Below, piece by piece: positions 1-64,000 of a stretch of DNA of 64,000 nt. The DNA is from Cytophagales bacterium (GTDB taxonomy: Bacteria > Bacteroidota > Bacteroidia > Cytophagales > Bernardetiaceae): contig JAAFJX010000002.1 in assembly GCA_013299045.1 (NCBI GenBank), positions 1 to 64,000 of the forward strand. Reading direction: 5' to 3'. Within the stretch, counting starts at the first letter, position 1. Every line of letters starts with the position of its first letter. Under the pieces are notes generated by a model. The model was not told the DNA's origin. It saw only the letters and a program-made list of their open reading frames with translations, and searched no databases. The translations under genes and the position numbers were made by a program.

Positions 1-574
1 TTATTGGGCGTTCCCGCTTCGCGGTCGTTCGTCTTTGGGCTTCGCTTCGCTTCGGTGCTACGCACTAAACCCGCCGCCTCTCTAACGCAAATACAGGCCA
101 ATAGACGTACTCAATAACAAAAAAAGGATAAAGTCGCAAACCCGCTTGATGCCTAAAAATTGCTTTTGTCCTATTTTGCCTCAGCCATAGGATAGCCGTA
201 TCATAGCCGTAGTTGGCCGTACTTTAAAAGTAAAGTCCCTATCTTAGAAAAGTACAATTATTCGCTTCCTAAAACTCACATCTCTCAGAGAGGTTAATTA
301 AGAGCCTGTTTTGCAAGAGAGTGAATCAAAGAAAAAGCCATTCGCTGTTTTAGATGAAAAAAGGTTCTTTCTTCATCTAAATTGGCCTTTTGCGAGGCTT
401 GATTTTTTTGCTATGCCCTACGGTCGGAACTTTCAGCTCGCGCTTCAGTGCTGCATCAAGGCAAAAAGTAGAGAGAAAAAGCCACCCAAAATCATGAGGG
501 TGTTCCTAAAGCAGATAAATCATATCAATCAATTGATGTGCTTGTTCTTATGCCAACTTTTTAGGAGATGACTA
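1..574 (-). repeat. Long dispersed non-coding repeat, copy 1 (cut by window edge)
   Basis: The first ~470 bases are, in reverse complement, closely similar to 44150-44757. The terminal GC-rich part (1-116) is almost identical to 44640-44755. The outer end at 560-574 reads, in reverse complement, TAGTCATCTCCTAAAAAG and belongs to the same terminal family as 17439, 44028, 54898 and 60365. Relative to copy 44028-44757 this copy lacks about 120 bases between the blocks near 300 and 315, with a shared TGTTTT at the junction. It contains hairpin-prone CG-rich words and two units of an 11-bp repeat that has four units in the other copy. No transposase or convincing ORF is present; the 86-codon frame at 311-571 is made of repeat sequence. 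Confidence 0.8.
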
Positions 575-645
575 TTTAATTCATTGATAATAAAAAACTT
601 GGATATATGTTGAGGAATGACTAAATACCCATGCTTTTTTTTAGG

Positions 646-1638
646 CTAAAGACCTTTTTGAAGAACAGCCCATTCTTTAGCAAAATAGGTAAAAATAACG
701 CTAGCGCCTGCTCGTTTGATAGAAAGGAGAATCTCCTGCATCACGCGCTCACCGTCTATCCAGCCGCGCTCAGCTGCCGCTTTCACCATAGCATATTCCC
801 CGCTGACGTTGTAGGCTGCAATAGGAAGTGGGTACTTTTGAGTTAATTCGCGTATCACGTCTAGGTAAGAAAGGGCGGGTTTGACCATCATAAAATCTGC
901 ACCCTCTGCATAGTCCAGTTCTGCCTCCACAAGGGCTTCCTTGATGTTGGCAGGGTTCATTTGGTAAGTCTTTTTGTCGCCGAACTTGGGGGCAGACTGA
1001 AGCGCATCGCGGAAAGGGCCATAAAAAGCGCTCGCATACTTGGCGGTATAAGCCATGATACCAACATTTTGATAGCCAGCAGCATCTAGTGTTTTGCGGA
1101 TATGTCCCACTCTGCCGTCCATCATGTCTGAAGGGGCAACAAAATCTGCTCCTGCTTGTGCCTGTGCTAAGGCCATATTGCTCAAAATGGGCAAGGTTTC
1201 GTCATTCAGTATTTTTCCGTTTTTAACCAGGCCGTCGTGCCCGTCCGAGCTATAAGGGTCCATGGCCACGTCGGTAAACAAGCAGAGTTCTGGGAAGCGT
1301 TTTTTTATTTCTTGAATTGCTTGCAGATAAAGACCATTAACCTTTGTGCTTTCACTTGCTAAGCTATCTTTCTTGTCGTCTGGTAGGTAAGGAAAAGGTG
1401 CAAAAGCAGTAATGCCAAGCGTCATGCAAGCCTCTATTTCGAATAAAAGCCTGTCTATACTAAGCCGAAAAATTTGAGGCATAGAAGAGATAACCTCTTG
1501 TTTGTTGAGCCCTTCCATCACAAAAAGCGGCATGACAAGGTCTTGAACGTGCACACTATTCTCGGTTACAAGCTGGCGAACAGCAGCTGAATGGCGCAAA
1601 CGACGCGGCCTACGGGTCAGGAAACTTGGGTTATTCAT
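646..1638 (-). CDS. hemB: Porphobilinogen synthase (delta-aminolevulinic acid dehydratase)
   Basis: Condenses two 5-aminolevulinate molecules to porphobilinogen, an early step of cytosolic heme synthesis. The 330-residue product has both Schiff-base lysine regions, TAKYASAFYGPFRDA and MVKPALSYLDVIR. The metal segment reads DVAMDPYSSDGHDG, so the three zinc cysteines of the Zn-type enzyme are replaced as in Mg/K-dependent forms. I chose the start at 1638 (MNNPSFLTRRPRRLR) because it matches the usual family N terminus and length. The longer frame to 1707 would run into porQ, whose stop is 28 bases upstream of this start; the two genes may be cotranscribed. hemE lies about 14 kb away. Confidence 0.95.
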   Translation of the reverse strand: MNNPSFLTRRPRRLRHSAAVRQLVTENSVHVQDLVMPLFVMEGLNKQEVISSMPQIFRLSIDRLLFEIEACMTLGITAFAPFPYLPDDKKDSLASESTKVNGLYLQAIQEIKKRFPELCLFTDVAMDPYSSDGHDGLVKNGKILNDETLPILSNMALAQAQAGADFVAPSDMMDGRVGHIRKTLDAAGYQNVGIMAYTAKYASAFYGPFRDALQSAPKFGDKKTYQMNPANIKEALVEAELDYAEGADFMMVKPALSYLDVIRELTQKYPLPIAAYNVSGEYAMVKAAAERGWIDGERVMQEILLSIKRAGASVIFTYFAKEWAVLQKGL

Positions 1639-1666
1639 GTTACTATACGAGTTCAATATGAAGCAA

Positions 1667-2716
1667 CTAGCCCTTGGTTGAGCGTTTGAGTAAATATCTG
1701 CCATCAATATTCAAAGAAAAATTGAAACCTGTTTCGCCAATGTGCAAGACAGACCATGCCGCGCCGAGTTGAATGGCTCTAAAGCGGTAGTTCACACCGC
1801 AAGATAGACCTACCGTTCCTGGTCTTTGGCTCACAAGCATTTCGCGGCGGCGCAAAAAGTTATAGGCAAGGTTGGCCTGCAAATTTTTGTTTAAGATGAG
1901 TTCTGCCCCCACCACAAAATGCCTGATGAGTCGCTGTGTACCGGTTATCTCTTTCACTATTGGCAAGCCGTTATTGTTGAGCTGACGTGGGGCGGTGGGG
2001 TCATCGGCAGAGGTGCTGCTGCGGCCAATTTGCTGGGCTGTTAAGGAAAAGCGCAGCGGCATACGTGCTGCTTTGTAAGAAGCGCCTATCTGTGCTTCAA
2101 AAGGCATGGTATAAGTGCTTGTAGGCAAATAATTATTAAACAAAAAACCTATATTGCGGAAGCTGATGCCCACTATCAGGTCATGGGCAGGGTGTACGAA
2201 TGCCCCCCCTATATCCATAAAAAGGCCGCTGGCATTCTGCTGGCCTATATTAGACCCAGCTATTTTGAGCGTAGCTCCCATACGGTAAGTTTGGCTACTC
2301 AAAGAACGACTAATGCCTAATGCCCATTCTCTATTTTGGAAAGCATTGGTAGCTGCTCCTGTAAGGTCATAACCTTGAATTTTTCCGTAGTTCAAATATT
2401 GCATGGAAAGACCCCAAAGCCCTGTTTTGGCTGTCTTGAAAGCAAAAGCCAGATTGGTTTGAGAAATATCTGCCACATAGTTCAGTACGTTTATAGCAAG
2501 GTGATTGTTAGAAATGCTGTCATTCAAAAGCGACGGATTGCTTACAAAAAGATGGGGGTCTTTGTTCTGCGCACTTACGTTAGCCCCTCCAAGCGCCCAC
2601 AGGCGAGCGTGTGTAGGCATATTGAGGAAGTCAAAACTACGACGACCTCCCACTTGTGCATGACTTAGAGTAATACAACAAAGACAAAAAAACAGAGCAA
2701 AGAGTATTTTGTTCAT
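1667..2716 (-). CDS. porQ: Type IX secretion system protein PorQ
   Basis: Predicted outer-membrane beta-barrel protein of the type IX secretion pathway, in which PorQ is thought to work with the PorU/PorV sortase shuttle complex. The 349-aa product starts with a signal peptide (MNKILFALFFCLCCITLSHA). The hallmark N-terminal stretch follows, reading GGRRSFDFLNMPTHARLWAL, then GGANVSAQ, and then alternating barrel-like strands to the end. The internal ATG at 2716 is preferred over 2731 because it opens directly on the signal peptide. It sits just upstream of hemB on the same strand. The PorP/SprF gene at 55244 and the T9SS cargo at 24375 in this window fit the same pathway. Confidence 0.85.
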   Translation of the reverse strand: MNKILFALFFCLCCITLSHAQVGGRRSFDFLNMPTHARLWALGGANVSAQNKDPHLFVSNPSLLNDSISNNHLAINVLNYVADISQTNLAFAFKTAKTGLWGLSMQYLNYGKIQGYDLTGAATNAFQNREWALGISRSLSSQTYRMGATLKIAGSNIGQQNASGLFMDIGGAFVHPAHDLIVGISFRNIGFLFNNYLPTSTYTMPFEAQIGASYKAARMPLRFSLTAQQIGRSSTSADDPTAPRQLNNNGLPIVKEITGTQRLIRHFVVGAELILNKNLQANLAYNFLRRREMLVSQRPGTVGLSCGVNYRFRAIQLGAAWSVLHIGETGFNFSLNIDGRYLLKRSTKG

Positions 2717-2850
2717 TTTTGGGGGCAGCATATTTTTATGAAAATACTCAAGAACTGCAAGAGGCTTTTTTTAGCGCCCTTTGTTTATACAGACTATGGC
2801 CGAATAATGCAGTCTAAACATTCTGTAAAAGCTAAGAGTAGTCCCTTAGC

Positions 2851-3447
2851 TTACTTCTTAGGGTTTGCCTCTTTCTTCTTTTTATAGGCTTCGTTCAAAC
2901 CCTTCGTAATGTCTGGGGTAATATCCATGCCTTTATCTGCATAAAGAATACCTACGCCTGCCTGATAGCCAAAAATCATTTTATATTTCTGGTCTTTGTT
3001 ATAAATAGCAATGTACTCCGTAATGGCTTTGTATATGCTGTCGTTCATCAGGCGCTCTTGCTCCATAAAACCACCAGTAAGGTCTTGCTCATAACGCATG
3101 ATTTCTTGCTCCTGATTCTGCAAATCTACTTGCGCACTTTCTAAATCTTTTTGAGAGAGAAGACCCGCTTTTGCGCGTTTTTCTAAGCTCTGGTAGTTGG
3201 CACCAAATTGCTTTCTGCGCTGTACGAGCTGGGCTTCTGCCTGTTCTTTTTTGGCTATAAAATCATCGCGAAGTTCTTTGTAATAGTCATATTGCGAAAG
3301 CAAAGTATCGGTATTGACATAAGCAAACTCACCACTTGGCGTATTTTTACTTGTGTTTGTTGAAGCACCGTTAGTGCCATTAGAGGCGTTGTTACAGGCA
3401 AAAGCCAGAGCCATTAAAACGCAAAAAAGGATAGAATGCAAACGCAT
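2851..3447 (-). CDS. OmpH/Skp-family periplasmic chaperone-like lipoprotein
   Basis: The 198-aa protein has a lipoprotein signal with lipobox LAFAC near residue 18, a Ser/Thr/Asn linker, and then an OmpH/Skp-like body. That body begins FAYVNTDTLLSQYDYYKELR and is followed by a long Lys/Glu/Gln-rich coiled coil (about residues 60-130). The C-terminal part (YKMIFGYQAGVGILYADKG, ITPDITKGLNEAY) is the usual OmpH ending. Family members hold unfolded outer-membrane proteins in the periplasm. Being lipid-anchored is a common Bacteroidota variant. It is a single gene between porQ and menC, with 96 bases to menC. Confidence 0.85.
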   Translation of the reverse strand: MRLHSILFCVLMALAFACNNASNGTNGASTNTSKNTPSGEFAYVNTDTLLSQYDYYKELRDDFIAKKEQAEAQLVQRRKQFGANYQSLEKRAKAGLLSQKDLESAQVDLQNQEQEIMRYEQDLTGGFMEQERLMNDSIYKAITEYIAIYNKDQKYKMIFGYQAGVGILYADKGMDITPDITKGLNEAYKKKKEANPKK

Positions 3448-3543
3448 GATAGACTTAGAGTAGTTAGAAAGCGTATTAGTAAAATTTGAATGTGCGCAAA
3501 ATTACAAAAGAATCTATTGCCTCTCTTATTTTTTTGAATTTTT

Positions 3544-4620
3544 CTATTCAAAAAGGCTTAAGTTCCAATTTTTGTTTGAATTTAAGCCAATATAGCCCTG
3601 CAGGACTTCTAAAGGCGACTCTATGTTGTTCGTGTAAAGTTGCCCCGTTCCTAGACCCTGAAAACCAGATGCTTGTGTTATCGATGTGAACTGACAAATA
3701 GCATTCAAGCCTATATTACTTTCTAAGGCAGAAGTTATCCACCAACCCATACTACGCGCTTGGGCCAGCTCTATCCATTCTTGAGAACCCGTAAGACCGC
3801 CGTGCAGAGTAGGCTTCAGGACGATATAGTTCGGCTTAATTGTTTCTAGAAGGTTGATTTTTTCGGCTTTGCTGTAAGCAAAAATTAGTTCTTCGTCAAG
3901 TGCAATCTGAATCGGGCTTTGTTCGCACAAATAAGCCATTTGCTCCCATTGCTTGGGTTGTATTGGTTGCTCAATGGAGTGTAGCTTAAATTCTGAAAGT
4001 ACATTTAGGTAGCTTAAAGCAGTGTGTGCAGGCCATGCACCATTGGCATCGACACGCAGCACGAGCGTTTCTTCATTAAACTCATGTCTAATGTTTTTCA
4101 AAATTTGGCACTCGGTTTCAAAGTCAATAGCACCCACTTTCAGCTTAAGACAAGTAAAGCCAGCATCTAGTTTTTGAGCTATTTGTTTGTTCATAAAGTT
4201 GGCATCGCCCATCCAAACAAGGCCATTGATTGGTATTTTCTCCTGCCCTACTGAAAATCCAGTTTTGTATATCTCACGTTTACAGCCATTATTAAAGTCA
4301 TGCAGAGCGGTTTCAAGAGCGAATTTTAAGGCACTTTCGGTAGCTGAAACACTAGCCAAAGCCTGCTGAAAAGCCAAAGGGCCAGGCGCGATGAGGTGCT
4401 GTAAGCCTTGAATCCTTGTTTTGAGCTGTGTTATGTAATCAGGCGAAAAATCAGGACTAAGGCCAGGTAGGGGGGCTGCTTCACCCAGTGCAAAATTTTG
4501 TGGGCTTGTTTGGTCATAGAGTTTAAGAAAAATGCTTAATTTTTCATTCAAAACACCTCTGGAAGTGCCAGCACTGAAGGAAAAATTCAGTGTATAAGGT
4601 ATAACATCAATGCGGAACAT
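3544..4620 (-). CDS. menC: o-Succinylbenzoate synthase (enolase superfamily)
   Basis: Dehydrates SHCHC to o-succinylbenzoate in menaquinone synthesis; Bacteroidota use menaquinone as respiratory quinone. The 358-aa product shows the enolase-superfamily catalytic set: LKLK with Lys159/Lys161, RVDANGA with Asp191, SIEQP with Glu217, ALDE with Asp242, and VLKP with Lys269. The N-terminal capping domain (LGEAAPLPGL) is present. Start at 4620 (MFRIDVIPYTLNFSF) is typical for the family. No other men gene is visible here. A dipeptide epimerase is the main alternative, but the Bacteroidota-like sequence and length favour MenC. Confidence 0.85.
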   Translation of the reverse strand: MFRIDVIPYTLNFSFSAGTSRGVLNEKLSIFLKLYDQTSPQNFALGEAAPLPGLSPDFSPDYITQLKTRIQGLQHLIAPGPLAFQQALASVSATESALKFALETALHDFNNGCKREIYKTGFSVGQEKIPINGLVWMGDANFMNKQIAQKLDAGFTCLKLKVGAIDFETECQILKNIRHEFNEETLVLRVDANGAWPAHTALSYLNVLSEFKLHSIEQPIQPKQWEQMAYLCEQSPIQIALDEELIFAYSKAEKINLLETIKPNYIVLKPTLHGGLTGSQEWIELAQARSMGWWITSALESNIGLNAICQFTSITQASGFQGLGTGQLYTNNIESPLEVLQGYIGLNSNKNWNLSLFE

Positions 4621-4790
4621 TCTATTTTAGAGGAGTGGTTGTACCTAATTTTTATGTGAGAGATGAGCAAAAAAATGCAATAGCTTATTAAAACCCTACA
4701 CTCATAACAATTAAATTTGTTTTGATTTTTCATTGTATGGAGCAAGTTTTGATAAGAACGGAAGACTTGCATTGATTATTTGAATGATTC

Positions 4791-5333
4791 TTGCTAAAAA
4801 ACAACGTGTTTAAAAAGAACCCATATTTTCGATTTTTATGCTTCTGGGGCGTATCTTGCCTCATCTTTTGGTGGGTTCACGACTACGCCCTTTCTGCCAA
4901 ATTAAGGGCAGATTTACATTATCCTGTGCAGCAGGGGCTTGTTTGGTGCGTCAAAAACTTGTTGTATTTATGGGGCGAACACGCGCAGATTCAAGGGCAT
5001 CTTTTGCTTCTCTCTAATTCGCGCTTTGTATCGGTAGGCGAGCCTTGTAGTGGCTTACCCATTTGCTTGATTCATTTATTCTGGGCATCTTTTTGGCCAC
5101 TTGAGTTGCTTCGCAGCAAATTGGGCTGGTTGATGGGTGGGCTAGCGCTAATTCAGTTGCTGAATGTGGTGCGCATATTGCTTTTGGCTCTTGTACTCCT
5201 AAATGATTGGCAGCTCAAAGGCCCAGACCATCACTTTTGGTTCAACCTACTACTGATGATAGGCGTACTTGCTTTTTGGGCTTTGATGGCTCGCAAAACG
5301 CTTATCTATAAAATTCCCTCAAACACAAAATAA
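4791..5333 (+). CDS. Exosortase/archaeosortase family protein
   Basis: Predicted integral-membrane cysteine transpeptidase of the exosortase family, which cleaves C-terminal sorting signals of exported proteins. The 180-aa product is mostly hydrophobic (4-5 membrane segments) and carries the conserved triad in order: VGEPCSGLP (Cys), NVVRI (Arg) and DHHFWFN (His). It is short compared with proteobacterial EpsH types but usual for Bacteroidota. No ATG lies in frame near the N terminus, so the start is TTG at 4791 or GTG at 4806. An ATG at 4784 is in another frame and is followed by a run of six A. Neighbours (menC, coaD) give no clue to its substrate; it appears to be an orphan. Confidence 0.75.
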   Translation: MLKNNVFKKNPYFRFLCFWGVSCLIFWWVHDYALSAKLRADLHYPVQQGLVWCVKNLLYLWGEHAQIQGHLLLLSNSRFVSVGEPCSGLPICLIHLFWASFWPLELLRSKLGWLMGGLALIQLLNVVRILLLALVLLNDWQLKGPDHHFWFNLLLMIGVLAFWALMARKTLIYKIPSNTK

Positions 5334-5373
5334 TCGTACTTTTAGTGAGCTAAGATACCCTCATGACAAAGAC

Positions 5374-5850
5374 TTAATGCGTTTTTTCAGGCATTTTGAA
5401 GGGCACAAACTTCTGAACGTCTAGTCCAAACTTATAGAGTTCGCGCACAATGGACGAGCTATAATAGGCAAATTGGGGCGAAGTGAACAAGAAAATGGTT
5501 TCTAGTTCTGGATAAATATGTTTATTGGCCTCTGAAATAGGGTTTTCGTATTCAAAATCGGTGGTGTTGCGGAGTCCGCGAATCAAAAACCTTGCGCCCA
5601 CTTCTTTGGCAAAAAGGGCAGTCAAGCCCTCATAGACCATGACACGCACCTTGCCACTTTCTGCAAAACAACCCGTGATACCGTTCTTCAAAAAATCAAG
5701 GTCAAACTCTCTCTTTTTTTTACTGTTCGTGCCAATGGCGATAACCACTTCATCAAAAAGCGGGAGTACTCTCCGCACGATGTCTTCATGCCCGCACGTG
5801 AAAGGGTCAAAAGAACCAGGAAAAACAGCTATGCGCTTATCAGAGGTCAT
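5374..5850 (-). CDS. coaD: Phosphopantetheine adenylyltransferase
   Basis: Transfers AMP from ATP to 4'-phosphopantetheine, the penultimate step of coenzyme A synthesis, in the cytosol. The 158-aa length is typical. The N terminus has the nucleotidyltransferase motif FPGSFDPFTCGHEDI (TxGH type), the middle has FLIRGLRNTTDFEYE, and the C-terminal YYSSSIVRELYKFG matches the ISSTxVR region. Start MTSDKRIAVFPG is unambiguous. The gene follows the DUF3822 gene by 12 bases on the same strand, an arrangement often seen in Bacteroidota, so the two are probably cotranscribed. Confidence 0.95.
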   Translation of the reverse strand: MTSDKRIAVFPGSFDPFTCGHEDIVRRVLPLFDEVVIAIGTNSKKKREFDLDFLKNGITGCFAESGKVRVMVYEGLTALFAKEVGARFLIRGLRNTTDFEYENPISEANKHIYPELETIFLFTSPQFAYYSSSIVRELYKFGLDVQKFVPFKMPEKTH

Positions 5851-5862
5851 TTTTGAGGGGTA

Positions 5863-6735
5863 TTAGTCAGGGTACTGAAACTGTGCAGCACCCCAGAGGT
5901 CAAATTTTATAAGTTTTGTTGTATTACTGCCAAACTGTAAGGAAACAGTCGCAAAATTCAATTTATTGACGTAGCGTCTGAGTGTATTCTCTACTTGGTT
6001 GTCAGCGGCCAATGAGTTATAGAAGATAAGCTCCAGCGCCTGCGGTTCAATCTTGAGCTGCTCCGCCACAGAAAGCACAAAATACAAAATATCATCTTTG
6101 GCCGTAACATGAAAGCCATTAAAAAACAAAGGTTCGTGGCCGTCCAGAATGCCTAAATAAAGATATTCGCCACTTAAAAATGCGTGCAACTGATTGGCAG
6201 TAAAAGCATTTGAACGCACTAAACCTTCCAGAAAGCAAGCAGACTGGTGTGTTACCGAACAATGTGCATCGGGGTAAACATCGTTCAATAAATGCCTGAA
6301 TGCAGTATGGTAAGCAGAAAGATGCGTAACTTGCCCATTATGATGCCTTGTAAAAATCAAATCGTGATGAGCCTCATGCCAAGTAGATACGCTACGAAGT
6401 AAATTGACAGCCTCATTTTCATCAAAAAGAGCAGTGGGCACGAGCATAAAAGGCGTATCCTCTAGAATGACTAGGATAACTTTCCATTGATTCACTCCAA
6501 GAAAGTTATGAGTGCTTATCAAATGTCTTAACTTCTGGCAAATTTCTATCGGATTGGCCTTATAGGACGAGTCGGAATAATGTGCTGAATACAAACAGTT
6601 TCGTTCTGTGCTATCAAGAACGTTTATAAAAACGTTGCGCTCAGTTACTTGCAAATGCAGTTGATAGCCCGAAACGTTGTTCAACTGAAACGTATCGCTT
6701 TGATAGACTTTGTCTTGTAGGCTGTAAGCACTCAT
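5863..6735 (-). CDS. DUF3822 family protein
   Basis: A 290-aa soluble protein without signal peptide, recognised as DUF3822 from its overall layout and its place directly upstream of coaD. Two similar halves can be seen, each with predicted beta-alpha patterns that resemble a divergent ASKHA/actin-like ATPase fold; this fold assignment is my inference. Its function is unknown. pdhB lies 24 bases upstream on the same strand, so pdhB, this gene and coaD may form one transcript. The start at 6735 (MSAYSLQDKVYQSDTF) is consistent with family members. Confidence 0.75.
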   Translation of the reverse strand: MSAYSLQDKVYQSDTFQLNNVSGYQLHLQVTERNVFINVLDSTERNCLYSAHYSDSSYKANPIEICQKLRHLISTHNFLGVNQWKVILVILEDTPFMLVPTALFDENEAVNLLRSVSTWHEAHHDLIFTRHHNGQVTHLSAYHTAFRHLLNDVYPDAHCSVTHQSACFLEGLVRSNAFTANQLHAFLSGEYLYLGILDGHEPLFFNGFHVTAKDDILYFVLSVAEQLKIEPQALELIFYNSLAADNQVENTLRRYVNKLNFATVSLQFGSNTTKLIKFDLWGAAQFQYPD

Positions 6736-6759
6736 TGGGGTCTGTGCAAAAAAAGGAAT

Positions 6760-7740
6760 TTATTTTCGGTAAAGCACGGACTTAACCGCCTCAATAGTGC
6801 GTTTAGCATTCGGTAAAGTGGCCTCAAGTAGTGTAGGCGCATAAGCTACGGGCACGTCCATGGAGTTGACGCGGATAATTGGTGCGTCCAGATAATCAAA
6901 AGCATGGCGCTGAACGTGGTAGCTAATATCAGTGGCTATAGATGAAAGTGGCCAAGCCTCTTCAACAATCACTAAACGATTGGTTTTTTTGACCGAAGCC
7001 ACAACTGCCGCATAGTCAATAGGACGTACCGTTCTTAAATCAATGATTTCTGCTGAAATGCCCTCTTTTTCAAGCTCAGCAGCAGCCTCATAACAGGCTT
7101 TGATAATTTTGCCGAAGCTCACGAGCGTAACGTCTGTGCCTTGGCGCTTGAGGTCTGCCACACCAATAGGAATCAGATACTCGCCCTCTGGCACTTCGCC
7201 TTTTTCGCCGTACATGACTTCAGACTCCATAAAGATAACAGGGTCGTTGTCGCGGATTGAGGACTTCAGCAAGCCTTTGGCATCATACGGATTAGAAGGC
7301 ACAACCACCTTCAGGCCAGGGCAGTTGGCATACCAATTTTCAAAATTCTGTGAGTGTTGCGCAGCCAGTTGGCCAGCATTTCCGGTAGGGCCTCTGAAAA
7401 CAATAGGCGAACCGTACTGCCCTCCCGACATAGAGAGAATTTTGGCAGCGGTGTTAATAACTTGGTCTATGGCTACCAAAGAAAAGTTAAAAGTCATAAA
7501 TTCAATGATAGGGCGCAAGCCGTTCATGGCCGCTCCCACGCCTATACCAGTAAAACCAAGTTCGGCGATAGGGGTATCAATAATGCGTTTGGGGCCAAAC
7601 TCATCTAACATTCCCTGACTCACTTTGTATGCGCCATTGTACTGGGCTACTTCCTCGCCCATCAAAAAAACACGCTCATCTCGGCGCATTTCTTCATTCA
7701 TGGCTTCACGTAGGGCTTCTCTGAACTGTATGCTTCTCAT
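6760..7740 (-). CDS. pdhB: Pyruvate dehydrogenase E1 component subunit beta
   Basis: Beta subunit of the heterotetrameric E1 that decarboxylates pyruvate with thiamine diphosphate. The 326-aa product carries FLMGEEVAQYNGAYKVSQG with the ThDP-activating glutamate, the PIAELGFTGIGVGAAMNGLR segment, FRGPTGNAGQLAAQHSQ, and a C-terminal transketolase-type domain (VSFGKIIKACYEAA). All are typical of PdhB from Bacteroidota. The E1 alpha and E2 genes are not in this window, so it is separated from the rest of its complex. It probably heads the pdhB-DUF3822-coaD transcript. Confidence 0.93.
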   Translation of the reverse strand: MRSIQFREALREAMNEEMRRDERVFLMGEEVAQYNGAYKVSQGMLDEFGPKRIIDTPIAELGFTGIGVGAAMNGLRPIIEFMTFNFSLVAIDQVINTAAKILSMSGGQYGSPIVFRGPTGNAGQLAAQHSQNFENWYANCPGLKVVVPSNPYDAKGLLKSSIRDNDPVIFMESEVMYGEKGEVPEGEYLIPIGVADLKRQGTDVTLVSFGKIIKACYEAAAELEKEGISAEIIDLRTVRPIDYAAVVASVKKTNRLVIVEEAWPLSSIATDISYHVQRHAFDYLDAPIIRVNSMDVPVAYAPTLLEATLPNAKRTIEAVKSVLYRK

Positions 7741-8053
7741 ATTTTACTGCACTTAAGGGCTATAGTGAGGTAAAGATTATCTTCTTTTGAAATTTGTGTG
7801 TGGCTGAACACCCACATAAAATTTCAATCTAAGCCCGCAATTAACAATATTTTTGAAACATATTACAAAAATGCAGATATTTTTTTTGGGTTTCCGAATC
7901 AAAAAAAACATTCTACACATGAGAGAGAAACAAACCTATGTAATGTTTTGAGGTTCTGTGAGCGTTATTTTTATCAGAGAGGTCAAACTTTACTACTCAC
8001 TGACAAGCGCATACGATTCGTTTGCTCGCTGTTTTGGATAGGCTTCATGTAGA

Positions 8054-8180
8054 TAGTCGTCCCTTAAAAAGGCTATAAAATTTAGGGACGGCCATCTATA
8101 ACAGGAGCACAGAATAAGTGGGAGTGCTCTCTTTTTTCAGTGCCTTTGTACCACCACTAACGAGCTTTAAGGGACGACTA
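8054..8180. mobile_element. Short inverted-repeat element (MITE-like), 127 bp
   Basis: The ends are perfect 15-bp inverted repeats: TAGTCGTCCCTTAAA at 8054-8068 and its reverse complement at 8166-8180. Both ends carry a terminal TA, as expected for elements that duplicate a TA target (IS630/mariner type). A second internal inverted stretch, TTTAGGGACGGCCATC at about 8090, resembles a degenerate copy of the same end. It has no coding capacity. The same terminal sequence starts the long repeats at 17439 and 60365. The rest of the 7741-8374 spacer shows nothing I can name. Confidence 0.75.
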
Positions 8181-8374
8181 GCGTATAAAATTAGTATTCT
8201 TTTTTAGCCTTTTTGTCAGCAAAATTGCAGTGCTTTTGAAATTTTTGCCTAATTTGCGGTGGTCAATTTATCAGTATAATTGTTTATTCTTAAACGTATA
8301 GCTTCTTTGTTTTCAAAAAAGAGACAAAAAAAGTTAATCGTTTGTAGTGTTCGTGCTCTGAGTCTCTTTATTTC

Positions 8375-11300
8375 ATGTCTATAGCCCGCATCAATCAATA
8401 TTATCGTGAACTTGAAGATATTTATACTTTTTCAGGTGCAACCAATGAAACTTCTATCCGAAGGGTTACGGCTAATCTTATCTCGGATTATGCCAAAGAA
8501 AAACATTTGATGTTGGTTGATGAAATAAAACTGCCTCATCTTTCCAAAGTACCCGATGGAGCGTTGCAAGATACGTTCAAATTCAATTATGGGTATTGGG
8601 AGGCAAAAGACCTCAAAGACGACCTCGAAAAGGAAATCCAAAAGAAAATCAATATCGGCTATCCTACCGAAAATTTATTGATAGAAGACTCAAAACAAGC
8701 CGTTTTGATACGTGGCGACCTCCGCGAATACTGCGATATGACTGACGCAAAGGCGTTAGATAAATTTTTGACTAAGTTTGTGAGCTATATCAGGCAAGAA
8801 ACGCTTGATTTTAGGGAAGCTCTTGAGCAATTTGCGAAAGATACACCCAAAATCGTACAAGTGCTGGAAGATATGATAGCAGAGCAAGTCAAAACAAATC
8901 CTGCTTTTGAGCAAAAACGCCAAGCATTTTTTGACCTTTGTCAATCGGTTATCAATCCTACCATAACGTTTGCCAACATTGATGAAATGCTGATACAGCA
9001 TATCTTGACGGAAGAAATTTTCTTCAGTATCATGGACGACAGAATGTTCCACGAAGACAATAACATCTCGCGTACCCTTACGGATATAGAAAAAACTTTT
9101 TTTATCAAAGATACCAAAAGGCAAGTGTTGGCAAAATTAGAACCTTACTACAAGGCTGTAAAATTGCGGGCTTCAGGCGTACATACGCATGAAGATAAAC
9201 AGGATTTTTTGAAAGCCATTTATGAAAGTTTTTACAAGGCATATAATCCTGCAAGTGCAGATAGGCTCGGCATAGTCTATACGCCTTCAGAAGTGGTGCG
9301 CTTTATGATAGAAAGTACCGAATATTTGCTCGAAAAATACTTTAACAAAACGCTCTCCAGCACAGGCGTAGAGATACTCGACCCTGCTACAGGTACAGGC
9401 ACATTCATCACGGATTTGATAAAGCACTTGCCTGCCCAAGCCCTCGAATACAAATACAAAAACGAGATACATGCCAATGAAGTGGCTATCTTGCCCTACT
9501 ACATAGCGAACCTGAATATAGAATACATCTACAAACAAAAAATGAAAGGCGTGTATGCAGAGTTTACGAACCTTTGTTTTGTAGATACCCTCGACAATAC
9601 TGACGCGCTCAAGTATGCAGGCAAGCAAGGCGATATGTTTGGCGCACTCGCAGAAAATGCACAACGCATCAAAGCCCAAAATGACCGCAAAATATCCGTT
9701 ATCATTGGCAATCCGCCTTATAATGCAAGACAAGCTAACTTTAATGACCAAAATGCGAATAGAGTTTATAAAGAAATAGACAAACAAATCAAAACTACTT
9801 TTGTAAAACAAGGCAATGCACAAAATCAAAATGTACTCTATGATATGTATGTGCGTTTTTATCGTTGGGCAATGAATAGAATAGATGCTAAAGATGGTGG
9901 CATTGTAGCTTTTATTACCAATCGTAGTTTTATTGACTCGCGTACTTTTGATGGTTTTCGTAAATGTGCGCAAGAGGATTTTCAAGAAATCTATGTCGTG
10001 GATTTGATGGGAGATGTGCGCCAAAACAATACTGCCGTACAAGGAGGCAATATATTCAATATCATGACAGGCGTAGCCATAGCGTTTTTTATTAAAATAA
10101 AAGACAGTGATAAAAAGAAAGCTCGCATACAGTATTACAACGTAGGCGAGGGTTTAAGTGCTAAAGATAAATTAAATATACTCAAAGATAACAAAATTAA
10201 AGACCTTGATTTTAAACGCATCTTGCCTGATGCTAAACATAACTGGATAAACCTTACAGACAATGATTGGGATACACTTATGCCCCTTTGTAGCAAAGAA
10301 GTAAAAGCAGGCAAGGGTAACGATAAGGCTATTTTTGAATTATTTTCTTTAGGTATAGCAACCCATAGAGATAATTGGAATTATGACTTTAATAAAGATA
10401 ATTTAAAAAATAAAGTAGAGTATTTTATAGATATTTACACTAATACAATGAAAGATAAAAACTTTAAAAACAAAGATACAATTGCTTGGGACGCTGATTT
10501 AGAAAAATATGCATTAAGAAAAATAGATAAAAAATTTGAAGAAAGCAAAATATTAAAAGCAATGTTTAGACCTTTTGTTACAAAATATCTATATTTTGAT
10601 AATCATTTAAATAGTAGATTATATCAATGGGAAAATATTTATAATATTAAAGGAAACGTTGTAATTGCTGTTAATAAAGAAGGAAGCAATAAACCTTTTC
10701 ATTGTTTAGTATCTAATAAGATTTTAGATTTACATACTACAGGCGATACAAATTGTCTTCCTTTATATCGTTATGAAGCAGGCAAGGCAATAGAAAACAT
10801 CACGGATTGGGCGTTGGGGGTTTTCCGCGATAGATACAGGGAGAGAGGAGAGAAGGGAGGATGGAGAGGGGAGAAAGGGGATAGCCCTCTCCTCTCTCCT
10901 CTCTCCTCCCTTCTTACCAAAGAAGACATTTTTCATTATGTGTATGCCGTTCTGCACGCACCCGCTTATCGTGAGAAGTATGCCCAAAACCTGAAAAGAG
11001 ATTTTCCACGCATACCGTTGTATGATGATTTTTGGAAATACGCACAGGCAGGCAAGGAACTGATGGAGTTGCATCTTTGGGAGGGGGGAGATGGGAGTAT
11101 GGAGAAGGGAGAAGATGGTATGGAAGCTAAACAAAATATCATATATGATTTACAAAGATTTACAAGTTTGGCAAATGTCTATGAATTTGGTAACGGAAGT
11201 GTACAAAATAACGCAGTCATTTCCAAAGGAGGAGTTGTATGGCTTGACGAGTCAAGTGCGGCGTGCAGTGGTGTCTATACCATCAAATATAGCCGAAGGT

Positions 11301-11956
11301 CATCAGCGGAACAGCACCCGACAATTTTTGCAATTCCTATCAATAGCGCGAGGTTCATTGGGAGAGGTAGAAACACAGCTTTTGATAGCGGAACGGCTGA
11401 AGTATTTATCGAGGGAAATGATGCTGGAGTTTCAAAAACAGATAAATTCAGTAGGGAATTTGCTGGGAGCATTGATGAAGGCTTTAGAGAAAAAACTGGA
11501 GTAGAAAGTAAGGAGGTGGGAGATGTGAGAGGGGAGAATGCTATTTTTCTCCCCTCTCTCTCCTCCCTTCTCTCCTCTCTGAAAGTACATACCTTGTCTG
11601 TAGAAAGCGTCTTGCCCAAGCGCAAAAAATCGGATATGTTCGAGGCAGAACAAGCCGAACTCATCAAAAATTATGTACCTGAAGTGAAACTGCGTGTAAA
11701 AGAGGGCGATATAGAAATAGACAGCCTAACCACTATCACAGGTGTTCCTGCGGTGGCGTTTGAATATAAGCTCGGCAATAGAAGTGCTATAGAGTGGGTA
11801 CTAGACCAGTACAAACCATATAAGTCCAATGATAAGACGATTCAAGAGAACTTCAATGCGTATAAGTTTGCAGACTATAAGCAGGAAGTTATAGATTTGC
11901 TCTTGCGGGTTATTTATGTGAGCGTGAAAACTATGAAAGTGGTGAGAAGTTTTTAA
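8375..11956 (+). CDS. Single-chain restriction-modification enzyme (PD-(D/E)xK nuclease plus N6-adenine methylase, type ISP-like C terminus)
   Basis: A 1193-aa enzyme predicted to methylate adenine at its target and cut unmodified DNA. The N-terminal nuclease-like motif is PDG (Asp61) with YWEAK (Glu76, Lys78). The methylase core has motif I DPATGTGTF near residue 336 and motif IV GNPPY near 446. The C terminus resembles the LlaBIII-type specificity domain (TKEDIFHYVYAVLH, FPRIPLYDDFWKYA, LPKRKKSDMF). There is no helicase domain, so it is nearer type IIG than true type ISP. Two insertions sit inside the C-terminal half: a purine/pyrimidine hairpin (residues about 822-847) and a ~500-bp segment (about 904-1070) encoding another protein in a different frame. 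Both keep the frame open. The neighbourhood has no separate R or S gene. Whether the enzyme still works is open. Confidence 0.8.
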   Translation: MSIARINQYYRELEDIYTFSGATNETSIRRVTANLISDYAKEKHLMLVDEIKLPHLSKVPDGALQDTFKFNYGYWEAKDLKDDLEKEIQKKINIGYPTENLLIEDSKQAVLIRGDLREYCDMTDAKALDKFLTKFVSYIRQETLDFREALEQFAKDTPKIVQVLEDMIAEQVKTNPAFEQKRQAFFDLCQSVINPTITFANIDEMLIQHILTEEIFFSIMDDRMFHEDNNISRTLTDIEKTFFIKDTKRQVLAKLEPYYKAVKLRASGVHTHEDKQDFLKAIYESFYKAYNPASADRLGIVYTPSEVVRFMIESTEYLLEKYFNKTLSSTGVEILDPATGTGTFITDLIKHLPAQALEYKYKNEIHANEVAILPYYIANLNIEYIYKQKMKGVYAEFTNLCFVDTLDNTDALKYAGKQGDMFGALAENAQRIKAQNDRKISVIIGNPPYNARQANFNDQNANRVYKEIDKQIKTTFVKQGNAQNQNVLYDMYVRFYRWAMNRIDAKDGGIVAFITNRSFIDSRTFDGFRKCAQEDFQEIYVVDLMGDVRQNNTAVQGGNIFNIMTGVAIAFFIKIKDSDKKKARIQYYNVGEGLSAKDKLNILKDNKIKDLDFKRILPDAKHNWINLTDNDWDTLMPLCSKEVKAGKGNDKAIFELFSLGIATHRDNWNYDFNKDNLKNKVEYFIDIYTNTMKDKNFKNKDTIAWDADLEKYALRKIDKKFEESKILKAMFRPFVTKYLYFDNHLNSRLYQWENIYNIKGNVVIAVNKEGSNKPFHCLVSNKILDLHTTGDTNCLPLYRYEAGKAIENITDWALGVFRDRYRERGEKGGWRGEKGDSPLLSPLSSLLTKEDIFHYVYAVLHAPAYREKYAQNLKRDFPRIPLYDDFWKYAQAGKELMELHLWEGGDGSMEKGEDGMEAKQNIIYDLQRFTSLANVYEFGNGSVQNNAVISKGGVVWLDESSAACSGVYTIKYSRRSSAEQHPTIFAIPINSARFIGRGRNTAFDSGTAEVFIEGNDAGVSKTDKFSREFAGSIDEGFREKTGVESKEVGDVRGENAIFLPSLSSLLSSLKVHTLSVESVLPKRKKSDMFEAEQAELIKNYVPEVKLRVKEGDIEIDSLTTITGVPAVAFEYKLGNRSAIEWVLDQYKPYKSNDKTIQENFNAYKFADYKQEVIDLLLRVIYVSVKTMKVVRSF
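10839..10915. repeat. In-frame purine/pyrimidine inverted repeat inside the restriction gene
   Basis: A purine-only arm (10839-10880, rich in GGAGAG) is followed by ATAG and a pyrimidine-only arm (10885-10915, CCCTCTCCTCTCTCC then TCCCTTCTT). Translated, it adds a Arg/Gly/Glu/Lys stretch followed by SPLLSPLSSLL between two conserved blocks, NITDWALGVFRDRY and TKEDIFHYVYA. Twenty bases at 10842-10861 recur exactly, inverted, at 11561-11580. Confidence 0.7.
11079..11581 (+). mobile_element. Inserted cassette carrying a four-helix-bundle protein gene
   Basis: The segment begins with a purine-rich stretch (11079-11118) and ends with a pyrimidine-rich stretch (11549-11581). A perfect 12-bp inverted repeat (GAGAGGGGAGAA, 11527-11538, and its complement at 11547-11558) lies just after the inner gene stop. 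The restriction-gene frame through this stretch has no recognisable conservation, while conserved enzyme sequence resumes at about 11600. This layout, a stem enclosing an IVP gene, resembles the intervening sequences known from 23S rRNA genes. Borders are approximate. Confidence 0.6.
11145..11504 (+). CDS. Four-helix-bundle protein (23S rRNA intervening-sequence protein family)
   Basis: A 119-aa protein encoded entirely inside the restriction gene, in the +1 frame relative to it. It is a canonical member of the S23/IVP family. The N terminus reads MIYKDLQVWQMSMNLV, followed by ITQSFPKEELYGLTSQVRR, then AVVSIPSNIAEG, and FLSIARGSLGEVETQLLIAE. No stop, frameshift or motif loss is visible. The ATG at 11145 gives the normal family start; a longer frame from 11091 runs into purine-rich repeat. 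The family forms pentameric helical bundles of unclear function, classically encoded within 23S rRNA intervening sequences, and often as free-standing genes in Bacteroidota. Finding it nested in another gene is unusual. Confidence 0.85.
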   Translation: MIYKDLQVWQMSMNLVTEVYKITQSFPKEELYGLTSQVRRAVVSIPSNIAEGHQRNSTRQFLQFLSIARGSLGEVETQLLIAERLKYLSREMMLEFQKQINSVGNLLGALMKALEKKLE

Positions 11957-12382
11957 ATACCATCGCCTTCTTGGAATGTTTACGTTAAATGTTTTCAGTT
12001 CTTTGAAAGGTCATATTGATTGCCAAGAAGCGCAAGAAAACACTTTTAGGAACAACGCCTCAATAGAAAAGTAGGATAGCTTGGACAAGAGTCCTGCTTT
12101 AAATGAGCCTACCTTGTCAGGGTTTCTTTTGCTCCATGAAGGTTTTGGGGTAGTGTATGGGGTAGAAAAAAATAGTCCAACGAATTTAGGATTTTTGTGC
12201 CGCTTTTAAGCCCTTTTATAGCAGATGATAACTATTTTTTACCTTCATGTCTGCAAATTCAGACGTTTACATTTAATATTTGGCAAAAGAATTGCGTTAA
12301 TAAAAAGATATGCCTTTATTTGTCTCCTGTAGTCTTTATAAATTTTGTAGAACAGGCTTTTCATTTCGTAAACCTTATCCTG
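11957..12382. other. Intergenic, no gene seen
   Basis: This 426-bp stretch between the restriction gene and the SiaB-like gene has an open frame into the latter (from 12197), but its translation lacks conservation features. I see no terminator, repeat or RNA gene. Confidence 0.5.
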
Positions 12383-12952
12383 ATGAGCACACCATTCAAA
12401 CTTCTGGGCTTCCAAAAACAGTTGCAAGGTGGTAATATTTCTATGGCTTTTAGGGGGGGAATGTCGCAAGAAATTCTCTCGCTTATGGGCTGGAGTTTGC
12501 GTAGAGCCGAAGAGAACGTTGTGGTTAGCAGGCGTTTATTTGGTATGATTATAGAGCTTTCGCAAAATATATTGCACTATTCCGCCGAACGAGAATACTC
12601 TGAGCACGACCAGAAAGAAATTGGCTGTGGTATCATTACTGTTTCGAAGCAAGAAGGCCAGTACATTATTAATGCGGGTAATTACGTAACGTTGGATAAA
12701 ATAGAACGCATTAAGTCCCGCTGCGACCACATCAATAGCCTAAGCCAGGAAGAACTCAAAGCCTATTACAAAGCACAAAGGCGCTTGCCACACGCTGATG
12801 GCGGAACGGGCGCAAATATTGGGTTTATTGATATGGTAAGAAAATCAGGCAATAAAGTCGCCTTTAACTTTTATGAATCTCCCGAAAGGCCAGGGTGTAG
12901 CTTCTTTGTGCTGACAGTTACAGTTAATGTCAATTTAGAAATGGGCGAGTAA
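12383..12952 (+). CDS. SiaB-family protein kinase (GHKL ATPase-like, DUF6272)
   Basis: A 189-aa soluble protein resembling SiaB/RsbW-type kinases that phosphorylate an anti-sigma-antagonist-like partner. Seen in the sequence: an N-box-like helix, IIELSQNILHYS, an ATP-lid-like region HADGGTGANIGFIDMVRKSG, and a final beta strand SFFVLTVTVNV. I start at the ATG at 12383 (MSTPFKLLGFQKQLQGG). The 62 upstream codons are compositionally unlike protein and contain no signal. In other Bacteroidota such genes sit near SiaC-like (DUF1987) partners. None is visible here. Confidence 0.7.
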   Translation: MSTPFKLLGFQKQLQGGNISMAFRGGMSQEILSLMGWSLRRAEENVVVSRRLFGMIIELSQNILHYSAEREYSEHDQKEIGCGIITVSKQEGQYIINAGNYVTLDKIERIKSRCDHINSLSQEELKAYYKAQRRLPHADGGTGANIGFIDMVRKSGNKVAFNFYESPERPGCSFFVLTVTVNVNLEMGE

Positions 12953-13123
12953 GACGCTTTGCCTCAAGAGTTCTAAATCATAAAAAAACATAAAATTAGC
13001 AGACTAAAATGCACGATTTTTGTGCAAATTCCGTTTAAAAGCTAAGGCGGAAGTTCTACTTGTTGTCCTGGCAGTTAATCCAATCATTTTGTATTGCTCA
13101 CCATTATTGAAAAATTCATTAAG

Positions 13124-13252
13124 ATGAAAAGAATTCTCATAGTTTTCGCTGTTGTAGCACTTGGCGCGTTGGCTTCTTGCAAGGCTCAAAAAACTTGTCC
13201 TACTTATTCTAAAGCCCCTGCTCAAACAGAAAATAATAAGCCAAACGCTTAA
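13124..13252 (+). CDS. Small lipoprotein, 42 aa
   Basis: A short gene with a clear lipoprotein signal: MKRILIVFAVVALGALASC, then KAQKTCPTYSKAPAQ and an Asn/Glu/Lys-rich tail. The lipobox LASC puts the lipidated cysteine at residue 19, leaving a mature chain of 24 residues. Similar tiny lipoproteins containing a CPTY motif are common in Bacteroidota, and their role is unknown. A strong terminator follows at 13321-13357, consistent with a real monocistronic gene. Confidence 0.65.
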   Translation: MKRILIVFAVVALGALASCKAQKTCPTYSKAPAQTENNKPNA

Positions 13253-13320
13253 AGCAAACGCATAGGCGTACTGTTTTGGTTTGTCCATCAGTTTTTAGCC
13301 TAAAGAAACACCATCATATT

Positions 13321-13357
13321 AAAAACCCCGTCTCTTAACAAAAAAAGACGGGGTTTT
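13321..13357. terminator. Bidirectional intrinsic terminator
   Basis: AAAACCCCGTC and its exact complement GACGGGGTTTT enclose a 14-base loop. It lies between the convergent 42-aa lipoprotein gene (plus) and the OmpA lipoprotein gene (minus), and gives a T or A tract on both strands. Confidence 0.9.
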
Positions 13358-13377
13358 GGGCTTTAGTAAAGAAATAA

Positions 13378-14295
13378 CTAGAATTTTTGTTCCCCCAGTA
13401 TTTTGAAAAGTTCGTCCAGCTTAGGCGATAAAATGATTTCAGTACGGCGATTTTTAGCCTTATTTTGTGGGTTATCATTAGGAGCTACTGGATAGAACTC
13501 GCCCTTGCCTGAGGCTAAAATGCGCTTGCTATCTAGCTTGCTATCCGTCAAAATCCTGACGATAGAGGTAGCGCGCAGAACGCTCAAATCCCAGTTGTCT
13601 TTCATAACAGGGCCAGCCTTGATAGGAACATTGTCTGTATGACCTTCAATTTGCACAAAAATATCAGGATTCGCATTGAGCACCTCAGCTACTTTTTTGA
13701 GCGCATTTTGGCCTTTAATATCTACGGCAGTGCTACCAGACTTGAAGAGCAGTTGTTCAGAAAGGGATACATACACCTTGCCGTCGCGGACTTCCACGCT
13801 CAGCTCGTCTTTATTAAAAGCGACCAGAGCATCTGTGATTTTTTTACGCAAATCTTCAATGGCCTTTTGCTGCCTTGAAAGCATTTCCTGAAGTTGCTGA
13901 ATTGTTTTTTCTTTTTCAGCGAGGGAGGTTTCACGCTCTGCCAGCAGCTTTTCTTTTTCGCTGAGGCGTTTGTTAAGGTCGTTCATCTGTGTACTTAAAC
14001 CGCTGATGTTTTTGCTAGATGCACGCTGCAAACTATCTTTAGAGCTTTGTGTGGCGCTTAACTCTCTTTCTAGCTTAGCCTTTTCGGCTTCTAGTTTGGC
14101 TTTGATGGCCTCGAGGTCGCTGATGCTTTTTTTGAGTGTAGTAACAGTACTTTTAAGTGCCGCATTTTCTTTTTGCGCCACCAGCTTAGCGGCTACCTCC
14201 GCATCAAATTTTTTCTTAGAGACTAAACAACTACTTAACAATGCCAATATTAAGCAAAAGATAGCTAATCTAAAGACGTTCTTTTTGAGAGTCAT
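13378..14295 (-). CDS. OmpA-family lipoprotein with coiled-coil stalk
   Basis: Likely an outer-membrane-anchored, peptidoglycan-binding protein. The 305-aa product has a lipoprotein signal with lipobox LLSSC near residue 23, a long Lys/Glu/Ala coiled coil (about 30-155), and a C-terminal OmpA/MotB domain (about 165-290). The domain shows LLFKSGSTAVDIKG, QIEGHTDNVPI, DLSVLRATSIVRIL and NRRTEIILSP. These carry the expected diaminopimelate-contact Asp and Arg. The gene stands alone; the PUR-type gene lies 54 bases upstream on the same strand, and a terminator follows at once. Confidence 0.88.
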   Translation of the reverse strand: MTLKKNVFRLAIFCLILALLSSCLVSKKKFDAEVAAKLVAQKENAALKSTVTTLKKSISDLEAIKAKLEAEKAKLERELSATQSSKDSLQRASSKNISGLSTQMNDLNKRLSEKEKLLAERETSLAEKEKTIQQLQEMLSRQQKAIEDLRKKITDALVAFNKDELSVEVRDGKVYVSLSEQLLFKSGSTAVDIKGQNALKKVAEVLNANPDIFVQIEGHTDNVPIKAGPVMKDNWDLSVLRATSIVRILTDSKLDSKRILASGKGEFYPVAPNDNPQNKAKNRRTEIILSPKLDELFKILGEQKF

Positions 14296-14349
14296 AGATA
14301 TGATTGTTTTTGGGAAAACACCTAAAAGTAGGACGAAATTCTGCTCAAA

Positions 14350-14691
14350 TTATTGTTTTCTATGTCCGTTTAAAGGATACAGACCATTTGTCTTGGGCTG
14401 CTCGTGTGCCTGTCTATCTTCCAATTTATTAAAGCCGCCGTCTGGCATGAGCTCATTTTGAACATAATTAACGGCTTCTTGCAAGGCAGTAAGCACTTTG
14501 CTGAAGTCTTCTTTGTAAAGAAAAACTTTATGCTTTTCAAACAAAACCTCGCCGTCTTCACGGGTACTTTTTTTGCTTTCAGTCAGCATAATATAGTAGT
14601 CATTGTTTTGAGTTGGCTTCACATCAATAAAATAAGTGCGTCTGCCGGCTTGTACTTTTCGTGAAAGTATGTTCTTGTTTTTGTCTAACAT
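14350..14691 (-). CDS. PUR-family DNA/RNA-binding protein (DUF3276)
   Basis: A 113-aa protein with a single PUR repeat: SRKVQAGRRTYFIDVKPTQ, then NDYYIMLTESKK, and FLYKEDFSKVLTALQEAVNYV. Bacterial PUR proteins bind single-stranded nucleic acid as dimers. The family is widespread in Bacteroidota and is usually annotated only by domain. The tail (HEQPKTNGLYPLNGHRKQ) is polar and probably disordered. The gene is followed after 54 bases by the OmpA lipoprotein gene on the same strand. Confidence 0.88.
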   Translation of the reverse strand: MLDKNKNILSRKVQAGRRTYFIDVKPTQNNDYYIMLTESKKSTREDGEVLFEKHKVFLYKEDFSKVLTALQEAVNYVQNELMPDGGFNKLEDRQAHEQPKTNGLYPLNGHRKQ

Positions 14692-15039
14692 ACACTGTCA
14701 AAAATTTAAACGTGTTCAAAAATGTTCATAGCAATTTAAGTTGTTTTATTGATTAAGCCAAGTTTTTAAGCCTAAAAAATATTTTTTTTGTTTTAGAGCC
14801 TGCTGCATCTAAAGCTATGTGTGCAGCACAGTTGTCTTGGGTTATAGGCTTCGTCAATCTGATAAATAAAAAGAATTTATATTGCTGATTATTAACACTT
14901 TAACCAAATACTTCTTTTTTTATAAACACAAAAACGCTCATTTTTTTCTTTTTTTTGCGCAAATGTTTGTTTATTTGAGAAGACTCTCTTTATTTTTGGA
15001 AAAATTAGTTCTTACAACTTATTCAAAATCCCCCAAAAC
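14692..15039. other. Divergent intergenic region
   Basis: AT-rich spacer between the PUR-type gene (minus) and phaB (plus). Apart from the phaB promoter candidate at 14966-14998, nothing recognisable is present. Confidence 0.6.
14966..14998 (+). promoter_or_regulatory. Bacteroidota-type promoter for phaB
   Basis: TTTG at 14966-14969, a 21-base spacer, and TATTTTTG at 14991-14998 fit the TTG-N-TAnnTTTG consensus. The predicted transcript start is near 15005, giving a leader of about 35 bases. Confidence 0.65.
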
Positions 15040-15786
15040 ATGGACGCTAACAATAAAAAAGTGGCACTCGTAACAGGCGCAACAGGTGGAATAGGCACTG
15101 CCATCTGCAAAAAATTGGCCTCAAATGGTTATACAGTGGTAGCGAACTACCGTAATTTGGCTAAAGCCCAAGAGTGGCAAAACAAAATGAAAACAGAAGG
15201 TTACAACATTGCCATTTTTGAAGGCGATGTAACCGACTTTGAGGCGGTCGGCAAAATGGTAGCTAAAATTGAAGCGGAAGTGGGCAGTGTTGATGTCTTG
15301 GTAAACAATGCTGGCATTACGCGCGATGGCGGTTTTATGAAAATGACCCCAGAACAATGGCGTGAGGTTATTAGCACTAACTTAGACAGTATGTTTTATT
15401 GTACGCGCCATGTCATTGCCAAAATGGTAGCCAATGGTTTTGGTCGCGTTATCAATATTTCTTCCGTAAACGGGCAACGTGGTCAGTTTGGCCAAACGAA
15501 TTATAGCGCAGCCAAAGCGGGCATACACGGCTTTACAAAATCTTTGGCGATGGAAGTTGCTAAAAAAGGCGTTACTGTCAATACCATTGCTCCTGGTTAT
15601 ATAGGCACGGACATGGTGATGGCGGTCAAAGAGGAAATTCGCAATAAAATCATTGAGGGTATTCCTGTTGGTCGTTTGGGTTCGCCAGACGAAATAGGCG
15701 ATGCTGTTGTTTATTTGGCTTCGGACGGCGCAGCTTTTATGACTGGTGCAAATCTGTCCATTAACGGTGGTCAGCACGTTTACTAG
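15040..15786 (+). CDS. phaB: Acetoacetyl-CoA reductase / 3-oxoacyl reductase (SDR family)
   Basis: NADPH-dependent short-chain dehydrogenase, closest in appearance to PhaB/PhbB, which reduces acetoacetyl-CoA to (R)-3-hydroxybutyryl-CoA for polyhydroxybutyrate. The 248-aa chain has the cofactor motif TGATGGIG, the structural VNNAGITRD, and catalytic Ser in INISSVNGQRGQFGQ with YSAAKAG (Tyr and Lys four apart). The QRGQFGQTNYSAAKAG context is typical of PhaB rather than FabG. No PHB synthase or thiolase is visible here. A strong terminator follows, so it is monocistronic. Confidence 0.85.
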   Translation: MDANNKKVALVTGATGGIGTAICKKLASNGYTVVANYRNLAKAQEWQNKMKTEGYNIAIFEGDVTDFEAVGKMVAKIEAEVGSVDVLVNNAGITRDGGFMKMTPEQWREVISTNLDSMFYCTRHVIAKMVANGFGRVINISSVNGQRGQFGQTNYSAAKAGIHGFTKSLAMEVAKKGVTVNTIAPGYIGTDMVMAVKEEIRNKIIEGIPVGRLGSPDEIGDAVVYLASDGAAFMTGANLSINGGQHVY

Positions 15787-15813
15787 TCAGTCGTATTAAA
15801 ATTAGGTCAGTTT

Positions 15814-15857
15814 CACAAAAAAAGCTGCTTTATTCATTTAAAGCAGCTTTTTTTGTG
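15814..15857. terminator. Intrinsic terminator after phaB
   Basis: CACAAAAAAAGCTGCTTT pairs with AAAGCAGCTTTTTTTGTG around a short loop, leaving a T tract on both strands. It separates phaB from the convergent hemE. Confidence 0.9.
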
Positions 15858-15933
15858 AGTTCCTCTTTATATTTTTAGGCTGAATTTGCCCTCTTCTGTA
15901 GCCACAATTCGAGGCTTCCTTGCGTATTTGTTT

Positions 15934-16977
15934 TTAATGCGCACTTGCACTCAATTGAAACTCCTTGACGCTGTCAATAAAGCATTTTACTTTGTCTGCC
16001 GAGGTGTCAGGATAAACACCATGCCCCAAGTTGGCGATGTGGGCTTGGCTGCCAAAACCTTCCAGCATAAGCCTAGTTGCTTTCTGAATGTCTTTAAAAC
16101 TGCCATAAAGCGCGCAAGGGTCCATGTTGCCCTGCAAAACCTTGTCGGCGCAGCCATTCTGACGCACAAAAGCTGGCGTAGTGTGCCAGTCAAGCCCAAT
16201 GACACTGGCTTGGCTTTGGCCTAGCTCCTGAAGCGCAAAGAATGCACCTTTGGCAAAAATAGTGGTCGGTACTTCGCGGATAGCCGTTACAATTTGTGCG
16301 TTATAACGCATACCAAATTCGCTGTAATGCAAAGGGTTGTAGGTGCCCGCCCAAGAATCAAAAAGCTGAACGAGATTAGCACCCGCTTGCACTTGCAGTT
16401 TAAGATAAATGATGGTAACCTCAGTAATCTTTTGGAGTAAGAGATGCGATGCTTCGGGGTATCTGAACAAAAAACTACGCGCTTTAGAGAAGGTTTTGCT
16501 GCCTTGCCCTTCAATCATGTAAGTAAAAATAGTAAGAGGGGCTCCTGCAAAACCAATGATAGGTACGCGGCCAGCCAGTTGTCTTTTTGTAATGGCTATG
16601 GCTTCTGTTACATAGGCCAAACGGTCTGCAATATCATTGGTATTGAGCAATTTGATGTCGTCTGGGCTTTGAATTGTTTTTGGAAAAGAAGGCCCTTTTT
16701 TCTCTATCATGTCATAGGGCAAGTCCATAGCCTCTGGAACTACCAAAATATCCGAAAAGATAATGGCAGCATCTGTGCCCAAAATATCAACAGGCTGAAT
16801 CGTTACTTCTGCTGCCAAATGTGGTGTTTTGACCAGCTCCTTAAAGTCTTTGAGGCTGTTGCGTATAGCCAAATACTGAGGCAGAATACGGCCAGCTTGG
16901 CGCATAACCCAAACAGGAGTGCGCTCTCCTTTTTGTCCTTGAGCTGTGCGAATGAGTAGGTCGTTTTGTAGAGCCAT
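15934..16977 (-). CDS. hemE: Uroporphyrinogen decarboxylase
   Basis: Removes four carboxyl groups from uroporphyrinogen III to give coproporphyrinogen III in heme synthesis. The 347-aa protein has the family signatures [15 protein letters not shown] near the N terminus and [16 protein letters not shown] in the middle. It also has the substrate-binding Asp in [13 protein letters not shown] and the [12 protein letters not shown] segment. The start [14 protein letters not shown] is typical. It is a single gene that converges on phaB; tRNA-Phe lies 129 bases upstream on the same strand. Confidence 0.95.
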
Positions 16978-17106
16978 TTTGAGAATTTTTTTATAAGAAA
17001 ACGCTTTATTCTTAAAGTATTGGGCTACTTTTGCGTTATAGTAAGCTGCGCTGCACCCAAATTAGCCATTAAAAAAGGCTTTAGGAATAAACCCAAAGCC
17101 TTGTGG

Positions 17107-17182
<76 letters not shown>

Positions 17183-17201
17183 CTGTTGTATTATTGCGGT
17201 G

Positions 17202-17232
17202 CAAAGGTAAGTCTTTTTTTTTTACTGGCAAA
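17202..17232 (-). promoter_or_regulatory. Promoter of tRNA-Phe
   Basis: Read on the minus strand: TTTG (17232-17229), exactly 19 bases including ten A, then TACCTTTG (17209-17202). This matches the Bacteroidota consensus. The start point would be about 12 bases before the mature tRNA. Confidence 0.75.
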
Positions 17233-17338
17233 TTTTTATAGAATATTTTTATAAAAAGATGGAACAAGTTAGATTCAACAGATGAGTTACACCAACAAAA
17301 GTCAGGAATACTGTACAAAAATAAATGTTAAAATTAAG

Positions 17339-17442
17339 TAGTCTTCCCTTAAAATATATCTAAGGTGTTTGTTATCAGAAAATTAAACAAGCATTTCATC
17401 TTTAAAAACTAAGATATTTTAAAGGCAAAACCCTTATATAGT
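17339..17442. mobile_element. MITE-like element, copy A
   Basis: Starts TAGTCTTCCCTTAAAATATA and ends with CTAAGATATTTTAAAGGC, an imperfect inverted repeat of the start. The centre (GTTTGTTATCAGAAAATTAA) is shared with copies at 36546 and 44974. Its last 40 bases (17403-17442) recur exactly at 17792-17831. Confidence 0.7.
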
Positions 17443-17791
17443 CGTCCCTTAAAAAGTACATTCAATAGATGTAAGCCAAATTTAAGGAGGATAGCTTGCC
17501 TATTTTGGGAACACTTTAACCGCCTTTGATAGACTTCTCTTCTCTACTTTTTGCCTTGATGCAAAAAGTAGCAAAAAAATCAAGCCTCGCAAAAGGCCAA
17601 TTTAGATGAAAAAACAGGCTTTTTTCATCTAAACCAGCGAATGGCTTTTTCTTTGATTTACTCTCTTGCAAAACATAGTTGCACAGAAAATCTCACCCTC
17701 TGACATTTGAGCCATTCGCTTTTGTCTGATGCGAGGCAGTGCAGGACTTAAAAAGCCCTTGAGGTATTACCAGCTTCTTGACAAAATGGGC
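17439..17791 (+). repeat. Long dispersed repeat, copy 2 (short form)
   Basis: Starts TAGTCGTCCCTTAAAAAGTA directly at the end of the preceding MITE. It follows the copy at 44028 through the blocks CTATTTTGGGAACAC, TCAAGCCTCGCAAAAGGCC and CCATTCGCTTTTGTCTGATG, up to GGCTAAAAAC. There it stops and enters a second MITE copy. It lacks the CG-rich terminal part. No coding sequence. Confidence 0.75.
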
Positions 17792-17874
17792 TAAAAACTA
17801 AGATATTTTAAAGGCAAAACCCTTATATAGTTTACTGAAAATTAAAACTTTAGATATATATTCAGGAGCGCCTA
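17792..17874. mobile_element. MITE-like element, copy B (inverted)
   Basis: The first 40 bases equal 17403-17442. The remainder (TTTACTGAAAATTAAAAC, TTTAGATATATATTC, ending GGAGCGCCTA) is the MITE centre and end in reverse orientation. The long repeat is thus enclosed by two MITE copies. The rest of the 17183-18011 region shows no gene. Confidence 0.6.
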
Positions 17875-18011
17875 GATACTCTATAAAAAACTGTGAATAC
17901 ACCAAAAAGCCTCTGAAAAACAAATAGTCTTTACCACAGAATAAGGATAAAATGGCTATTCAATAGATTGGTTTTCAGAGGCTTTACGCTCAAAAGATTA
18001 GAATATATCTC

Positions 18012-20309
18012 TTAAGCCATTTCACTTTTGAGTGCCTTTATTTCACTAAATTCTTTGAGGAGACGCGGGCTATTCTCAAAAAGATGAGCAATGTTGCTCT
18101 CGTCCAGAATGGCATTATTTTTATTAACGAACAAGGCCTTTTCATAGCCTTCAACCAACTGAATACCAAGCTCTTCAGCAAAATTAGCGGTCTCTTCCGA
18201 AATGATTTGCTTAGCTAGTTTCATATCAGAGCTGAAAAGCCAATAAGTAGCCGTTTGAAGGCTATTTCTGATAGGCAAGCCCTTAGGCGGCAGGCTACCG
18301 AGAAGGTCTTGCACATATTTGTCATTGACAAACAAAAATTCTGGCACTTTCTCTTGTAAATTACTGATAATAAGTGCAGTAAATTTGCGGTTAATTGCCT
18401 GAAAGCTCTCACCGCTTTTATAGCTGATATCCGAAATCTGTAAATTGACCTCGCTGCCCTTTTTCAAAGGTGCATCTACAAAATTTTCTTGTAAACCAAC
18501 ATAACGATTTTGAAAGAAGTCCATCTTTTTGACAAAGGAAGAAGCCGTTTCGGCCTGAAAAGAAAAACAGTAATCGTTCTTTTCGGCATAAGATGCCAAT
18601 GCTTTTTGACGGGTACTCAAGTTCTGCGAAATGGCCTCAATGTTTTTGATGCGCACCCTAGCTGCTTGATGGTGGTGTGATACTGGCTTGAGCAGTTCCA
18701 AGCCAACAAAAGACATATTTCCGCCTGCGTGGTTATAGTCTTGCTTAAAGCGGGTCATGCCAGCATAAACAGAATGGTCTATAAAAATAACATCAGACAT
18801 ATCTATCTTGACGCTTTTTTCGATTGGAATCATGCTTAGTTTAGCCTTGAATGCTAAATAATTTGTAAAAGTGAGTGAACCACTTGCCTTTAGCGTATAA
18901 TTACCCTCACCATGCTGTTTGAGGGTAGCTTGCACCGTAAACCATTTCAGAGGGTTATAAGCACCGCTTCTGAATGTATTAACAAGCATTTTTATGCCAA
19001 CACCTATCACAATACCCATGAGTAAGTCCGTCAATAAAACTCCCAAAATAGTAGCAACAAAGATAACTAGCTGCTCAAAACCAACCTTATACATATGTAT
19101 AAACTCGTGTGGAGAGGCCAATCTGTAGCCAGTCATAACCAGAATACCTGCCAAACAAGCACGCGGAATCATGTGTAAGACGCTAGGAATGAGCAATATG
19201 CATATCAAAATAAATGCTCCGTGAAAAAAATTTGCCCAACGAGTTTTTGCACCATTGCTCACGTTAGCCGAGCTACGTACAATTTCAGCAATAATAGGAA
19301 TACCCCCCAAAGCACCAGCCACCATGCTACCAGCACCCACCGCTACCAAGTCCTTATTCATGTTCGCTTTGCGTTGTGCGGGGTCTAACTGTTCTACAGC
19401 GGCTGCGCTTAATAAGGACTCCAGGCCTTGTATGATGGCTATGGTAAGAACACACTGCCAAAATATACCTGTAAAGAATTTTCCAAAATCAGGAAAGTGT
19501 ATCATCTGACTAGCTTCGGGTATGGCTACCAAAAAGTTTTGCCCTGTTACATAATCCTGCCCCATGAACGAGTAAAAGCCTAAATAAGCTCCTGAGGCAG
19601 TTGGGTCTAGGTCTGCTTCATAGCCAACTTTCAAAAAATAGGCCATGGTAATACCCACCATAACGACAAGTAGAGGGGCGGGTATCTTCTTAATGGTTTT
19701 ATTCTTGATGACATAGTTCATCAAAATCATTAAAACAATACTCACAAAGCCTATAAAAGCGACGTAGGGGTTCATTTGGCTGATGGAGTGTGGTAACTCT
19801 AGAACAAGGTCTACAGGCTTTTTACCAATGGGGTCTACGCCCATCGCAATATGCAACTGCTTGGACATAATGATGATGCCAATAGCAGCCAACATACCAT
19901 GTACTACTGAAAGCGGAAAGAAATCAGCAACTTTGCCCGCTTTTAATAATCCTAAGACAATTAATATTCCGCCAGCGCAAACAGTTGCTGCCAGCATATA
20001 GGGGTAGCCCACTGCCGTGTTATCATTACCCAGTTTTTCAGTTACGCCCAGTACTATTACAATCAAACCAGCTGCTGGGCCGTTGATTGTTACAAAAGAA
20101 CCGCTCAAAAGCGATACCACCATGCCCCCCGCAATGGCCGCAATAAGACCAGCTACAGGTGGTACGCCCGATGCGCCCGCAATGCCCAAAGACAAGGGAA
20201 GCGCTATAAGAAACACAACAAAGCCAGCGGTAAGGTCTCCGCGCCAATTTTGGCGCAAGCCTGCCAGGCCATCGAGTGGTATATTTTTTTGTTGATTTTG
20301 ATTACCCAT
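18012..20309 (-). CDS. SulP-family inorganic anion transporter with STAS domain and extra C-terminal region
   Basis: Inner-membrane transporter predicted to carry sulfate, bicarbonate or another anion. The 765-aa product begins MGNQNQQKNIPLDGLAG, with about 12 hydrophobic segments between residues 20 and 440. These include the SulP-typical GDLTAGFVVFLIALPLSLGI and GPAAGLIVIVLGV. A STAS domain follows (about 470-570, KIDMSDVIFIDHSVYAG). The last ~190 residues are an additional soluble region of unknown function, longer than in standard SulP proteins. ATG 20309 is preferred over 20354. Substrate cannot be told from the sequence; bicarbonate (BicA-like) is plausible. Confidence 0.85.
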   Translation of the reverse strand: MGNQNQQKNIPLDGLAGLRQNWRGDLTAGFVVFLIALPLSLGIAGASGVPPVAGLIAAIAGGMVVSLLSGSFVTINGPAAGLIVIVLGVTEKLGNDNTAVGYPYMLAATVCAGGILIVLGLLKAGKVADFFPLSVVHGMLAAIGIIIMSKQLHIAMGVDPIGKKPVDLVLELPHSISQMNPYVAFIGFVSIVLMILMNYVIKNKTIKKIPAPLLVVMVGITMAYFLKVGYEADLDPTASGAYLGFYSFMGQDYVTGQNFLVAIPEASQMIHFPDFGKFFTGIFWQCVLTIAIIQGLESLLSAAAVEQLDPAQRKANMNKDLVAVGAGSMVAGALGGIPIIAEIVRSSANVSNGAKTRWANFFHGAFILICILLIPSVLHMIPRACLAGILVMTGYRLASPHEFIHMYKVGFEQLVIFVATILGVLLTDLLMGIVIGVGIKMLVNTFRSGAYNPLKWFTVQATLKQHGEGNYTLKASGSLTFTNYLAFKAKLSMIPIEKSVKIDMSDVIFIDHSVYAGMTRFKQDYNHAGGNMSFVGLELLKPVSHHHQAARVRIKNIEAISQNLSTRQKALASYAEKNDYCFSFQAETASSFVKKMDFFQNRYVGLQENFVDAPLKKGSEVNLQISDISYKSGESFQAINRKFTALIISNLQEKVPEFLFVNDKYVQDLLGSLPPKGLPIRNSLQTATYWLFSSDMKLAKQIISEETANFAEELGIQLVEGYEKALFVNKNNAILDESNIAHLFENSPRLLKEFSEIKALKSEMA

Positions 20310-20411
20310 GATTTTTAAAAATTGAACTTGTGCTACGTGAAAGTAGTGAAACAATTTGAATAAAATTGTGCGTCTTATGATGCCATAGATGGCTACCGAA
20401 AGTATCAGATT

Positions 20412-20810
20412 CTATATTCTGATATTTCTATGCAACAAAAAAATAGGCTCATTGCTTGAAAAAACTAGAGCAATGGGCAACAACTTCAAAAAAGTATGGT
20501 ATTTTTTCAGCAGACCGCGCTGGTTATTCCAAAAATTACGAAAACCAGTGCTTGAGAACAAATTTTTAATCTTTTTGTCTGCATCAAAGCGCTGCTCAGT
20601 CTCCTCCTCTCGTTCTTCACAGAGTTCTTTGGCCTCTATCCAGCAAAAGGCATTTTTGCTTTTGTCGTTTGAGGGCGGTATGTTTTCAACAACAAGCTGT
20701 CGTTTATCAACAACTGATTCAAGCTCACCAGTCCATGCCAAAGCGAATGTAGCCCTTAGTACACAAAGGACTACCAAAAAAACGACGCTATTGGTGGCAA
20801 ACTTGCCCAT
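20412..20810 (-). CDS. Hypothetical exported protein, 132 aa
   Basis: I do not recognise the family. The frame opens with a convincing signal peptide (MGKFATNSVVFLVVLCVLRA, then TFALA), followed by an acidic, Glu/Asp-rich middle (CEEREEETEQRFDADK) and a more hydrophobic end. A plus-strand frame covers the same DNA, but it has Ser-rich, low-information translation and no signal. The gene lies between an OmpA-type gene and the SulP gene on the same strand. Confidence 0.45.
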   Translation of the reverse strand: MGKFATNSVVFLVVLCVLRATFALAWTGELESVVDKRQLVVENIPPSNDKSKNAFCWIEAKELCEEREEETEQRFDADKKIKNLFSSTGFRNFWNNQRGLLKKYHTFLKLLPIALVFSSNEPIFLLHRNIRI

Positions 20811-20920
20811 TTTAAAAAATTATAGTTTTAGGATACTGATGCTAAACAGGAAATGTTTTTGAGTACGCAAATATAACTACAAACGTTTATTTATAAAAAC
20901 TTAGCGTGCTAAAGTTAAAT

Positions 20921-22096
20921 TTATTTCCAACCAGTAAGAACTACTTTGCGGTCGTCGCGCTTATGGCTTGGGTCTATGTGTGCGTCATCAGTGGCATAAA
21001 ATTCGCCGTGGGATTTCGTTAGAATGTTTCTATACTGCGCACCTAGCTGTTGCATTTCAGTACTGACTACGGCTATACGCTTTTTAGCGAGTTCAAGATT
21101 TTTTTCTTCAGAACCAGTGGCATCGGTGTACCCCTCAATAAGGATACCACGCATACGGTAATTTCTTATGAAAGCGCCTAACTTTTGACGACCCAAAGAA
21201 TCCAAGGCACTTGAACCTGCCGCAAAATAAATGGTATCCTTAATCACTCGCTTAATGTCGTGGTGCTGCATGGTGAGTTGCGGCAAATTTGAACTCAAAA
21301 TAACCGAAAACGTAATCTTTTCGTTTTTCTTGAGCGTAGCCTTCCAATGCAAAAGGAGTGCTGCATCGTTTGTTGAGTGCTTAACCGTTTGAGAATGCGA
21401 CATATCTAAAAGATTTTTCAGTAAGCTCCACTGCCCATAACAAACCATTGTAGCGCGCTTGCTATGTGCTGTATCTTGCTTAATATGAAGCACTTTGTTG
21501 TTATGCTCAAATGAATAATCTAATGGTGTGTTTCCTTCTATGCGCTTATCCATAACCAAACTTTTGCCTCCGCATTTTGACACTACGCCGTCGTTGTCGC
21601 CTAATTTAACATCTAACATCAAGCTAAAAGCAAGGTTATGTTCACTCTCTACGGCGTTTGTAATCTCGTACTCTATTCTGTATGCCTGCCCGTAGCCCGT
21701 GCTTCCTATTTCCTTTAGGTCGGAAGAGAGCGGTATAAGCCTCTGATTGATAGAGAGATTGTCAAAACTGTAGGTGGTGCTTGAGCGAGCGGAACTCTCG
21801 TCACTTGTTGTTTCTAAAATACTGCCTTGTATGTACTTGACAAGTTTTTGATAAAAGGCAGGATTATTAGAAGCATAGCGTCCGTTACTGCTCAGAATAA
21901 AATGTGAGGAGGAGTAGTTAAGCGGGTAACCAAACAGCACGCTTTTTTCCTCTGCCCCCATCGTGAAGCGCCCGTCATGTTCATCGGGTTTAGGCGCAAG
22001 GCTAGGCTTAAAGTGTACCTCGGCCTCAAAAGAAAATAATAAGCCTAAAGCCATAACCGCAAAAAATAAATAGAATGATAATAGTCTGATATTCAT
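20921..22096 (-). CDS. OmpA-domain exported protein
   Basis: A 391-aa protein with an N-terminal signal or anchor (MNIRLLSFYLFFAVMALGLL), a ~250-residue beta-rich region of unknown family, and a C-terminal OmpA-like domain (about 285-390). That domain has IYFAAGSSALDSLGRQKL, LIEGYTDATGSEEKNLELAK and HKRDDRKVVLTGW. The last is a divergent version of the NRR motif. Predicted to bind peptidoglycan from the periplasm. The start at ATG 22096 is chosen because it leads straight into the hydrophobic segment. Function is otherwise unknown. Confidence 0.75.
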   Translation of the reverse strand: MNIRLLSFYLFFAVMALGLLFSFEAEVHFKPSLAPKPDEHDGRFTMGAEEKSVLFGYPLNYSSSHFILSSNGRYASNNPAFYQKLVKYIQGSILETTSDESSARSSTTYSFDNLSINQRLIPLSSDLKEIGSTGYGQAYRIEYEITNAVESEHNLAFSLMLDVKLGDNDGVVSKCGGKSLVMDKRIEGNTPLDYSFEHNNKVLHIKQDTAHSKRATMVCYGQWSLLKNLLDMSHSQTVKHSTNDAALLLHWKATLKKNEKITFSVILSSNLPQLTMQHHDIKRVIKDTIYFAAGSSALDSLGRQKLGAFIRNYRMRGILIEGYTDATGSEEKNLELAKKRIAVVSTEMQQLGAQYRNILTKSHGEFYATDDAHIDPSHKRDDRKVVLTGWK

Positions 22097-22186
22097 TTTG
22101 TTGTGAGCAATAAGGTAACAAGCAATTTGACTAATTCTATGTTCCACAAAAAGATTGCCAAACGAAAAAAAAGCAACTTTTATAGT

Positions 22187-23323
22187 TTATTTTTTAGATG
22201 TAATAACTTTAAACTTTTGCTTTATTTTTTTAACTTTACTAAAAACTTCTTCTTCCGTTTGTGCAATAATGGTTACGTGCCCCATCTTACGGAAAGGTTT
22301 TGTTTGTTTTTTGCCGTAAAGGTGTATAAAAACGCCACTCATGCGCAACACGTCTTCTAAACCTTCATAATAAGCCTCTCCTTCATACCCCTCTGCACCA
22401 AGTATATTGAGCATAGCAGCGCAGGAACGTGTTTTCGTGCTACCAAGAGGCCAGTCCATAATAGTGCGCAAGTGCTGCTCAAACTGTGAGCTTTCGCAGG
22501 CTTCTATGCTGTGGTGGCCGCTATTATGCGGGCGTGGAGCCACTTCATTGACAAGAAGTTGGCCATCTTTAGTCAAAAACATTTCTACCGCCAAAAGCCC
22601 TATAAAGTCCATTTTCTGAACGACGGTTTCTGCTAAATCTTGGGCAGCTTTGGCCTCCGTCGCGCTGATTCTGGCCGGTGCATACAAGAAATCTAGTAAA
22701 TTGGCTTCTTCATTAACGACCATTTCAGTTGGTGCAAAGCTAACGATTTCGCCTTTGGCGTTTCTGGCCACAATAACAGCTATTTCTAAGCGAATATCGG
22801 CCAGTTTTTCCAAAACAGATGGTTTATCAAAGCCCAAGGACAAATCTGCTTCTGTACGCAAAATCTGTACCCCGCGCCCATCATAGCCCTCACGGCCTAA
22901 TTTATGAACAGCTGGTAGAAAGCTGGCATGAAGCCTCAAATCTGCCTTATTTTCCGTAAGGAGAAATTCGGTAGTTGGTATGTTCTGAGCTTTATAAAAC
23001 TGTTTCTGTAGGCGTTTGTCTTGAATCAGCTCAATATGTTCGGGTTTCGGAATAATCGTTTTGCCTTGTGCTTGCAAGGTTCTGAGAGCAGCCGTATTGA
23101 CGTTTTCAATTTCTATGGTGAGTATGTGGCAGGCTTGTCCAAAATTAACAAGTGTTTCATAGTCAGTTAATTTTCCTTGCACAAAAGTATGCGCATAAAC
23201 GGCGGCAGGTGCATCTGCACTAGGGTCTAGGCAGTGAATGGTACAATCATAATTAAGAGCATTTTGAATGAACATACGCCCTAACTGCCCCCCACCCACT
23301 ATACCAATAGTTTTTTTTTGCAT
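22187..23323 (-). CDS. purK: N5-carboxyaminoimidazole ribonucleotide synthase
   Basis: ATP-dependent conversion of AIR and bicarbonate to N5-CAIR in purine synthesis. The 378-aa ATP-grasp enzyme has the N-terminal GIVGGGQLGRMF, the ATP-grasp loop LGREGYDGRGVQIL, and the catalytic VNEVAPRPHNSGHHSIEAC. ATG 23323 (MQKKTIGIVGGG) is the family start. It is preceded by the ArsR-type gene with a 32-base gap, suggesting cotranscription. Confidence 0.95.
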   Translation of the reverse strand: MQKKTIGIVGGGQLGRMFIQNALNYDCTIHCLDPSADAPAAVYAHTFVQGKLTDYETLVNFGQACHILTIEIENVNTAALRTLQAQGKTIIPKPEHIELIQDKRLQKQFYKAQNIPTTEFLLTENKADLRLHASFLPAVHKLGREGYDGRGVQILRTEADLSLGFDKPSVLEKLADIRLEIAVIVARNAKGEIVSFAPTEMVVNEEANLLDFLYAPARISATEAKAAQDLAETVVQKMDFIGLLAVEMFLTKDGQLLVNEVAPRPHNSGHHSIEACESSQFEQHLRTIMDWPLGSTKTRSCAAMLNILGAEGYEGEAYYEGLEDVLRMSGVFIHLYGKKQTKPFRKMGHVTIIAQTEEEVFSKVKKIKQKFKVITSKK

Positions 23324-23355
23324 TTTGATAATCAAATATTACAGTGCAAACTTTA

Positions 23356-23739
23356 TCAATTTTCGAACTTTCTTTGATGAAAACGACTCACAGACAGTTC
23401 TTTGTTTCCGTAAAGAATTTCAAACGTTTCTATGTCTGATAACAGCACACTGTCCTTTTCCATGTAGCGCAAGAGCGGTGATAAAACATCTTTTAGCTCA
23501 TCTTTGATGTAGTAAAACACAAATTGGTCTGTTTTGCGCGTTCCTACCAAGCCTGTATTTCGCAAATAAAGCAAATGGCGTGATGTTTTGGTTTGGGTAA
23601 AGTCCAGCACCAACTCCAAGTCCGATACACACATTTCCTGTTTATGGAAGAGTAAACTCAAAATACGAATACGTGCTTCGTCGCTCAGAGCTTTGAAAAT
23701 TTCTACGCCCGGCCCCAAATTAAAATGCTTTATTCTCAT
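23356..23739 (-). CDS. ArsR/SmtB-family winged-helix transcriptional regulator
   Basis: A 127-aa DNA-binding protein with the classic ArsR core: FKALSDEARIRILSLLFHKQ, then MCVSDLELVLDFTQTKTSRH and LRNTGLVGTRKTDQFVFYYI. Only one cysteine is present in the recognition region, so a metal-sensing site is not obvious. A C-terminal extension follows. The start at 23739 (MRIKHFNLGPGVEIF) fits the family, and upstream codons (rich in Phe/Ile/His) look non-coding. purK follows immediately; the regulatory target is unknown. Confidence 0.88.
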   Translation of the reverse strand: MRIKHFNLGPGVEIFKALSDEARIRILSLLFHKQEMCVSDLELVLDFTQTKTSRHLLYLRNTGLVGTRKTDQFVFYYIKDELKDVLSPLLRYMEKDSVLLSDIETFEILYGNKELSVSRFHQRKFEN

Positions 23740-23791
23740 GGTATGGGTGTTATGCAAAAGAATGTGGCAAATATATATAAAAAAAGGAAAC

Positions 23792-23828
23792 AAAAAACCT
23801 ATCTTAGTGCTTAAAGATAGGTTTTTTT
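23792..23828. terminator. Intrinsic terminator
   Basis: AAAAAACCTATCTT pairs with AAAGATAGGTTTTTT around a short loop. It lies downstream of the 51-aa gene on the minus strand and upstream of the ArsR gene, so it isolates the two. Confidence 0.85.
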
Positions 23829-23871
23829 GAAAAAAGACAATATTTTTAAATATGTCCTTCGCGGGATTGCT

Positions 23872-24027
23872 TTACTTAGAAGCGTTGGCAGCAAACTGCG
23901 CTTTAATAGCCTCTATGTCTATTTTTTTGATAACTGGCTTTGCATTTTGCACTTTGAGAGCCATATTTCTTCTAGCGGTGCGTACTCTTCTTAAACGGAG
24001 CTTGCGCTGAACCATTGTTACTGCCAT
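23872..24027 (-). CDS. Small basic protein, 51 aa
   Basis: A short frame encoding MAVTMVQRKLRLRRVRTARR, then NMALKVQNAKPVIKKIDIEA, and IKAQFAANASK. It is strongly basic at the N terminus (eight Arg/Lys within residues 8-20), suggesting nucleic-acid or ribosome binding. I do not recognise the family. Support for a real gene comes from its flanks: a well-spaced Bacteroidota promoter at 24091-24122 and an intrinsic terminator at 23792-23828 make it a clean single-gene unit. Confidence 0.65.
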   Translation of the reverse strand: MAVTMVQRKLRLRRVRTARRNMALKVQNAKPVIKKIDIEAIKAQFAANASK

Positions 24028-24090
24028 GACTTTGAAAAACTTAATGTTATGAATTAAGAAAACTATTTCTTTCGCTACCTAATTGGGCTG

Positions 24091-24122
24091 CAAATGTAGA
24101 TACTTGCATTAATACTTCCAAA
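24091..24122 (-). promoter_or_regulatory. Promoter of the 51-aa basic protein gene
   Basis: Minus strand: TTTG (24122-24119), 20 bases, TACATTTG (24098-24091), fitting the Bacteroidota consensus. The rest of the 24028-24374 spacer shows no other recognisable element. Confidence 0.65.
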
Positions 24123-24374
24123 TTTTTTTCCAAAATAATATAGAAAATGGCCAGAATCAATCATAAAGCCTGAATAATTCTAGTTTAAAAAAGTACCATG
24201 CAACTCTGATGTGTGTCTTTGGTTAGCATAGAGCCTAGAATCATGACACAAATCATCGTAAAATAATCATAAATATAGTGCTTTTAGGTTGCATAAAAAT
24301 TTGTATAGTCAAGTTTTGCTATTAGTTTTGTGCAAAGTCCATTCTCTTTGATGCACCCTCAAATACTTCGTTTT

Positions 24375-27176
24375 ATGAATAAATTTTCAAAAAGCTGCTT
24401 TTTTATATTTTGCTTGGCCTTTTTGAGCTACCCGCTCGCCGCACAAGTATTCTTGAACGGCCTGCCAAACGACGGTAAAGCACGAACACTCCAAAGTAAC
24501 CGCGATGCCTTTAATGCCTGGGCACAAACCCAAGACCTTAAAAAAGTAAAAGGCTGGAAGCGCTACAAACGCTGGGAGTGGTATAACAGCACACGTACCC
24601 AGGAGGACGGAACTGCCCCAATTTTCCGTACCTATGCAGACGCACTACAAGAAGTTTATAATCAGAAACAGCAAAGCAAAGGTGCGCGTCTGCAAGCCAA
24701 CGAATGGTCGCCTGTGGGGCCGCAAGAGTTTCCTACATCGCCAGACCCTACGTCAGGGCACGGCTTAGGTCGCATCAACTGTGTGGCCTTTCACCCCACA
24801 GACCCCAATACACTTTGGATAGGTGCGTCTAACGGTGGTGTTTGGAAAACTACCAATAATGGAGCTAGCTGGACTCCCCTCACAGACGATATGCCTATGA
24901 TGCGTGTGAGCCACATTGCTGTAGACCCCAAAAACCCAGATAATATCTACATAGCTACTGGGGACTATGGTTACTTGAGCTTTGGTGTGGTTGAAATTGG
25001 TCGTTACAGCAACTTTGGGCTGGGTATTTACAAAACCACTGACGGCGGTAAAAATTGGAAAGCAACTGGCCTTAGCCGTAAATTACTAGACTTTGATGGC
25101 TCTTTGTTCTGTAAAGTATTGATTCACCCCGAAAACAGCAACACCATTTTAGCTGCTGGTGTATCGGGCGTATGGATTTCGGAAGATGCTGGAGATAACT
25201 GGACACGCACCGAAGGCAAAGACCTTAACATCATTTGGGACGTAAAAAGCGACCCCGAAAATGGTAAAATTCTATATGCTTCTACTGGTTATATCCGTAA
25301 CGACCGCATAGGTAAAGCCGCTATCCACAAAAGTACTGATTTTGGCAAAACATGGGAAAAGTTAAAATCTGGTATTCCTGAAACAGGCGCAGCGCAGCGG
25401 ATTGAACTGGCCGTTGCGCCTTCCGACCCTAACTACGTTTATGCTTTGGCTTGCGACTTGAACGAAGGCACTTGGGGCGTTTTTCAAAGCGTTGATGCAG
25501 GCAAAACATGGAAGCAACAGCTAGATACCACAGGCGTAAACTTGCTCGGCTGGCTCAATGGTAACAGAGAACTCGGTGATGCTTTTGGGCAAGGTACTTA
25601 CGACTTGGCACTTGTGGTGGACGCTAAAGACAAAAACAAAATCATTACGGGTGGGGTCAATGCCTGGGGGTCGCTGGACGGCGGCAAAACTTGGGACATT
25701 GTATCCTTCTGGATTATGGCCTTCGGCAAAAGTTTACACGCAGACCAACACCTCTTTACTTACAACCCTCTCAACAAACAATACTATATGTGTAATGATG
25801 GTGGTATTTTCACAACGGACGACATCAAACTCGGTTCTATTGCAAGAGCCACGGCCTGTGTAAACATTGTAACGGGCGAGATAAGAACAGGTTGTTATGA
25901 ATTGCCCACTAAATGGACAAACATAACTGGTGGTTTGGCTATTACCGAACTCTACCGCATTGGCCTGAGCCGCGATAATGCAGGACACGTGGCTGGTGGT
26001 GCACAAGACAATGGCACTTACTATACCGATGGCAAAAAGTGGATTAGCGCCTTTGGTGGCGACGGCATGGAGGCCATGATTCACCACAGTACGCCAAGTA
26101 CTTTCTACGCTACCAATTATAGTGGTGCACTCTCCAAGACCACCAATGGCGGCAAAACATGGAAAAGCGAGCTAGAGAAACCCATGACAGATGCGGGCGA
26201 GCAAGGCCAATGGGTTACCGCTTACGAAATGCACCCACAGAACCCCAGTATCCTCTACGGAGGTTTTAATAACCTTTGGCAGTCTACGGACGGAGGTAAA
26301 AAATGGAAGGCTATTTCGGATTTTAAAGACAAAAATGGAGGTATGGCACCAGGTATCTGGGACTTTGAGGTATGGAGCAAAAACCCAGACTACATCTATG
26401 TAGCGCAAGAATTTAACCCTTTTCGGGGCAGCCCTGCCGCTCTTTGGACTACTTTTAATGGCGGCACTAGCTGGATTGATGTTTCTCTTGGACTGCCCGT
26501 TAAGAGAGCTTACATCAACTACTTGGCCATAGACGACAGCGATAGCCTGCACGTTTGGGCAGTTTTTGGTGGCTATTCGGAAGGCAATAAGGTCTTTGAA
26601 ACCAAAGATGGCGGCACCACTTGGGAAAACATCTCTGCCAACTTGCCGAATATACCCATCAACACCATAGCACACCAGCCAAGAGGTGAGAAAGACTATG
26701 TTTATATTGGTACGGACATAGGTGTTTATTACCGTAGCAAAGAGGATAAAGAATGGACTTTCTTTAGCGAAAACCTGCCCAACGTCATTGTCAGTGAGTT
26801 GCACGTACACGCGGCTTCCAAAAAACTCTATGCCGCCACCTATGGGCGCGGTGTTTGGGTGGCCGATTTGCTCCCCGACTCTACCAAAATAGATACGCCT
26901 ACAGGTTTTGAGAATTATTTGGCCAATACTAAAATTAGCTTGTACCCCAACCCGAACAAAGGTGATTTCAAAATCACTATTGATGGACTTGCCGTTAAGG
27001 AGTTGCAGATGGAGGTAGTGGACATAACTGGTCGTGTGTTGCATAGTGAATCTCTCAAAAATTTAAGCACTCATTTTTCTCGGAGCTTAGCGCTGCCAAT
27101 GCTACAAACAGGTGTTTACTTTTTACGCCTCTCCCACGCCCATTCAGTCCGAGCTATTAAGTTTGTTATTGAATAA
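24375..27176 (+). CDS. Secreted BNR/sortilin-like repeat protein with T9SS sorting domain
   Basis: A 933-aa exported protein. It opens with a signal peptide (MNKFSKSCFFIFCLAFLSYP, then LAAQ). It then has many Asp-box/VPS10-like beta-propeller repeats such as GVWKTTNNGASWTPL, GIYKTTDGGKNWKAT, ESTDGG-type turns and VFETKDGGTTWENIS. It ends with a type A C-terminal domain for type IX secretion (ISLYPNPNKGDFKITIDGL through TGVYFLRLS). Such propellers occur in sialidase-like and binding proteins, but no catalytic residues can be assigned. It should be secreted or displayed at the surface. Starts at 24330 (GTG) or 24351 are possible; 24375 opens directly on the signal. Confidence 0.85.
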   Translation: MNKFSKSCFFIFCLAFLSYPLAAQVFLNGLPNDGKARTLQSNRDAFNAWAQTQDLKKVKGWKRYKRWEWYNSTRTQEDGTAPIFRTYADALQEVYNQKQQSKGARLQANEWSPVGPQEFPTSPDPTSGHGLGRINCVAFHPTDPNTLWIGASNGGVWKTTNNGASWTPLTDDMPMMRVSHIAVDPKNPDNIYIATGDYGYLSFGVVEIGRYSNFGLGIYKTTDGGKNWKATGLSRKLLDFDGSLFCKVLIHPENSNTILAAGVSGVWISEDAGDNWTRTEGKDLNIIWDVKSDPENGKILYASTGYIRNDRIGKAAIHKSTDFGKTWEKLKSGIPETGAAQRIELAVAPSDPNYVYALACDLNEGTWGVFQSVDAGKTWKQQLDTTGVNLLGWLNGNRELGDAFGQGTYDLALVVDAKDKNKIITGGVNAWGSLDGGKTWDIVSFWIMAFGKSLHADQHLFTYNPLNKQYYMCNDGGIFTTDDIKLGSIARATACVNIVTGEIRTGCYELPTKWTNITGGLAITELYRIGLSRDNAGHVAGGAQDNGTYYTDGKKWISAFGGDGMEAMIHHSTPSTFYATNYSGALSKTTNGGKTWKSELEKPMTDAGEQGQWVTAYEMHPQNPSILYGGFNNLWQSTDGGKKWKAISDFKDKNGGMAPGIWDFEVWSKNPDYIYVAQEFNPFRGSPAALWTTFNGGTSWIDVSLGLPVKRAYINYLAIDDSDSLHVWAVFGGYSEGNKVFETKDGGTTWENISANLPNIPINTIAHQPRGEKDYVYIGTDIGVYYRSKEDKEWTFFSENLPNVIVSELHVHAASKKLYAATYGRGVWVADLLPDSTKIDTPTGFENYLANTKISLYPNPNKGDFKITIDGLAVKELQMEVVDITGRVLHSESLKNLSTHFSRSLALPMLQTGVYFLRLSHAHSVRAIKFVIE

Positions 27177-27198
27177 CCTCTTGGAAATTTATTTTTTA

Positions 27199-27239
27199 AA
27201 AACGCCTTGTAAATCCTATTTTATGAGGCGTTTCTTTTT
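27199..27239 (+). terminator. Intrinsic terminator after the T9SS cargo gene
   Basis: AAACGCCT pairs with AGGCGTTT around an 18-base loop and is followed by CTTTTTA. Confidence 0.7.
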
Positions 27240-27359
27240 ATAGATAAGGCTATTCACTTTTTTTTTAGACAAATCTGTATAAAAAAGTACACTTTGTATT
27301 TGGATTTTTATAATTTTACGCCTACAAAGCAGTTTTTAAGGGCATATTAATCTTACGTC

Positions 27360-27881
27360 ATGGATATTAACGAATACATAGAAGTCAGATTCAAAAATCA
27401 ACGTGAGTTCTATAGTAATGGGGCACGTACCAACAAAAGCATTTCACTTTTTTATCAACGCAGCATCATCATGCTAGGTGCAGCCATTCCGGTTACTGTG
27501 GCGCTTTTTGGGCTTATCCCTGGCTTTTTAGATGTGTCGGATTGTAAAACACAGAACTTACTGAACTCTATTTCTATTGTGCTTAGTGCTGTGTTTTCGG
27601 CCTGTATCACTGTCTTTGTGGCTTTAGACAAGCTCAATCAGCCCATGCAAAATTGGTACAACTACCGCAACATAGCAGAGCTTCTCAAAAAAGAAGAGTA
27701 TTATTTCCATTTTTCGGCTGGCCCTTATGCCAACATGAGCGATGAACAAAAAGCGCTCGCCTTTGTGGAAAGGATAGAGCAAACGGTCTCTTCGGACATT
27801 AACCGTTTCTTGCAGAGTTCTAATCAAAACCAGACTAACAACTCAAACGAGCCCAACACGCCACCCCTTGTTGTTGTTTAA
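27360..27881 (+). CDS. DUF4231 / SLATT-like membrane protein
   Basis: A 173-aa protein with a short N-terminal helix (MDINEYIEVRFKNQREFYSN), two transmembrane segments (about 33-53 and 67-85), and a cytosolic helix with YNYRNIAELLKKEEYYF and FVERIEQTVSSDINRF. This layout matches DUF4231, related to SLATT domains. SLATT proteins are predicted pore-forming effectors in some bacterial conflict systems. No partner enzyme is seen beside it, so a defence role is not supported here. Confidence 0.7.
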   Translation: MDINEYIEVRFKNQREFYSNGARTNKSISLFYQRSIIMLGAAIPVTVALFGLIPGFLDVSDCKTQNLLNSISIVLSAVFSACITVFVALDKLNQPMQNWYNYRNIAELLKKEEYYFHFSAGPYANMSDEQKALAFVERIEQTVSSDINRFLQSSNQNQTNNSNEPNTPPLVVV

Positions 27882-27956
27882 ACTAAAATCTGAACTTGGT
27901 TCAACACACACTCACAATAAACTAAATCTATTTAATCTCAAATCGATTATTGGCTC

Positions 27957-29807
27957 ATGCAAAAGAAAATCAATGCCTTATCTATTTTACTCTTGCTGTT
28001 TACCCAGCTTGTTTTTGCTCAAAACAAACTCAACTACCGTTTTTCGGTAAACCTTAAAAGCACACAGAACGACCGCCTCATGGTTAAGTTACAAGTAGAA
28101 AATTTGCAACAAAACGAGGTAACTTACTATATGCCTAAAATAGTACCAGGCACTTATAGTGTGTATGATTTTGGTCGCTTCGTATCGGATTTTAAAGCCT
28201 TTGACAAGGATAATAACTCCTTGAATGTTAAGCAAATTAATGCAAATGAATGGAAAATAAGTGATGCCACTAAGCTAGCCACTATTACTTATTGGGTAGA
28301 TGATACCTATGATTCTGACAAGGGTAACGTGGTTTTTGAACCCGCCGGAACCTCTATTGAGGCGGATAGGCTTTTTATTATGAACACGCATGGTTTTTTT
28401 GGCTATTTTGAAGGCATGAAGCAAAGTGCCTTTGAGCTATCTATTGAAAAACCTACTGGCTTCTATGGCTCCACCGCACTTGTACCAACCCTCACCACTG
28501 CCGACCGAGACGTTTATAAAACCAGTAGTTATAACGAACTCGTGGACTCACCCATGATGTACAACCTGCCCGACACAACGGTTCTCAAAATAGGTGGGGC
28601 AGACGTACTCATTTCGGTTTATAGCTTTGGCAAAAAAGACTTTTCTAAGGAAATAGGAAAGCAAATAAGAACAACTCTAGAAGCTCAAATGCGCTACATG
28701 GGTGGTAAATTGCCCGTACAAAAATATGCTTTTATTGTCTATTTATTTGGTGGAACATTGCGTTCTGGCTCCTATGGTGCATTAGAACACTCCTACTCTT
28801 CTTTTTACTGTTTGCCCAACATGGCACCCAAAGAGCTAGCCAAAACAGTTATAGATATTGCTGCCCATGAGTTCTTTCATATTATTACCCCTCTTACGCT
28901 GCATTCCGAGGAAATCCATTACTTTGACTTCAATGAGCCTAAAATGTCTAAGCACTTATGGCTTTACGAAGGTACAGTAGAATTTTTTGCTGGGCATATG
29001 CAGCTTTATGAAGGGCTTGTTTCGCTGCCTGCCTATTTGGAGACCATGCGCCAAAAAATTCAAACCTCGCGCTATCAATACAAAGACAATATTGCCTTTA
29101 CAGACCTCAGCGCACAGTGTCTTTCTAAGTACAAGAGCGAATATGGCAATGTTTATGAAAAAGGCGCACTTATTAGTATGTGTTTGGACATTAAGATAAG
29201 AGAACTTTCGGACGGTCAGAGGGGTTTGATGGATGTTATAAGGCAGCTTTCAGCTATTTATGGTGCAGATAGGCCATTCAAAGACGAGGAGCTTTTTGAT
29301 AAGTTCGCAGAATTGACTTATCCCGAAATTCGCACTTTTATTAATAAACACATTGACGGTAATCAACCTTTGCCTTTCAAAGAAGTTTTCAATGCTGTTG
29401 GTATTGACTATGCAGATGTTTATGTACAAAAAGATGTTCTGGGCGGTGTCATTCTCGCACCCGACGAAGAGATGAAAAATATTGTCGTCTCTAGTACATG
29501 GAAGCTCAACGACATGGGGATAGAAATGCAATACCTGCGCGATGACATCATTCTGGCTGTCAATAAAATGCCTGTAACTCCCAACAATTTGAATACGGTC
29601 ATTGAAGCCATGAACAATAGTTTGAAAGAGGGCGACAAAGTGAGTGTTAAAATATTAAGGGAAGAAAATGGTAAAATGAAAAAGATGACTCTCAAAGGCA
29701 AAGTGAAGGTGGGCGAACTCAAAACCTCGTTTTATATGATGCCACAAGACAAACCTAGTGCTCAACAACTCAAAATTCGCCAGGCTTGGATGAGCAGGCC
29801 ACAATAA
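27957..29807 (+). CDS. M61-family (glycyl aminopeptidase-like) metallopeptidase with PDZ domain
   Basis: Exported peptidase of 616 aa. The signal peptide is MQKKINALSILLLLFTQLVF. An N-terminal beta domain is followed by the zinc site HEFFH (His304, Glu305, His308) in DIAAHEFFHIITPLTLHSEE, and then LWLYEGTVEFFAGHM supplies the third ligand. A PDZ-like C terminus (GGVILAPDEE, LRDDIILAVNKMPV) completes the family layout. Expected in the periplasm. It is preceded by the DUF4231 gene with a 75-base gap. Confidence 0.9.
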   Translation: MQKKINALSILLLLFTQLVFAQNKLNYRFSVNLKSTQNDRLMVKLQVENLQQNEVTYYMPKIVPGTYSVYDFGRFVSDFKAFDKDNNSLNVKQINANEWKISDATKLATITYWVDDTYDSDKGNVVFEPAGTSIEADRLFIMNTHGFFGYFEGMKQSAFELSIEKPTGFYGSTALVPTLTTADRDVYKTSSYNELVDSPMMYNLPDTTVLKIGGADVLISVYSFGKKDFSKEIGKQIRTTLEAQMRYMGGKLPVQKYAFIVYLFGGTLRSGSYGALEHSYSSFYCLPNMAPKELAKTVIDIAAHEFFHIITPLTLHSEEIHYFDFNEPKMSKHLWLYEGTVEFFAGHMQLYEGLVSLPAYLETMRQKIQTSRYQYKDNIAFTDLSAQCLSKYKSEYGNVYEKGALISMCLDIKIRELSDGQRGLMDVIRQLSAIYGADRPFKDEELFDKFAELTYPEIRTFINKHIDGNQPLPFKEVFNAVGIDYADVYVQKDVLGGVILAPDEEMKNIVVSSTWKLNDMGIEMQYLRDDIILAVNKMPVTPNNLNTVIEAMNNSLKEGDKVSVKILREENGKMKKMTLKGKVKVGELKTSFYMMPQDKPSAQQLKIRQAWMSRPQ

Positions 29808-30305
29808 AATTAAGCAGTTTTGTTTCGTTGCGCTCGCCTTGGATTTATAGCTCAATATCTTGGTCTTATAGCCGTCATTAACAGCAACCAATGCGGGCGC
29901 AGTTTTTTCTATACAAGAAGTAATCAATATGGCTGTCAGTGCATCTTAGTTTTTAGAGAACCAGTATCCTAATCTGTTTTTAACTGCTTATATTCACAAA
30001 ATAGAAAAAAAAATAAAAAATATATGTTCACAATAGCAGACTGAAAAGATAATCTACTAACTTTGCGCCAAAATAGTGTTTTGGGGTGGCTCTGCTTTCT
30101 GCAAAAATGCTTCGTTGAAGAGGGTTTTTTGGGCAACAAATAAATTTGTAAAAATTTATTTTGCTGATAATCAAGCCTACTGCGCATTTTGGCATGAAGT
30201 TTTGTCAAATAAATTTGGCAAAACACTTTTTTGATGTATTTTTGCCGATAAAGCAGAACAACTTAACCTAAATTGCATCATTTAAATTTAATAATTGAAA
30301 CACCT
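29808..30305. other. Intergenic with downstream promoter
   Basis: A 498-bp AT-rich spacer. The only frame of note (29969-30226, minus) has no protein-like features. The useful element is the promoter at 30215-30244. Confidence 0.55.
30215..30244 (+). promoter_or_regulatory. Promoter of the PD40-OmpA gene
   Basis: TTG (30215-30217), exactly 19 bases, TATTTTTG (30237-30244): a textbook Bacteroidota promoter. Predicted start near 30251, leader about 55 bases. Confidence 0.8.
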
Positions 30306-32300
30306 ATGAGAAAATCTTTCAGTTACGTAAGCCTTTTGCTTGCCCTCTTCCTTTTCGGAAGCCAAGGGTTGCAAGCTCAGGATGCGAGCTCCACGTCATC
30401 CAACGACAAGGGCAAAGGGGCTGAAGGCAGCAAGTGGGAACAGCGCATGGATCCCAAACGTTACAGAATGGATCCTATCATTAACACGCTGCTGTATGAT
30501 GAGTATGCTCCTGCTATAAGCACGGACGGCAAAACGCTCATTTTCCAAACCAATGCCCGCGACGGTAAAAAATGGAACAGCTACCGCCTCTACCAAGTTA
30601 AAAAATTAGACGGCGGCAAGTGGAGCAAGCCTGAGCCTATCAGCTCCATCAATGGTAAAGCTGGTGACACTGCCGTAGTAGCTGGCCCTTGGTTTAGCTA
30701 TGACAGCAAAATGTTATTGTTCTCTGGCAACTTTGACGACAGCAAAGGTAGCATGGACATTTACTACTCTACCCGTGAAAGCGAAGATGGTGAGTGGAGC
30801 GAGCCTAAGAACATTGAAGGCGCTGTCAATACAAGCGACTACGAAGCCTTCCCTTCTATTTCTGCTGACGGCCAACGTCTCTACTTCATGCGTCGTAAGG
30901 CTGCTTCAGAAGGTGAAGGCGATGCTGCTGCAACCGAAACTACTACTGAAGGCGGTGAAAAGAAAGGTTCTTCTGACAAGGCTGGCCGTGTTTTCTGCTA
31001 CAAAATGATGGTAAGCAAGAAGCAATTAGATGGCACGTGGAGTGCTGCCGAAGAGCTTCCAGACCCAATTAACAAAGATTGTGATAAAGGTGGTCGTGTT
31101 CTTTCGGACGGCGAAACTTATTACTTCTCTTCAATGCGTACAGGTGCCAAAAGTAACGTTCGTGTTGATGCACGTGATTTTGATATGTTCATGTCCCGCT
31201 TGGAAGATGGCGGCACGAAGTGGTCTGACCCTAAACCTGCCGACTTTGCTAACCATTTGTCTTCTGACCTTTATCCTTGTATTCCGCCACAAGACGGCCC
31301 TACAACTATCATGTACTTCAACGCTGACTTGAACGCTTCACATGATATTCTCTGGACGCTTGTGCCACCAGATTTTGCCCCTAAGAAAGTATTGAACGTT
31401 CGTGGTATTGTTCTGGATTCTTTGGAATACATTAAAGGCAAAGAAGTTCCTGTGGCTGTTACGTTGCAACTTACTAACGAAACGCGTCCGCCTTTGAGCT
31501 ATGATTTCAAGAACGACGAAAAAACTGGTAAATTCTCGACTGTTATTACAGAAGGTAACAAATATAAAGTTTACATAGAGCATCCAGATTACCTCCCATA
31601 CACATTCTATTGGGATTATACTTCTGAAGAAACCCTTACAAATGCTTTCCAACGCTGCTTACTTGTTAAGAAAGGTTGCGACGTGAACATCACCACTATT
31701 GATGGTGTAACGGAAGCCATTGTTGATGCACAAGTTACTGTTAAAGGTGCAGACAACACAAGTGTTGAATTAGAGAAGAAAGGTGCTGGCAAATTCTATG
31801 CACGCATCAATCCTGGTCAGGTTTATAACGTTGTAGCTACGGCTGAGCGTTATGAAGAAGCTACTGATACCATTGACCTCGTGAATGCGAAGCATGGCGA
31901 CAAGCGCGACAAAATCGTGAAGCTCTATGACATCACTAACCTTTGCGCATTTGATAACTTAAACTTCAACACAGCTAAGTGGGACCTCCTCCCAGCTTCT
32001 AAAGCAACGTTGGATAAAGTTTACAAGTTCTTAACTGATTACAAAATGGTTCACATGACCATTGAAGCACACACTGACTACCGTGGTAGCGATGCTTACA
32101 ACAACAACCTTTCTAATAACCGTGCTAAATCTGCCTATGATTATCTCATAGCTAAGGGCATTCCTACAGAAAGATTGGCTTCTATGGGCTATGGCGAAAC
32201 TCGCCCTACTGTTCCGAACGAAGTAAATAGCAAAGCAAATGCAGCTAACATGGCACTCAACCGTCGTGTAGAGTTCAAGTGCAAAATCATGGGCAAATAG
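30306..32300 (+). CDS. PD40-repeat and OmpA-domain outer-membrane-associated protein
   Basis: A 664-aa exported protein. The signal peptide is MRKSFSYVSLLLALFLFGSQ. It then has WD40-like PD40 repeats (DEYAPAISTDGKTLIFQTN, YEAFPSISADGQRLYFMRR, KGGRVLSDGETYYFSSMR), a carboxypeptidase-regulatory-like beta domain (about 430-540), and a C-terminal OmpA domain. The OmpA part has LNFNTAKWDLLPASKATLD, TIEAHTDYRGSDAYNNNLS and LNRRVEFKC. Such proteins link envelope complexes to peptidoglycan; related architectures (PorE-like) serve the type IX system, but that role is inference. Codon use is highly regular, suggesting strong expression. ATG 30306 is chosen for the signal. Confidence 0.88.
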   Translation: MRKSFSYVSLLLALFLFGSQGLQAQDASSTSSNDKGKGAEGSKWEQRMDPKRYRMDPIINTLLYDEYAPAISTDGKTLIFQTNARDGKKWNSYRLYQVKKLDGGKWSKPEPISSINGKAGDTAVVAGPWFSYDSKMLLFSGNFDDSKGSMDIYYSTRESEDGEWSEPKNIEGAVNTSDYEAFPSISADGQRLYFMRRKAASEGEGDAAATETTTEGGEKKGSSDKAGRVFCYKMMVSKKQLDGTWSAAEELPDPINKDCDKGGRVLSDGETYYFSSMRTGAKSNVRVDARDFDMFMSRLEDGGTKWSDPKPADFANHLSSDLYPCIPPQDGPTTIMYFNADLNASHDILWTLVPPDFAPKKVLNVRGIVLDSLEYIKGKEVPVAVTLQLTNETRPPLSYDFKNDEKTGKFSTVITEGNKYKVYIEHPDYLPYTFYWDYTSEETLTNAFQRCLLVKKGCDVNITTIDGVTEAIVDAQVTVKGADNTSVELEKKGAGKFYARINPGQVYNVVATAERYEEATDTIDLVNAKHGDKRDKIVKLYDITNLCAFDNLNFNTAKWDLLPASKATLDKVYKFLTDYKMVHMTIEAHTDYRGSDAYNNNLSNNRAKSAYDYLIAKGIPTERLASMGYGETRPTVPNEVNSKANAANMALNRRVEFKCKIMGK

Positions 32301-32341
32301 TAAAATCGGCTAAGGTCTGTTTTAATAATTGCTATGTAATC

Positions 32342-32378
32342 GAAGGTCGCTCCCCAAAAGCGGCCTTCCATTTTTTTT
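32342..32378 (+). terminator. Intrinsic terminator after the PD40-OmpA gene
   Basis: GAAGGTCGCT pairs with AGCGGCCTTC (one G-T pair) around a 7-base loop, followed by eight T. Confidence 0.85.
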
Positions 32379-32468
32379 ATACCTACCTCATTTGTTGATT
32401 CAAATCAAGATTCATAAAAGGTGAAAGCTCTATTTTTGTACTCAAGTACCACTAAATAGCTAGATACC

Positions 32469-33017
32469 ATGACACAAAACTCGTTTCTGCAAAGTCAGAA
32501 GAATGAATTAGACAAATTGTACAACATTTTTACCGCTATGCGGAAGAATGTATCTGAGCAAGTATTGAATAAAAAAACCAATGCGGACAAATGGAGTGCC
32601 CTTGAGTGTATGCAGCACCTCATTCTTTATGGCAATTATTACATAAAAGTCATTGAAAAAGCCATACAGAGAACAGAAAATCCATCAAAGCATAACTTTG
32701 AGCATTCTTGGCTTGGCAAAAAGTCAGTAGAAAGTGTAAGTCCAGACAATCCCAAAAAGATTAAGACGTTTAAGCACATGAATCCACACATTGCTAGCCA
32801 GAGCCATTTGGATAAAGATAGTATTTTTGAACGCCTTTTGGAGCAAATAGCCACCTTATCCAGTGCCTGTACTAATGCACAACGTGTTGATATAGAGCGT
32901 AAAAAAGTGCCATTAGAGTTTTTTAAATTGCTAAATATTAGCATCGGCGATGCAATTGCATTTCATACGGCACACCTGCAAAGGCATTTGATACAAATAG
33001 AAACAGCCATTCGTTAG
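32469..33017 (+). CDS. DinB-family protein
   Basis: A 182-aa helical-bundle protein of the DinB/YfiT-like superfamily. The N-terminal helix LDKLYNIFTAMRKNVSEQVL is followed by KWSALECMQHLILYGNYYI with a metal-site His, and by IGDAIAFHTAHLQRHLIQIE with the other two histidines. Members are metal-dependent thiol transferases or of unknown function. The stop overlaps the convergent permease gene by 4 bases. Confidence 0.82.
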   Translation: MTQNSFLQSQKNELDKLYNIFTAMRKNVSEQVLNKKTNADKWSALECMQHLILYGNYYIKVIEKAIQRTENPSKHNFEHSWLGKKSVESVSPDNPKKIKTFKHMNPHIASQSHLDKDSIFERLLEQIATLSSACTNAQRVDIERKKVPLEFFKLLNISIGDAIAFHTAHLQRHLIQIETAIR

Positions 33018-34201
33018 TGAACTCCTTTATCATAAACCATTCTGTAATAAAGGATAGTGGCTGAATAAAGGGCAGCAGGTAAACACAGGCTTATACCTAA
33101 GAGCCATATATAGGCTTCAAAGGAATAAAAAGTCCATTTAGGCCAGAAAAAGAAATAGGTTTCTTCTAAAAAAATAAGTAGCCAATATTCTGCTAAGTGC
33201 CCAATAAGCAAGCCTAGGGTGCTGCCGAATAGGCCAAGCCCAATGAACTCCAAAATGATGAGCATGAGTGTTTGCCAAAGACTCATGCCTAATTGCCTGA
33301 GCGTTTGCCATTCATGCAAGCGGTTCATCTGTACGCCATAAAGCCCAAAAAAAATACCCAAAAACGCCAGAAATAGAATAGCAGCTCCTAGTTTTTCTAA
33401 AAGTTCTTGCCCTAAGCCCAGAGCCCTGCTTAGCTCTGTAAGCTCCTGAGCGGGGGACGCTGCTTGTAAATCTGCCTGCTTGTTCACAATTTTAGGCAGA
33501 TTAAGTGCGCCAAGCGGAGTCTTGGTTTTGATGAGCAGAGCCGTATAAGCGTTGCTGCTATCCTTGCCGTGGTGTAAATCCCAGATGCTCTCTGGTGGCG
33601 TAAAGGCGAGACCGTCAAGAACCGTCCCGGTGGGTTTTAATATGCCTACAAGCCTAAAGCTGTGGTGGCCTTCATGGGCTTCATCACCAGCCAGACCGTG
33701 TGCGCTCACCAGTTCTTGACCTAGCCGCCAACCCATTTTGGCAGCCACACCTGCCCCAACAACCAGCTCCATACTTTCCTGAAAGATGCGTCCTTGCTCT
33801 ATTTCTGCACTGTAGAGCAAAAAATAAGCCGTGTTTGTACCAATAAGCCTTGCGCCCTCTATGTTGTCGCCGTAAAGCAGAGGGATAACTTGCTTAATAT
33901 AGGGGTGCTTGCTCAGCGTTTTGAAAGCGCGCTCCGAGATATTGCCTGTGGGCTCATCTAACTGAAAAACCGCCGATAAGACCAGTTGCAAGGGGCTTCC
34001 TTTTGCGCCAACTACCAAGGTGATGCCCTTACCATTGCGCAAAACAGCTTGTTCTATATGATTGAAAACCAAATAACTAAAGACAAGCACAGCAATACCA
34101 AAGGCCACCAGGCATACGCTCAGCAAAGTGGTTCGGAGATTGTGCCACAGGTTTTTTAAACTTAGAGGCACAGCTAATAAGACAAAACTAAAAAAAGCCA
34201 C
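33014..34201 (-). CDS. FtsX-type ABC transporter permease
   Basis: A 395-aa inner-membrane protein with an N-terminal membrane segment (TTLLSVCLVAFGIAVLVFSY), a large MacB-like periplasmic domain (about 45-260), and three C-terminal membrane segments, ending in the FtsX-family fold (LHEWQTLRQLGMSLWQTLML). The periplasmic domain contains a His-rich patch, AHGLAGDEAHEGHHSF, and GILKPTGTVLDGLAF, similar to permeases found near zinc-linked genes; a metal link is only a suggestion. No ATPase or membrane-fusion gene is adjacent. Confidence 0.8.
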   Translation of the reverse strand: MAFFSFVLLAVPLSLKNLWHNLRTTLLSVCLVAFGIAVLVFSYLVFNHIEQAVLRNGKGITLVVGAKGSPLQLVLSAVFQLDEPTGNISERAFKTLSKHPYIKQVIPLLYGDNIEGARLIGTNTAYFLLYSAEIEQGRIFQESMELVVGAGVAAKMGWRLGQELVSAHGLAGDEAHEGHHSFRLVGILKPTGTVLDGLAFTPPESIWDLHHGKDSSNAYTALLIKTKTPLGALNLPKIVNKQADLQAASPAQELTELSRALGLGQELLEKLGAAILFLAFLGIFFGLYGVQMNRLHEWQTLRQLGMSLWQTLMLIILEFIGLGLFGSTLGLLIGHLAEYWLLIFLEETYFFFWPKWTFYSFEAYIWLLGISLCLPAALYSATILYYRMVYDKGVH

Positions 34202-34217
34202 GGCAAGCTGTTATGTT

Positions 34218-35132
34218 TCAGAGGTTTGAATAATGCTCTTGGTAAATGCGCCACACTCCTTCATTATCCTTTTGCCAGATGAGTGTGTAACGCCTATTGA
34301 CCCCAAAATGTGCATCTTCTTGCAGGATAACCATTTTGTAGATGCCTGTCAAAACGGCTAAATTACTCTGAATGGTAATGGTATGTAAATCGTTCTTCCA
34401 GTCCACCCCACGCCCTAGCAGCCCTAGCCAATAAGACTTAATAGCCGCTCGGGACACAATATGCGTTTTTTCAGTCGTAATTGTGGCATCAGGCGTATAA
34501 AAATCAGCCAAATCACCCATTTTGTTCAATGCAAAAAGGGAATCCATTTTCATCATGCGCCGTCTAATAGCCAATTCGTCAGGGGTTACTCGTCTTACAT
34601 ACAAAAAGTCAAACTCTGTAAGCCAAACATTGCTGTTGTTGTACGAAATTTCACTGAGTTGTCTTACTTTAATAGGGTTCATATTGTACAACGTGAGCCT
34701 TTTGACAGCCATAGAATCTCTACCAACTTTGAAGGGCTGTGTCCGAAACTGCATAGTGTTTCCTACCGCATCACCCCAAGTGTAATCTATGCTACTACCG
34801 CTGTTATCTACCCAATGTTGCTGCCATTGCTTCGTTTGTGGGTTGTAGGTACTGTGGCTGCGACCAGAGAAAAGAAAGTTGCCTTGGCTATTAGTACTAG
34901 CCCATTCTTCTAATACGGCGCAATCATTTAGAACGAGAGAAATACGGTTTTCGCCCACTTTGAGGTCGTTTTTATTGAAAACGTCCCACTCGCCTACCCA
35001 AAAATCTAACTTTCGGTAATTGGTATCGGCCAAACAAGGAAGCTGCGCCTGTGCAGTCAGGAAGGGTGCAATAGCTGCTAAAATACTAAAAAAAAGCACC
35101 TTAAAAACACAACTACTTTGCTGAAATGACAT
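34218..35132 (-). CDS. Exported protein with DUF1579-like and SnoaL/NTF2-like domains
   Basis: A 304-aa protein with a signal peptide (ending LTAQAQ). The N-terminal half resembles lipocalin-like DUF1579 proteins (KLDFWVGEWDVFNK, SLVLNDCAVLEEW, WQQHWVDNSG). The C-terminal half (about 185-304) looks like a DUF4440/SnoaL NTF2-like fold (DLADFYTPDATITTEKTHIV, YTLIWQKDNEGVWRIYQEHY). Function is unknown. It is 16 bases upstream of the permease gene on the same strand, so the two may be cotranscribed. Confidence 0.7.
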   Translation of the reverse strand: MSFQQSSCVFKVLFFSILAAIAPFLTAQAQLPCLADTNYRKLDFWVGEWDVFNKNDLKVGENRISLVLNDCAVLEEWASTNSQGNFLFSGRSHSTYNPQTKQWQQHWVDNSGSSIDYTWGDAVGNTMQFRTQPFKVGRDSMAVKRLTLYNMNPIKVRQLSEISYNNSNVWLTEFDFLYVRRVTPDELAIRRRMMKMDSLFALNKMGDLADFYTPDATITTEKTHIVSRAAIKSYWLGLLGRGVDWKNDLHTITIQSNLAVLTGIYKMVILQEDAHFGVNRRYTLIWQKDNEGVWRIYQEHYSNL

Positions 35133-35168
35133 GATTACATTTATTAATTTTCTAAAAAAAATGACAAC

Positions 35169-35519
35169 CTAGCAATGGGCATTTGGATTAGGAAAAGAGC
35201 CTTCGTCTTCTTCACTTGGGCGTGGTGTAAGGCATTGAAAGTCCTTTTCTATCAGAATTTTAAGCGCTTTGTTTTCAAGACCCACCAAGTCTGAGCCAGC
35301 CCATTCTAGGGCCATGCTTTGGGGTATGATTATGCGCAATAGACCATCTGCAAAGTCAGCAACAATAGCCTTAGCAGACTCACTTGCAGCGAGTTCATAC
35401 ATAAAATTTTGGCTCGGCAGGAGTGTGGTTTCGCGTACTGGTAAGCCTTGCAGAATTTGCGTTACTTCGGGTTGCGTGAGCCGCAAACGAATACTCTGAC
35501 CTCTGATTCTTAGCTTCAT
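35169..35519 (-). CDS. DUF7009-type small protein
   Basis: A 116-aa cytosolic protein beginning MKLRIRGQSIRLRLTQPEV, which resembles the Bacteroidota family DUF7009. The C terminus (EKDFQCLTPRPSEEDEGSFP) ends in an acidic tail with a final Cys. Function is unknown. It lies between two exported-protein genes on the same strand, with 26 bases to the upstream one. Confidence 0.7.
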   Translation of the reverse strand: MKLRIRGQSIRLRLTQPEVTQILQGLPVRETTLLPSQNFMYELAASESAKAIVADFADGLLRIIIPQSMALEWAGSDLVGLENKALKILIEKDFQCLTPRPSEEDEGSFPNPNAHC

Positions 35520-35545
35520 AATAACTTGTTACTAAAGGCAGATAG

Positions 35546-36202
35546 TTAATTCTTAGGGAAAAGTGGTTTTTTGTGGTCGCCACGCTTGATACTGCGAATA
35601 AACTCCGCCCAAGCAAAGGGATTCAAGAGCGAAATAGTAGGCACAAAATGCCGATTGGCTATGCGCGCCACTTGCGCCTCCATAAAGTAACGAAAGTTAG
35701 CCTCCGCGCTCATAGGCATAGCCATCGCCATCTCATAGATAACATCACGCGAAAGATTTTTAGCAAGATTCTTTTCAGCTTTGGTGGTCATTTCCATGGC
35801 CAGAAACTGACGTTTAAAGTCCTCGTAACTAGCAAAAAGTGGAATCTCTATTTCTTCAAAACGCATTAAATCCGCTTCTAAGTTGATGAGTACTGAATAA
35901 TTTAAAATATTGCGTTTAGGAATACGCAATAAGCGCGGTTCATAACCAATAGCGCTAATTTCTATTGTGTCGCCCTCAAATACAGAAAGTGTAAAATAGC
36001 CAAATTCGTCTGTAACAGTGCCTACACCCGCATTCGTGATGTAAAGATGTACGTAAGGAACGCCCAAAGCGCTGTCGCCCTGCACTACCAAGCCCGAAAA
36101 ACGGATACGCCGTTCGTTAAGTATTTGTGCAAAACTAAACTCACTCCATAGTAGGAGTCCACATAATATAAAAAAAAAGCTACAAAGGGCGGAGCGCTTC
36201 AT
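35546..36202 (-). CDS. Exported carboxypeptidase-regulatory-like domain protein
   Basis: A 218-aa protein with a signal peptide (MKRSALCSFFFILCGLLLWS, ending SFAQ). A CarboxypepD_reg-like beta sandwich follows, of the type at the N terminus of TonB-dependent receptors (FSGLVVQGDSALGVPYVHLY, VTDEFGYFTLSVFEGDTIEI, IGYEPRLLRI). The rest is helical and unassigned. There is no barrel, so it is a free-standing domain protein. ATG 36202 is chosen for the signal peptide. Confidence 0.78.
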   Translation of the reverse strand: MKRSALCSFFFILCGLLLWSEFSFAQILNERRIRFSGLVVQGDSALGVPYVHLYITNAGVGTVTDEFGYFTLSVFEGDTIEISAIGYEPRLLRIPKRNILNYSVLINLEADLMRFEEIEIPLFASYEDFKRQFLAMEMTTKAEKNLAKNLSRDVIYEMAMAMPMSAEANFRYFMEAQVARIANRHFVPTISLLNPFAWAEFIRSIKRGDHKKPLFPKN

Positions 36203-36545
36203 TTTAGGGTCAACTTTGGGTGGCATATTCTTAAAGCATAACGCAAATGTAAACAATTTTGTTCATTAATCCTATAGGAACTGATAAGAAATGGGACTTT
36301 TGCATCAAGTGTGGTTTCATTGCAAGACATCAGGACGACAATTTTTTATACCCAAACAGGGTTTGAGTTAAGGACTTCACTGAATGATTGTATTTTTTAA
36401 AGATTGCTCCTTTATTTTTAGAGTATGAACAAAAGAGTTATGATGCAGCCATAGTAGGGCTAGAGTCAATAAGACAAGACCTGCCCCCCCAAAAGCCATT
36501 CTATACGTTGAAAAAACATCAAAAAAGTAGAGGTTTCCAGATATT

Positions 36546-36627
36546 TAGCCTTCCCTAAGAATATATCTAAAATTCTTATTATCAGTAAATTAAACAAGCA
36601 CCTTAGATATATTTAAAGGGAAAACTA
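36546..36627. mobile_element. MITE-like element, copy C
   Basis: 82 bp with imperfect inverted ends: TAGCCTTCCCTAAGAATATA and, at the right, TTAGATATATTTAAAGGG then AAAACTA. The centre (TTATTATCAGTAAATTAA) matches the other copies. The rest of 36203-36750 shows no gene. Confidence 0.65.
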
Positions 36628-36750
36628 TTTATTTTATAGGACTCGCTTTTGAGAGTTTTTGGTGCTGAGGCCGTTCAAAAAAGTTAAGCCAACTTCAGAA
36701 CAAAAAATGGTTTTGTACTAAAATTGGCTTTGCGCTACAAAAGAGAATGG

Positions 36751-38703
36751 CTAAACAAGTGTAAGCTCCTGATTCACTTCACTTGAAAGACGGCTAATGA
36801 AGGCAGCTATTTCCATTGTTCCTAAATCTCCTTGCCCTTTTCTTCTGACTGCTACGGTCTTGCTAGCAGCTTCTTGCTCGCCCACAACAAGCATAAAAGG
36901 CACTTTACTAACTTCTGCATCGCGTATTTTACGGCCTATTTTTTCATTGCGCTCATCTACTACGCCTCGTAGTTCTTGGGCCTGTAATGCTTGCAACACC
37001 TCTTGGGCATAGTCGTTGTATTTTTCCGAGATAGGCAGTATTGCAAACTGTTCGGGCGTAAGCCAGAGCGGGAAGTTGCCTGCGCAATGCTCTATCAAAA
37101 CAGCCACAAAACGCTCCATAGAACCAAAAGGTGCTCGGTGTATCATAACTGGTCTATGTTTTTGATTATCAGCACCCACATATTCCAAACTAAAACGTTC
37201 GGGTAGGTTGTAATCTACTTGCACGGTGCCTAGCTGCCACTTACGGCCTAGTGCATCTTTGACCATAAAATCCAGCTTGGGTCCATAAAAAGCTGCTTCG
37301 CCGAGTTCGGTTACAGTTTTTAAGCCGGTTTCGGTGGCTGCCTCCTGAATCTGTCTTTCGGCAATTTCCCAATTTTCGTCGCTGCCTACGTACTTTGTTT
37401 TGTTGTCTGGGTCGCGCAAGGATATTTGAGCTGTAAAGTCTTTGAAACCGAAAGCATTAAAAACAAAAAGCACTAAATTAATGACATTGATAAACTCAAA
37501 CTTCACTTGGTCTGGCCTACAAAAAATATGTGCGTCATCTTGGGTAAACCCCCGCACACGCGTCAGGCCGTGCAACTCACCACTTTGCTCATAACGATAG
37601 ACTGTTCCAAACTCCGCCAGGCGCAGAGGTAGGTCGCGGTAAGAACGGGGTTTAGTCTTATACATTTCGCAGTGGTGTGGGCAGTTCATGGGCTTCAGCA
37701 TAAACTCTTCGCCTTCGTTAGGCGTTTTGATGCCCTGAAAGGAATCTGCGCCATACTTTTCATAGTGGCCAGAAGTAATGTAAAGATTTTTATGACCGAT
37801 GTGTGGCGAAACTACCTGCGAATACCCTCTTTTGATTTGCTCTTTGCGCAAAAAGCTCTCTAAACGTTCACGCAGAGCAGTTCCTTTGGGTAGCCAGAGC
37901 GGCAGCCCCATCCCTACGTTCTCAGAAAAGGCAAACAGTTCTAGCTCTTTGCCAATTTTTCGATGGTCGCGTTTTTTGGCTTCTTCTAATAATTCTAGGT
38001 ACTCTTTGAGCTCTTTGGCCTGCGGGAAGGTAATGCCGTAAATGCGGGTCATTTGCTTGCGTTTTATGTCTCCACGCCAATAAGCACCCGCCACGCTCAA
38101 CAGTTTAACCGCTTTGATGAAGCCTGTATGCGGAATGTGTGGGCCTTTACATAAATCTACAAAACTACCTTGTGTATAAAACGTAATTTGTCCATCTTGT
38201 AAGCCTTCTATAAGCTCTAACTTATACTCGTCGCCTTTTTGAGAGAAATACTCAAACGCCTCAGTTTTGCTGACCTCTTTACGGCTATAAACGCTATTGT
38301 TTTTTGCTAGTTCCAGCATTTTTTTCTCTATCTGTTCTAGTTCAGTCAGAGAGAAATCGCGGTCGCCGAAGTCCACGTCATAGTAAAATCCTTTTTCAAT
38401 AGCTGGCCCTATGCCTAGTTTAACGCCAGGATAGAGTGCTTCTAATGCTTCCGCCATAAGGTGGGCAGAGGAGTGCCAAAAAGTGGTTTGTGCGTTTTGG
38501 TCGTTCCAAGTAAGGAGTTTAAGTGTTGCGTCTGTATAAATGGGGCGTGCTGTGTCCCAAACTTCGCCATTTACTTCTGCTGCCAGCACATTACGCGCCA
38601 AACCAGCGCTTATGGATGTTGCAATATCCATACTAGATGTTCCTGCTTCAAATATGCGCGTAGAGGCATCAGGAAGCGTAATTTTGATAATTTTCTGTTC
38701 CAC
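36751..38703 (-). CDS. thrS: Threonyl-tRNA synthetase
   Basis: Charges tRNA-Thr. The 650-aa enzyme has the complete bacterial layout: TGS domain (1-62), editing domain with [11 protein letters not shown] (about 75) and the second half [13 protein letters not shown], then the class II core. The core has [15 protein letters not shown] (zinc Cys and His), motif 2 [15 protein letters not shown], and motif 3 [18 protein letters not shown]. The C-terminal anticodon-binding domain ends at 650. It is monocistronic. I see no T-box leader upstream. Confidence 0.97.
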
Positions 38704-38976
38704 GATATCGTGTGTTGATTGTGAGTGGGCTTAAAAAACTGCTGTACACTTGCTTTGAATACAACGCAAAACAAGTTTTTAGGATAACCAAGAGTAGCCC
38801 TAAGCGTATAAGCATTAGATAAACCCAAAGTGCAAATTTGTAATTTTTTTTCAATATTCAGATAGAAAAAAATCAGTTTTTTGATTTCTTTTGAAATAAA
38901 AACCAAAACACAGCAACTATTTTTGTGGGGTTAAATATTTGAGCCTTGAAATTTTTATCGATACTCACTAAGCAAA
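38704..38976. other. Upstream region of thrS, nothing specific
   Basis: AT-rich spacer between thrS and the lon terminator-like hairpin. Frames here have no protein-like features, and no riboswitch-like fold is apparent. Confidence 0.5.
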
Positions 38977-39012
38977 GCACGACAGAATTGTGCTGCTACA
39001 ACTCTGTCGTGC
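38977..39012 (-). terminator. Hairpin after lon, possible terminator
   Basis: GCACGACAGA and TCTGTCGTGC form a 10-bp stem, extended by four more pairs after one mismatch, with a 6-base loop. Only a short T run follows on the minus strand, so termination efficiency is uncertain. Confidence 0.55.
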
Positions 39013-39033
39013 CCTCGTTATCTGGCTCACTAT

Positions 39034-41565
39034 CTAAACCAGATTGCCCACCGAACTGGTGTTAGTATCTAAGAAGTTAAAAGTTACGGGTTTTTTGACG
39101 GGTTCATTGAGAAGCGCAATGCTTAAAACATCTTCTACGCTTGTTACGTAATGAAAAATTAAACCTTCGCGGTAAATTTCTTCAATATCTTCCAAATCTT
39201 TACGGTTTTTGTTGCAGAGAATAATCTCAGAAATGCCTGCACGTTTAGCGGCCAATACTTTTTCTTTGATACCTCCAACAGGTAGTACGCGTCCGGTGAG
39301 AGTAATTTCACCTGTCATGGCGAGTTTTGCTTTAATTTTGCGCTGCGTATAGACAGAGGCCATAGAAGTCAGCAAAGTAATACCGGCAGAGGGGCCATCT
39401 TTAGGCACTGCACCCGCCGGGACGTGTATGTGTAAGTCGTAGGTATTGAAGAGTCTAAAGTCTACACCAATTTGTTCATTATGGGCTTTGAGGTAAGAAA
39501 GGGCCGTTGTTGCAGACTCCTTCATGACGTTGCCCAAATAGCCAGAAAGGGTCAGAACTCCCTTGCCTTTGCTGAGGCTAGACTCTATGTGTAGCACGTC
39601 GCCACCGAAGGGAGTCCAAGCTAGGCCAGTAACCACTCCTGCCACGTCATCATTCTCAAAGGTATCTGGCTCATAAGGCGCTACGCCCAAGAAACCAGAT
39701 AAGTCTTCTGCCTTTATCTTCTTCTGATAGTCGGCATCTATGCCTACCTTGGCGGCTACTTTGCGCGCTAATGATGCAATTTGTTGGCTGAGCTTACGGA
39801 CACCAGCTTCTTGTGTGTAGTTCTGTACGAGTGCTGAGAGTGCTTTGTCTTCAATACTGAACTGCTTGGCGTTTAGTCCTGTTTCTTTGCGCAACTTAGC
39901 TACAAGATGGTTTTTGGCAATTTGCACCTTTTCTTCTAGTGTGTAGCCAGATAGTTGCACAATTTCCATGCGGTCGCGCAGAGCTGGGTGAACAGTCTCT
40001 AGGCTGTTGGCGGTAGCAATGAACAGAATCTTGGAGAGGTCGTAGTCCACTTCCAAATAGTGGTCGTTAAAAGTATTATTTTGTTCTGGGTCTAGTACTT
40101 CCAAAAGAGCAGACGATGGGTCGCCTCTAAAATCTGAACCGACTTTGTCCAATTCGTCCAATATGAATACTGGATTAGAGGAGTTGGCTTTTTTCATATT
40201 CTGCAAAATACGGCCTGCCATTGCGCCAATATAGGTGCGGCGGTGTCCACGAATTTCGGCTTCGTCGCGCACACCTCCCAATGACATACGGATATACTTC
40301 CGCCCAAGTGCTTTGGCAATGGACTTTCCTAGCGAGGTTTTGCCTACTCCTGGTGGGCCTAAAAGGCATAAAATAGGCCCTTTGGTGCTTTGAGTTAGCT
40401 TCAACACCGCCAAAAATTCAATGATGCGCTCTTTCACTTTTTCAAGACCAAAGTGGTCTTTGTCCAATATTTTTCGGGCACGCTCAAGGTCTAGATTGTC
40501 TTTTGAGAAGTCCTCCCAAGGTAAGTCTAGCATAAACTCCAAATAATTCAGACCAATGGCATAATCAGGGGCCATGCTGTTGGTTCTGCTGAGCTTGTCC
40601 GCTTCTTTTTTAAAATGTTTGGCTACAGCCTCTGGCCATTTCTTTTTGGCGGCACGCTCACGGAATCGGCGTAAATCAGATTCAGGGCCATCGTCGCCGA
40701 GTTCATCTTGGAGCACTTTCATTTGCTGCCGCAGAAAGTAGTCGCGTTGTTGTTGGTCTATGTCGTGGTGAGTACGGCTGGTGATTTCATTTTTTAGTTT
40801 TAGCATCTCTATTTCTCTGGCGATAAAATAGAGCAACTTGGCGGCGCGGTTTTCTAAAGAGTTGATTTCGAGAAGTGCTTGACGGTCTTTTATTTCTAAG
40901 CTGATATTGGCGCAAAGAAAGTCAATCAGAAAATGTAAATTTTCTATATTACCAAGTGCTGCTTGTGCTTCTTCCGGAATATCTGGGCTCATTTTGACCA
41001 TTTCACTGGCTTTGTCTCGGACTGTTTCAAGCAGGGCAAGGGCACGTCTATCTCCTTTTTTGGGAAGCACGTCGTTCAGATATTGCACTTCAGCCAAAAG
41101 ATAAGGCTCTTCTTGTATAGGTTTTTGTATTTTGATACGCCTCTTGCCTTGAATCAGAATGGTTGTAGCACCATCAGGAACGTTGATGACCTTGACAATT
41201 TTGGCCAGAATTCCCACCTCAAACAAATCAGCAGACTTGGGGTCTTCTACTTTCATACTTCTTTGAGCCGAAACTCCTATCAGCTTATTTCCGCTAGCAA
41301 TGAGGTCTTTCACGAGCGCCAAAGACTTAGGGCGGCCAACCGTGATGGGTATAACCACGCCTTTGAAAAGTACCGTATTGCGAAGCGGCAAAATTGGCAA
41401 AACATTCGGGAGCTCTTGTTTCTGGTCGCTATCTTCCATGTCGTCGCCGAGGGGCAGCAAACTAGTAAGGCTCTGCTCTGCGTCTATTAGGCCAGAAAGC
41501 ATCATTTGGCTCAAAAAGAAATTTCTTGTCGACATCGCTGTAATTTTATTCAAAATTAAAGACAA
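39034..41565 (-). CDS. lon: ATP-dependent Lon protease
   Basis: Cytosolic AAA+ serine protease for damaged and regulatory proteins. The 843-aa product has the N-terminal substrate domain (LPILPLRNTVLFKGVVIPIT), the AAA+ module with Walker A LLGPPGVGKTSLGKS and Walker B FILDELDKVG, sensor regions, and the C-terminal protease. The Ser-Lys dyad lies in PKDGPSAGITLLTSM and KEKVLAAKRAG. Starts at 41565, 41535 or a pair of Met codons further in are all possible; the first is listed. It is followed by a hairpin at 38977-39012. Confidence 0.96.
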   Translation of the reverse strand: MSLILNKITAMSTRNFFLSQMMLSGLIDAEQSLTSLLPLGDDMEDSDQKQELPNVLPILPLRNTVLFKGVVIPITVGRPKSLALVKDLIASGNKLIGVSAQRSMKVEDPKSADLFEVGILAKIVKVINVPDGATTILIQGKRRIKIQKPIQEEPYLLAEVQYLNDVLPKKGDRRALALLETVRDKASEMVKMSPDIPEEAQAALGNIENLHFLIDFLCANISLEIKDRQALLEINSLENRAAKLLYFIAREIEMLKLKNEITSRTHHDIDQQQRDYFLRQQMKVLQDELGDDGPESDLRRFRERAAKKKWPEAVAKHFKKEADKLSRTNSMAPDYAIGLNYLEFMLDLPWEDFSKDNLDLERARKILDKDHFGLEKVKERIIEFLAVLKLTQSTKGPILCLLGPPGVGKTSLGKSIAKALGRKYIRMSLGGVRDEAEIRGHRRTYIGAMAGRILQNMKKANSSNPVFILDELDKVGSDFRGDPSSALLEVLDPEQNNTFNDHYLEVDYDLSKILFIATANSLETVHPALRDRMEIVQLSGYTLEEKVQIAKNHLVAKLRKETGLNAKQFSIEDKALSALVQNYTQEAGVRKLSQQIASLARKVAAKVGIDADYQKKIKAEDLSGFLGVAPYEPDTFENDDVAGVVTGLAWTPFGGDVLHIESSLSKGKGVLTLSGYLGNVMKESATTALSYLKAHNEQIGVDFRLFNTYDLHIHVPAGAVPKDGPSAGITLLTSMASVYTQRKIKAKLAMTGEITLTGRVLPVGGIKEKVLAAKRAGISEIILCNKNRKDLEDIEEIYREGLIFHYVTSVEDVLSIALLNEPVKKPVTFNFLDTNTSSVGNLV

Positions 41566-41855
41566 GTTGGCCTGACATTATGTCTAGCAATACGGAATCC
41601 GTAACCGCTATTTTTAGCGCTTGTCTGTTTTTATAAAAACCGACTCTTATTTTTGTATGATACAACTCGTTGATACCAATGACAAATTTTGCCTTGGCTG
41701 TTCAAGTTCTCTGAATCATGCACACCACAAAACAGAAAGGACATGGAATTGTTTTGGGAAACACCAAATCTCGGCACTTAACCTTTGCAATTACGATACC
41801 ATTGCGCAAAGCTAAAAAATATCTGCAATTTTGTCAGTTTTTAATTCATTGTTGC
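41566..41855. other. Intergenic with short uncertain frame
   Basis: A 52-codon plus-strand frame from 41657 (MIQLVDTNDKFCLGCSSSLN) has a CxxC pair and a TATTTTTG word just before it, but no other support. I do not call it a gene. Confidence 0.3.
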
Positions 41856-42449
41856 TTAGTTATAGTAAGGGCTTATAAAAGCATAGACAATGACCCCCGT
41901 GGCTGCTACGTAGAGCCATATTGGCAGTGTCCATTTTACAATACGCTTGTGTTTTTCTATCTGATTAGAAAGAGCAAAGTAAACCGCAAAAAGTACTAAA
42001 GGAACAATAACCACAGCCAGCACAATGTGTGTGAGCAAGATAATCAAATAAACACTGCGCATAGCACCCACAAGTGCAAGCTCGGCAGCTTCAACGACAC
42101 CGCTGTTATCCACATCTCCATAAAGGGTTTTAGGCCCCGCGTAATGATAGAGGACATAGCTTATGAGAAAGAAAGAAGACAATGTAAAGGCAGACATCAT
42201 AAAGGTACGATGCCAAATAATACTTTTTTGACGGATAGCCACAAAACCTGATACCAAACAAACGAAAGTAGCCGTGTTCAAGGTAGCATTCAGATGCGGC
42301 AATAAAAGCACCCAATTTCTGTCTGTTTGCGAGCTTTTGGGCATAAAAAGCAAAACCGCAACAACTAAAGGGATAGCAACTGAAAGAACAGCAATGAGCC
42401 AAACAATGCGTTTGTCTGTCTGACCAACTTGGGGGGTGTGTGCATTCAT
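41856..42449 (-). CDS. DUF420 membrane protein
   Basis: A 197-aa inner-membrane protein with five to six hydrophobic segments. Conserved His positions, typical of DUF420, appear in LLLPHLNATLNTATFV, SIIWHRTFMMSAFTLSS, VLYHYAGPKTLYGD and LLTHIVLAVVIVPLVL. The family is often found near heme-copper oxidase and heme-transport genes and may help in oxidase assembly. None of those genes is adjacent here. The start at 42449 (MNAHTPQVGQTDKR) is the only good ATG. Confidence 0.82.
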   Translation of the reverse strand: MNAHTPQVGQTDKRIVWLIAVLSVAIPLVVAVLLFMPKSSQTDRNWVLLLPHLNATLNTATFVCLVSGFVAIRQKSIIWHRTFMMSAFTLSSFFLISYVLYHYAGPKTLYGDVDNSGVVEAAELALVGAMRSVYLIILLTHIVLAVVIVPLVLFAVYFALSNQIEKHKRIVKWTLPIWLYVAATGVIVYAFISPYYN

Positions 42450-42575
42450 AATGGGAAAAGATGTTTAAAACTGACCGCAAATTTAAATAAGGATACACCA
42501 AATAACCTAAGTCTTTGCTGTATTGTTTGGCCAAACTCTGAAAAATAGCATAAGAAAATCAGCAGTTCATTTTAA

Positions 42576-43814
42576 CTATTCATACCGTAAAGATTCTATG
42601 GGGTCTAGCTTTGAGGCTTTGTGTGCTGGATAGAAACCCGATAGTACGCCCACTACAAAACAAGTGAACAAACCCGCGCCAATCCAAGCCCAAGGAATGA
42701 CAAAATTGCCACTGCCGATGTACTTAGATACCAAATTACCCATCACTAAGCCTGCCAAAACCCCCACAATCCCACCAATTTGGCATATCACAACAGCTTC
42801 AATCAAAAACTGTGTTCGTATATCTACAGGCTTTGCGCCCACAGCCTTTCTGATACCAATTTCACGGGTGCGCTCTGTAACGGAAACTAACATGATGTTC
42901 ATTAAGCCAATAGAAGCACCTAACAAAGTTATAAAACTAATCAGAAAGCCGCCCAGACGAATACTAGATGAAGTTTCTTCTAAAGATTGAGCCAAGGACT
43001 CGCTCCGCACCACTAAAAACGAGTTAGGCTGACCTATACGGTCTAGTCGTGCCCTGCGCATTGTCCCTATGGCCTCTTCCATGGCCTCATTGAGCTTTGC
43101 TGGGTCGTTGATGAGACATATCATGCTGTAACTAAGTGCATTTTGAGTGGCTTGCGATTGGGCGTTCAGGAGCGGAATAAGCACAAATCGGTCGGTGCTG
43201 GCATTCCCCGCTAAACCACCTCTTGACTTGAGAACACCAATGACTTTATACCGTCCGCCGGGCAACTGAATAGTTTTATCAACAGGGTTTTCTTTTTTAA
43301 ATAATTTACTGGCAATTTCTTGGCCAATAATAGCCTCAAAGCCACCACTTCGTACAGCTGCTGCCGAAAAATTACGCCCTTTGCTTAAATCTAAGCCTTT
43401 GGCAGTGAGATAATTCTCGTCTGAGCCTGTAATAGGAATATTGGGGTTTGTTTTTTCATTTTTATACTTAACCTCAGCATTATAAGTAAGCCCTGCATAC
43501 ACACATACACGTGCAGGAAAACGGTAATTTTCTTTAAAAAAACGGGCTTGTTTATAATCAATCGGGCTTACGGCTTGGGCAGAAACCCCTTTGCGCTTGC
43601 TGCGTCGCTTGGTGGGAGAATCCACTATATCAAAAGATTTGGCCCCTAAATCTGTTAAACCCTCCATGACAGAACTTTGTATGCCGTCAATAGCTGTTAA
43701 AATACCCACTAAGGACATGATGCCAAGTGTAATGATAGACATTGTAAGCCCTGAGCGCAGTCTATTGTCTTTGATAGCCTTGACTGCTTCTTCAATATTG
43801 GTTGAAAATTGCAT
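42576..43814 (-). CDS. MacB-like ABC transporter permease
   Basis: A 412-aa inner-membrane protein: first membrane segment with LRSGLTMSIITLGIMSLVGI, a MacB-type periplasmic domain (about 45-270), then three C-terminal membrane segments of the FtsX fold. The fold includes SVTERTREIGIRKAVGAKP, the hallmark coupling region. It ends YPAHKASKLDPIESLRYE, as usual. ATG 43814 replaces a longer frame because the family starts at this point (MQFSTNIEEAVKAIKDNRLR). The matching ATPase and fusion protein are not adjacent. Confidence 0.9.
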   Translation of the reverse strand: MQFSTNIEEAVKAIKDNRLRSGLTMSIITLGIMSLVGILTAIDGIQSSVMEGLTDLGAKSFDIVDSPTKRRSKRKGVSAQAVSPIDYKQARFFKENYRFPARVCVYAGLTYNAEVKYKNEKTNPNIPITGSDENYLTAKGLDLSKGRNFSAAAVRSGGFEAIIGQEIASKLFKKENPVDKTIQLPGGRYKVIGVLKSRGGLAGNASTDRFVLIPLLNAQSQATQNALSYSMICLINDPAKLNEAMEEAIGTMRRARLDRIGQPNSFLVVRSESLAQSLEETSSSIRLGGFLISFITLLGASIGLMNIMLVSVTERTREIGIRKAVGAKPVDIRTQFLIEAVVICQIGGIVGVLAGLVMGNLVSKYIGSGNFVIPWAWIGAGLFTCFVVGVLSGFYPAHKASKLDPIESLRYE

Positions 43815-44027
43815 GAAATAACCGAGAGGTGAAATAAAGCAACACAGTAGGCTGGGGCAATTACTGCTTAGTAGAGGACGCAAAGGTGTGCCTTTTTTAT
43901 GTTTTTTGCAAGGATTTTAGTTATGCAAATTCCTTCTTCCTCAAAAATTATGACAAGCGCTTTTATAAAAATGAATACTTTGACTAAATACGGGCGCGGC
44001 CTACTGATAGCAGCCTTATTGTTCTTA

Positions 44028-44757
44028 CTAAATCGCTCCTAAAAAAATACTTTCAATAGAGGCAAGCTAAATTAAGAAGAATAGTTTACCTATTTTGGGA
44101 ACACCTTGACGGCCTTTGATAGACTTCTCTTCTCTACTTTTTGCCTTAATGCAGAACTGAAGCGCGAACTGAAAGTTCCGACCGTAGGGCATAGCAAAAA
44201 AATCAAGCCTCGCAAAAGGCCAATTTAGATGAAAAAATAGCCTTTTTTCATCTAAACCAGCGAATGGCTTTTTCTTTGATTCAATCTCTTATAAAACATG
44301 GTTGCACATAAAATCTCACCCTCTGACCTTTGCGCCATTCGCTTTTGTCTGATGCGAGGCAGTACAGGCCGTAAGAAGCCCTTTAGATTTTACCAGTCAT
44401 CTGACAAAATAGGCTAAAAACAAGCTCTTAATTAACCTCTCATAGAGATGTAAGTTTTGGAAAGCGAATAATTGTATTTTTCTAAGATAGAGGCTTTACT
44501 TTTAAACTACGGCCAACTACGGCTATGATACGGCTATCATACGGCTATGATACGGCTATCCTATGGCTAAGGCAAAATAGGACAAAAGCAATTTTTAGGC
44601 ATCAAGCGGGTTTGCCGCTTTATCTCTTTTTTTTGTTATTGAGTACGTCTATTGGCCTGTATTTGCGTTAGAGAGGCGGCGGGTTTAGTGCGTAGCACCG
44701 AAGCGAAGCGAAGCCCAAAGACGAACGACCGCGAAGCGGGAACGCCCAATAAATTGT
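44028..44757 (+). repeat. Long dispersed non-coding repeat, copy 3 (most complete)
   Basis: About 730 bp, inverted relative to 1-574. It starts CTAAATCGCTCCTAAAAA, passes through the blocks shared with 17439-17791, then has four 11-bp units (44519-44562). It ends in a CG-rich block (44640-44757) with hairpin words such as CCGCGAAGCGGGAACGCCC. No transposase, no ORF. It is the only copy in which both the left and the CG-rich right part are complete. Confidence 0.8.
44519..44562 (+). repeat. 11-bp tandem repeat, four units
   Basis: Units ACGGCTATGAT, ACGGCTATCAT, ACGGCTATGAT and ACGGCTATCCT lie head to tail inside the long repeat. The copy at 1-574 has only two such units. Confidence 0.85.
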
Positions 44758-44973
44758 AGAAAAACAATCATTAGTCAAGAAGTCATATATAAGGAATTTG
44801 GCAAAAAGTTATTTGAAAACGCGAGAAAATGGCCTCTACAAGGGACAAAAGAGGGCAATTAGAACTTAAAAAACTCAAAAAAGGCTTTTTGACGACTCAA
44901 GAGAGGTTAATTTAAGAGGCTGCTTTCGTTCAAAAACCCCCGCAACTCTGCGGAAAGGACGGTTTTAATAAAC

Positions 44974-45052
44974 AACTAAGATATTTTGGAAATGAAATGT
45001 TTATTTAATTTTCTGATAACAAACACCTTATATATATTCTAAGAGAAGACTA
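44974..45052. mobile_element. MITE-like element, copy D
   Basis: Ends CTAAGATATTTTGGAAATG on the left and TATTCTAAGAGAAGACTA on the right, with the shared centre TTTAATTTTCTGATAAC in reverse orientation. The neighbouring stretches 43815-44027 and 44758-44973 hold no gene. Confidence 0.65.
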
Positions 45053-45164
45053 AATCTGCTTAAATTCTAACGGACTCTCGGACTGCCCAGAATAGCAGCA
45101 TCTTTACGAAAAGTAGGGAAAAATGTAGCCTTAGTGAGGAACTCCTAATATTTTATACCTATTT

Positions 45165-45196
45165 TTTGGGAGTCTATTCCCGAATGCTTAAATTTG
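45165..45196 (+). promoter_or_regulatory. Promoter of tig
   Basis: TTTG (45165-45168), 20 bases, TAAATTTG (45189-45196). Predicted start near 45203, downstream of the ATG at 45184, which argues for the TTG start of tig at 45244. Confidence 0.65.
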
Positions 45197-45243
45197 CGCC
45201 CTATTGGATAGACAACGTTTTTAACCCTCTAACATACAAAGCA

Positions 45244-46674
45244 TTGGAAACTAATTTTGTAACCAAAGAAGAGAACTTAGGCATTTTCACTTTAGAACTC
45301 CAAGAAAGTGATTACCTCCCGCTCGTGAACAAAAAAACGGAAGATTATCGCCGTAAAGCCACCATTAACGGTTTTCGTCAGGGCAAAGCACCACTCCCAT
45401 TGGTCAAAAAAATGCTTGGCACATCCGTTTATGTAGAGGAGATTGATAAGCTCATTAATGGAGCGGTGAAAGATTTTATCAAAGCACAACCCGAAAAGTA
45501 TTTGCTCAATAATAATCCTGTGCTTATTCAAGAGAACTCTCGCATGGATTTTCTCAAGAAAGAAGGTGTCCGTTACGAATTTGCCTTTGCACTACGCCCC
45601 AAAATTGAAATTGATAACAAGCTGTTTTTGCAAGTAAAAGACTATGAGCCAGTTATAAATCCTGCTATTGTTGAAGCTCAATATGAGCAAAACTTAGTAT
45701 TGGCTTATCCGAATGCGGCCAGCGAAGAGGCTATTAATGCCCAGTCCTTGATTCGTGTCAAAATATCTATAACAGAGCCATACACACACAAAGTAGGGCT
45801 TTCTATGTACATACCTCATTATTCCGAAGCTCTGCAAGCACCTTTTATTGGCAAAAATAAAGACGAAGAAGTAGAAGTAGATTTAAAGTCCTACTTTGGT
45901 GAAGGTGAGTTTTTAGAGTACAAACTGCGCTTGCCACGTGGCAACTATGAACAAGGTTCGCCTACTAAAGGAGTTTTGAGCATCACCGAAATCCTTACAG
46001 TAACCGTGCCTGAATCCGACAAGGACATTCTTATGGAGAACTACGGCGAAGGAGTTAGCACCAAAGAAGCGGCTATTGAAAAAATTACGAAAGAGAGTAT
46101 TCGTTATATCAAGCAAGATATTGATTTTGTAGTGGCTGAAGACCTCTACGAAGTTATGAAAGAAAACGTTAAGGTGGATATTTCAGATGAGTACACACGC
46201 CTACATTTGCGCCAAGTTTCTGAAGTGAGCGAAGCCAATATGGCTGAAGAAGCTATCCGTTTTAAACGCGGCGTAGTAGAAGGGCTCTTGAAGTCAGCCG
46301 TAGCTGAAGGGCTTGATGTTGTGCTTGACGAAAATGCCTATCAGATTCATTTGACTAAGATGCTAGCCGTTAATATGGGCTTCCCTACAGACTTTATCTC
46401 TGAAGCAAACTACGCTCAGTTTTTGCCTTACCTAACGCAGCATTTTTCTTCCAAAGACCCCGAACACATGGAAATTATTGCCTACAGAGCGCGCCTGGAG
46501 TCCATGAATCAGTCTGTTTTAGCAAAATTACGCACCGAAGGAATGCTTGGCGCAACGCTTCCTTACTCTTGGGAGGCGCGTAACCAAATTTTTGTAGAGC
46601 GCACCAAACGCAACAAAGCCGCCCAAGACGAGCTTGATGCTGTACACGTACATGGTGAGCATTGCAATCATTAA
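45244..46674 (+). CDS. tig: Trigger factor (ribosome-associated chaperone/prolyl isomerase)
   Basis: Binds nascent chains at the ribosome exit. The ~476-aa product has the ribosome-binding domain with the signature INGFRQGKAPLPLVKKMLG near residue 45. A middle domain follows, with weak FKBP resemblance as in many Bacteroidota, and then a helical C-terminal arm. It ends in a His-rich tail (DAVHVHGEHCNH). A longer frame exists to 45166 and an ATG lies at 45184. I prefer TTG 45244, because homologous N termini begin here and a promoter at 45165-45196 would start transcription after 45184. The start is the least certain part. Confidence 0.88.
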   Translation: METNFVTKEENLGIFTLELQESDYLPLVNKKTEDYRRKATINGFRQGKAPLPLVKKMLGTSVYVEEIDKLINGAVKDFIKAQPEKYLLNNNPVLIQENSRMDFLKKEGVRYEFAFALRPKIEIDNKLFLQVKDYEPVINPAIVEAQYEQNLVLAYPNAASEEAINAQSLIRVKISITEPYTHKVGLSMYIPHYSEALQAPFIGKNKDEEVEVDLKSYFGEGEFLEYKLRLPRGNYEQGSPTKGVLSITEILTVTVPESDKDILMENYGEGVSTKEAAIEKITKESIRYIKQDIDFVVAEDLYEVMKENVKVDISDEYTRLHLRQVSEVSEANMAEEAIRFKRGVVEGLLKSAVAEGLDVVLDENAYQIHLTKMLAVNMGFPTDFISEANYAQFLPYLTQHFSSKDPEHMEIIAYRARLESMNQSVLAKLRTEGMLGATLPYSWEARNQIFVERTKRNKAAQDELDAVHVHGEHCNH

Positions 46675-46687
46675 AATTTGATTGTCC

Positions 46688-46731
46688 CTAAGCCGTTGTT
46701 TGAATTTTTCGTACAGCGGCTTAGCTTTTTT
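46688..46731 (+). terminator. Intrinsic terminator after tig
   Basis: CTAAGCCGTTGT pairs with ACAGCGGCTTAG (one G-T pair), followed by CTTTTTTC. Confidence 0.85.
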
Positions 46732-46768
46732 CTATATATTATCATCACTCTTTGAAAAAGCACTTAGC

Positions 46769-47746
46769 ATGAAACTAAGCCAAGCCTCTGAAAGTGAAAA
46801 ATTTATGGTGTTGTTGTACTATTGCTACACACCTATTGCTGAACCAGAAAAATTCCGCGAAGAGCATTTGCTTTTTTGCATTGACCTGAATTTGCGCGGA
46901 AGAATTATTATAGCCGCTGAAGGCATAAATGGAACAGTTTCAGGCTCAAAAGAAGCCTGTGAACGCTATATAGCTTTTTTTAAAGCAGACACACGATTCG
47001 GTAATATTGACTTTAAGATAGATTATTCAGAAACCCACACGTTTAGAAAAATCAACGTGCGCGTAAAACCAGAGATTGTCCATTCTGGTTTTGCAAACAT
47101 TAGCCCCAACAAGAGAACAGGCAAGCACCTAAGCCCCAAAGAATTTAAAGAACTCAAAGACCAAGATAATGTGGTTGTTTTAGATGTACGCTCCAATTAT
47201 GAACACCAGCTCGGAAAGTTCAAAAATGCTATAACCTTACCGATTGAAAACTTCCGCGATATGCCCGCGCACGCCGACACACTCCAACAACTCAAAGGAA
47301 AAAAAGTGCTTACTTATTGTACTGGCGGCATCAAGTGCGAAAAGGCGAGCGCTTACTTGTTGGAGCTGGGTATAGAAGACGTTTATCAGCTCCATGGCGG
47401 CATCATTAAATATGGTATAGAGGCTGGAGGCGAAGATTTTGAAGGCCAATGCTATGTTTTTGACGACCGAGTCGCTGTTGAAGTCAATACAGTAAACCCC
47501 AGTATTTTGAGCCGCTGCCACCACTGCCAGCAACCGAACCAACGCATGGTAAACTGTGCTAGCGCAAGTTGTAACAAGCATCTGGCTTTGTGCCATAGTT
47601 GTGCAGAAGTGCTTGCAGGTGCTTGCTCCGAGACCTGTAGTCATTCCCAAGATTTACGCCCTTATGATGGTACTGGGAACTATGCGCGTGTGAGCAACGG
47701 TTACAACCCCTTAGTGGGTTGGAAAAAGGATAAAACCAATTCCTAA
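46769..47746 (+). CDS. trhO: tRNA uridine(34) hydroxylase (rhodanese-domain protein)
   Basis: Oxygen-dependent 5-hydroxylation of wobble uridine in tRNA. The 325-aa product has the UPF0176 N-terminal domain (LRGRIIIAAEGINGTVSG), a central rhodanese domain with the catalytic Cys in LTYCTGGIKCEKASAYLLE, and a C-terminal Cys-rich segment (CHHCQQPNQRMVNCASASC) typical of the long form. ATG 46769 (MKLSQASESEKFMVL) is used; upstream codons overlap the tig terminator. The DUF3109 gene follows after 11 bases. Confidence 0.92.
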   Translation: MKLSQASESEKFMVLLYYCYTPIAEPEKFREEHLLFCIDLNLRGRIIIAAEGINGTVSGSKEACERYIAFFKADTRFGNIDFKIDYSETHTFRKINVRVKPEIVHSGFANISPNKRTGKHLSPKEFKELKDQDNVVVLDVRSNYEHQLGKFKNAITLPIENFRDMPAHADTLQQLKGKKVLTYCTGGIKCEKASAYLLELGIEDVYQLHGGIIKYGIEAGGEDFEGQCYVFDDRVAVEVNTVNPSILSRCHHCQQPNQRMVNCASASCNKHLALCHSCAEVLAGACSETCSHSQDLRPYDGTGNYARVSNGYNPLVGWKKDKTNS

Positions 47747-47757
47747 ATACTCTAATT

Positions 47758-48336
47758 GTGTTTTTGATAGATAAAGTACTGCTTTCTGACCATCTTTTGG
47801 AAAAACAATTCGTCTGCGACTTGTCCAAATGCAAAGGTGCTTGTTGTGTAGAGGGAGATGCGGGTGCGCCACTTCTTACCGAAGAACTGGCAATCTTAGA
47901 AGATATTTACGAGTCCGTAAAACCCTTTTTGAGCCAGGAAGGGATTGAAAAAATGGAGGAAAGTGGTCTTTACGTTCAGGATACAGACGGCTCTTATACA
48001 ACCCCTGTTATCAATAATCGTGAATGTGCTTATGTCGTTTATGATGCGCATAACACGGCAAAGTGCGGAATAGAGATGGCACACAAAGCTGGAAAAACAG
48101 ATTTCTTGAAGCCTATTTCTTGTCATTTGTACCCCATTCGTGTGTCGCAATATGGCACTTATGAAGCGCTTAACTACCACAAATGGGATATTTGCGACGC
48201 TGCCTGTACGCTCGGTGAAAGCCTGCAAGTAAAAGTTTATGCCTTTTTGCGAGAAGCGCTCACTCGTAAATATGGGCAGGAGTGGTTCGACGAACTTATA
48301 AAAATAGACCAAGCCCGAAAAGATGCAGGATTTTAG
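47758..48336 (+). CDS. DUF3109 family cysteine-cluster protein
   Basis: A 192-aa soluble protein with the DUF3109 set of conserved cysteines: FVCDLSKCKGACCVEGDAG near the N terminus, NRECAYV and AKCGIE in the middle, ISCHLYPIR and WDICDAACTLG later. These probably bind a metal or iron-sulfur cluster; the family is related to YkgJ-type proteins. No ATG fits, and GTG 47758 gives the normal family start (MFLIDKVLLSDHLLEKQF). It lies 11 bases after trhO, so cotranscription is likely. Confidence 0.88.
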   Translation: MFLIDKVLLSDHLLEKQFVCDLSKCKGACCVEGDAGAPLLTEELAILEDIYESVKPFLSQEGIEKMEESGLYVQDTDGSYTTPVINNRECAYVVYDAHNTAKCGIEMAHKAGKTDFLKPISCHLYPIRVSQYGTYEALNYHKWDICDAACTLGESLQVKVYAFLREALTRKYGQEWFDELIKIDQARKDAGF

Positions 48337-48388
48337 TATGGCATCATTCGCAATTTGATTAACTTTGTGCCGTACAAATAGCCTGCCA

Positions 48389-49015
48389 ATGAATTTCACC
48401 GACGTTATTGCGCACTTTCCGAGCCTCAGCCCTATGCAGCAGCAGCAAATAGAGCGTTTAATGCCGCTTTATGCTGAATGGAATGAAAAAATTAATCTTA
48501 TTTCGCGTAAGGACTTCTCTAATTTTTATGAAAGACACGTGCTGCATTCCTTAGGAATCGCTAAAATCATTAGCTTTGCTGCCGACACAAAAGTTTTAGA
48601 TGCTGGCACAGGTGGCGGCTTTCCTGGCATACCGCTCGCAATTCTTTTCCCTCAAACACAGTTTTTGTTGGTGGACTCAATCGGTAAAAAAATCAAAGTT
48701 GCTGAAGATGTAGCCAAGCAGCTTGGTCTTAAAAATGTGTTCTTCAGGCACCAAAGAGCAGAAACACTCACCGAATCCTTTGACTTTGTGGTGGGTAGGG
48801 CTGTAACTGAAATCCCTGCTTTTTGGCATTGGATTGGCCACCTCATACATAAAAATCAGCAAAATGACCTCAAAAACGGCCTTCTTTACCTAAAAGGTGG
48901 CGACATGAGCGAGGAGCTTAGTCAATTTAAACGGCATATACGCTTTTATGATTTGAAAGAATATTTTACTGGTGATTTTTTTGATACCAAAAAAGTGGTC
49001 TATGTACCAGTTTAA
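48389..49015 (+). CDS. rsmG: 16S rRNA (guanine527-N7)-methyltransferase
   Basis: SAM-dependent methylation of G527 of 16S rRNA. The 208-aa protein has the SAM-binding motif VLDAGTGGGFPGIPLAILFP and the usual N-terminal region (YAEWNEKINLISRKDFSNF, ERHVLHSLGI), and the VGRAVTEIPAFWHW segment. ATG 48389 is chosen over 48365 by family alignment. It ends 18 bases before the next gene. Confidence 0.95.
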   Translation: MNFTDVIAHFPSLSPMQQQQIERLMPLYAEWNEKINLISRKDFSNFYERHVLHSLGIAKIISFAADTKVLDAGTGGGFPGIPLAILFPQTQFLLVDSIGKKIKVAEDVAKQLGLKNVFFRHQRAETLTESFDFVVGRAVTEIPAFWHWIGHLIHKNQQNDLKNGLLYLKGGDMSEELSQFKRHIRFYDLKEYFTGDFFDTKKVVYVPV

Positions 49016-49033
49016 TTACAAAAAAAATACAAC

Positions 49034-50470
49034 ATGACCCCTCTACAACTTACTCTGCGAGTCGCATTCTACTGCTTTGTATTACTGCTCGTTTGCTTGA
49101 ACCAAATTTATGCACAAAGAGCCATTCTGAGCGTTCCGGCTCACTATACAGGCAGGACTCATATCTTTTCATTTTCTCAACCTAACGACAAAGAGCAGTT
49201 TGTTCTGGCTTTGGATAGAAAAAACGTTCATCTTTATAAGGTAAATGCCAATAAAAAAATCCTTGAAGACCAAACAACGGTAAGTAATGTAACTATGCAA
49301 ATGGATGACTGGACGTTCAGACCACTTGCAGAACTAAAAAACGACAAGGGTTGTTTCATATTGCATACCAAAGAAGGGGTAGTGGGCGAGCAGTTGATTG
49401 TTTCGTGGTTTTCGCGGGACTTCAAAGCAATGAGCGCACAAAAGTACGATATGGGAACGGGTGAGCAAATTGTGCAGGCGCTTTCTGGTGAACAAGCTAT
49501 GTTTTTGCTTACAAGTAATTCGTCTGGCTCAACGCTCACTTTGCGTGTATTCAAAAGCCAAGAGCAGCCTCAAATCATCAAATTTGATGTTTTGCAAAAG
49601 GTATTAAGAAATATACTTGCCAAACCACGCCAACATTATTTTTCAGAAGTACCGCGTCTGTTTCAACCACGTCTAGACCACACTTATTCCTCTACTAAAT
49701 GCTATTTGCGCCAAGATAGACTTTTACTAACCGTTGAGCAAGCCGAAGCCACACATATTTACACGTTGCCACTTACACCAGAAAGCTCAATTAATGAGCA
49801 GATTATCAAGCATACCCTGCCCAGTAAACAAGGAAATTCTTTTTGGGATAATGACACACTCTATTGCATTAATTGGCTAAACAAAAAACTGACAATAAAG
49901 GTAATAGACCTTAAAACAGAAAAGGAAATTAAGAGCATGAGCCATGAATTGGCCAATTTTCCGCGCAGTAGCATTGCCGTTCAGGAGGGGGCACTTTTAA
50001 GCCCTTACCGTCATCTATACCTTGATAACAACAAAAAAATTGCTCAAAAGCTCAAAAAAGGACGCTTAGCCCTTTCTATTGTGCCCCAGGCTAATTATTT
50101 GCGGTTTACGGTAGGCAGCTACAGACGCTTTAAAGGCAATGGAGGCATAGTGCTTGTACCAGAACACACAGGTGGCTACATACAAACCCCAGCGCGCATG
50201 GGGGGCTTGGCTGGTGGTTTGAATAACTTGCTTCATTTTGGAAATACAGGCGACCAGGAACGTGTATTTTATTTCTATTCTTTACTGAAAGCCAAAGACT
50301 TATCGTCAGTACCGATAACTGAATCCATGCCCACAGACAACGAAGAAATTGCGTCTTATTTGCAAAGCACCAACTTAAAAAGCCGCGCAGCAATGACACA
50401 CTGGCAAGGCAGCTACGCGCTCTGGCAATATGAAAAGACGGGCAGAATGTTGATACTATCTGAGTTTTAA
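49034..50470 (+). CDS. Hypothetical exported protein, 478 aa
   Basis: I do not recognise the family. A signal peptide is clear (FYCFVLLLVCLNQIYAQ). The rest is predicted beta-rich, with repeating blocks such as FVLALDRKNVHLYKVNANKK, FWDNDTLYCINWLNKKLTIK and YDMGTGEQIVQAL. These suggest a beta-propeller-like or sandwich fold, without catalytic motifs. No lipobox or sorting domain is present, so a periplasmic or outer-membrane location is likely. The M28 peptidase gene follows after 18 bases, so the two may form a unit with rsmG. Confidence 0.7.
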   Translation: MTPLQLTLRVAFYCFVLLLVCLNQIYAQRAILSVPAHYTGRTHIFSFSQPNDKEQFVLALDRKNVHLYKVNANKKILEDQTTVSNVTMQMDDWTFRPLAELKNDKGCFILHTKEGVVGEQLIVSWFSRDFKAMSAQKYDMGTGEQIVQALSGEQAMFLLTSNSSGSTLTLRVFKSQEQPQIIKFDVLQKVLRNILAKPRQHYFSEVPRLFQPRLDHTYSSTKCYLRQDRLLLTVEQAEATHIYTLPLTPESSINEQIIKHTLPSKQGNSFWDNDTLYCINWLNKKLTIKVIDLKTEKEIKSMSHELANFPRSSIAVQEGALLSPYRHLYLDNNKKIAQKLKKGRLALSIVPQANYLRFTVGSYRRFKGNGGIVLVPEHTGGYIQTPARMGGLAGGLNNLLHFGNTGDQERVFYFYSLLKAKDLSSVPITESMPTDNEEIASYLQSTNLKSRAAMTHWQGSYALWQYEKTGRMLILSEF

Positions 50471-50488
50471 TCCCACCAATACAACGAC

Positions 50489-51757
50489 GTGAAAACCCTT
50501 TTCTTAGCGAGCTTATTGCTTTTTTTCCTGAGTGCAGAAGTTCTTTGGGCGCAAGATATGGAGCGCGCCAAACAGCATATTGAAGCGCTTTGTGCGCCCA
50601 CCATGCACGGACGCGGCTACATTCAAAAAGGCGACTCACTTGCCGCGCAGTACATTGCAGAAGCCTACCAAAATATAGGCTTGAAGCCGCTAGAGCAGAG
50701 CAAAAGCAACTTTTTGCAGCGCTTCAAGCTTCCCATTAATACTTATCCGGGAGCAGTAGAACTTAGCTTAGATACCAAAAACTACCGCGCTGGCTATGAT
50801 TTTATTGTTAATTCTGGCAGTAAAAGTGGGCGTGGGCAAGCCAAAGTGTTGTATTTGGACAGCGCAACGCTCAATAATTCAGAACGCCTCATGCTTTTTC
50901 TAAAAAAAGATTTGAGCCAAAATGCAGTCTTGCTCAGTGAAAAGCGGTTTAATGGCCTTTTTAAGACTGCACCTACTGTACTGAAACATTTGCTGAGCGC
51001 TAAAGCCTTGTTGATAACCACCTCCAAGCTCACGATGGCGCTTAGTCAGGAGCAGTGGTTGCCGCCAACATTTCTCGTTCTAGACAAGTTCGTTCAGAAC
51101 ATACCCAAAAAAATTAAATTTGAGTTGAATGCCGTTTTGATAGACGCTTATACTTCGCAGAACGTATTGGGCTATGTAGAAGGCCAGAGGCAGGATAGCA
51201 CCGTTGTTTTTTGTGCGCATTATGACCACCTCGGCAGGCTGGGCAACAAGGGGGCCTACTTTCCTGGTGCCAATGATAATGCAGCAGGAGTCGCGCTGTT
51301 GCTAGAGATGGCGGCGTACTACCAGCAAAACAAACCCAAATTCCGAACAGTTTTTATCGCTTTTGGTGCAGAAGAAGTGGGTCTTATTGGCTCGGAGCAC
51401 TACGTTAAAAATCCGCTTTTTCCCCTGTCTCATATCAAATTTTTATTGAATTTAGACTTGGTTGGTACGGGCGATACGGGCATGGCAGTCGTCAATGCTA
51501 CTTTGTTCAAAGAACAATTTTCTAAACTAAATGCCATCAATACAGCCCAAAAATATTTGCCTAGCATATTGCAACGCGGCCCAGTAGCCAACTCCGACCA
51601 TTATCATTTTTCTGAGAGAGGCGTTCCGGCATTTTTCTTTTACCTCACGGGTGGCATACAAGCCTACCATGACGTACAAGATGTGGCAGAAACACTGCCT
51701 CTGACAGAGTTTAAAGATTTCTTTAGCCTGCTTAAGGACTTTGTAAATGCGCTTTAA
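50489..51757 (+). CDS. M28-family zinc aminopeptidase, exported
   Basis: A 422-aa exported peptidase starting at GTG 50489, directly on a signal peptide (MKTLFLASLLLFFLSAEVLW, AQ). The M28 metal ligands are in order: FCAHYDHLG (His, Asp), GANDNAAG (Asp), FGAEEVGLIGS (Glu, Glu), NLDLVG (Asp) and NSDHYHF (His). The catalytic set is therefore complete. A PA-like insert precedes the peptidase domain. Expected to cleave N-terminal residues in the periplasm or outside the cell. It is probably cotranscribed with the preceding hypothetical gene. Confidence 0.9.
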   Translation: MKTLFLASLLLFFLSAEVLWAQDMERAKQHIEALCAPTMHGRGYIQKGDSLAAQYIAEAYQNIGLKPLEQSKSNFLQRFKLPINTYPGAVELSLDTKNYRAGYDFIVNSGSKSGRGQAKVLYLDSATLNNSERLMLFLKKDLSQNAVLLSEKRFNGLFKTAPTVLKHLLSAKALLITTSKLTMALSQEQWLPPTFLVLDKFVQNIPKKIKFELNAVLIDAYTSQNVLGYVEGQRQDSTVVFCAHYDHLGRLGNKGAYFPGANDNAAGVALLLEMAAYYQQNKPKFRTVFIAFGAEEVGLIGSEHYVKNPLFPLSHIKFLLNLDLVGTGDTGMAVVNATLFKEQFSKLNAINTAQKYLPSILQRGPVANSDHYHFSERGVPAFFFYLTGGIQAYHDVQDVAETLPLTEFKDFFSLLKDFVNAL

Positions 51758-51784
51758 ACGCAAAATCTAGTTTAACCATTGGCT

Positions 51785-51863
51785 CAAAGGTCAGAGGGTG
51801 AAATTTTCTGCGCACCATGTTTTATAAAAGAGCCAATCCAAGAAGATACCATTCGCTGGTTTT
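51785..51863 (-). repeat. Fragment of the long dispersed repeat
   Basis: In reverse complement it contains AAACCAGCGAATGG, CTCTTTTATAAAACATGG and TTTCACCCTCTGACCTTT, matching about 44260-44335. The rest of 51758-52178 shows no gene. Confidence 0.7.
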
Positions 51864-52178
51864 GTATTTAGTTGCAAAAAAGCCAATAACATATTGATTA
51901 CCAAAAGTATAGCATCTTTAAAAAAGCTCATGTTTTTTATGAACCATCTTTTTGCGATTATCTCAAAAATTTAAGGTATGCCCAAACGCGCCATACAGGC
52001 TTTTCAGGATACTGCCCCTATATTTTTAGGAATCGCGAGAATAAATATTTTCTTATGGCCTCTTTTGATATATTTGTTTTGTAGAGTGCCTGCTTTAATA
52101 TAACTTGTTGGTTTGCAACCTGGTTTTATACGCCTTCCTCTACGCTTTACATTAATTCCAATAAGTTTAAATTATTTC

Positions 52179-52901
52179 ATGATGAAAAAAAGACTTAAAC
52201 TAGTCGTTTTAACAGGAGCTGGCATCAGTGCTGAAAGCGGTATACCTACTTTTAGGGCTTCAGATGGCCTCTGGGAAGGGCATAAGATTGAGGACGTGGC
52301 TTCGCCAGCAGGTTGGTATAAAAACCCTGAACTAGTACTAGACTTTTATAACCAGCGCCGTGTTCATGCAGCCAAAGCCTTACCAAACACGGCTCACACC
52401 GAATTAGCTGCCTTGGAAACCTTTTTTGACGTTTACGTTATTACCCAAAATGTGGATAACCTGCATGAGCGGGGTGGTAGCAAACGTGTGCTGCATCTGC
52501 ACGGCGAACTCAGCAAGTCCCGTAGCAGTCAAGACGAAAGTTTGGTTTATGATGTGCCTGGCCCTGACTACCTGATTCAAATGGGCGACAAGTGTCCGCT
52601 TGGCTCGCAGTTGCGTCCTCATATTGTTTGGTTTGGCGAGGCCGTGCCAATGATGGAAGAAGCCGCCGAAGTAGCTGCCATGGCCGATGTTTTTGCGGTT
52701 ATAGGCACTTCTTTGGTGGTTTACCCAGCTGCCAATTTGGTTTATTACGTCAAACCCAATGCGCCCAAGTTTATTATTGACCCTAGCGTTCCCGAAGTGG
52801 CTGGCGTACAAAACCTGACTCGTATTCCTGAGAAAGCCACCGTAGGAGTCCTCAAAATGAGGCAAATTTTAGCCGAAAAATACGGTTTTGATGCGTTCTA
52901 A
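52179..52901 (+). CDS. cobB: Sirtuin-family NAD-dependent deacylase, class III-like
   Basis: Removes acyl groups from lysines using NAD. The 240-aa protein has TGAGISAESGIPTFR, TQNVDNLHERGG, the catalytic His108 in HLHGEL and IGTSLVVYPAA. Tyr57 and Arg60 in FYNQR match the YxxR pair that favours succinyl/malonyl groups in SIRT5 and CobB. The zinc-binding region has only one Cys (GDKCPLGSQLRPHIVWFGE), so the zinc site appears lost. Start ATG 52179 (or the next codon). The gene is followed by fadD after 200 bases. Confidence 0.9.
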   Translation: MMKKRLKLVVLTGAGISAESGIPTFRASDGLWEGHKIEDVASPAGWYKNPELVLDFYNQRRVHAAKALPNTAHTELAALETFFDVYVITQNVDNLHERGGSKRVLHLHGELSKSRSSQDESLVYDVPGPDYLIQMGDKCPLGSQLRPHIVWFGEAVPMMEEAAEVAAMADVFAVIGTSLVVYPAANLVYYVKPNAPKFIIDPSVPEVAGVQNLTRIPEKATVGVLKMRQILAEKYGFDAF

Positions 52902-52986
52902 CATCAAAAAAGTACGGAGTTCTTAGCGCATTTCGGGACAGTCCATCATTCCATAAAACAGAATACTTAAAAAAAAGTATGATTGT

Positions 52987-53020
52987 TTTGCAAAAGAAAT
53001 CGTTTTTAGAAGTATATTTG
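52987..53020 (+). promoter_or_regulatory. Promoter of fadD
   Basis: TTTG (52987-52990), 22 bases, TATATTTG (53013-53020). Leader about 75 bases. Confidence 0.6.
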
Positions 53021-53101
53021 GCCAAAACACAATAAAGCCTATTTTCATACGGGTACTGTGTTGTTTACTGAAAAAATGTACGGTTTTAACAAGTTCTGAT
53101 A

Positions 53102-54784
53102 ATGAGTTCTACTGCGGTATCCTATAGCCAAAGCCCCCGTCAAATTAACCCTGAGTTTAAACAAAGTTTGATAGAGTTAATAGAGGAGAGTGTGCAGACT
53201 TACAAAGACCTGCCCGCTTTTACGAATATGGACGTTTCGCTTTCTTTTGCAGAAGTAGACGAGATGTCCAAAAACTTTGCGGCTTATCTACAGAACGTGG
53301 CCAAGCTCAAACCAGGCGACCGTATTGCAGTACAAATGCCGAACTTGTTACAGTATCCTGTTGTTCTTTTTGGGGCGATTCGTGCCGGCTTGGTGGTAGT
53401 CAATACGAATCCTCTTTATACACCACGCGAAATGGAGCATCAGTTCAAAGATTCGGGTTGTAAGTGCATCGTTATTTTGGCAAATTTTGCCTCGCAACTA
53501 GAAAAAATCATTGAAAAGACAGAGATAGAAACCGTCATTGTTACTGAAATAGGCGATTTAATGCCCTTTTTGAAGCGTACGCTTGTTAATTTTGTGGTGA
53601 AGAACGTTAAAAAAATGGTGCCCAATTACGGTTTGCATCAGGCGGTATCCTTCAGAGAGGTGCTTAAAAAAGGAAAATCCTTATCCTATACGCCCACCAG
53701 AGCGACCCCAAACGAAACCGTTTTTATTCAATACACAGGCGGAACTACAGGTGTTTCTAAGGGTGCAGAACTTTCGCATCGCAATATCTTGGCCAACGTC
53801 GCCCAAATTCTGGACTATATGAATATGGGCTCGGAACTCCAACGTGGCAAAGAAGTTATCATTACGGCACTGCCTCTCTACCATATTTTCTCCCTAACGG
53901 TAAACTGCTTTGCATTTTCATATTACGGTGCTCGTAACATACTCATTACCAACCCCAAAGACATAAAAGGATTTATCAAGGACTTGCGCAAATATAAGTT
54001 TACAACTTTTACAGGGGTCAATACCCTCTTTAATGCCTTGATGAATGACAGTGATTTCAGCCGCATTGACTTCCGAAATCTGCGGGTTACGGTGGGCGGC
54101 GCTATGGCCGTACAAGCAGCCGTGGCTACACGCTGGAAGGAACTCACTGGTTGCCCACTTGCCGAGGGCTATGGTCTTACCGAAACCTCGCCAGTATCTA
54201 CTTGCAACCCTATTAATGGCACAGAGAGGTTAGGCACTATTGGTGTGGCGGTGGCTTCTACGGAGGTTAAACTCATAGATGAAGACGGCAACGACGTACC
54301 TAAGGGCGAGGTGGGCGAGTTGCTCGTTAGAGGCCCACAGGTTATGAAGGGCTATTATAAGCGCCCAGATGAAACGGTAAAGGTGCTCATGCCCGGAGGC
54401 TGGTTACGCACTGGCGATATGGCTATTATGCTAGAAGACGGGTTTTTTAAAATTGCTGACCGCAAAAAAGACATGATTTTGGTGAGTGGGTTTAACGTTT
54501 ATCCAAACGAGCTGGAAGATGTCATTTGTTCGCACCCCAAAGTACGAGAAGCAGCAGCTATAGGCATACCAGATGAAAAATCGGGTGAAACAATAAAGGT
54601 TTTTATCGTCAAGAAAGACGAGAGCCTTACTTCGGAAGAATTAAGAGCTTATTGTAAAGAAAACCTAACCTCTTATAAAGTACCAAAACTAATTGAGTTC
54701 AAAACAGATTTACCCAAAACCAACGTGGGCAAGGTGCTGCGCCGCGACCTCCGCGACCAAGAACTCAAAAAAATGCAGGCATAA
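53102..54784 (+). CDS. fadD: Long-chain fatty acid-CoA ligase
   Basis: Activates fatty acids to acyl-CoA with ATP. The 560-aa enzyme has the AMP-binding P-loop QYTGGTTGVSKGAELSHRN, AEGYGLTETSPVSTCN, GWLRTGDMAIM, the hinge DRKKDMILVSGFNVYPNEL, and the C-terminal catalytic Lys in KTNVGKVLRRDLRD. This is the complete FadD-type layout at typical length. It probably acts at the inner membrane face. It stands alone behind its own promoter. Confidence 0.93.
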   Translation: MSSTAVSYSQSPRQINPEFKQSLIELIEESVQTYKDLPAFTNMDVSLSFAEVDEMSKNFAAYLQNVAKLKPGDRIAVQMPNLLQYPVVLFGAIRAGLVVVNTNPLYTPREMEHQFKDSGCKCIVILANFASQLEKIIEKTEIETVIVTEIGDLMPFLKRTLVNFVVKNVKKMVPNYGLHQAVSFREVLKKGKSLSYTPTRATPNETVFIQYTGGTTGVSKGAELSHRNILANVAQILDYMNMGSELQRGKEVIITALPLYHIFSLTVNCFAFSYYGARNILITNPKDIKGFIKDLRKYKFTTFTGVNTLFNALMNDSDFSRIDFRNLRVTVGGAMAVQAAVATRWKELTGCPLAEGYGLTETSPVSTCNPINGTERLGTIGVAVASTEVKLIDEDGNDVPKGEVGELLVRGPQVMKGYYKRPDETVKVLMPGGWLRTGDMAIMLEDGFFKIADRKKDMILVSGFNVYPNELEDVICSHPKVREAAAIGIPDEKSGETIKVFIVKKDESLTSEELRAYCKENLTSYKVPKLIEFKTDLPKTNVGKVLRRDLRDQELKKMQA

Positions 54785-54897
54785 GGTATTCGCCAACTGC
54801 TTTTGAAAGTTGAAGTGCTAAATTGAATCTTTGTTTGGGAAGATGCGTTAGAGGTGTATGTTTTTCTACAATATTACTTTATCTATCTAATCTCTCT

Positions 54898-55095
54898 AGT
54901 CTTCCCTTAAAAAGTCGGCACAAGAACAAGCACATCAATTGATTGATATGATTTATCTGCTTTAGGAACACTCTCAGAATTTTGGGTAGCTTTTTCTCTC
55001 TACTTTTTGTCTTGATGCAGAACTGAAGCGCGAGCTGAAAGTTCCGACCGTAGGGCATAGCAAAAAAATAAAGCCTCGCAGAGATTTTGAAGATG
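54898..55095 (+). repeat. Fragment of the long dispersed repeat (left end)
   Basis: Starts TAGTCTTCCCTTAAAAAGTC. It matches the reverse complement of about 395-574 (blocks AAGAACAAGCACATCAATTG, GATTTATCTGCTTTAGGAAC, GTTCCGACCGTAGGGCATAG), then diverges near AAAGCCTCGCAGAG. This shared left end differs from that of copies 17439 and 44028, so two subfamilies exist. No gene lies in 54785-55243. Confidence 0.75.
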
Positions 55096-55243
55096 AAGCG
55101 CTTACTAGAAAGATATAAAAAGACTTGCTACTGGCTATTTTTTAAAAGCAGCCACAAAAAACCATTCCCAAAACATTGCTAAAGCCCAAAAAAGCCCCAA
55201 ACATTGTCTGAGACTTTTTGAGAGATAGAACTCATAGAGCGGA

Positions 55244-56287
55244 TTATCTGCGCCAAGTATTGCGGCGTGGATTGCGGCCATAACCACCTTTGCCGTAGAT
55301 ATCTGGGCAAATAACATCTTGGCTACCAAAGAAATACATCAAAGACACCTCGTGTGCGCCAGCGTTGTAATTAGAGAGCTTAGAAACTGCCACATCATAG
55401 CTATAACCAAAACTGAAGCCTTTTGTTTGTACGCCAGCCATGAAGACAAATGCGTCCTGCTGGGTAATGCCTTGATACTGTTCTACAGGGAAGCCGCGAT
55501 ACCAAACACCAAAAGTGATAGGCTCAAGAATAACTTGGCTGCCTATGCTGATAGAATTAGATGGCCCTTGATTGCGGTAGATAACACTCGTAATGATGCT
55601 TTTTTCGCGGTCAGAATAGTAGTCGCTGAAATCATAGCGGTAACCAGCTTGCGCCGACAACTTCATTTTCAGCGTGCTTTTTGTTTCTTGAGCACCTGCA
55701 AAGAAAGACTGATTGGGCTGCGTAAGGTGGTGCGCCGAAATACCCGCCCAGAAATTGCTAGACAATAAAACAACACCAGTAGAAAAATCCATAAAACCTA
55801 CGGTATTGTTAGGGATATTTTCTCGTGTGGGGCCGCCTGCAAATCCGCTATTAGTAAACTGGTCAGGAAAGAGTAGGGAGTTGTAACGAAGGCTGCGCTG
55901 CATATAAGACATTTGAAGCGCGGGTTGAATAACGATGTTATCACTAACAGGTATCATGTAGGAGTATATCAACGAAGCATCAGTGGAGCTAATAGGAGCC
56001 GTACCGTCAGCTATCTGTTGATCGCTTTTGGCAATAAAGCCGACAGAACTGCGCACACTGCTGAAATGATAATCAAAGGCAGCAGAATAGGTAACGAAGT
56101 TAGAAGCCAACTGAGGCCATTGGTTACGGTAGTTTGCGCTGAACCTCATGCCCTGTGTAGAGCCAGCCAGAGCGGGGTTCATATAAAGCGGTGATGCAAA
56201 AAACTGCGAAAATTGTGGGTCTTGTGCCTGTGTATTAGCCATTATGCCCAAAAAAGCAGCCAGAAAGAGGAGAATGTGTCTTTTCAT
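55244..56287 (-). CDS. PorP/SprF-family type IX secretion membrane protein
   Basis: A 347-aa outer-membrane barrel protein. The signal peptide is MKRHILLFLAAFLGIMANTQ, and the family hallmark is QDPQFSQFFASPLYMNPALA with GSTQGMRFSANYRNQWPQ. Alternating strands follow, and the C terminus carries a conserved tail (SYDVAVSKLSNYNAGAHEVS, LMYFFG). Family members anchor gliding or T9SS components, and several paralogs occur per genome. A genuine PorP and a SprF-like paralog cannot be separated by eye. No por genes flank it. Confidence 0.9.
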   Translation of the reverse strand: MKRHILLFLAAFLGIMANTQAQDPQFSQFFASPLYMNPALAGSTQGMRFSANYRNQWPQLASNFVTYSAAFDYHFSSVRSSVGFIAKSDQQIADGTAPISSTDASLIYSYMIPVSDNIVIQPALQMSYMQRSLRYNSLLFPDQFTNSGFAGGPTRENIPNNTVGFMDFSTGVVLLSSNFWAGISAHHLTQPNQSFFAGAQETKSTLKMKLSAQAGYRYDFSDYYSDREKSIITSVIYRNQGPSNSISIGSQVILEPITFGVWYRGFPVEQYQGITQQDAFVFMAGVQTKGFSFGYSYDVAVSKLSNYNAGAHEVSLMYFFGSQDVICPDIYGKGGYGRNPRRNTWRR

Positions 56288-56633
56288 AATGCCAATCTAA
56301 GATTATTTTGAGGAGAATTAAGAAGAAATTTGATGCCAACTTTTTAGTTTAGAGAAGACTTGGCTGGTGGTTTTCGTAATGGTCCATGAGGCTGGCCCGA
56401 ACGGTATAGGCTAAGCTCAATCTGCTTGGTAAAATCCTCTACAACAAAACACTTGGAATACTAAAAATATTGTATTAAAGGCGTTTTACTGTATAAATAT
56501 TTGGTAGTGCTTTCTGATAGCCATACAAAAATAGGGTAAGTCAAACGATATGCCAAAAAAAAGTATTTTTTTTGATTAGTTTTTTTCTAATGATTCTTAC
56601 AAAGAGCTATAAAACAAGGTATAAGCCAATGAT
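56288..56633. other. Intergenic, no gene seen
   Basis: A 346-bp AT-rich spacer between the PorP/SprF gene and the helicase gene. No repeat, RNA gene or clear terminator is visible. Confidence 0.5.
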
Positions 56634-59600
56634 TTATAAAAAAAGTACACGAATTATTGTTTCTTGCTGATAAATTTTTTGGAGAGCTTTCCGTATGGCT
56701 TCGTGCAGGCTCGTCTGCCAAACTTCGGGCTGCCCTTTATAAATTAACAAAGCCTCAATCTGCTTGGCAGAAAACCAGATACGGTCTATGCGTACAACAC
56801 TGCCATTTTGAAGCGCCAGTTCCTGTCCGCGCTTGGACTGGCTACTAAACAGATTTTGGAGATTGTCGGTTTTAATCTTCTGCAAAAGCATCTGCTCTAC
56901 CTGTTGGCTTTCGGACAGGAGTATGAGGCCATCATCCACCAAACTGCTGAGTTGCGCCTTGAGCTTAGGCAAATGCTCTACTTTTTTGGCTACCAAAGCT
57001 GCCAAAATAGCCATGCGCTCTTCGGAAAGCAAGTCTGCCGATTCTAGATTGACGGACTCTGGCTTTAGGTTAGAAAAATACAGCTGTAATTGCTGGGCTG
57101 TTTTGGTGCTGTAAAAATGTGCGAGACTGTGCTGTGCTTCCGTATAGGCTTTGGGTTGAGTATGGCGCGGCACTTTTCCATAAATGTAGTTCCATTCATC
57201 TCCCTCAGGCTTTGTTTCCGCAGTATCCTCGCTATCTACGGCTTTTTCTTTACTTTTTTGGAGGTGCAAGTGCCCTGAAAAAACCTGGAATAGCTTGCTG
57301 ATTGTATTCAGCCCCCCCTTTAAGGGGTCTGTTTTAACCAACGAACTGAAGATATAGAGCCTCTCTTCTGCCCTTGTAAGCGCCACGTAGAGGATGTTCA
57401 TAGATTCCAGAAAAGTACTGGCTTTTTCTTCTAAATAGTAAGGTTCAAGGGCTGTGCCTTCAACATCTTCTTTGGGTTTAAAAATGATAAATTCTAGCGG
57501 TTCGGGTGCATCAACTTCGTGCGGCACATCGCGCCAGAGTGGGTTGTTCGTGCTTTTGGTAGGCCAAGTGGCAAATGGAAGAATGACAATAGGGTACTGC
57601 AAGCCTTTAGCTTTGTGTATCGTAACAATTTGAATGGCATTGGTGCCTTCAGGCGCGGCCACAGCCAACTTGAATTTTTTCTTTTCCCAGAAGTCAATAA
57701 AGTCAGATACATTATTGTGCCGCTTTCTGCCCTCTGCCAATACGATGTCCAAAATAGCCTGCCAATAAATTTGTAAGTCTGCCCGCTTGCCAAGTTCCAA
57801 ACAACGCGCAAACTCTTCGGCTACTTCGTAAAGCGTGAGGTAGAGGCAAGCGCGGTAGTCAAAGAGCAAACCAAAACGGCTAAAGATATAATTAAAAAAT
57901 GCGACAATATCCTCCTTGCGGGACTCTTCCGCAAACTCATTAAAGTCTGCCGCTTTCGGAAAACGCTCTGTATGGTCTTTCCCCTGCTGGTGTGCATAAA
58001 AAAACAGGAGCAAATCCATTTTTATGTTAGCCTGATGTGGATATTTGAGTAATTTAAAAAAATTGATGAGAGCTTCTACCACAGGCGCGTTGATGAGGAG
58101 CAAGGCTTCAGCAGAAATAATGGGAATTTCAGCATTCACCAAGGCAAAGGCAGTGTTCACGGCTTCCTTATTGGTACGCACCAAAACCGCCATTTCGCGT
58201 TCTGTATAGCCATCTGCTTTGGCTTCCTGTATGGCGAGGAGGCATTGTTCCAGCGCCCATTCGCTTTTGGCATTGCTCAGAACCCTTTTAGCATTCTGCT
58301 CGTCTTCGTTTGGTTCGTTCTGCTCCTCGTTTGTAGATACACTGTTATACAACTCGGTTTTGGAGGTATTTTGTTTCTTGTGGAAGGCCAAAACGACTTG
58401 CCCACCAGCCCCTCGGCTGCTTTTCTGAAAAACGTCCGTGTAGTATTTTTGCAGACCTATAAGGTCATTTTTGAATGCTTCGGCGGCTTTGGGGTCTGCC
58501 TCGGTGTTGCTTATCAAGTTCATCAAAAAACCAAAAATAGCGTTATTAAAACCAATGATATTGTCCAAACTACGGTAGTTGGTATCTAAAGAGGCTTTTT
58601 GGGCTGTGAGCGCAAGGGGTATGGCGTGCTCTTGGAGTAGTTCGTTTTGCTGTACTAGCTCTAATTGATAAGGTTGGTGTATGTCAGCGAGCAATTCAGT
58701 GTTGCCACCTCTCCATCGGTAAATGGCCTGCTTGGTGTCGCCTACCACGAGGCTGTCGCGCTCCAACGAAAGAGCATGGCCCAAAAGTGGCAGCATATTC
58801 GTAAACTGCACTTCGGAGGTATCTTGAAACTCATCAATGAAAATATGTTTGTATTTTTCGCCCAAGCGCTCATAAATATAGGGCATGGGGTCGCTCAACA
58901 CGATACCGTTGATGCGCTGGGTTACTTGGTCTAGAAAAGCTGTTCCCTGCTCGTGTTGTAGGCTTTCTGTCATAATTTTGACTTCGCTGACCAGCATAAG
59001 CGGATAAACCACTTTGCAGATATTATCGGCGATGTTCAATTCAAGACGAAACTGTGTGCGCAGCATTTCTATTTTCACAGCAATTTGCTGAAGCACCAAG
59101 CCGAGTTTTTCGCTTACTGCGGACAGCGCGTCTTTACTTTTTTTGTTCTTGCCCCCATCTTTAAGGCTGGGGTCTGCCTCATTAATGAGTTTCTGGACAT
59201 AGTTGCTATAATTATTTTCCAGAATATCCATGCTGTTTTTGTAATCACCACAAGCAATTTTTTTAAAGTAGCTCCATGCACTGTATTGCTTAAAGTTCTC
59301 TTCGCTAAACCCTTCTTTTTCTATGATATTGATAGCATCTTGGGCTAATTTACGCAGTTTTTTGGGGGCTTCTCGGCGAACGTAGCGCAAGGATTCTATG
59401 TAATATTTTTTGATGTGGTCTTGCTCTGCTTGCGAATAGCGCTGCCATTGTTTGATGCGTGCAGCAAAAATGGGGCTGTCTGTTTTTTCAGCAAATTGAA
59501 CTAAGTCTTTGGCTACTTTTTTATTGAACTTGTCCTCAAACGTACCGAGCGCAAACTCTCGGAAAATCATGCTAAGGCGCGGGTCGCCTTTTACCCCCAC

Positions 59601-60113
59601 TTTCAACAACAGCCTGTAAATGGCTTCGGTATAAGTTTCGTCTTTCTCTAGCTCCACCTGAAAGCCCATGGGGAGGTCTAGCTCGTGCGCAAAAGCCTGC
59701 GCCAAGGACTGTATGAAGGAGTCCAGCGTTTTGACGTTGAAGTCTGTGTAGTGGTGCAAGAGATGCGAAAAGGCCAACTGCGCTCTGTGGATAAGCTCCT
59801 TTGCGTTCAGGAGAATGCCTTTTTCGGCATATTCGGTATTGATATTTTTGAGCAATTGGTTAAAAAAAGCAGAGGGCTGGCTTATATCCGTTTCGGCTAC
59901 CAAATACAGATAATTAATGATGCGCTCCTTCATTTCGGCTGCGGCCGCTTTCGTGAAGGTTACAGCCAAAATATAACGAAAATAGCGCGGATTGTAGGGT
60001 TCATCTGGGTCTTGGTCGGGAGAAGCAAGCGCCACACGCAAATAAGAAAGCGCTAAAGTATATGTTTTGCCAGAGCCTGCCGAGGCGCTATATATCTTGA
60101 AGGGTTTGGTCAT
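56634..60113 (-). CDS. UvrD-like helicase/exonuclease, AddA-type
   Basis: A 1159-aa enzyme of the RecB/AddA class for double-strand-break processing. The superfamily 1 helicase motifs are complete: SASAGSGKTYTLALSYLR (Walker A, residues 9-17), AVTFTKAAAAEMKERI, IFIDEFQDTSEVQF, VGDTKQAIYRWRGGN, VTIHKAKGLQYPIVILPF and ILYVALTRAEERLYIFSS. The C-terminal part (about 1050-1159) has the outline of the PD-(D/E)xK nuclease (RIDRIWFSAKQI then LLIYKG). The usual DYKTG acidic residue is absent, so the nuclease may be degraded. No addB gene is adjacent. Start MTKPFKIYSASAGSGKT is clear. Confidence 0.85.
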   Translation of the reverse strand: MTKPFKIYSASAGSGKTYTLALSYLRVALASPDQDPDEPYNPRYFRYILAVTFTKAAAAEMKERIINYLYLVAETDISQPSAFFNQLLKNINTEYAEKGILLNAKELIHRAQLAFSHLLHHYTDFNVKTLDSFIQSLAQAFAHELDLPMGFQVELEKDETYTEAIYRLLLKVGVKGDPRLSMIFREFALGTFEDKFNKKVAKDLVQFAEKTDSPIFAARIKQWQRYSQAEQDHIKKYYIESLRYVRREAPKKLRKLAQDAINIIEKEGFSEENFKQYSAWSYFKKIACGDYKNSMDILENNYSNYVQKLINEADPSLKDGGKNKKSKDALSAVSEKLGLVLQQIAVKIEMLRTQFRLELNIADNICKVVYPLMLVSEVKIMTESLQHEQGTAFLDQVTQRINGIVLSDPMPYIYERLGEKYKHIFIDEFQDTSEVQFTNMLPLLGHALSLERDSLVVGDTKQAIYRWRGGNTELLADIHQPYQLELVQQNELLQEHAIPLALTAQKASLDTNYRSLDNIIGFNNAIFGFLMNLISNTEADPKAAEAFKNDLIGLQKYYTDVFQKSSRGAGGQVVLAFHKKQNTSKTELYNSVSTNEEQNEPNEDEQNAKRVLSNAKSEWALEQCLLAIQEAKADGYTEREMAVLVRTNKEAVNTAFALVNAEIPIISAEALLLINAPVVEALINFFKLLKYPHQANIKMDLLLFFYAHQQGKDHTERFPKAADFNEFAEESRKEDIVAFFNYIFSRFGLLFDYRACLYLTLYEVAEEFARCLELGKRADLQIYWQAILDIVLAEGRKRHNNVSDFIDFWEKKKFKLAVAAPEGTNAIQIVTIHKAKGLQYPIVILPFATWPTKSTNNPLWRDVPHEVDAPEPLEFIIFKPKEDVEGTALEPYYLEEKASTFLESMNILYVALTRAEERLYIFSSLVKTDPLKGGLNTISKLFQVFSGHLHLQKSKEKAVDSEDTAETKPEGDEWNYIYGKVPRHTQPKAYTEAQHSLAHFYSTKTAQQLQLYFSNLKPESVNLESADLLSEERMAILAALVAKKVEHLPKLKAQLSSLVDDGLILLSESQQVEQMLLQKIKTDNLQNLFSSQSKRGQELALQNGSVVRIDRIWFSAKQIEALLIYKGQPEVWQTSLHEAIRKALQKIYQQETIIRVLFL

Positions 60114-60364
60114 TTTTTGTGGCTTGTAAAAGCAAAAATAACAATAGAATGACCAAAGGTATGTATTTTTTGGGTATTAATGAAATAAGAGAAATGAATA
60201 GACAGACCAAACGCACTAATAAAATATTTTGTTATTTTTGTAAAAAAAAACCATGATTCGTTAGGTTTTTCGCATCAAAAATACTTGTATATTTAGGCTT
60301 AACTTTTACCTATACCTATAAGTTTATATTTTAGTGTCGTCCAAGATTTTCGTAAAAAAACAAG
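60114..60364. other. AT-rich region left of the CRISPR array
   Basis: No gene. It could be a leader or a trailer. The array-proximal repeat is truncated by repeat sequence, so a leader here would no longer be in its original contact with the array. Confidence 0.4.
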
Positions 60365-60390
60365 TAGCCTCCCTTAAAAAGTACATTCAA
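60365..60390 (+). repeat. Tip of the long dispersed repeat fused to the CRISPR array
   Basis: TAGCCTCCCTTAAAAAGTAC then ATTCAA. The last 21 bases, TCCCTTAAAAAGTACATTCAA, equal the start of the copy at 17439. The following base opens the CRISPR repeat remainder, with TTCAA shared by both. Confidence 0.75.
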
Positions 60391-63300
60391 AGAGAGATTT
60401 AGCTATATTTGCAACAACAAGATTGATGCAGAGGCAAATAAGAGTTTTGTTGTGAATTGGTTTCAAAGAGAGATTTAGCTATATTTGCAACAACAGGGTG
60501 TGAGCGTAACGCCCTCTGTTACAAGTTGTGAATTGGTTTCAAAGAGAGATTTAGCTATATTTGCAACAACAAAGGTCAAACGCACTTTCTGCGCTTTCAC
60601 GTTGTGAATTGGTTTCAAAGAGAGATTTAGCTATATTTGCAACAACTTTCACTATGAACGGCACAGAGGTCATAAAGTTGTGAATTGGTTTCAAAGAGAG
60701 ATTTAGCTATATTTGCAACAACCTAAAGCCTTTTCTTGTGCCTTTTTTTGCGTTGTGAATTGGTTTCAAAGAGAGATTTAGCTATATTTGCAACAACAAA
60801 TTGCGACGGACAACCTGACCCAAATGGGTTGTGAATTGGTTTCAAAGAGAGATTTAGCTATATTTGCAACAACAATAATCTATCATATCTTGCTGGCAAA
60901 AGTGTTGTGAATTGGTTTCAAAGAGAGATTTAGCTATATTTGCAACAACATAGCAGACGGTAGCCGTGTCTTCATGCAGTTGTGAATTGGTTTCAAAGAG
61001 AGATTTAGCTATATTTGCAACAACTTTTCGCGACCTGCATTGCTGGCAGATGAAGTTGTGAATTGGTTTCAAAGAGAGATTTAGCTATATTTGCAACAAC
61101 AAAGACATTGATTTTGAAAATGAAGTTTTGTTGTGAATTGGTTTCAAAGAGAGATTTAGCTATATTTGCAACAACTTTTTGCGAACAAATACATCGTTTG
61201 ATTTGGTTGTGAATTGGTTTCAAAGAGAGATTTAGCTATATTTGCAACAACTTGAAGGGTTGGCTACGGCTGCCGCTGGCGAGTTGTGAATTGGTTTCAA
61301 AGAGAGATTTAGCTATATTTGCAACAACATAAAACGTGCAAGATATATCTAAGTTTTGGTTGTGAATTGGTTTCAAAGAGAGATTTAGCTATATTTGCAA
61401 CAACATTACATTTAGCAGAAAAAACTGTAACTGAGTTGTGAATTGGTTTCAAAGAGAGATTTAGCTATATTTGCAACAACATTACGGGAATCAGTGGTAG
61501 TGTGCGTGTGTTGTGAATTGGTTTCAAAGAGAGATTTAGCTATATTTGCAACAACCCTTTGGTGCTATAAATTCAGCTTTTTTGTGTTGTGAATTGGTTT
61601 CAAAGAGAGATTTAGCTATATTTGCAACAACATGTACGACAACTTAGTAATAAGCACGAGGTTGTGAATTGGTTTCAAAGAGAGATTTAGCTATATTTGC
61701 AACAACCATTTTCAAAATTTTTTAGAAAAAATGCAAGTTGTGAATTGGTTTCAAAGAGAGATTTAGCTATATTTGCAACAACATGCGTTTGCACGATTTG
61801 GACGTTATTGCGTTGTGAATTGGTTTCAAAGAGAGATTTAGCTATATTTGCAACAACTTATCAAATTCAAAGAACAAGAACTTATGGTTGTGAATTGGTT
61901 TCAAAGAGAGATTTAGCTATATTTGCAACAACGGATTCTTACCAAAAAACAGGAGATGTAAGGTTGTGAATTGGTTTCAAAGAGAGATTTAGCTATATTT
62001 GCAACAACGATATGATATTATTAATAGTACTGGTTTTGTTGTGAATTGGTTTCAAAGAGAGATTTAGCTATATTTGCAACAACTATTCAGTGGGTGGCGG
62101 ATTATCTGAAGGGTTGTGAATTGGTTTCAAAGAGAGATTTAGCTATATTTGCAACAACATAAGTTCTTGTTCTTTGAATTTGATAAAGTTGTGAATTGGT
62201 TTCAAAGAGAGATTTAGCTATATTTGCAACAACGTAAATAGGTTTCAAGGCCGCTTTTTGCAGGTTGTGAATTGGTTTCAAAGAGAGATTTAGCTATATT
62301 TGCAACAACTTAAAAAAAATGAACAAAAACGCAACAAAAGTTGTGAATTGGTTTCAAAGAGAGATTTAGCTATATTTGCAACAACAACACTGCCTGAAAA
62401 AAATTGGCTTAAATTGTTGTGAATTGGTTTCAAAGAGAGATTTAGCTATATTTGCAACAACGACAAATCTCTGAACCTATACGAAGTGTTGTTGTGAATT
62501 GGTTTCAAAGAGAGATTTAGCTATATTTGCAACAACTATCTCCTTGTATTTTGGCGGCAAAGGCGCGTTGTGAATTGGTTTCAAAGAGAGATTTAGCTAT
62601 ATTTGCAACAACTTTGAAGCAGCACCAAGAACTAAAGTATTGTTGTGAATTGGTTTCAAAGAGAGATTTAGCTATATTTGCAACAACCGAAGGGTATTCA
62701 GATGCTTATTACGCGCAGTTGTGAATTGGTTTCAAAGAGAGATTTAGCTATATTTGCAACAACTCTACTTATTGAATTAAATGCACTTTCTGAGTTGTGA
62801 ATTGGTTTCAAAGAGAGATTTAGCTATATTTGCAACAACTTTGAGGCAGCTTATGAATTGCGCAAAGCAGTTGTGAATTGGTTTCAAAGAGAGATTTAGC
62901 TATATTTGCAACAACAATGTTTGGCCACTTACAAGGGGGGTTGTTGTTGTGAATTGGTTTCAAAGAGAGATTTAGCTATATTTGCAACAACTTCACTTGC
63001 AGCATCTACAGGTTTTCAAAGTTGTGAATTGGTTTCAAAGAGAGATTTAGCTATATTTGCAACAACTAGCAGATAACTTATTTGTATCAAACCTAGTTGT
63101 GAATTGGTTTCAAAGAGAGATTTAGCTATATTTGCAACAACGTAGAGATGTATCCGTCTGTTTCTGTATGGTTGTGAATTGGTTTCAAAGAGAGATTTAG
63201 CTATATTTGCAACAACATTGCGAGTTGCCAAAATGGCGTTTAATGCGTTGTGAATTGGTTTCAAAGAGAGATTTAGCTATATTTGCAACAACAACAGCAA

Positions 63301-63974
63301 GGCCTAGCCCACTGCACGAAAGGTTGTGAATTGGTTTCAAAGAGAGATTTAGCTATATTTGCAACAACAACGAAGCTATGACTCGTAATGGTAGCAAAGT
63401 TGTGAATTGGTTTCAAAGAGAGATTTAGCTATATTTGCAACAACCGCAGGTAAGCTGCCTAAACAATATGGCGGGTTGTGAATTGGTTTCAAAGAGAGAT
63501 TTAGCTATATTTGCAACAACAAAAGCTATGAAAGAGCGGCTGCGGCTGCGGTTGTGAATTGGTTTCAAAGAGAGATTTAGCTATATTTGCAACAACAATA
63601 ATGCAATGCAAGTTCTTTATTGTCAAGTTGTGAATTGGTTTCAAAGAGAGATTTAGCTATATTTGCAACAACTTTTTCTTTGCAAACAGCCTCAAGTTCA
63701 TCGTTGTGAATTGGTTTCAAAGAGAGATTTAGCTATATTTGCAACAACTTTAGCTATGACTGGAATGAATTAGCCGAGTTGTGAATTGGTTTCAAAGAGA
63801 GATTTAGCTATATTTGCAACAACTGGAAAACGAGAGCTTGGGCACTAAAGAGGTTGTGAATTGGTTTCAAAGAGAGATTTAGCTATATTTGCAACAACTT
63901 AGGCTGGTGGCATCAGATTATGTGCCAAGTTGTGAATTGGTTTCAAAGAGAGATTTAGCTATATTTGCAACAAC
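60386..63974 (+). CRISPR. CRISPR array, 47 complete 46-bp repeats plus one truncated, continuing past the window
   Basis: Each complete repeat starts GTTGTGAATTGGTTTC and ends CTATATTTGCAACAAC, and all 47 appear identical. The first repeat (60386-60418) keeps only its last 33 bases. Complete repeats begin at 60449, 60525, 60601 and so on to 63929. The 47 spacers are 29-31 bp, mostly 29 or 30, and a partial spacer reaches the window end. Repeat length above 45 with GTTGTG/CAACAAC ends is typical of type II-C in Bacteroidota, so Cas9 is expected, but no cas gene or tracrRNA is visible in this window. Direction of crRNA is taken as plus, because type II crRNAs carry the 5' part of the repeat (GTTGTG) after the spacer. 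Confidence 0.97.
60457..60487 (+). promoter_or_regulatory. Intra-repeat promoter (example, repeated in every complete CRISPR repeat)
   Basis: Repeat positions 9-11 are TTG and positions 32-39 are TATATTTG, with a 20-base spacer. This fits the Bacteroidota consensus as well as the other promoters in this window. Only seven bases of repeat (CAACAAC) follow, so transcription would start at or next to the first spacer base. The truncated first repeat has lost the TTG. Confidence 0.6.
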
Positions 63975-64000
63975 TTTTGGCATCATTTGCGGAATAGTTC

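What the first reader, a model, noticed from the sequence alone, without database searches (positions are those of the whole stretch)
11079..11581. A complete four-helix-bundle (IVP-type) gene inserted inside a restriction enzyme gene, with both frames open
The 119-codon gene at 11145-11504 is a canonical S23/IVP family member in the +1 frame of the 1193-codon restriction gene. The outer frame runs through about 165 codons of unrecognisable sequence and then resumes conserved enzyme sequence (LPKRKKSDMF). The insert is bounded by purine- and pyrimidine-rich arms, and a perfect 12-bp hairpin sits right after the inner stop. IVP genes are known in stems inside 23S rRNA; here the same cassette type seems to have entered a protein gene without breaking it. 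This hints that IVP cassettes are mobile beyond rRNA and are selected for frame-neutral insertion, or that the RNA stem is processed.
Basis: partly seen in the sequence, partly recalled or inferred. Interest (0 to 1): 0.78.

Follow-up and report, generated by a model that had tools for sequence, protein, structure and literature searches.

The report
Hidden gene nested in restriction enzymes
A small gene of the kind known from inserts in ribosomal RNA sits, flanked by repeat arms, inside a bacterial DNA-methylating defence gene in a shifted reading frame without breaking it, and the same arrangement was found again in several other kinds of DNA-methyltransferase gene.

Summary
A canonical S23/IVP gene (PF05635, 143 bits) lies at 11145-11504 in the +1 frame of a Type ISP restriction-methylase ORF, 8375-11956. 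Alignment with 20 homologues fixes the insert at 11078-11581 (504 bp, 168 codons); 20 of 20 lack it. It recurs: searches found 17 nested loci, window included, plus one remnant. All 17 hosts are DNA methyltransferases (Type ISP, BREX PglX, type III, type IIG, DrmMI, Hma), and all 18 loci use the same frame offset. A tree suggests repeated nesting, with weak support. In one pair the IVP protein evolves at dN/dS 0.07 while the outer peptide changes freely but stays stop-free. This offset is the only same-strand frame in which all 128 IVP proteins tested could be stop-free by synonymous change alone. Inverted arms of 7-8-nt repeats flank many IVP genes. Best reading: a hairpin cassette giving two proteins from one DNA. 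Translation of both frames, mobility, RNA processing and the reason for methyltransferases are untested.

The parts
8375..11956 (+). Outer gene: Type ISP restriction-modification enzyme, 1193 codons, carrying two in-frame inserts
   Evidence: Pfam N6_Mtase, ISP_coupler, Type_ISP_C; homologues align over 1-901 and from about 1049-1111 to 1189-1193
11078..11581 (+). Whole insert (cassette), 504 bp, in phase with the outer gene
   Evidence: Absent in 20 of 20 aligned homologues; length and border codons checked
11078..11115 (+). Left purine-rich repeat arm
   Evidence: Repeat family D1 and inverted pair I6; period 7
11145..11504 (+). Nested IVP/S23 four-helix-bundle gene, 119 codons, +1 frame of the outer gene
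   Evidence: PF05635 143 bits, TIGR02436, PDB 2gsc relative E 4.5e-29
11513..11572 (+). Hairpin after the inner stop, with a perfect 12-bp core 11527-11538 / 11547-11558
   Evidence: Inverted pair I3; core checked
11546..11580 (+). Right pyrimidine arm, 94% complementary to the left part of the upstream hairpin (10842-10876)
   Evidence: Inverted pair I1
10838..10915 (+). Second in-frame hairpin of the same repeat, without an IVP gene, in a loop that is also lengthened in 11 of 20 homologues
   Evidence: Purine/pyrimidine runs, inverted repeats, loop lengths

Best explanation
It is an IVP (S23) hairpin cassette, of the kind that interrupts 23S rRNA genes, lodged in frame in a loop of a DNA methyltransferase of a restriction system. 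One stretch of DNA codes for two proteins: the outer frame is read straight through, adding 168 residues that behave as a polar, disordered linker; the inner +1 frame gives the four-helix-bundle protein, probably from the same mRNA by its own start. The state persists in this register because it is the one same-strand frame in which every stop in the overlapping frame can be removed without changing the IVP protein (a third-base T before AA, AG or GA can always become C). Shown: the anatomy, absence from homologues, recurrence in methyltransferase genes, the fixed offset, conservation of the IVP protein in the pairs tested. Inferred: that both frames are translated, that the enzyme works with the insert, that the cassette is mobile.
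For: Borders and 20 of 20 homologues without the insert; both sides conserved in one frame; 17 nested loci plus one remnant, all 18 in the same offset, the 17 in DNA methyltransferase genes; among 134 non-redundant IVP genes, long spanning ORFs in this offset 10, in the other four frames 0; stop-free frame expected in 0.08 of 70 genes; IVP dN/dS 0.07 and outer frame 0 synonymous, 28 non-synonymous changes in L200/L202; 128 of 128 IVP proteins can be stop-free in this offset by synonymous change, 74 of 128 in the other sense frame; AlphaFold pLDDT under 50 for outer residues 904-1059 and 826-844; ATG within six codons upstream in 10 of 11 nested genes.
Against: No RNA or protein data. Host genes are not all intact: L087's ORF starts at PglX profile position 259, L163 loses similarity to L232 after residue 1010, four loci are cut by contig ends, and L199 is a remnant. 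Inverted arms beat all 40 shuffles in only 6 of the 11 nested loci tested. The outer-frame profile used for the search favours this offset. In L203 and L233 the IVP gene itself is damaged. The low hydrophobic content of the outer peptide is largely explained by codon make-up (mean shift against within-gene shuffles -0.019, others -0.007), and low pLDDT partly reflects that no aligned relative covers the insert.
Confidence: 0.72

Rival explanations
1. The cassette acts at RNA level as in rRNA: RNase III cuts the stem in the mRNA, so the enzyme is made as two fragments or is switched off, and the open outer frame is incidental.
For: The two arms pair in the predicted fold (z -3.3, 1 of 100 shuffles as good); RNase III excises the Coxiella rRNA element (PMC4990558, passages).
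Against: If the RNA were cut, stops in the outer frame would not matter, yet none occurs in 17 of 17 nested loci found by a profile search that reads through stops; in L203 and L233 the outer frame stays open although the IVP gene is damaged.
Confidence: 0.12
2. The stretch is a genuine domain of these methyltransferases and the IVP frame is spurious.
For: One PADLOC PglX profile includes the stretch: 9 of 10 outer-frame peptides match PDLC02522 at about 291-405 (E 2.6e-11 to 0.0095).
Against: The IVP frame matches PF05635 at 143 bits and evolves at dN/dS 0.07; 10 of 10 outer-frame peptides match no Pfam family; the stretch is absent in 20 of 20 Type ISP homologues.
Confidence: 0.02
3. Neutral bystander: cassettes insert anywhere, and methyltransferases only tolerate them best; neither protein product matters and the cases are transient.
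For: Hairpins without IVP sit in the same kind of loop (11 of 20 Type ISP homologues have a lengthened loop); IVP decay in L203 and L233; most IVP genes found are not nested.
Against: IVP protein conserved while nested (dN/dS 0.07; 0.16-0.44 in the four other pairs that could be computed); six DrmMI-type hosts share the site and their IVPs form one weakly supported group, which points to long retention.
Confidence: 0.14

Closest known systems
23S rRNA intervening sequences (IVS) with an S23/IVP ORF
   Same: Same protein family; ORF enclosed by arms that can pair; heptameric repeats in the arms (Coxiella IVS: PMC4990558, passages read; arms here)
   Different: Host is a protein gene and its frame is kept open through the cassette; in Coxiella the S23 ORF is said to be decaying and probably not expressed, whereas here it is conserved in the pairs tested
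Rickettsia palindromic elements (RPE)
   Same: Palindromic elements inserted in frame in protein genes (review PMC10969869, passages read)
   Different: RPEs are about 150 bp, lie in unrelated metabolic genes and add their own peptide by fusion; here a separate conserved gene lies in another frame and the hosts found are DNA methyltransferases
Avd of diversity-generating retroelements
   Same: Related fold: bAvd 35 bits and DivGenRetAVD 38 bits
   Different: Both scores lie under the curated cut-offs; a reverse transcriptase nearby was not searched for
Overlapping restriction-modification genes
   Same: Two products from overlapping frames in a restriction locus (PMC2997769, seen in a search listing only)
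   Different: There two genes of one system overlap; here an unrelated gene lies wholly inside the enzyme gene

Membership tests
S23/IVP protein family (PF05635) | Profile match over the curated cut-off along the whole domain | tested here: met
   143 bits against a cut-off of 33.8, profile 1-105 of 106
rRNA IVS element | ORF enclosed by inverted arms with short tandem repeats | tested here: met
   Arms and period 7 in the window; over all loci 81 of 127 beat all shuffles
rRNA IVS element | Located in an rRNA gene | tested here: not met
   It lies in a Type ISP enzyme gene
rRNA IVS element | Excised from RNA by RNase III | not testable with these tools
   Only a predicted fold
Rickettsia palindromic element | Element's peptide fused in the frame of the host gene, without a separate gene | tested here: not met
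   The conserved gene is in the +1 frame; the outer peptide matches no Pfam family
Intein or group I/II intron | Splicing domain or intron RNA in the insert | tested here: not met
   Inner frame matches only 23S_rRNA_IVP and bAvd in Pfam, outer peptide nothing; Rfam search of 8000-13000 gave only miRNA families below their gathering scores
Type ISP restriction-modification enzyme (host) | Methylase, coupler and ISP C-terminal domain in one ORF | tested here: met
Type ISP restriction-modification enzyme (host) | Enzyme activity | not testable with these tools
   No assay

The most novel reading that the evidence does not exclude
A set of IVP cassettes lives by nesting in DNA methyltransferase genes of defence systems: it enters or survives only there, keeps its own protein intact in the one tolerable overlapping frame, rides along with these often-transferred genes, and may tune them, its protein acting on the shared mRNA or enzyme, or its 7-nt repeats shifting the enzyme's frame.
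Probability: 0.3. Interest if true: 0.9.

Novelty: new variant of a known kind. Interest (0 to 1): 0.8.

Why it matters
It would show a small, selfish-looking gene surviving inside anti-phage enzymes by double coding, explain extra stretches in some annotated PglX and type IIG enzymes, and give the puzzling S23/IVP family a tractable setting outside rRNA. It also offers repeated natural cases of overlapping genes in which the choice of frame has a simple genetic-code reason.

Tried and rejected
Literature: ten searches of the held open-licence library listed no paper that I could recognise as reporting an IVP gene nested in a methyltransferase gene; several of those searches returned nothing and most subscription papers are not held. 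Rfam: only miRNA families below their gathering scores, on the hairpins; taken as chance. Plasmids: no match to the L161 outer-frame peptide; 34 plasmid records hold an IVP-like protein match, flanks not examined. A Psychrobacter plasmid methylase was fetched as an insert-free type IIG relative and not analysed further. Candidates fetched and found not nested: L165-L170, L205-L208, L234 and L235. G021 (L040) has a stop-free frame of this offset (120 codons) but lies after the stop of a Type ISP gene; counted as not nested. One search skipped minus-strand loci and was superseded; the score column printed is wrong (always 0) and is not used. The third-base count (T:C 0:76 in nested genes, 1022:671 in others) is circular for the nested set and is not used as a test. 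Lower synonymous divergence of the IVP than of its flanks in L200/L202 (0.265 against 0.80 and 0.60) fits double coding but also recent sharing. Hit lists were cut off, so weaker nested cases may be unlisted. One search tried 21 Type ISP loci; L019 gave no ORF and was dropped.
Full report
What is there. The outer ORF 8375-11956 (1193 codons) is a Type ISP restriction-modification enzyme: N6_Mtase, ISP_coupler and Type_ISP_C, the last in two stretches. In its +1 frame lies a 119-codon gene, 11145-11504, matching PF05635 (23S_rRNA_IVP) at 143 bits and TIGR02436; solved relatives are PDB 2gsc and 2rld. It is the only PF05635 match in the 4.06-Mb assembly. Alignment with 20 homologues from other genomes puts the insert at outer residues 902-1069, that is 11078-11581, 504 bp, in phase; 20 of 20 lack it, with 30-91 residues between two conserved anchors (window 901 and 1111) against 209 in the window. 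The nearest homologue (L010) reads MALHL directly on to VVVKHLPLESMLPKRKK.

Arms. The insert starts with a purine-rich repeat and ends in a hairpin and a pyrimidine arm; the two ends pair in a predicted RNA fold (z -3.3; 1 of 100 shuffles as good). A second hairpin of the same repeat, without IVP, sits in frame at 10838-10915. In the 20 homologues that second loop has 16-19 residues in 9 and 23-78 in 11; most of the long ones fold into a hairpin of another sequence, judged by eye without a shuffle control. It looks like a recurrent landing place. Of 127 IVP loci with enough flank, inverted arms beat all 40 dinucleotide shuffles in 81; of 118 arms scored for period, 32 had a clear one: 7 in 23, 8 in 8, 10 in 1. 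Among the 11 nested loci in that test 6 beat all shuffles and 5 (L198, L190, L087, L133, L132) did not. The named carriers of IVP relatives come from several phyla. The Coxiella rRNA element also has tandem heptamers upstream of its S23 ORF (PMC4990558, passages). So the cassette here resembles the rRNA cassette in another kind of host gene.

Recurrence. Checking 47 named loci with IVP relatives for ORFs spanning them gave one more nested case, Epilithonimonas tenax L087, an IVP in a PglX-like ORF in the same offset (PglX profiles). I then built profiles of what the outer frame makes of IVP genes (3 rows; 7 rows); they hold nothing of the host enzymes. Searches: 395 genomes of the phylum (hit list cut), 241 of the own order, 98 of the order of G498, 197 and then 381 of the class of G283 (overlapping). 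Hits without stops in long frames: G498, G298, G283, G615; G650, G708, G478, G699 twice, G244; G747, G745, G893, G753, G861, G877; none new. With the window and L087 these are 18 loci. G650 (L199) proved to be an IVP followed only by the C-terminal piece of the L162-type enzyme, which leaves 17 nested and one remnant. Four of the 17 are cut by a contig end (L161, L229, L231, L233). Stop-free hits with short frames (97-157 codons in G405, G366, G602, G384, G030, G811, and G021 with 120) were not counted as nested; G405, G366, G602, G384, G811 and G021 were looked at, G030 was not.

Hosts. All 17 are DNA methyltransferase genes: Type ISP (window; L228), PglX (L087; L161), type III methylase (L162), DrmMI/type IIG (L163, L201, L204, L230, L231, L232), type IIG (L164, L200, L202, L203, L233), Hma/DUF1156 methylase (L229) (L201, L204, L230 and L231 by 38-39% identity to L232; L231 itself matches no Pfam family). 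Not all hosts are intact: L087's ORF begins at profile position 259 of PglX and L163 loses similarity to L232 after residue 1010. In 12 of 17 the cassette lies between the TP motif and motif I: nine bracketed by both motifs, L161 by eye, and L231 and L233 seen from one side because the contig ends; motif names are recalled. In L228 the cassette sits in the loop that holds the window's second hairpin, so the two Type ISP cases are separate insertions. As a baseline, 12 of these genomes hold 83 N6_Mtase and 73 N6_N4_Mtase matches (some genes split into rows) in about 38 Mb, under one per cent of the sequence if each gene is about 2 kb (my estimate). On a 128-row IVP tree the 16 nested rows need 9 changes (shuffled mean 15.2, 0 of 500 as low), but many forks are weak and well-supported branches alone force only 1. 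Nine of ten outer-frame peptides match one PADLOC model only, PDLC02522 PglX, at E 2.6e-11 to 0.0095, which suggests that nested cassettes entered that published profile unnoticed.

Why this frame. All 18 loci use one offset. In 134 non-redundant IVP genes held, long spanning ORFs occur in this offset in 10 and in the other four frames in 0. That set was partly chosen with the outer-frame profile, which favours this offset; among loci fetched by IVP protein alone (30 and 47) the nested ones are the window and L087. Of 128 IVP proteins, 128 can be stop-free in this offset by synonymous change alone and 74 in the other sense frame; the codon-aligned antisense frame also allows 128, so the lack of antisense cases needs another reason, perhaps transcription with the host gene. 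The outer peptide of nested genes has 19% order-promoting residues against 35% for the same frame in other IVP genes; matched for GC3 (0.45-0.65) the difference shrinks to 0.216 (7 genes) against 0.277 (20 genes), and within-gene shuffles explain most of it. AlphaFold gives pLDDT under 50 for outer residues 904-1059 and 826-844, the two inserts, between better-modelled flanks (mean pLDDT 66).

Selection. Between L200 and L202 the IVP frame has 23 synonymous and 6 non-synonymous differences (dN/dS 0.07) and the outer frame 0 and 28; the host's C-flank has dN/dS 0.08. Of six more distant pairs, four give 0.16-0.44 for the IVP frame and two are saturated. So the IVP protein is the conserved product and the outer peptide need only stay open. 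In L203 the IVP has an internal stop and a deletion, and L233 shows the same deletion, while the outer frame stays open. Ten of 11 nested genes examined have an ATG within six codons upstream of the matched start; several follow a GGAG-like stretch by eye.

What is not known. No RNA or protein data. Mobility is inferred from distribution and arms; no target-site duplication was looked for. Why methyltransferases is open: tolerant loops, frequent transfer of these genes, or targeting.

Noticed in passing
L069-L074, L080, L082 (Type ISP homologues): The enzyme gene is split at about residue 575-580 by 0.7 to 2.6 kb in these relatives, with the two halves in separate open frames; the content of the gap was not examined.
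   Followed up: no
L163, outer residues about 1052-1156: A DUF559 endonuclease-like domain (PF04480, 125 bits) lies in the same outer ORF as the nested IVP, between repeat peptides, as if another arm-flanked gene had been inserted in frame.
   Followed up: no
L069:4345-5060 (G021): An IVP gene with a stop-free frame of the same offset lies just after the stop codon of a split Type ISP gene; it may once have been nested.
   Followed up: partly
PADLOC model PDLC02522, positions about 291-405: A published PglX profile appears to contain the outer-frame peptide of a nested IVP gene.
   Followed up: partly
L230, L161, L162 outer ORFs: Repeat peptides such as SSQYSVGSSQ, SVVSGQWSVAS-like and HSPFA runs occur at several loops of these methyltransferases, like in-frame hairpins without an IVP gene.
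   Followed up: no
L169:530421-region of G230:C3 (L058): A free IVP cassette with strong inverted arms appears to sit tightly between two neighbouring genes, judged by eye from the flanks.
   Followed up: no
window 10838-10915 and the same loop in 11 of 20 homologues: The loop after NITDWAL in Type ISP enzymes is lengthened in 11 of 20 homologues, mostly by hairpins of unrelated sequence, and holds a whole IVP cassette in L228.
   Followed up: partly
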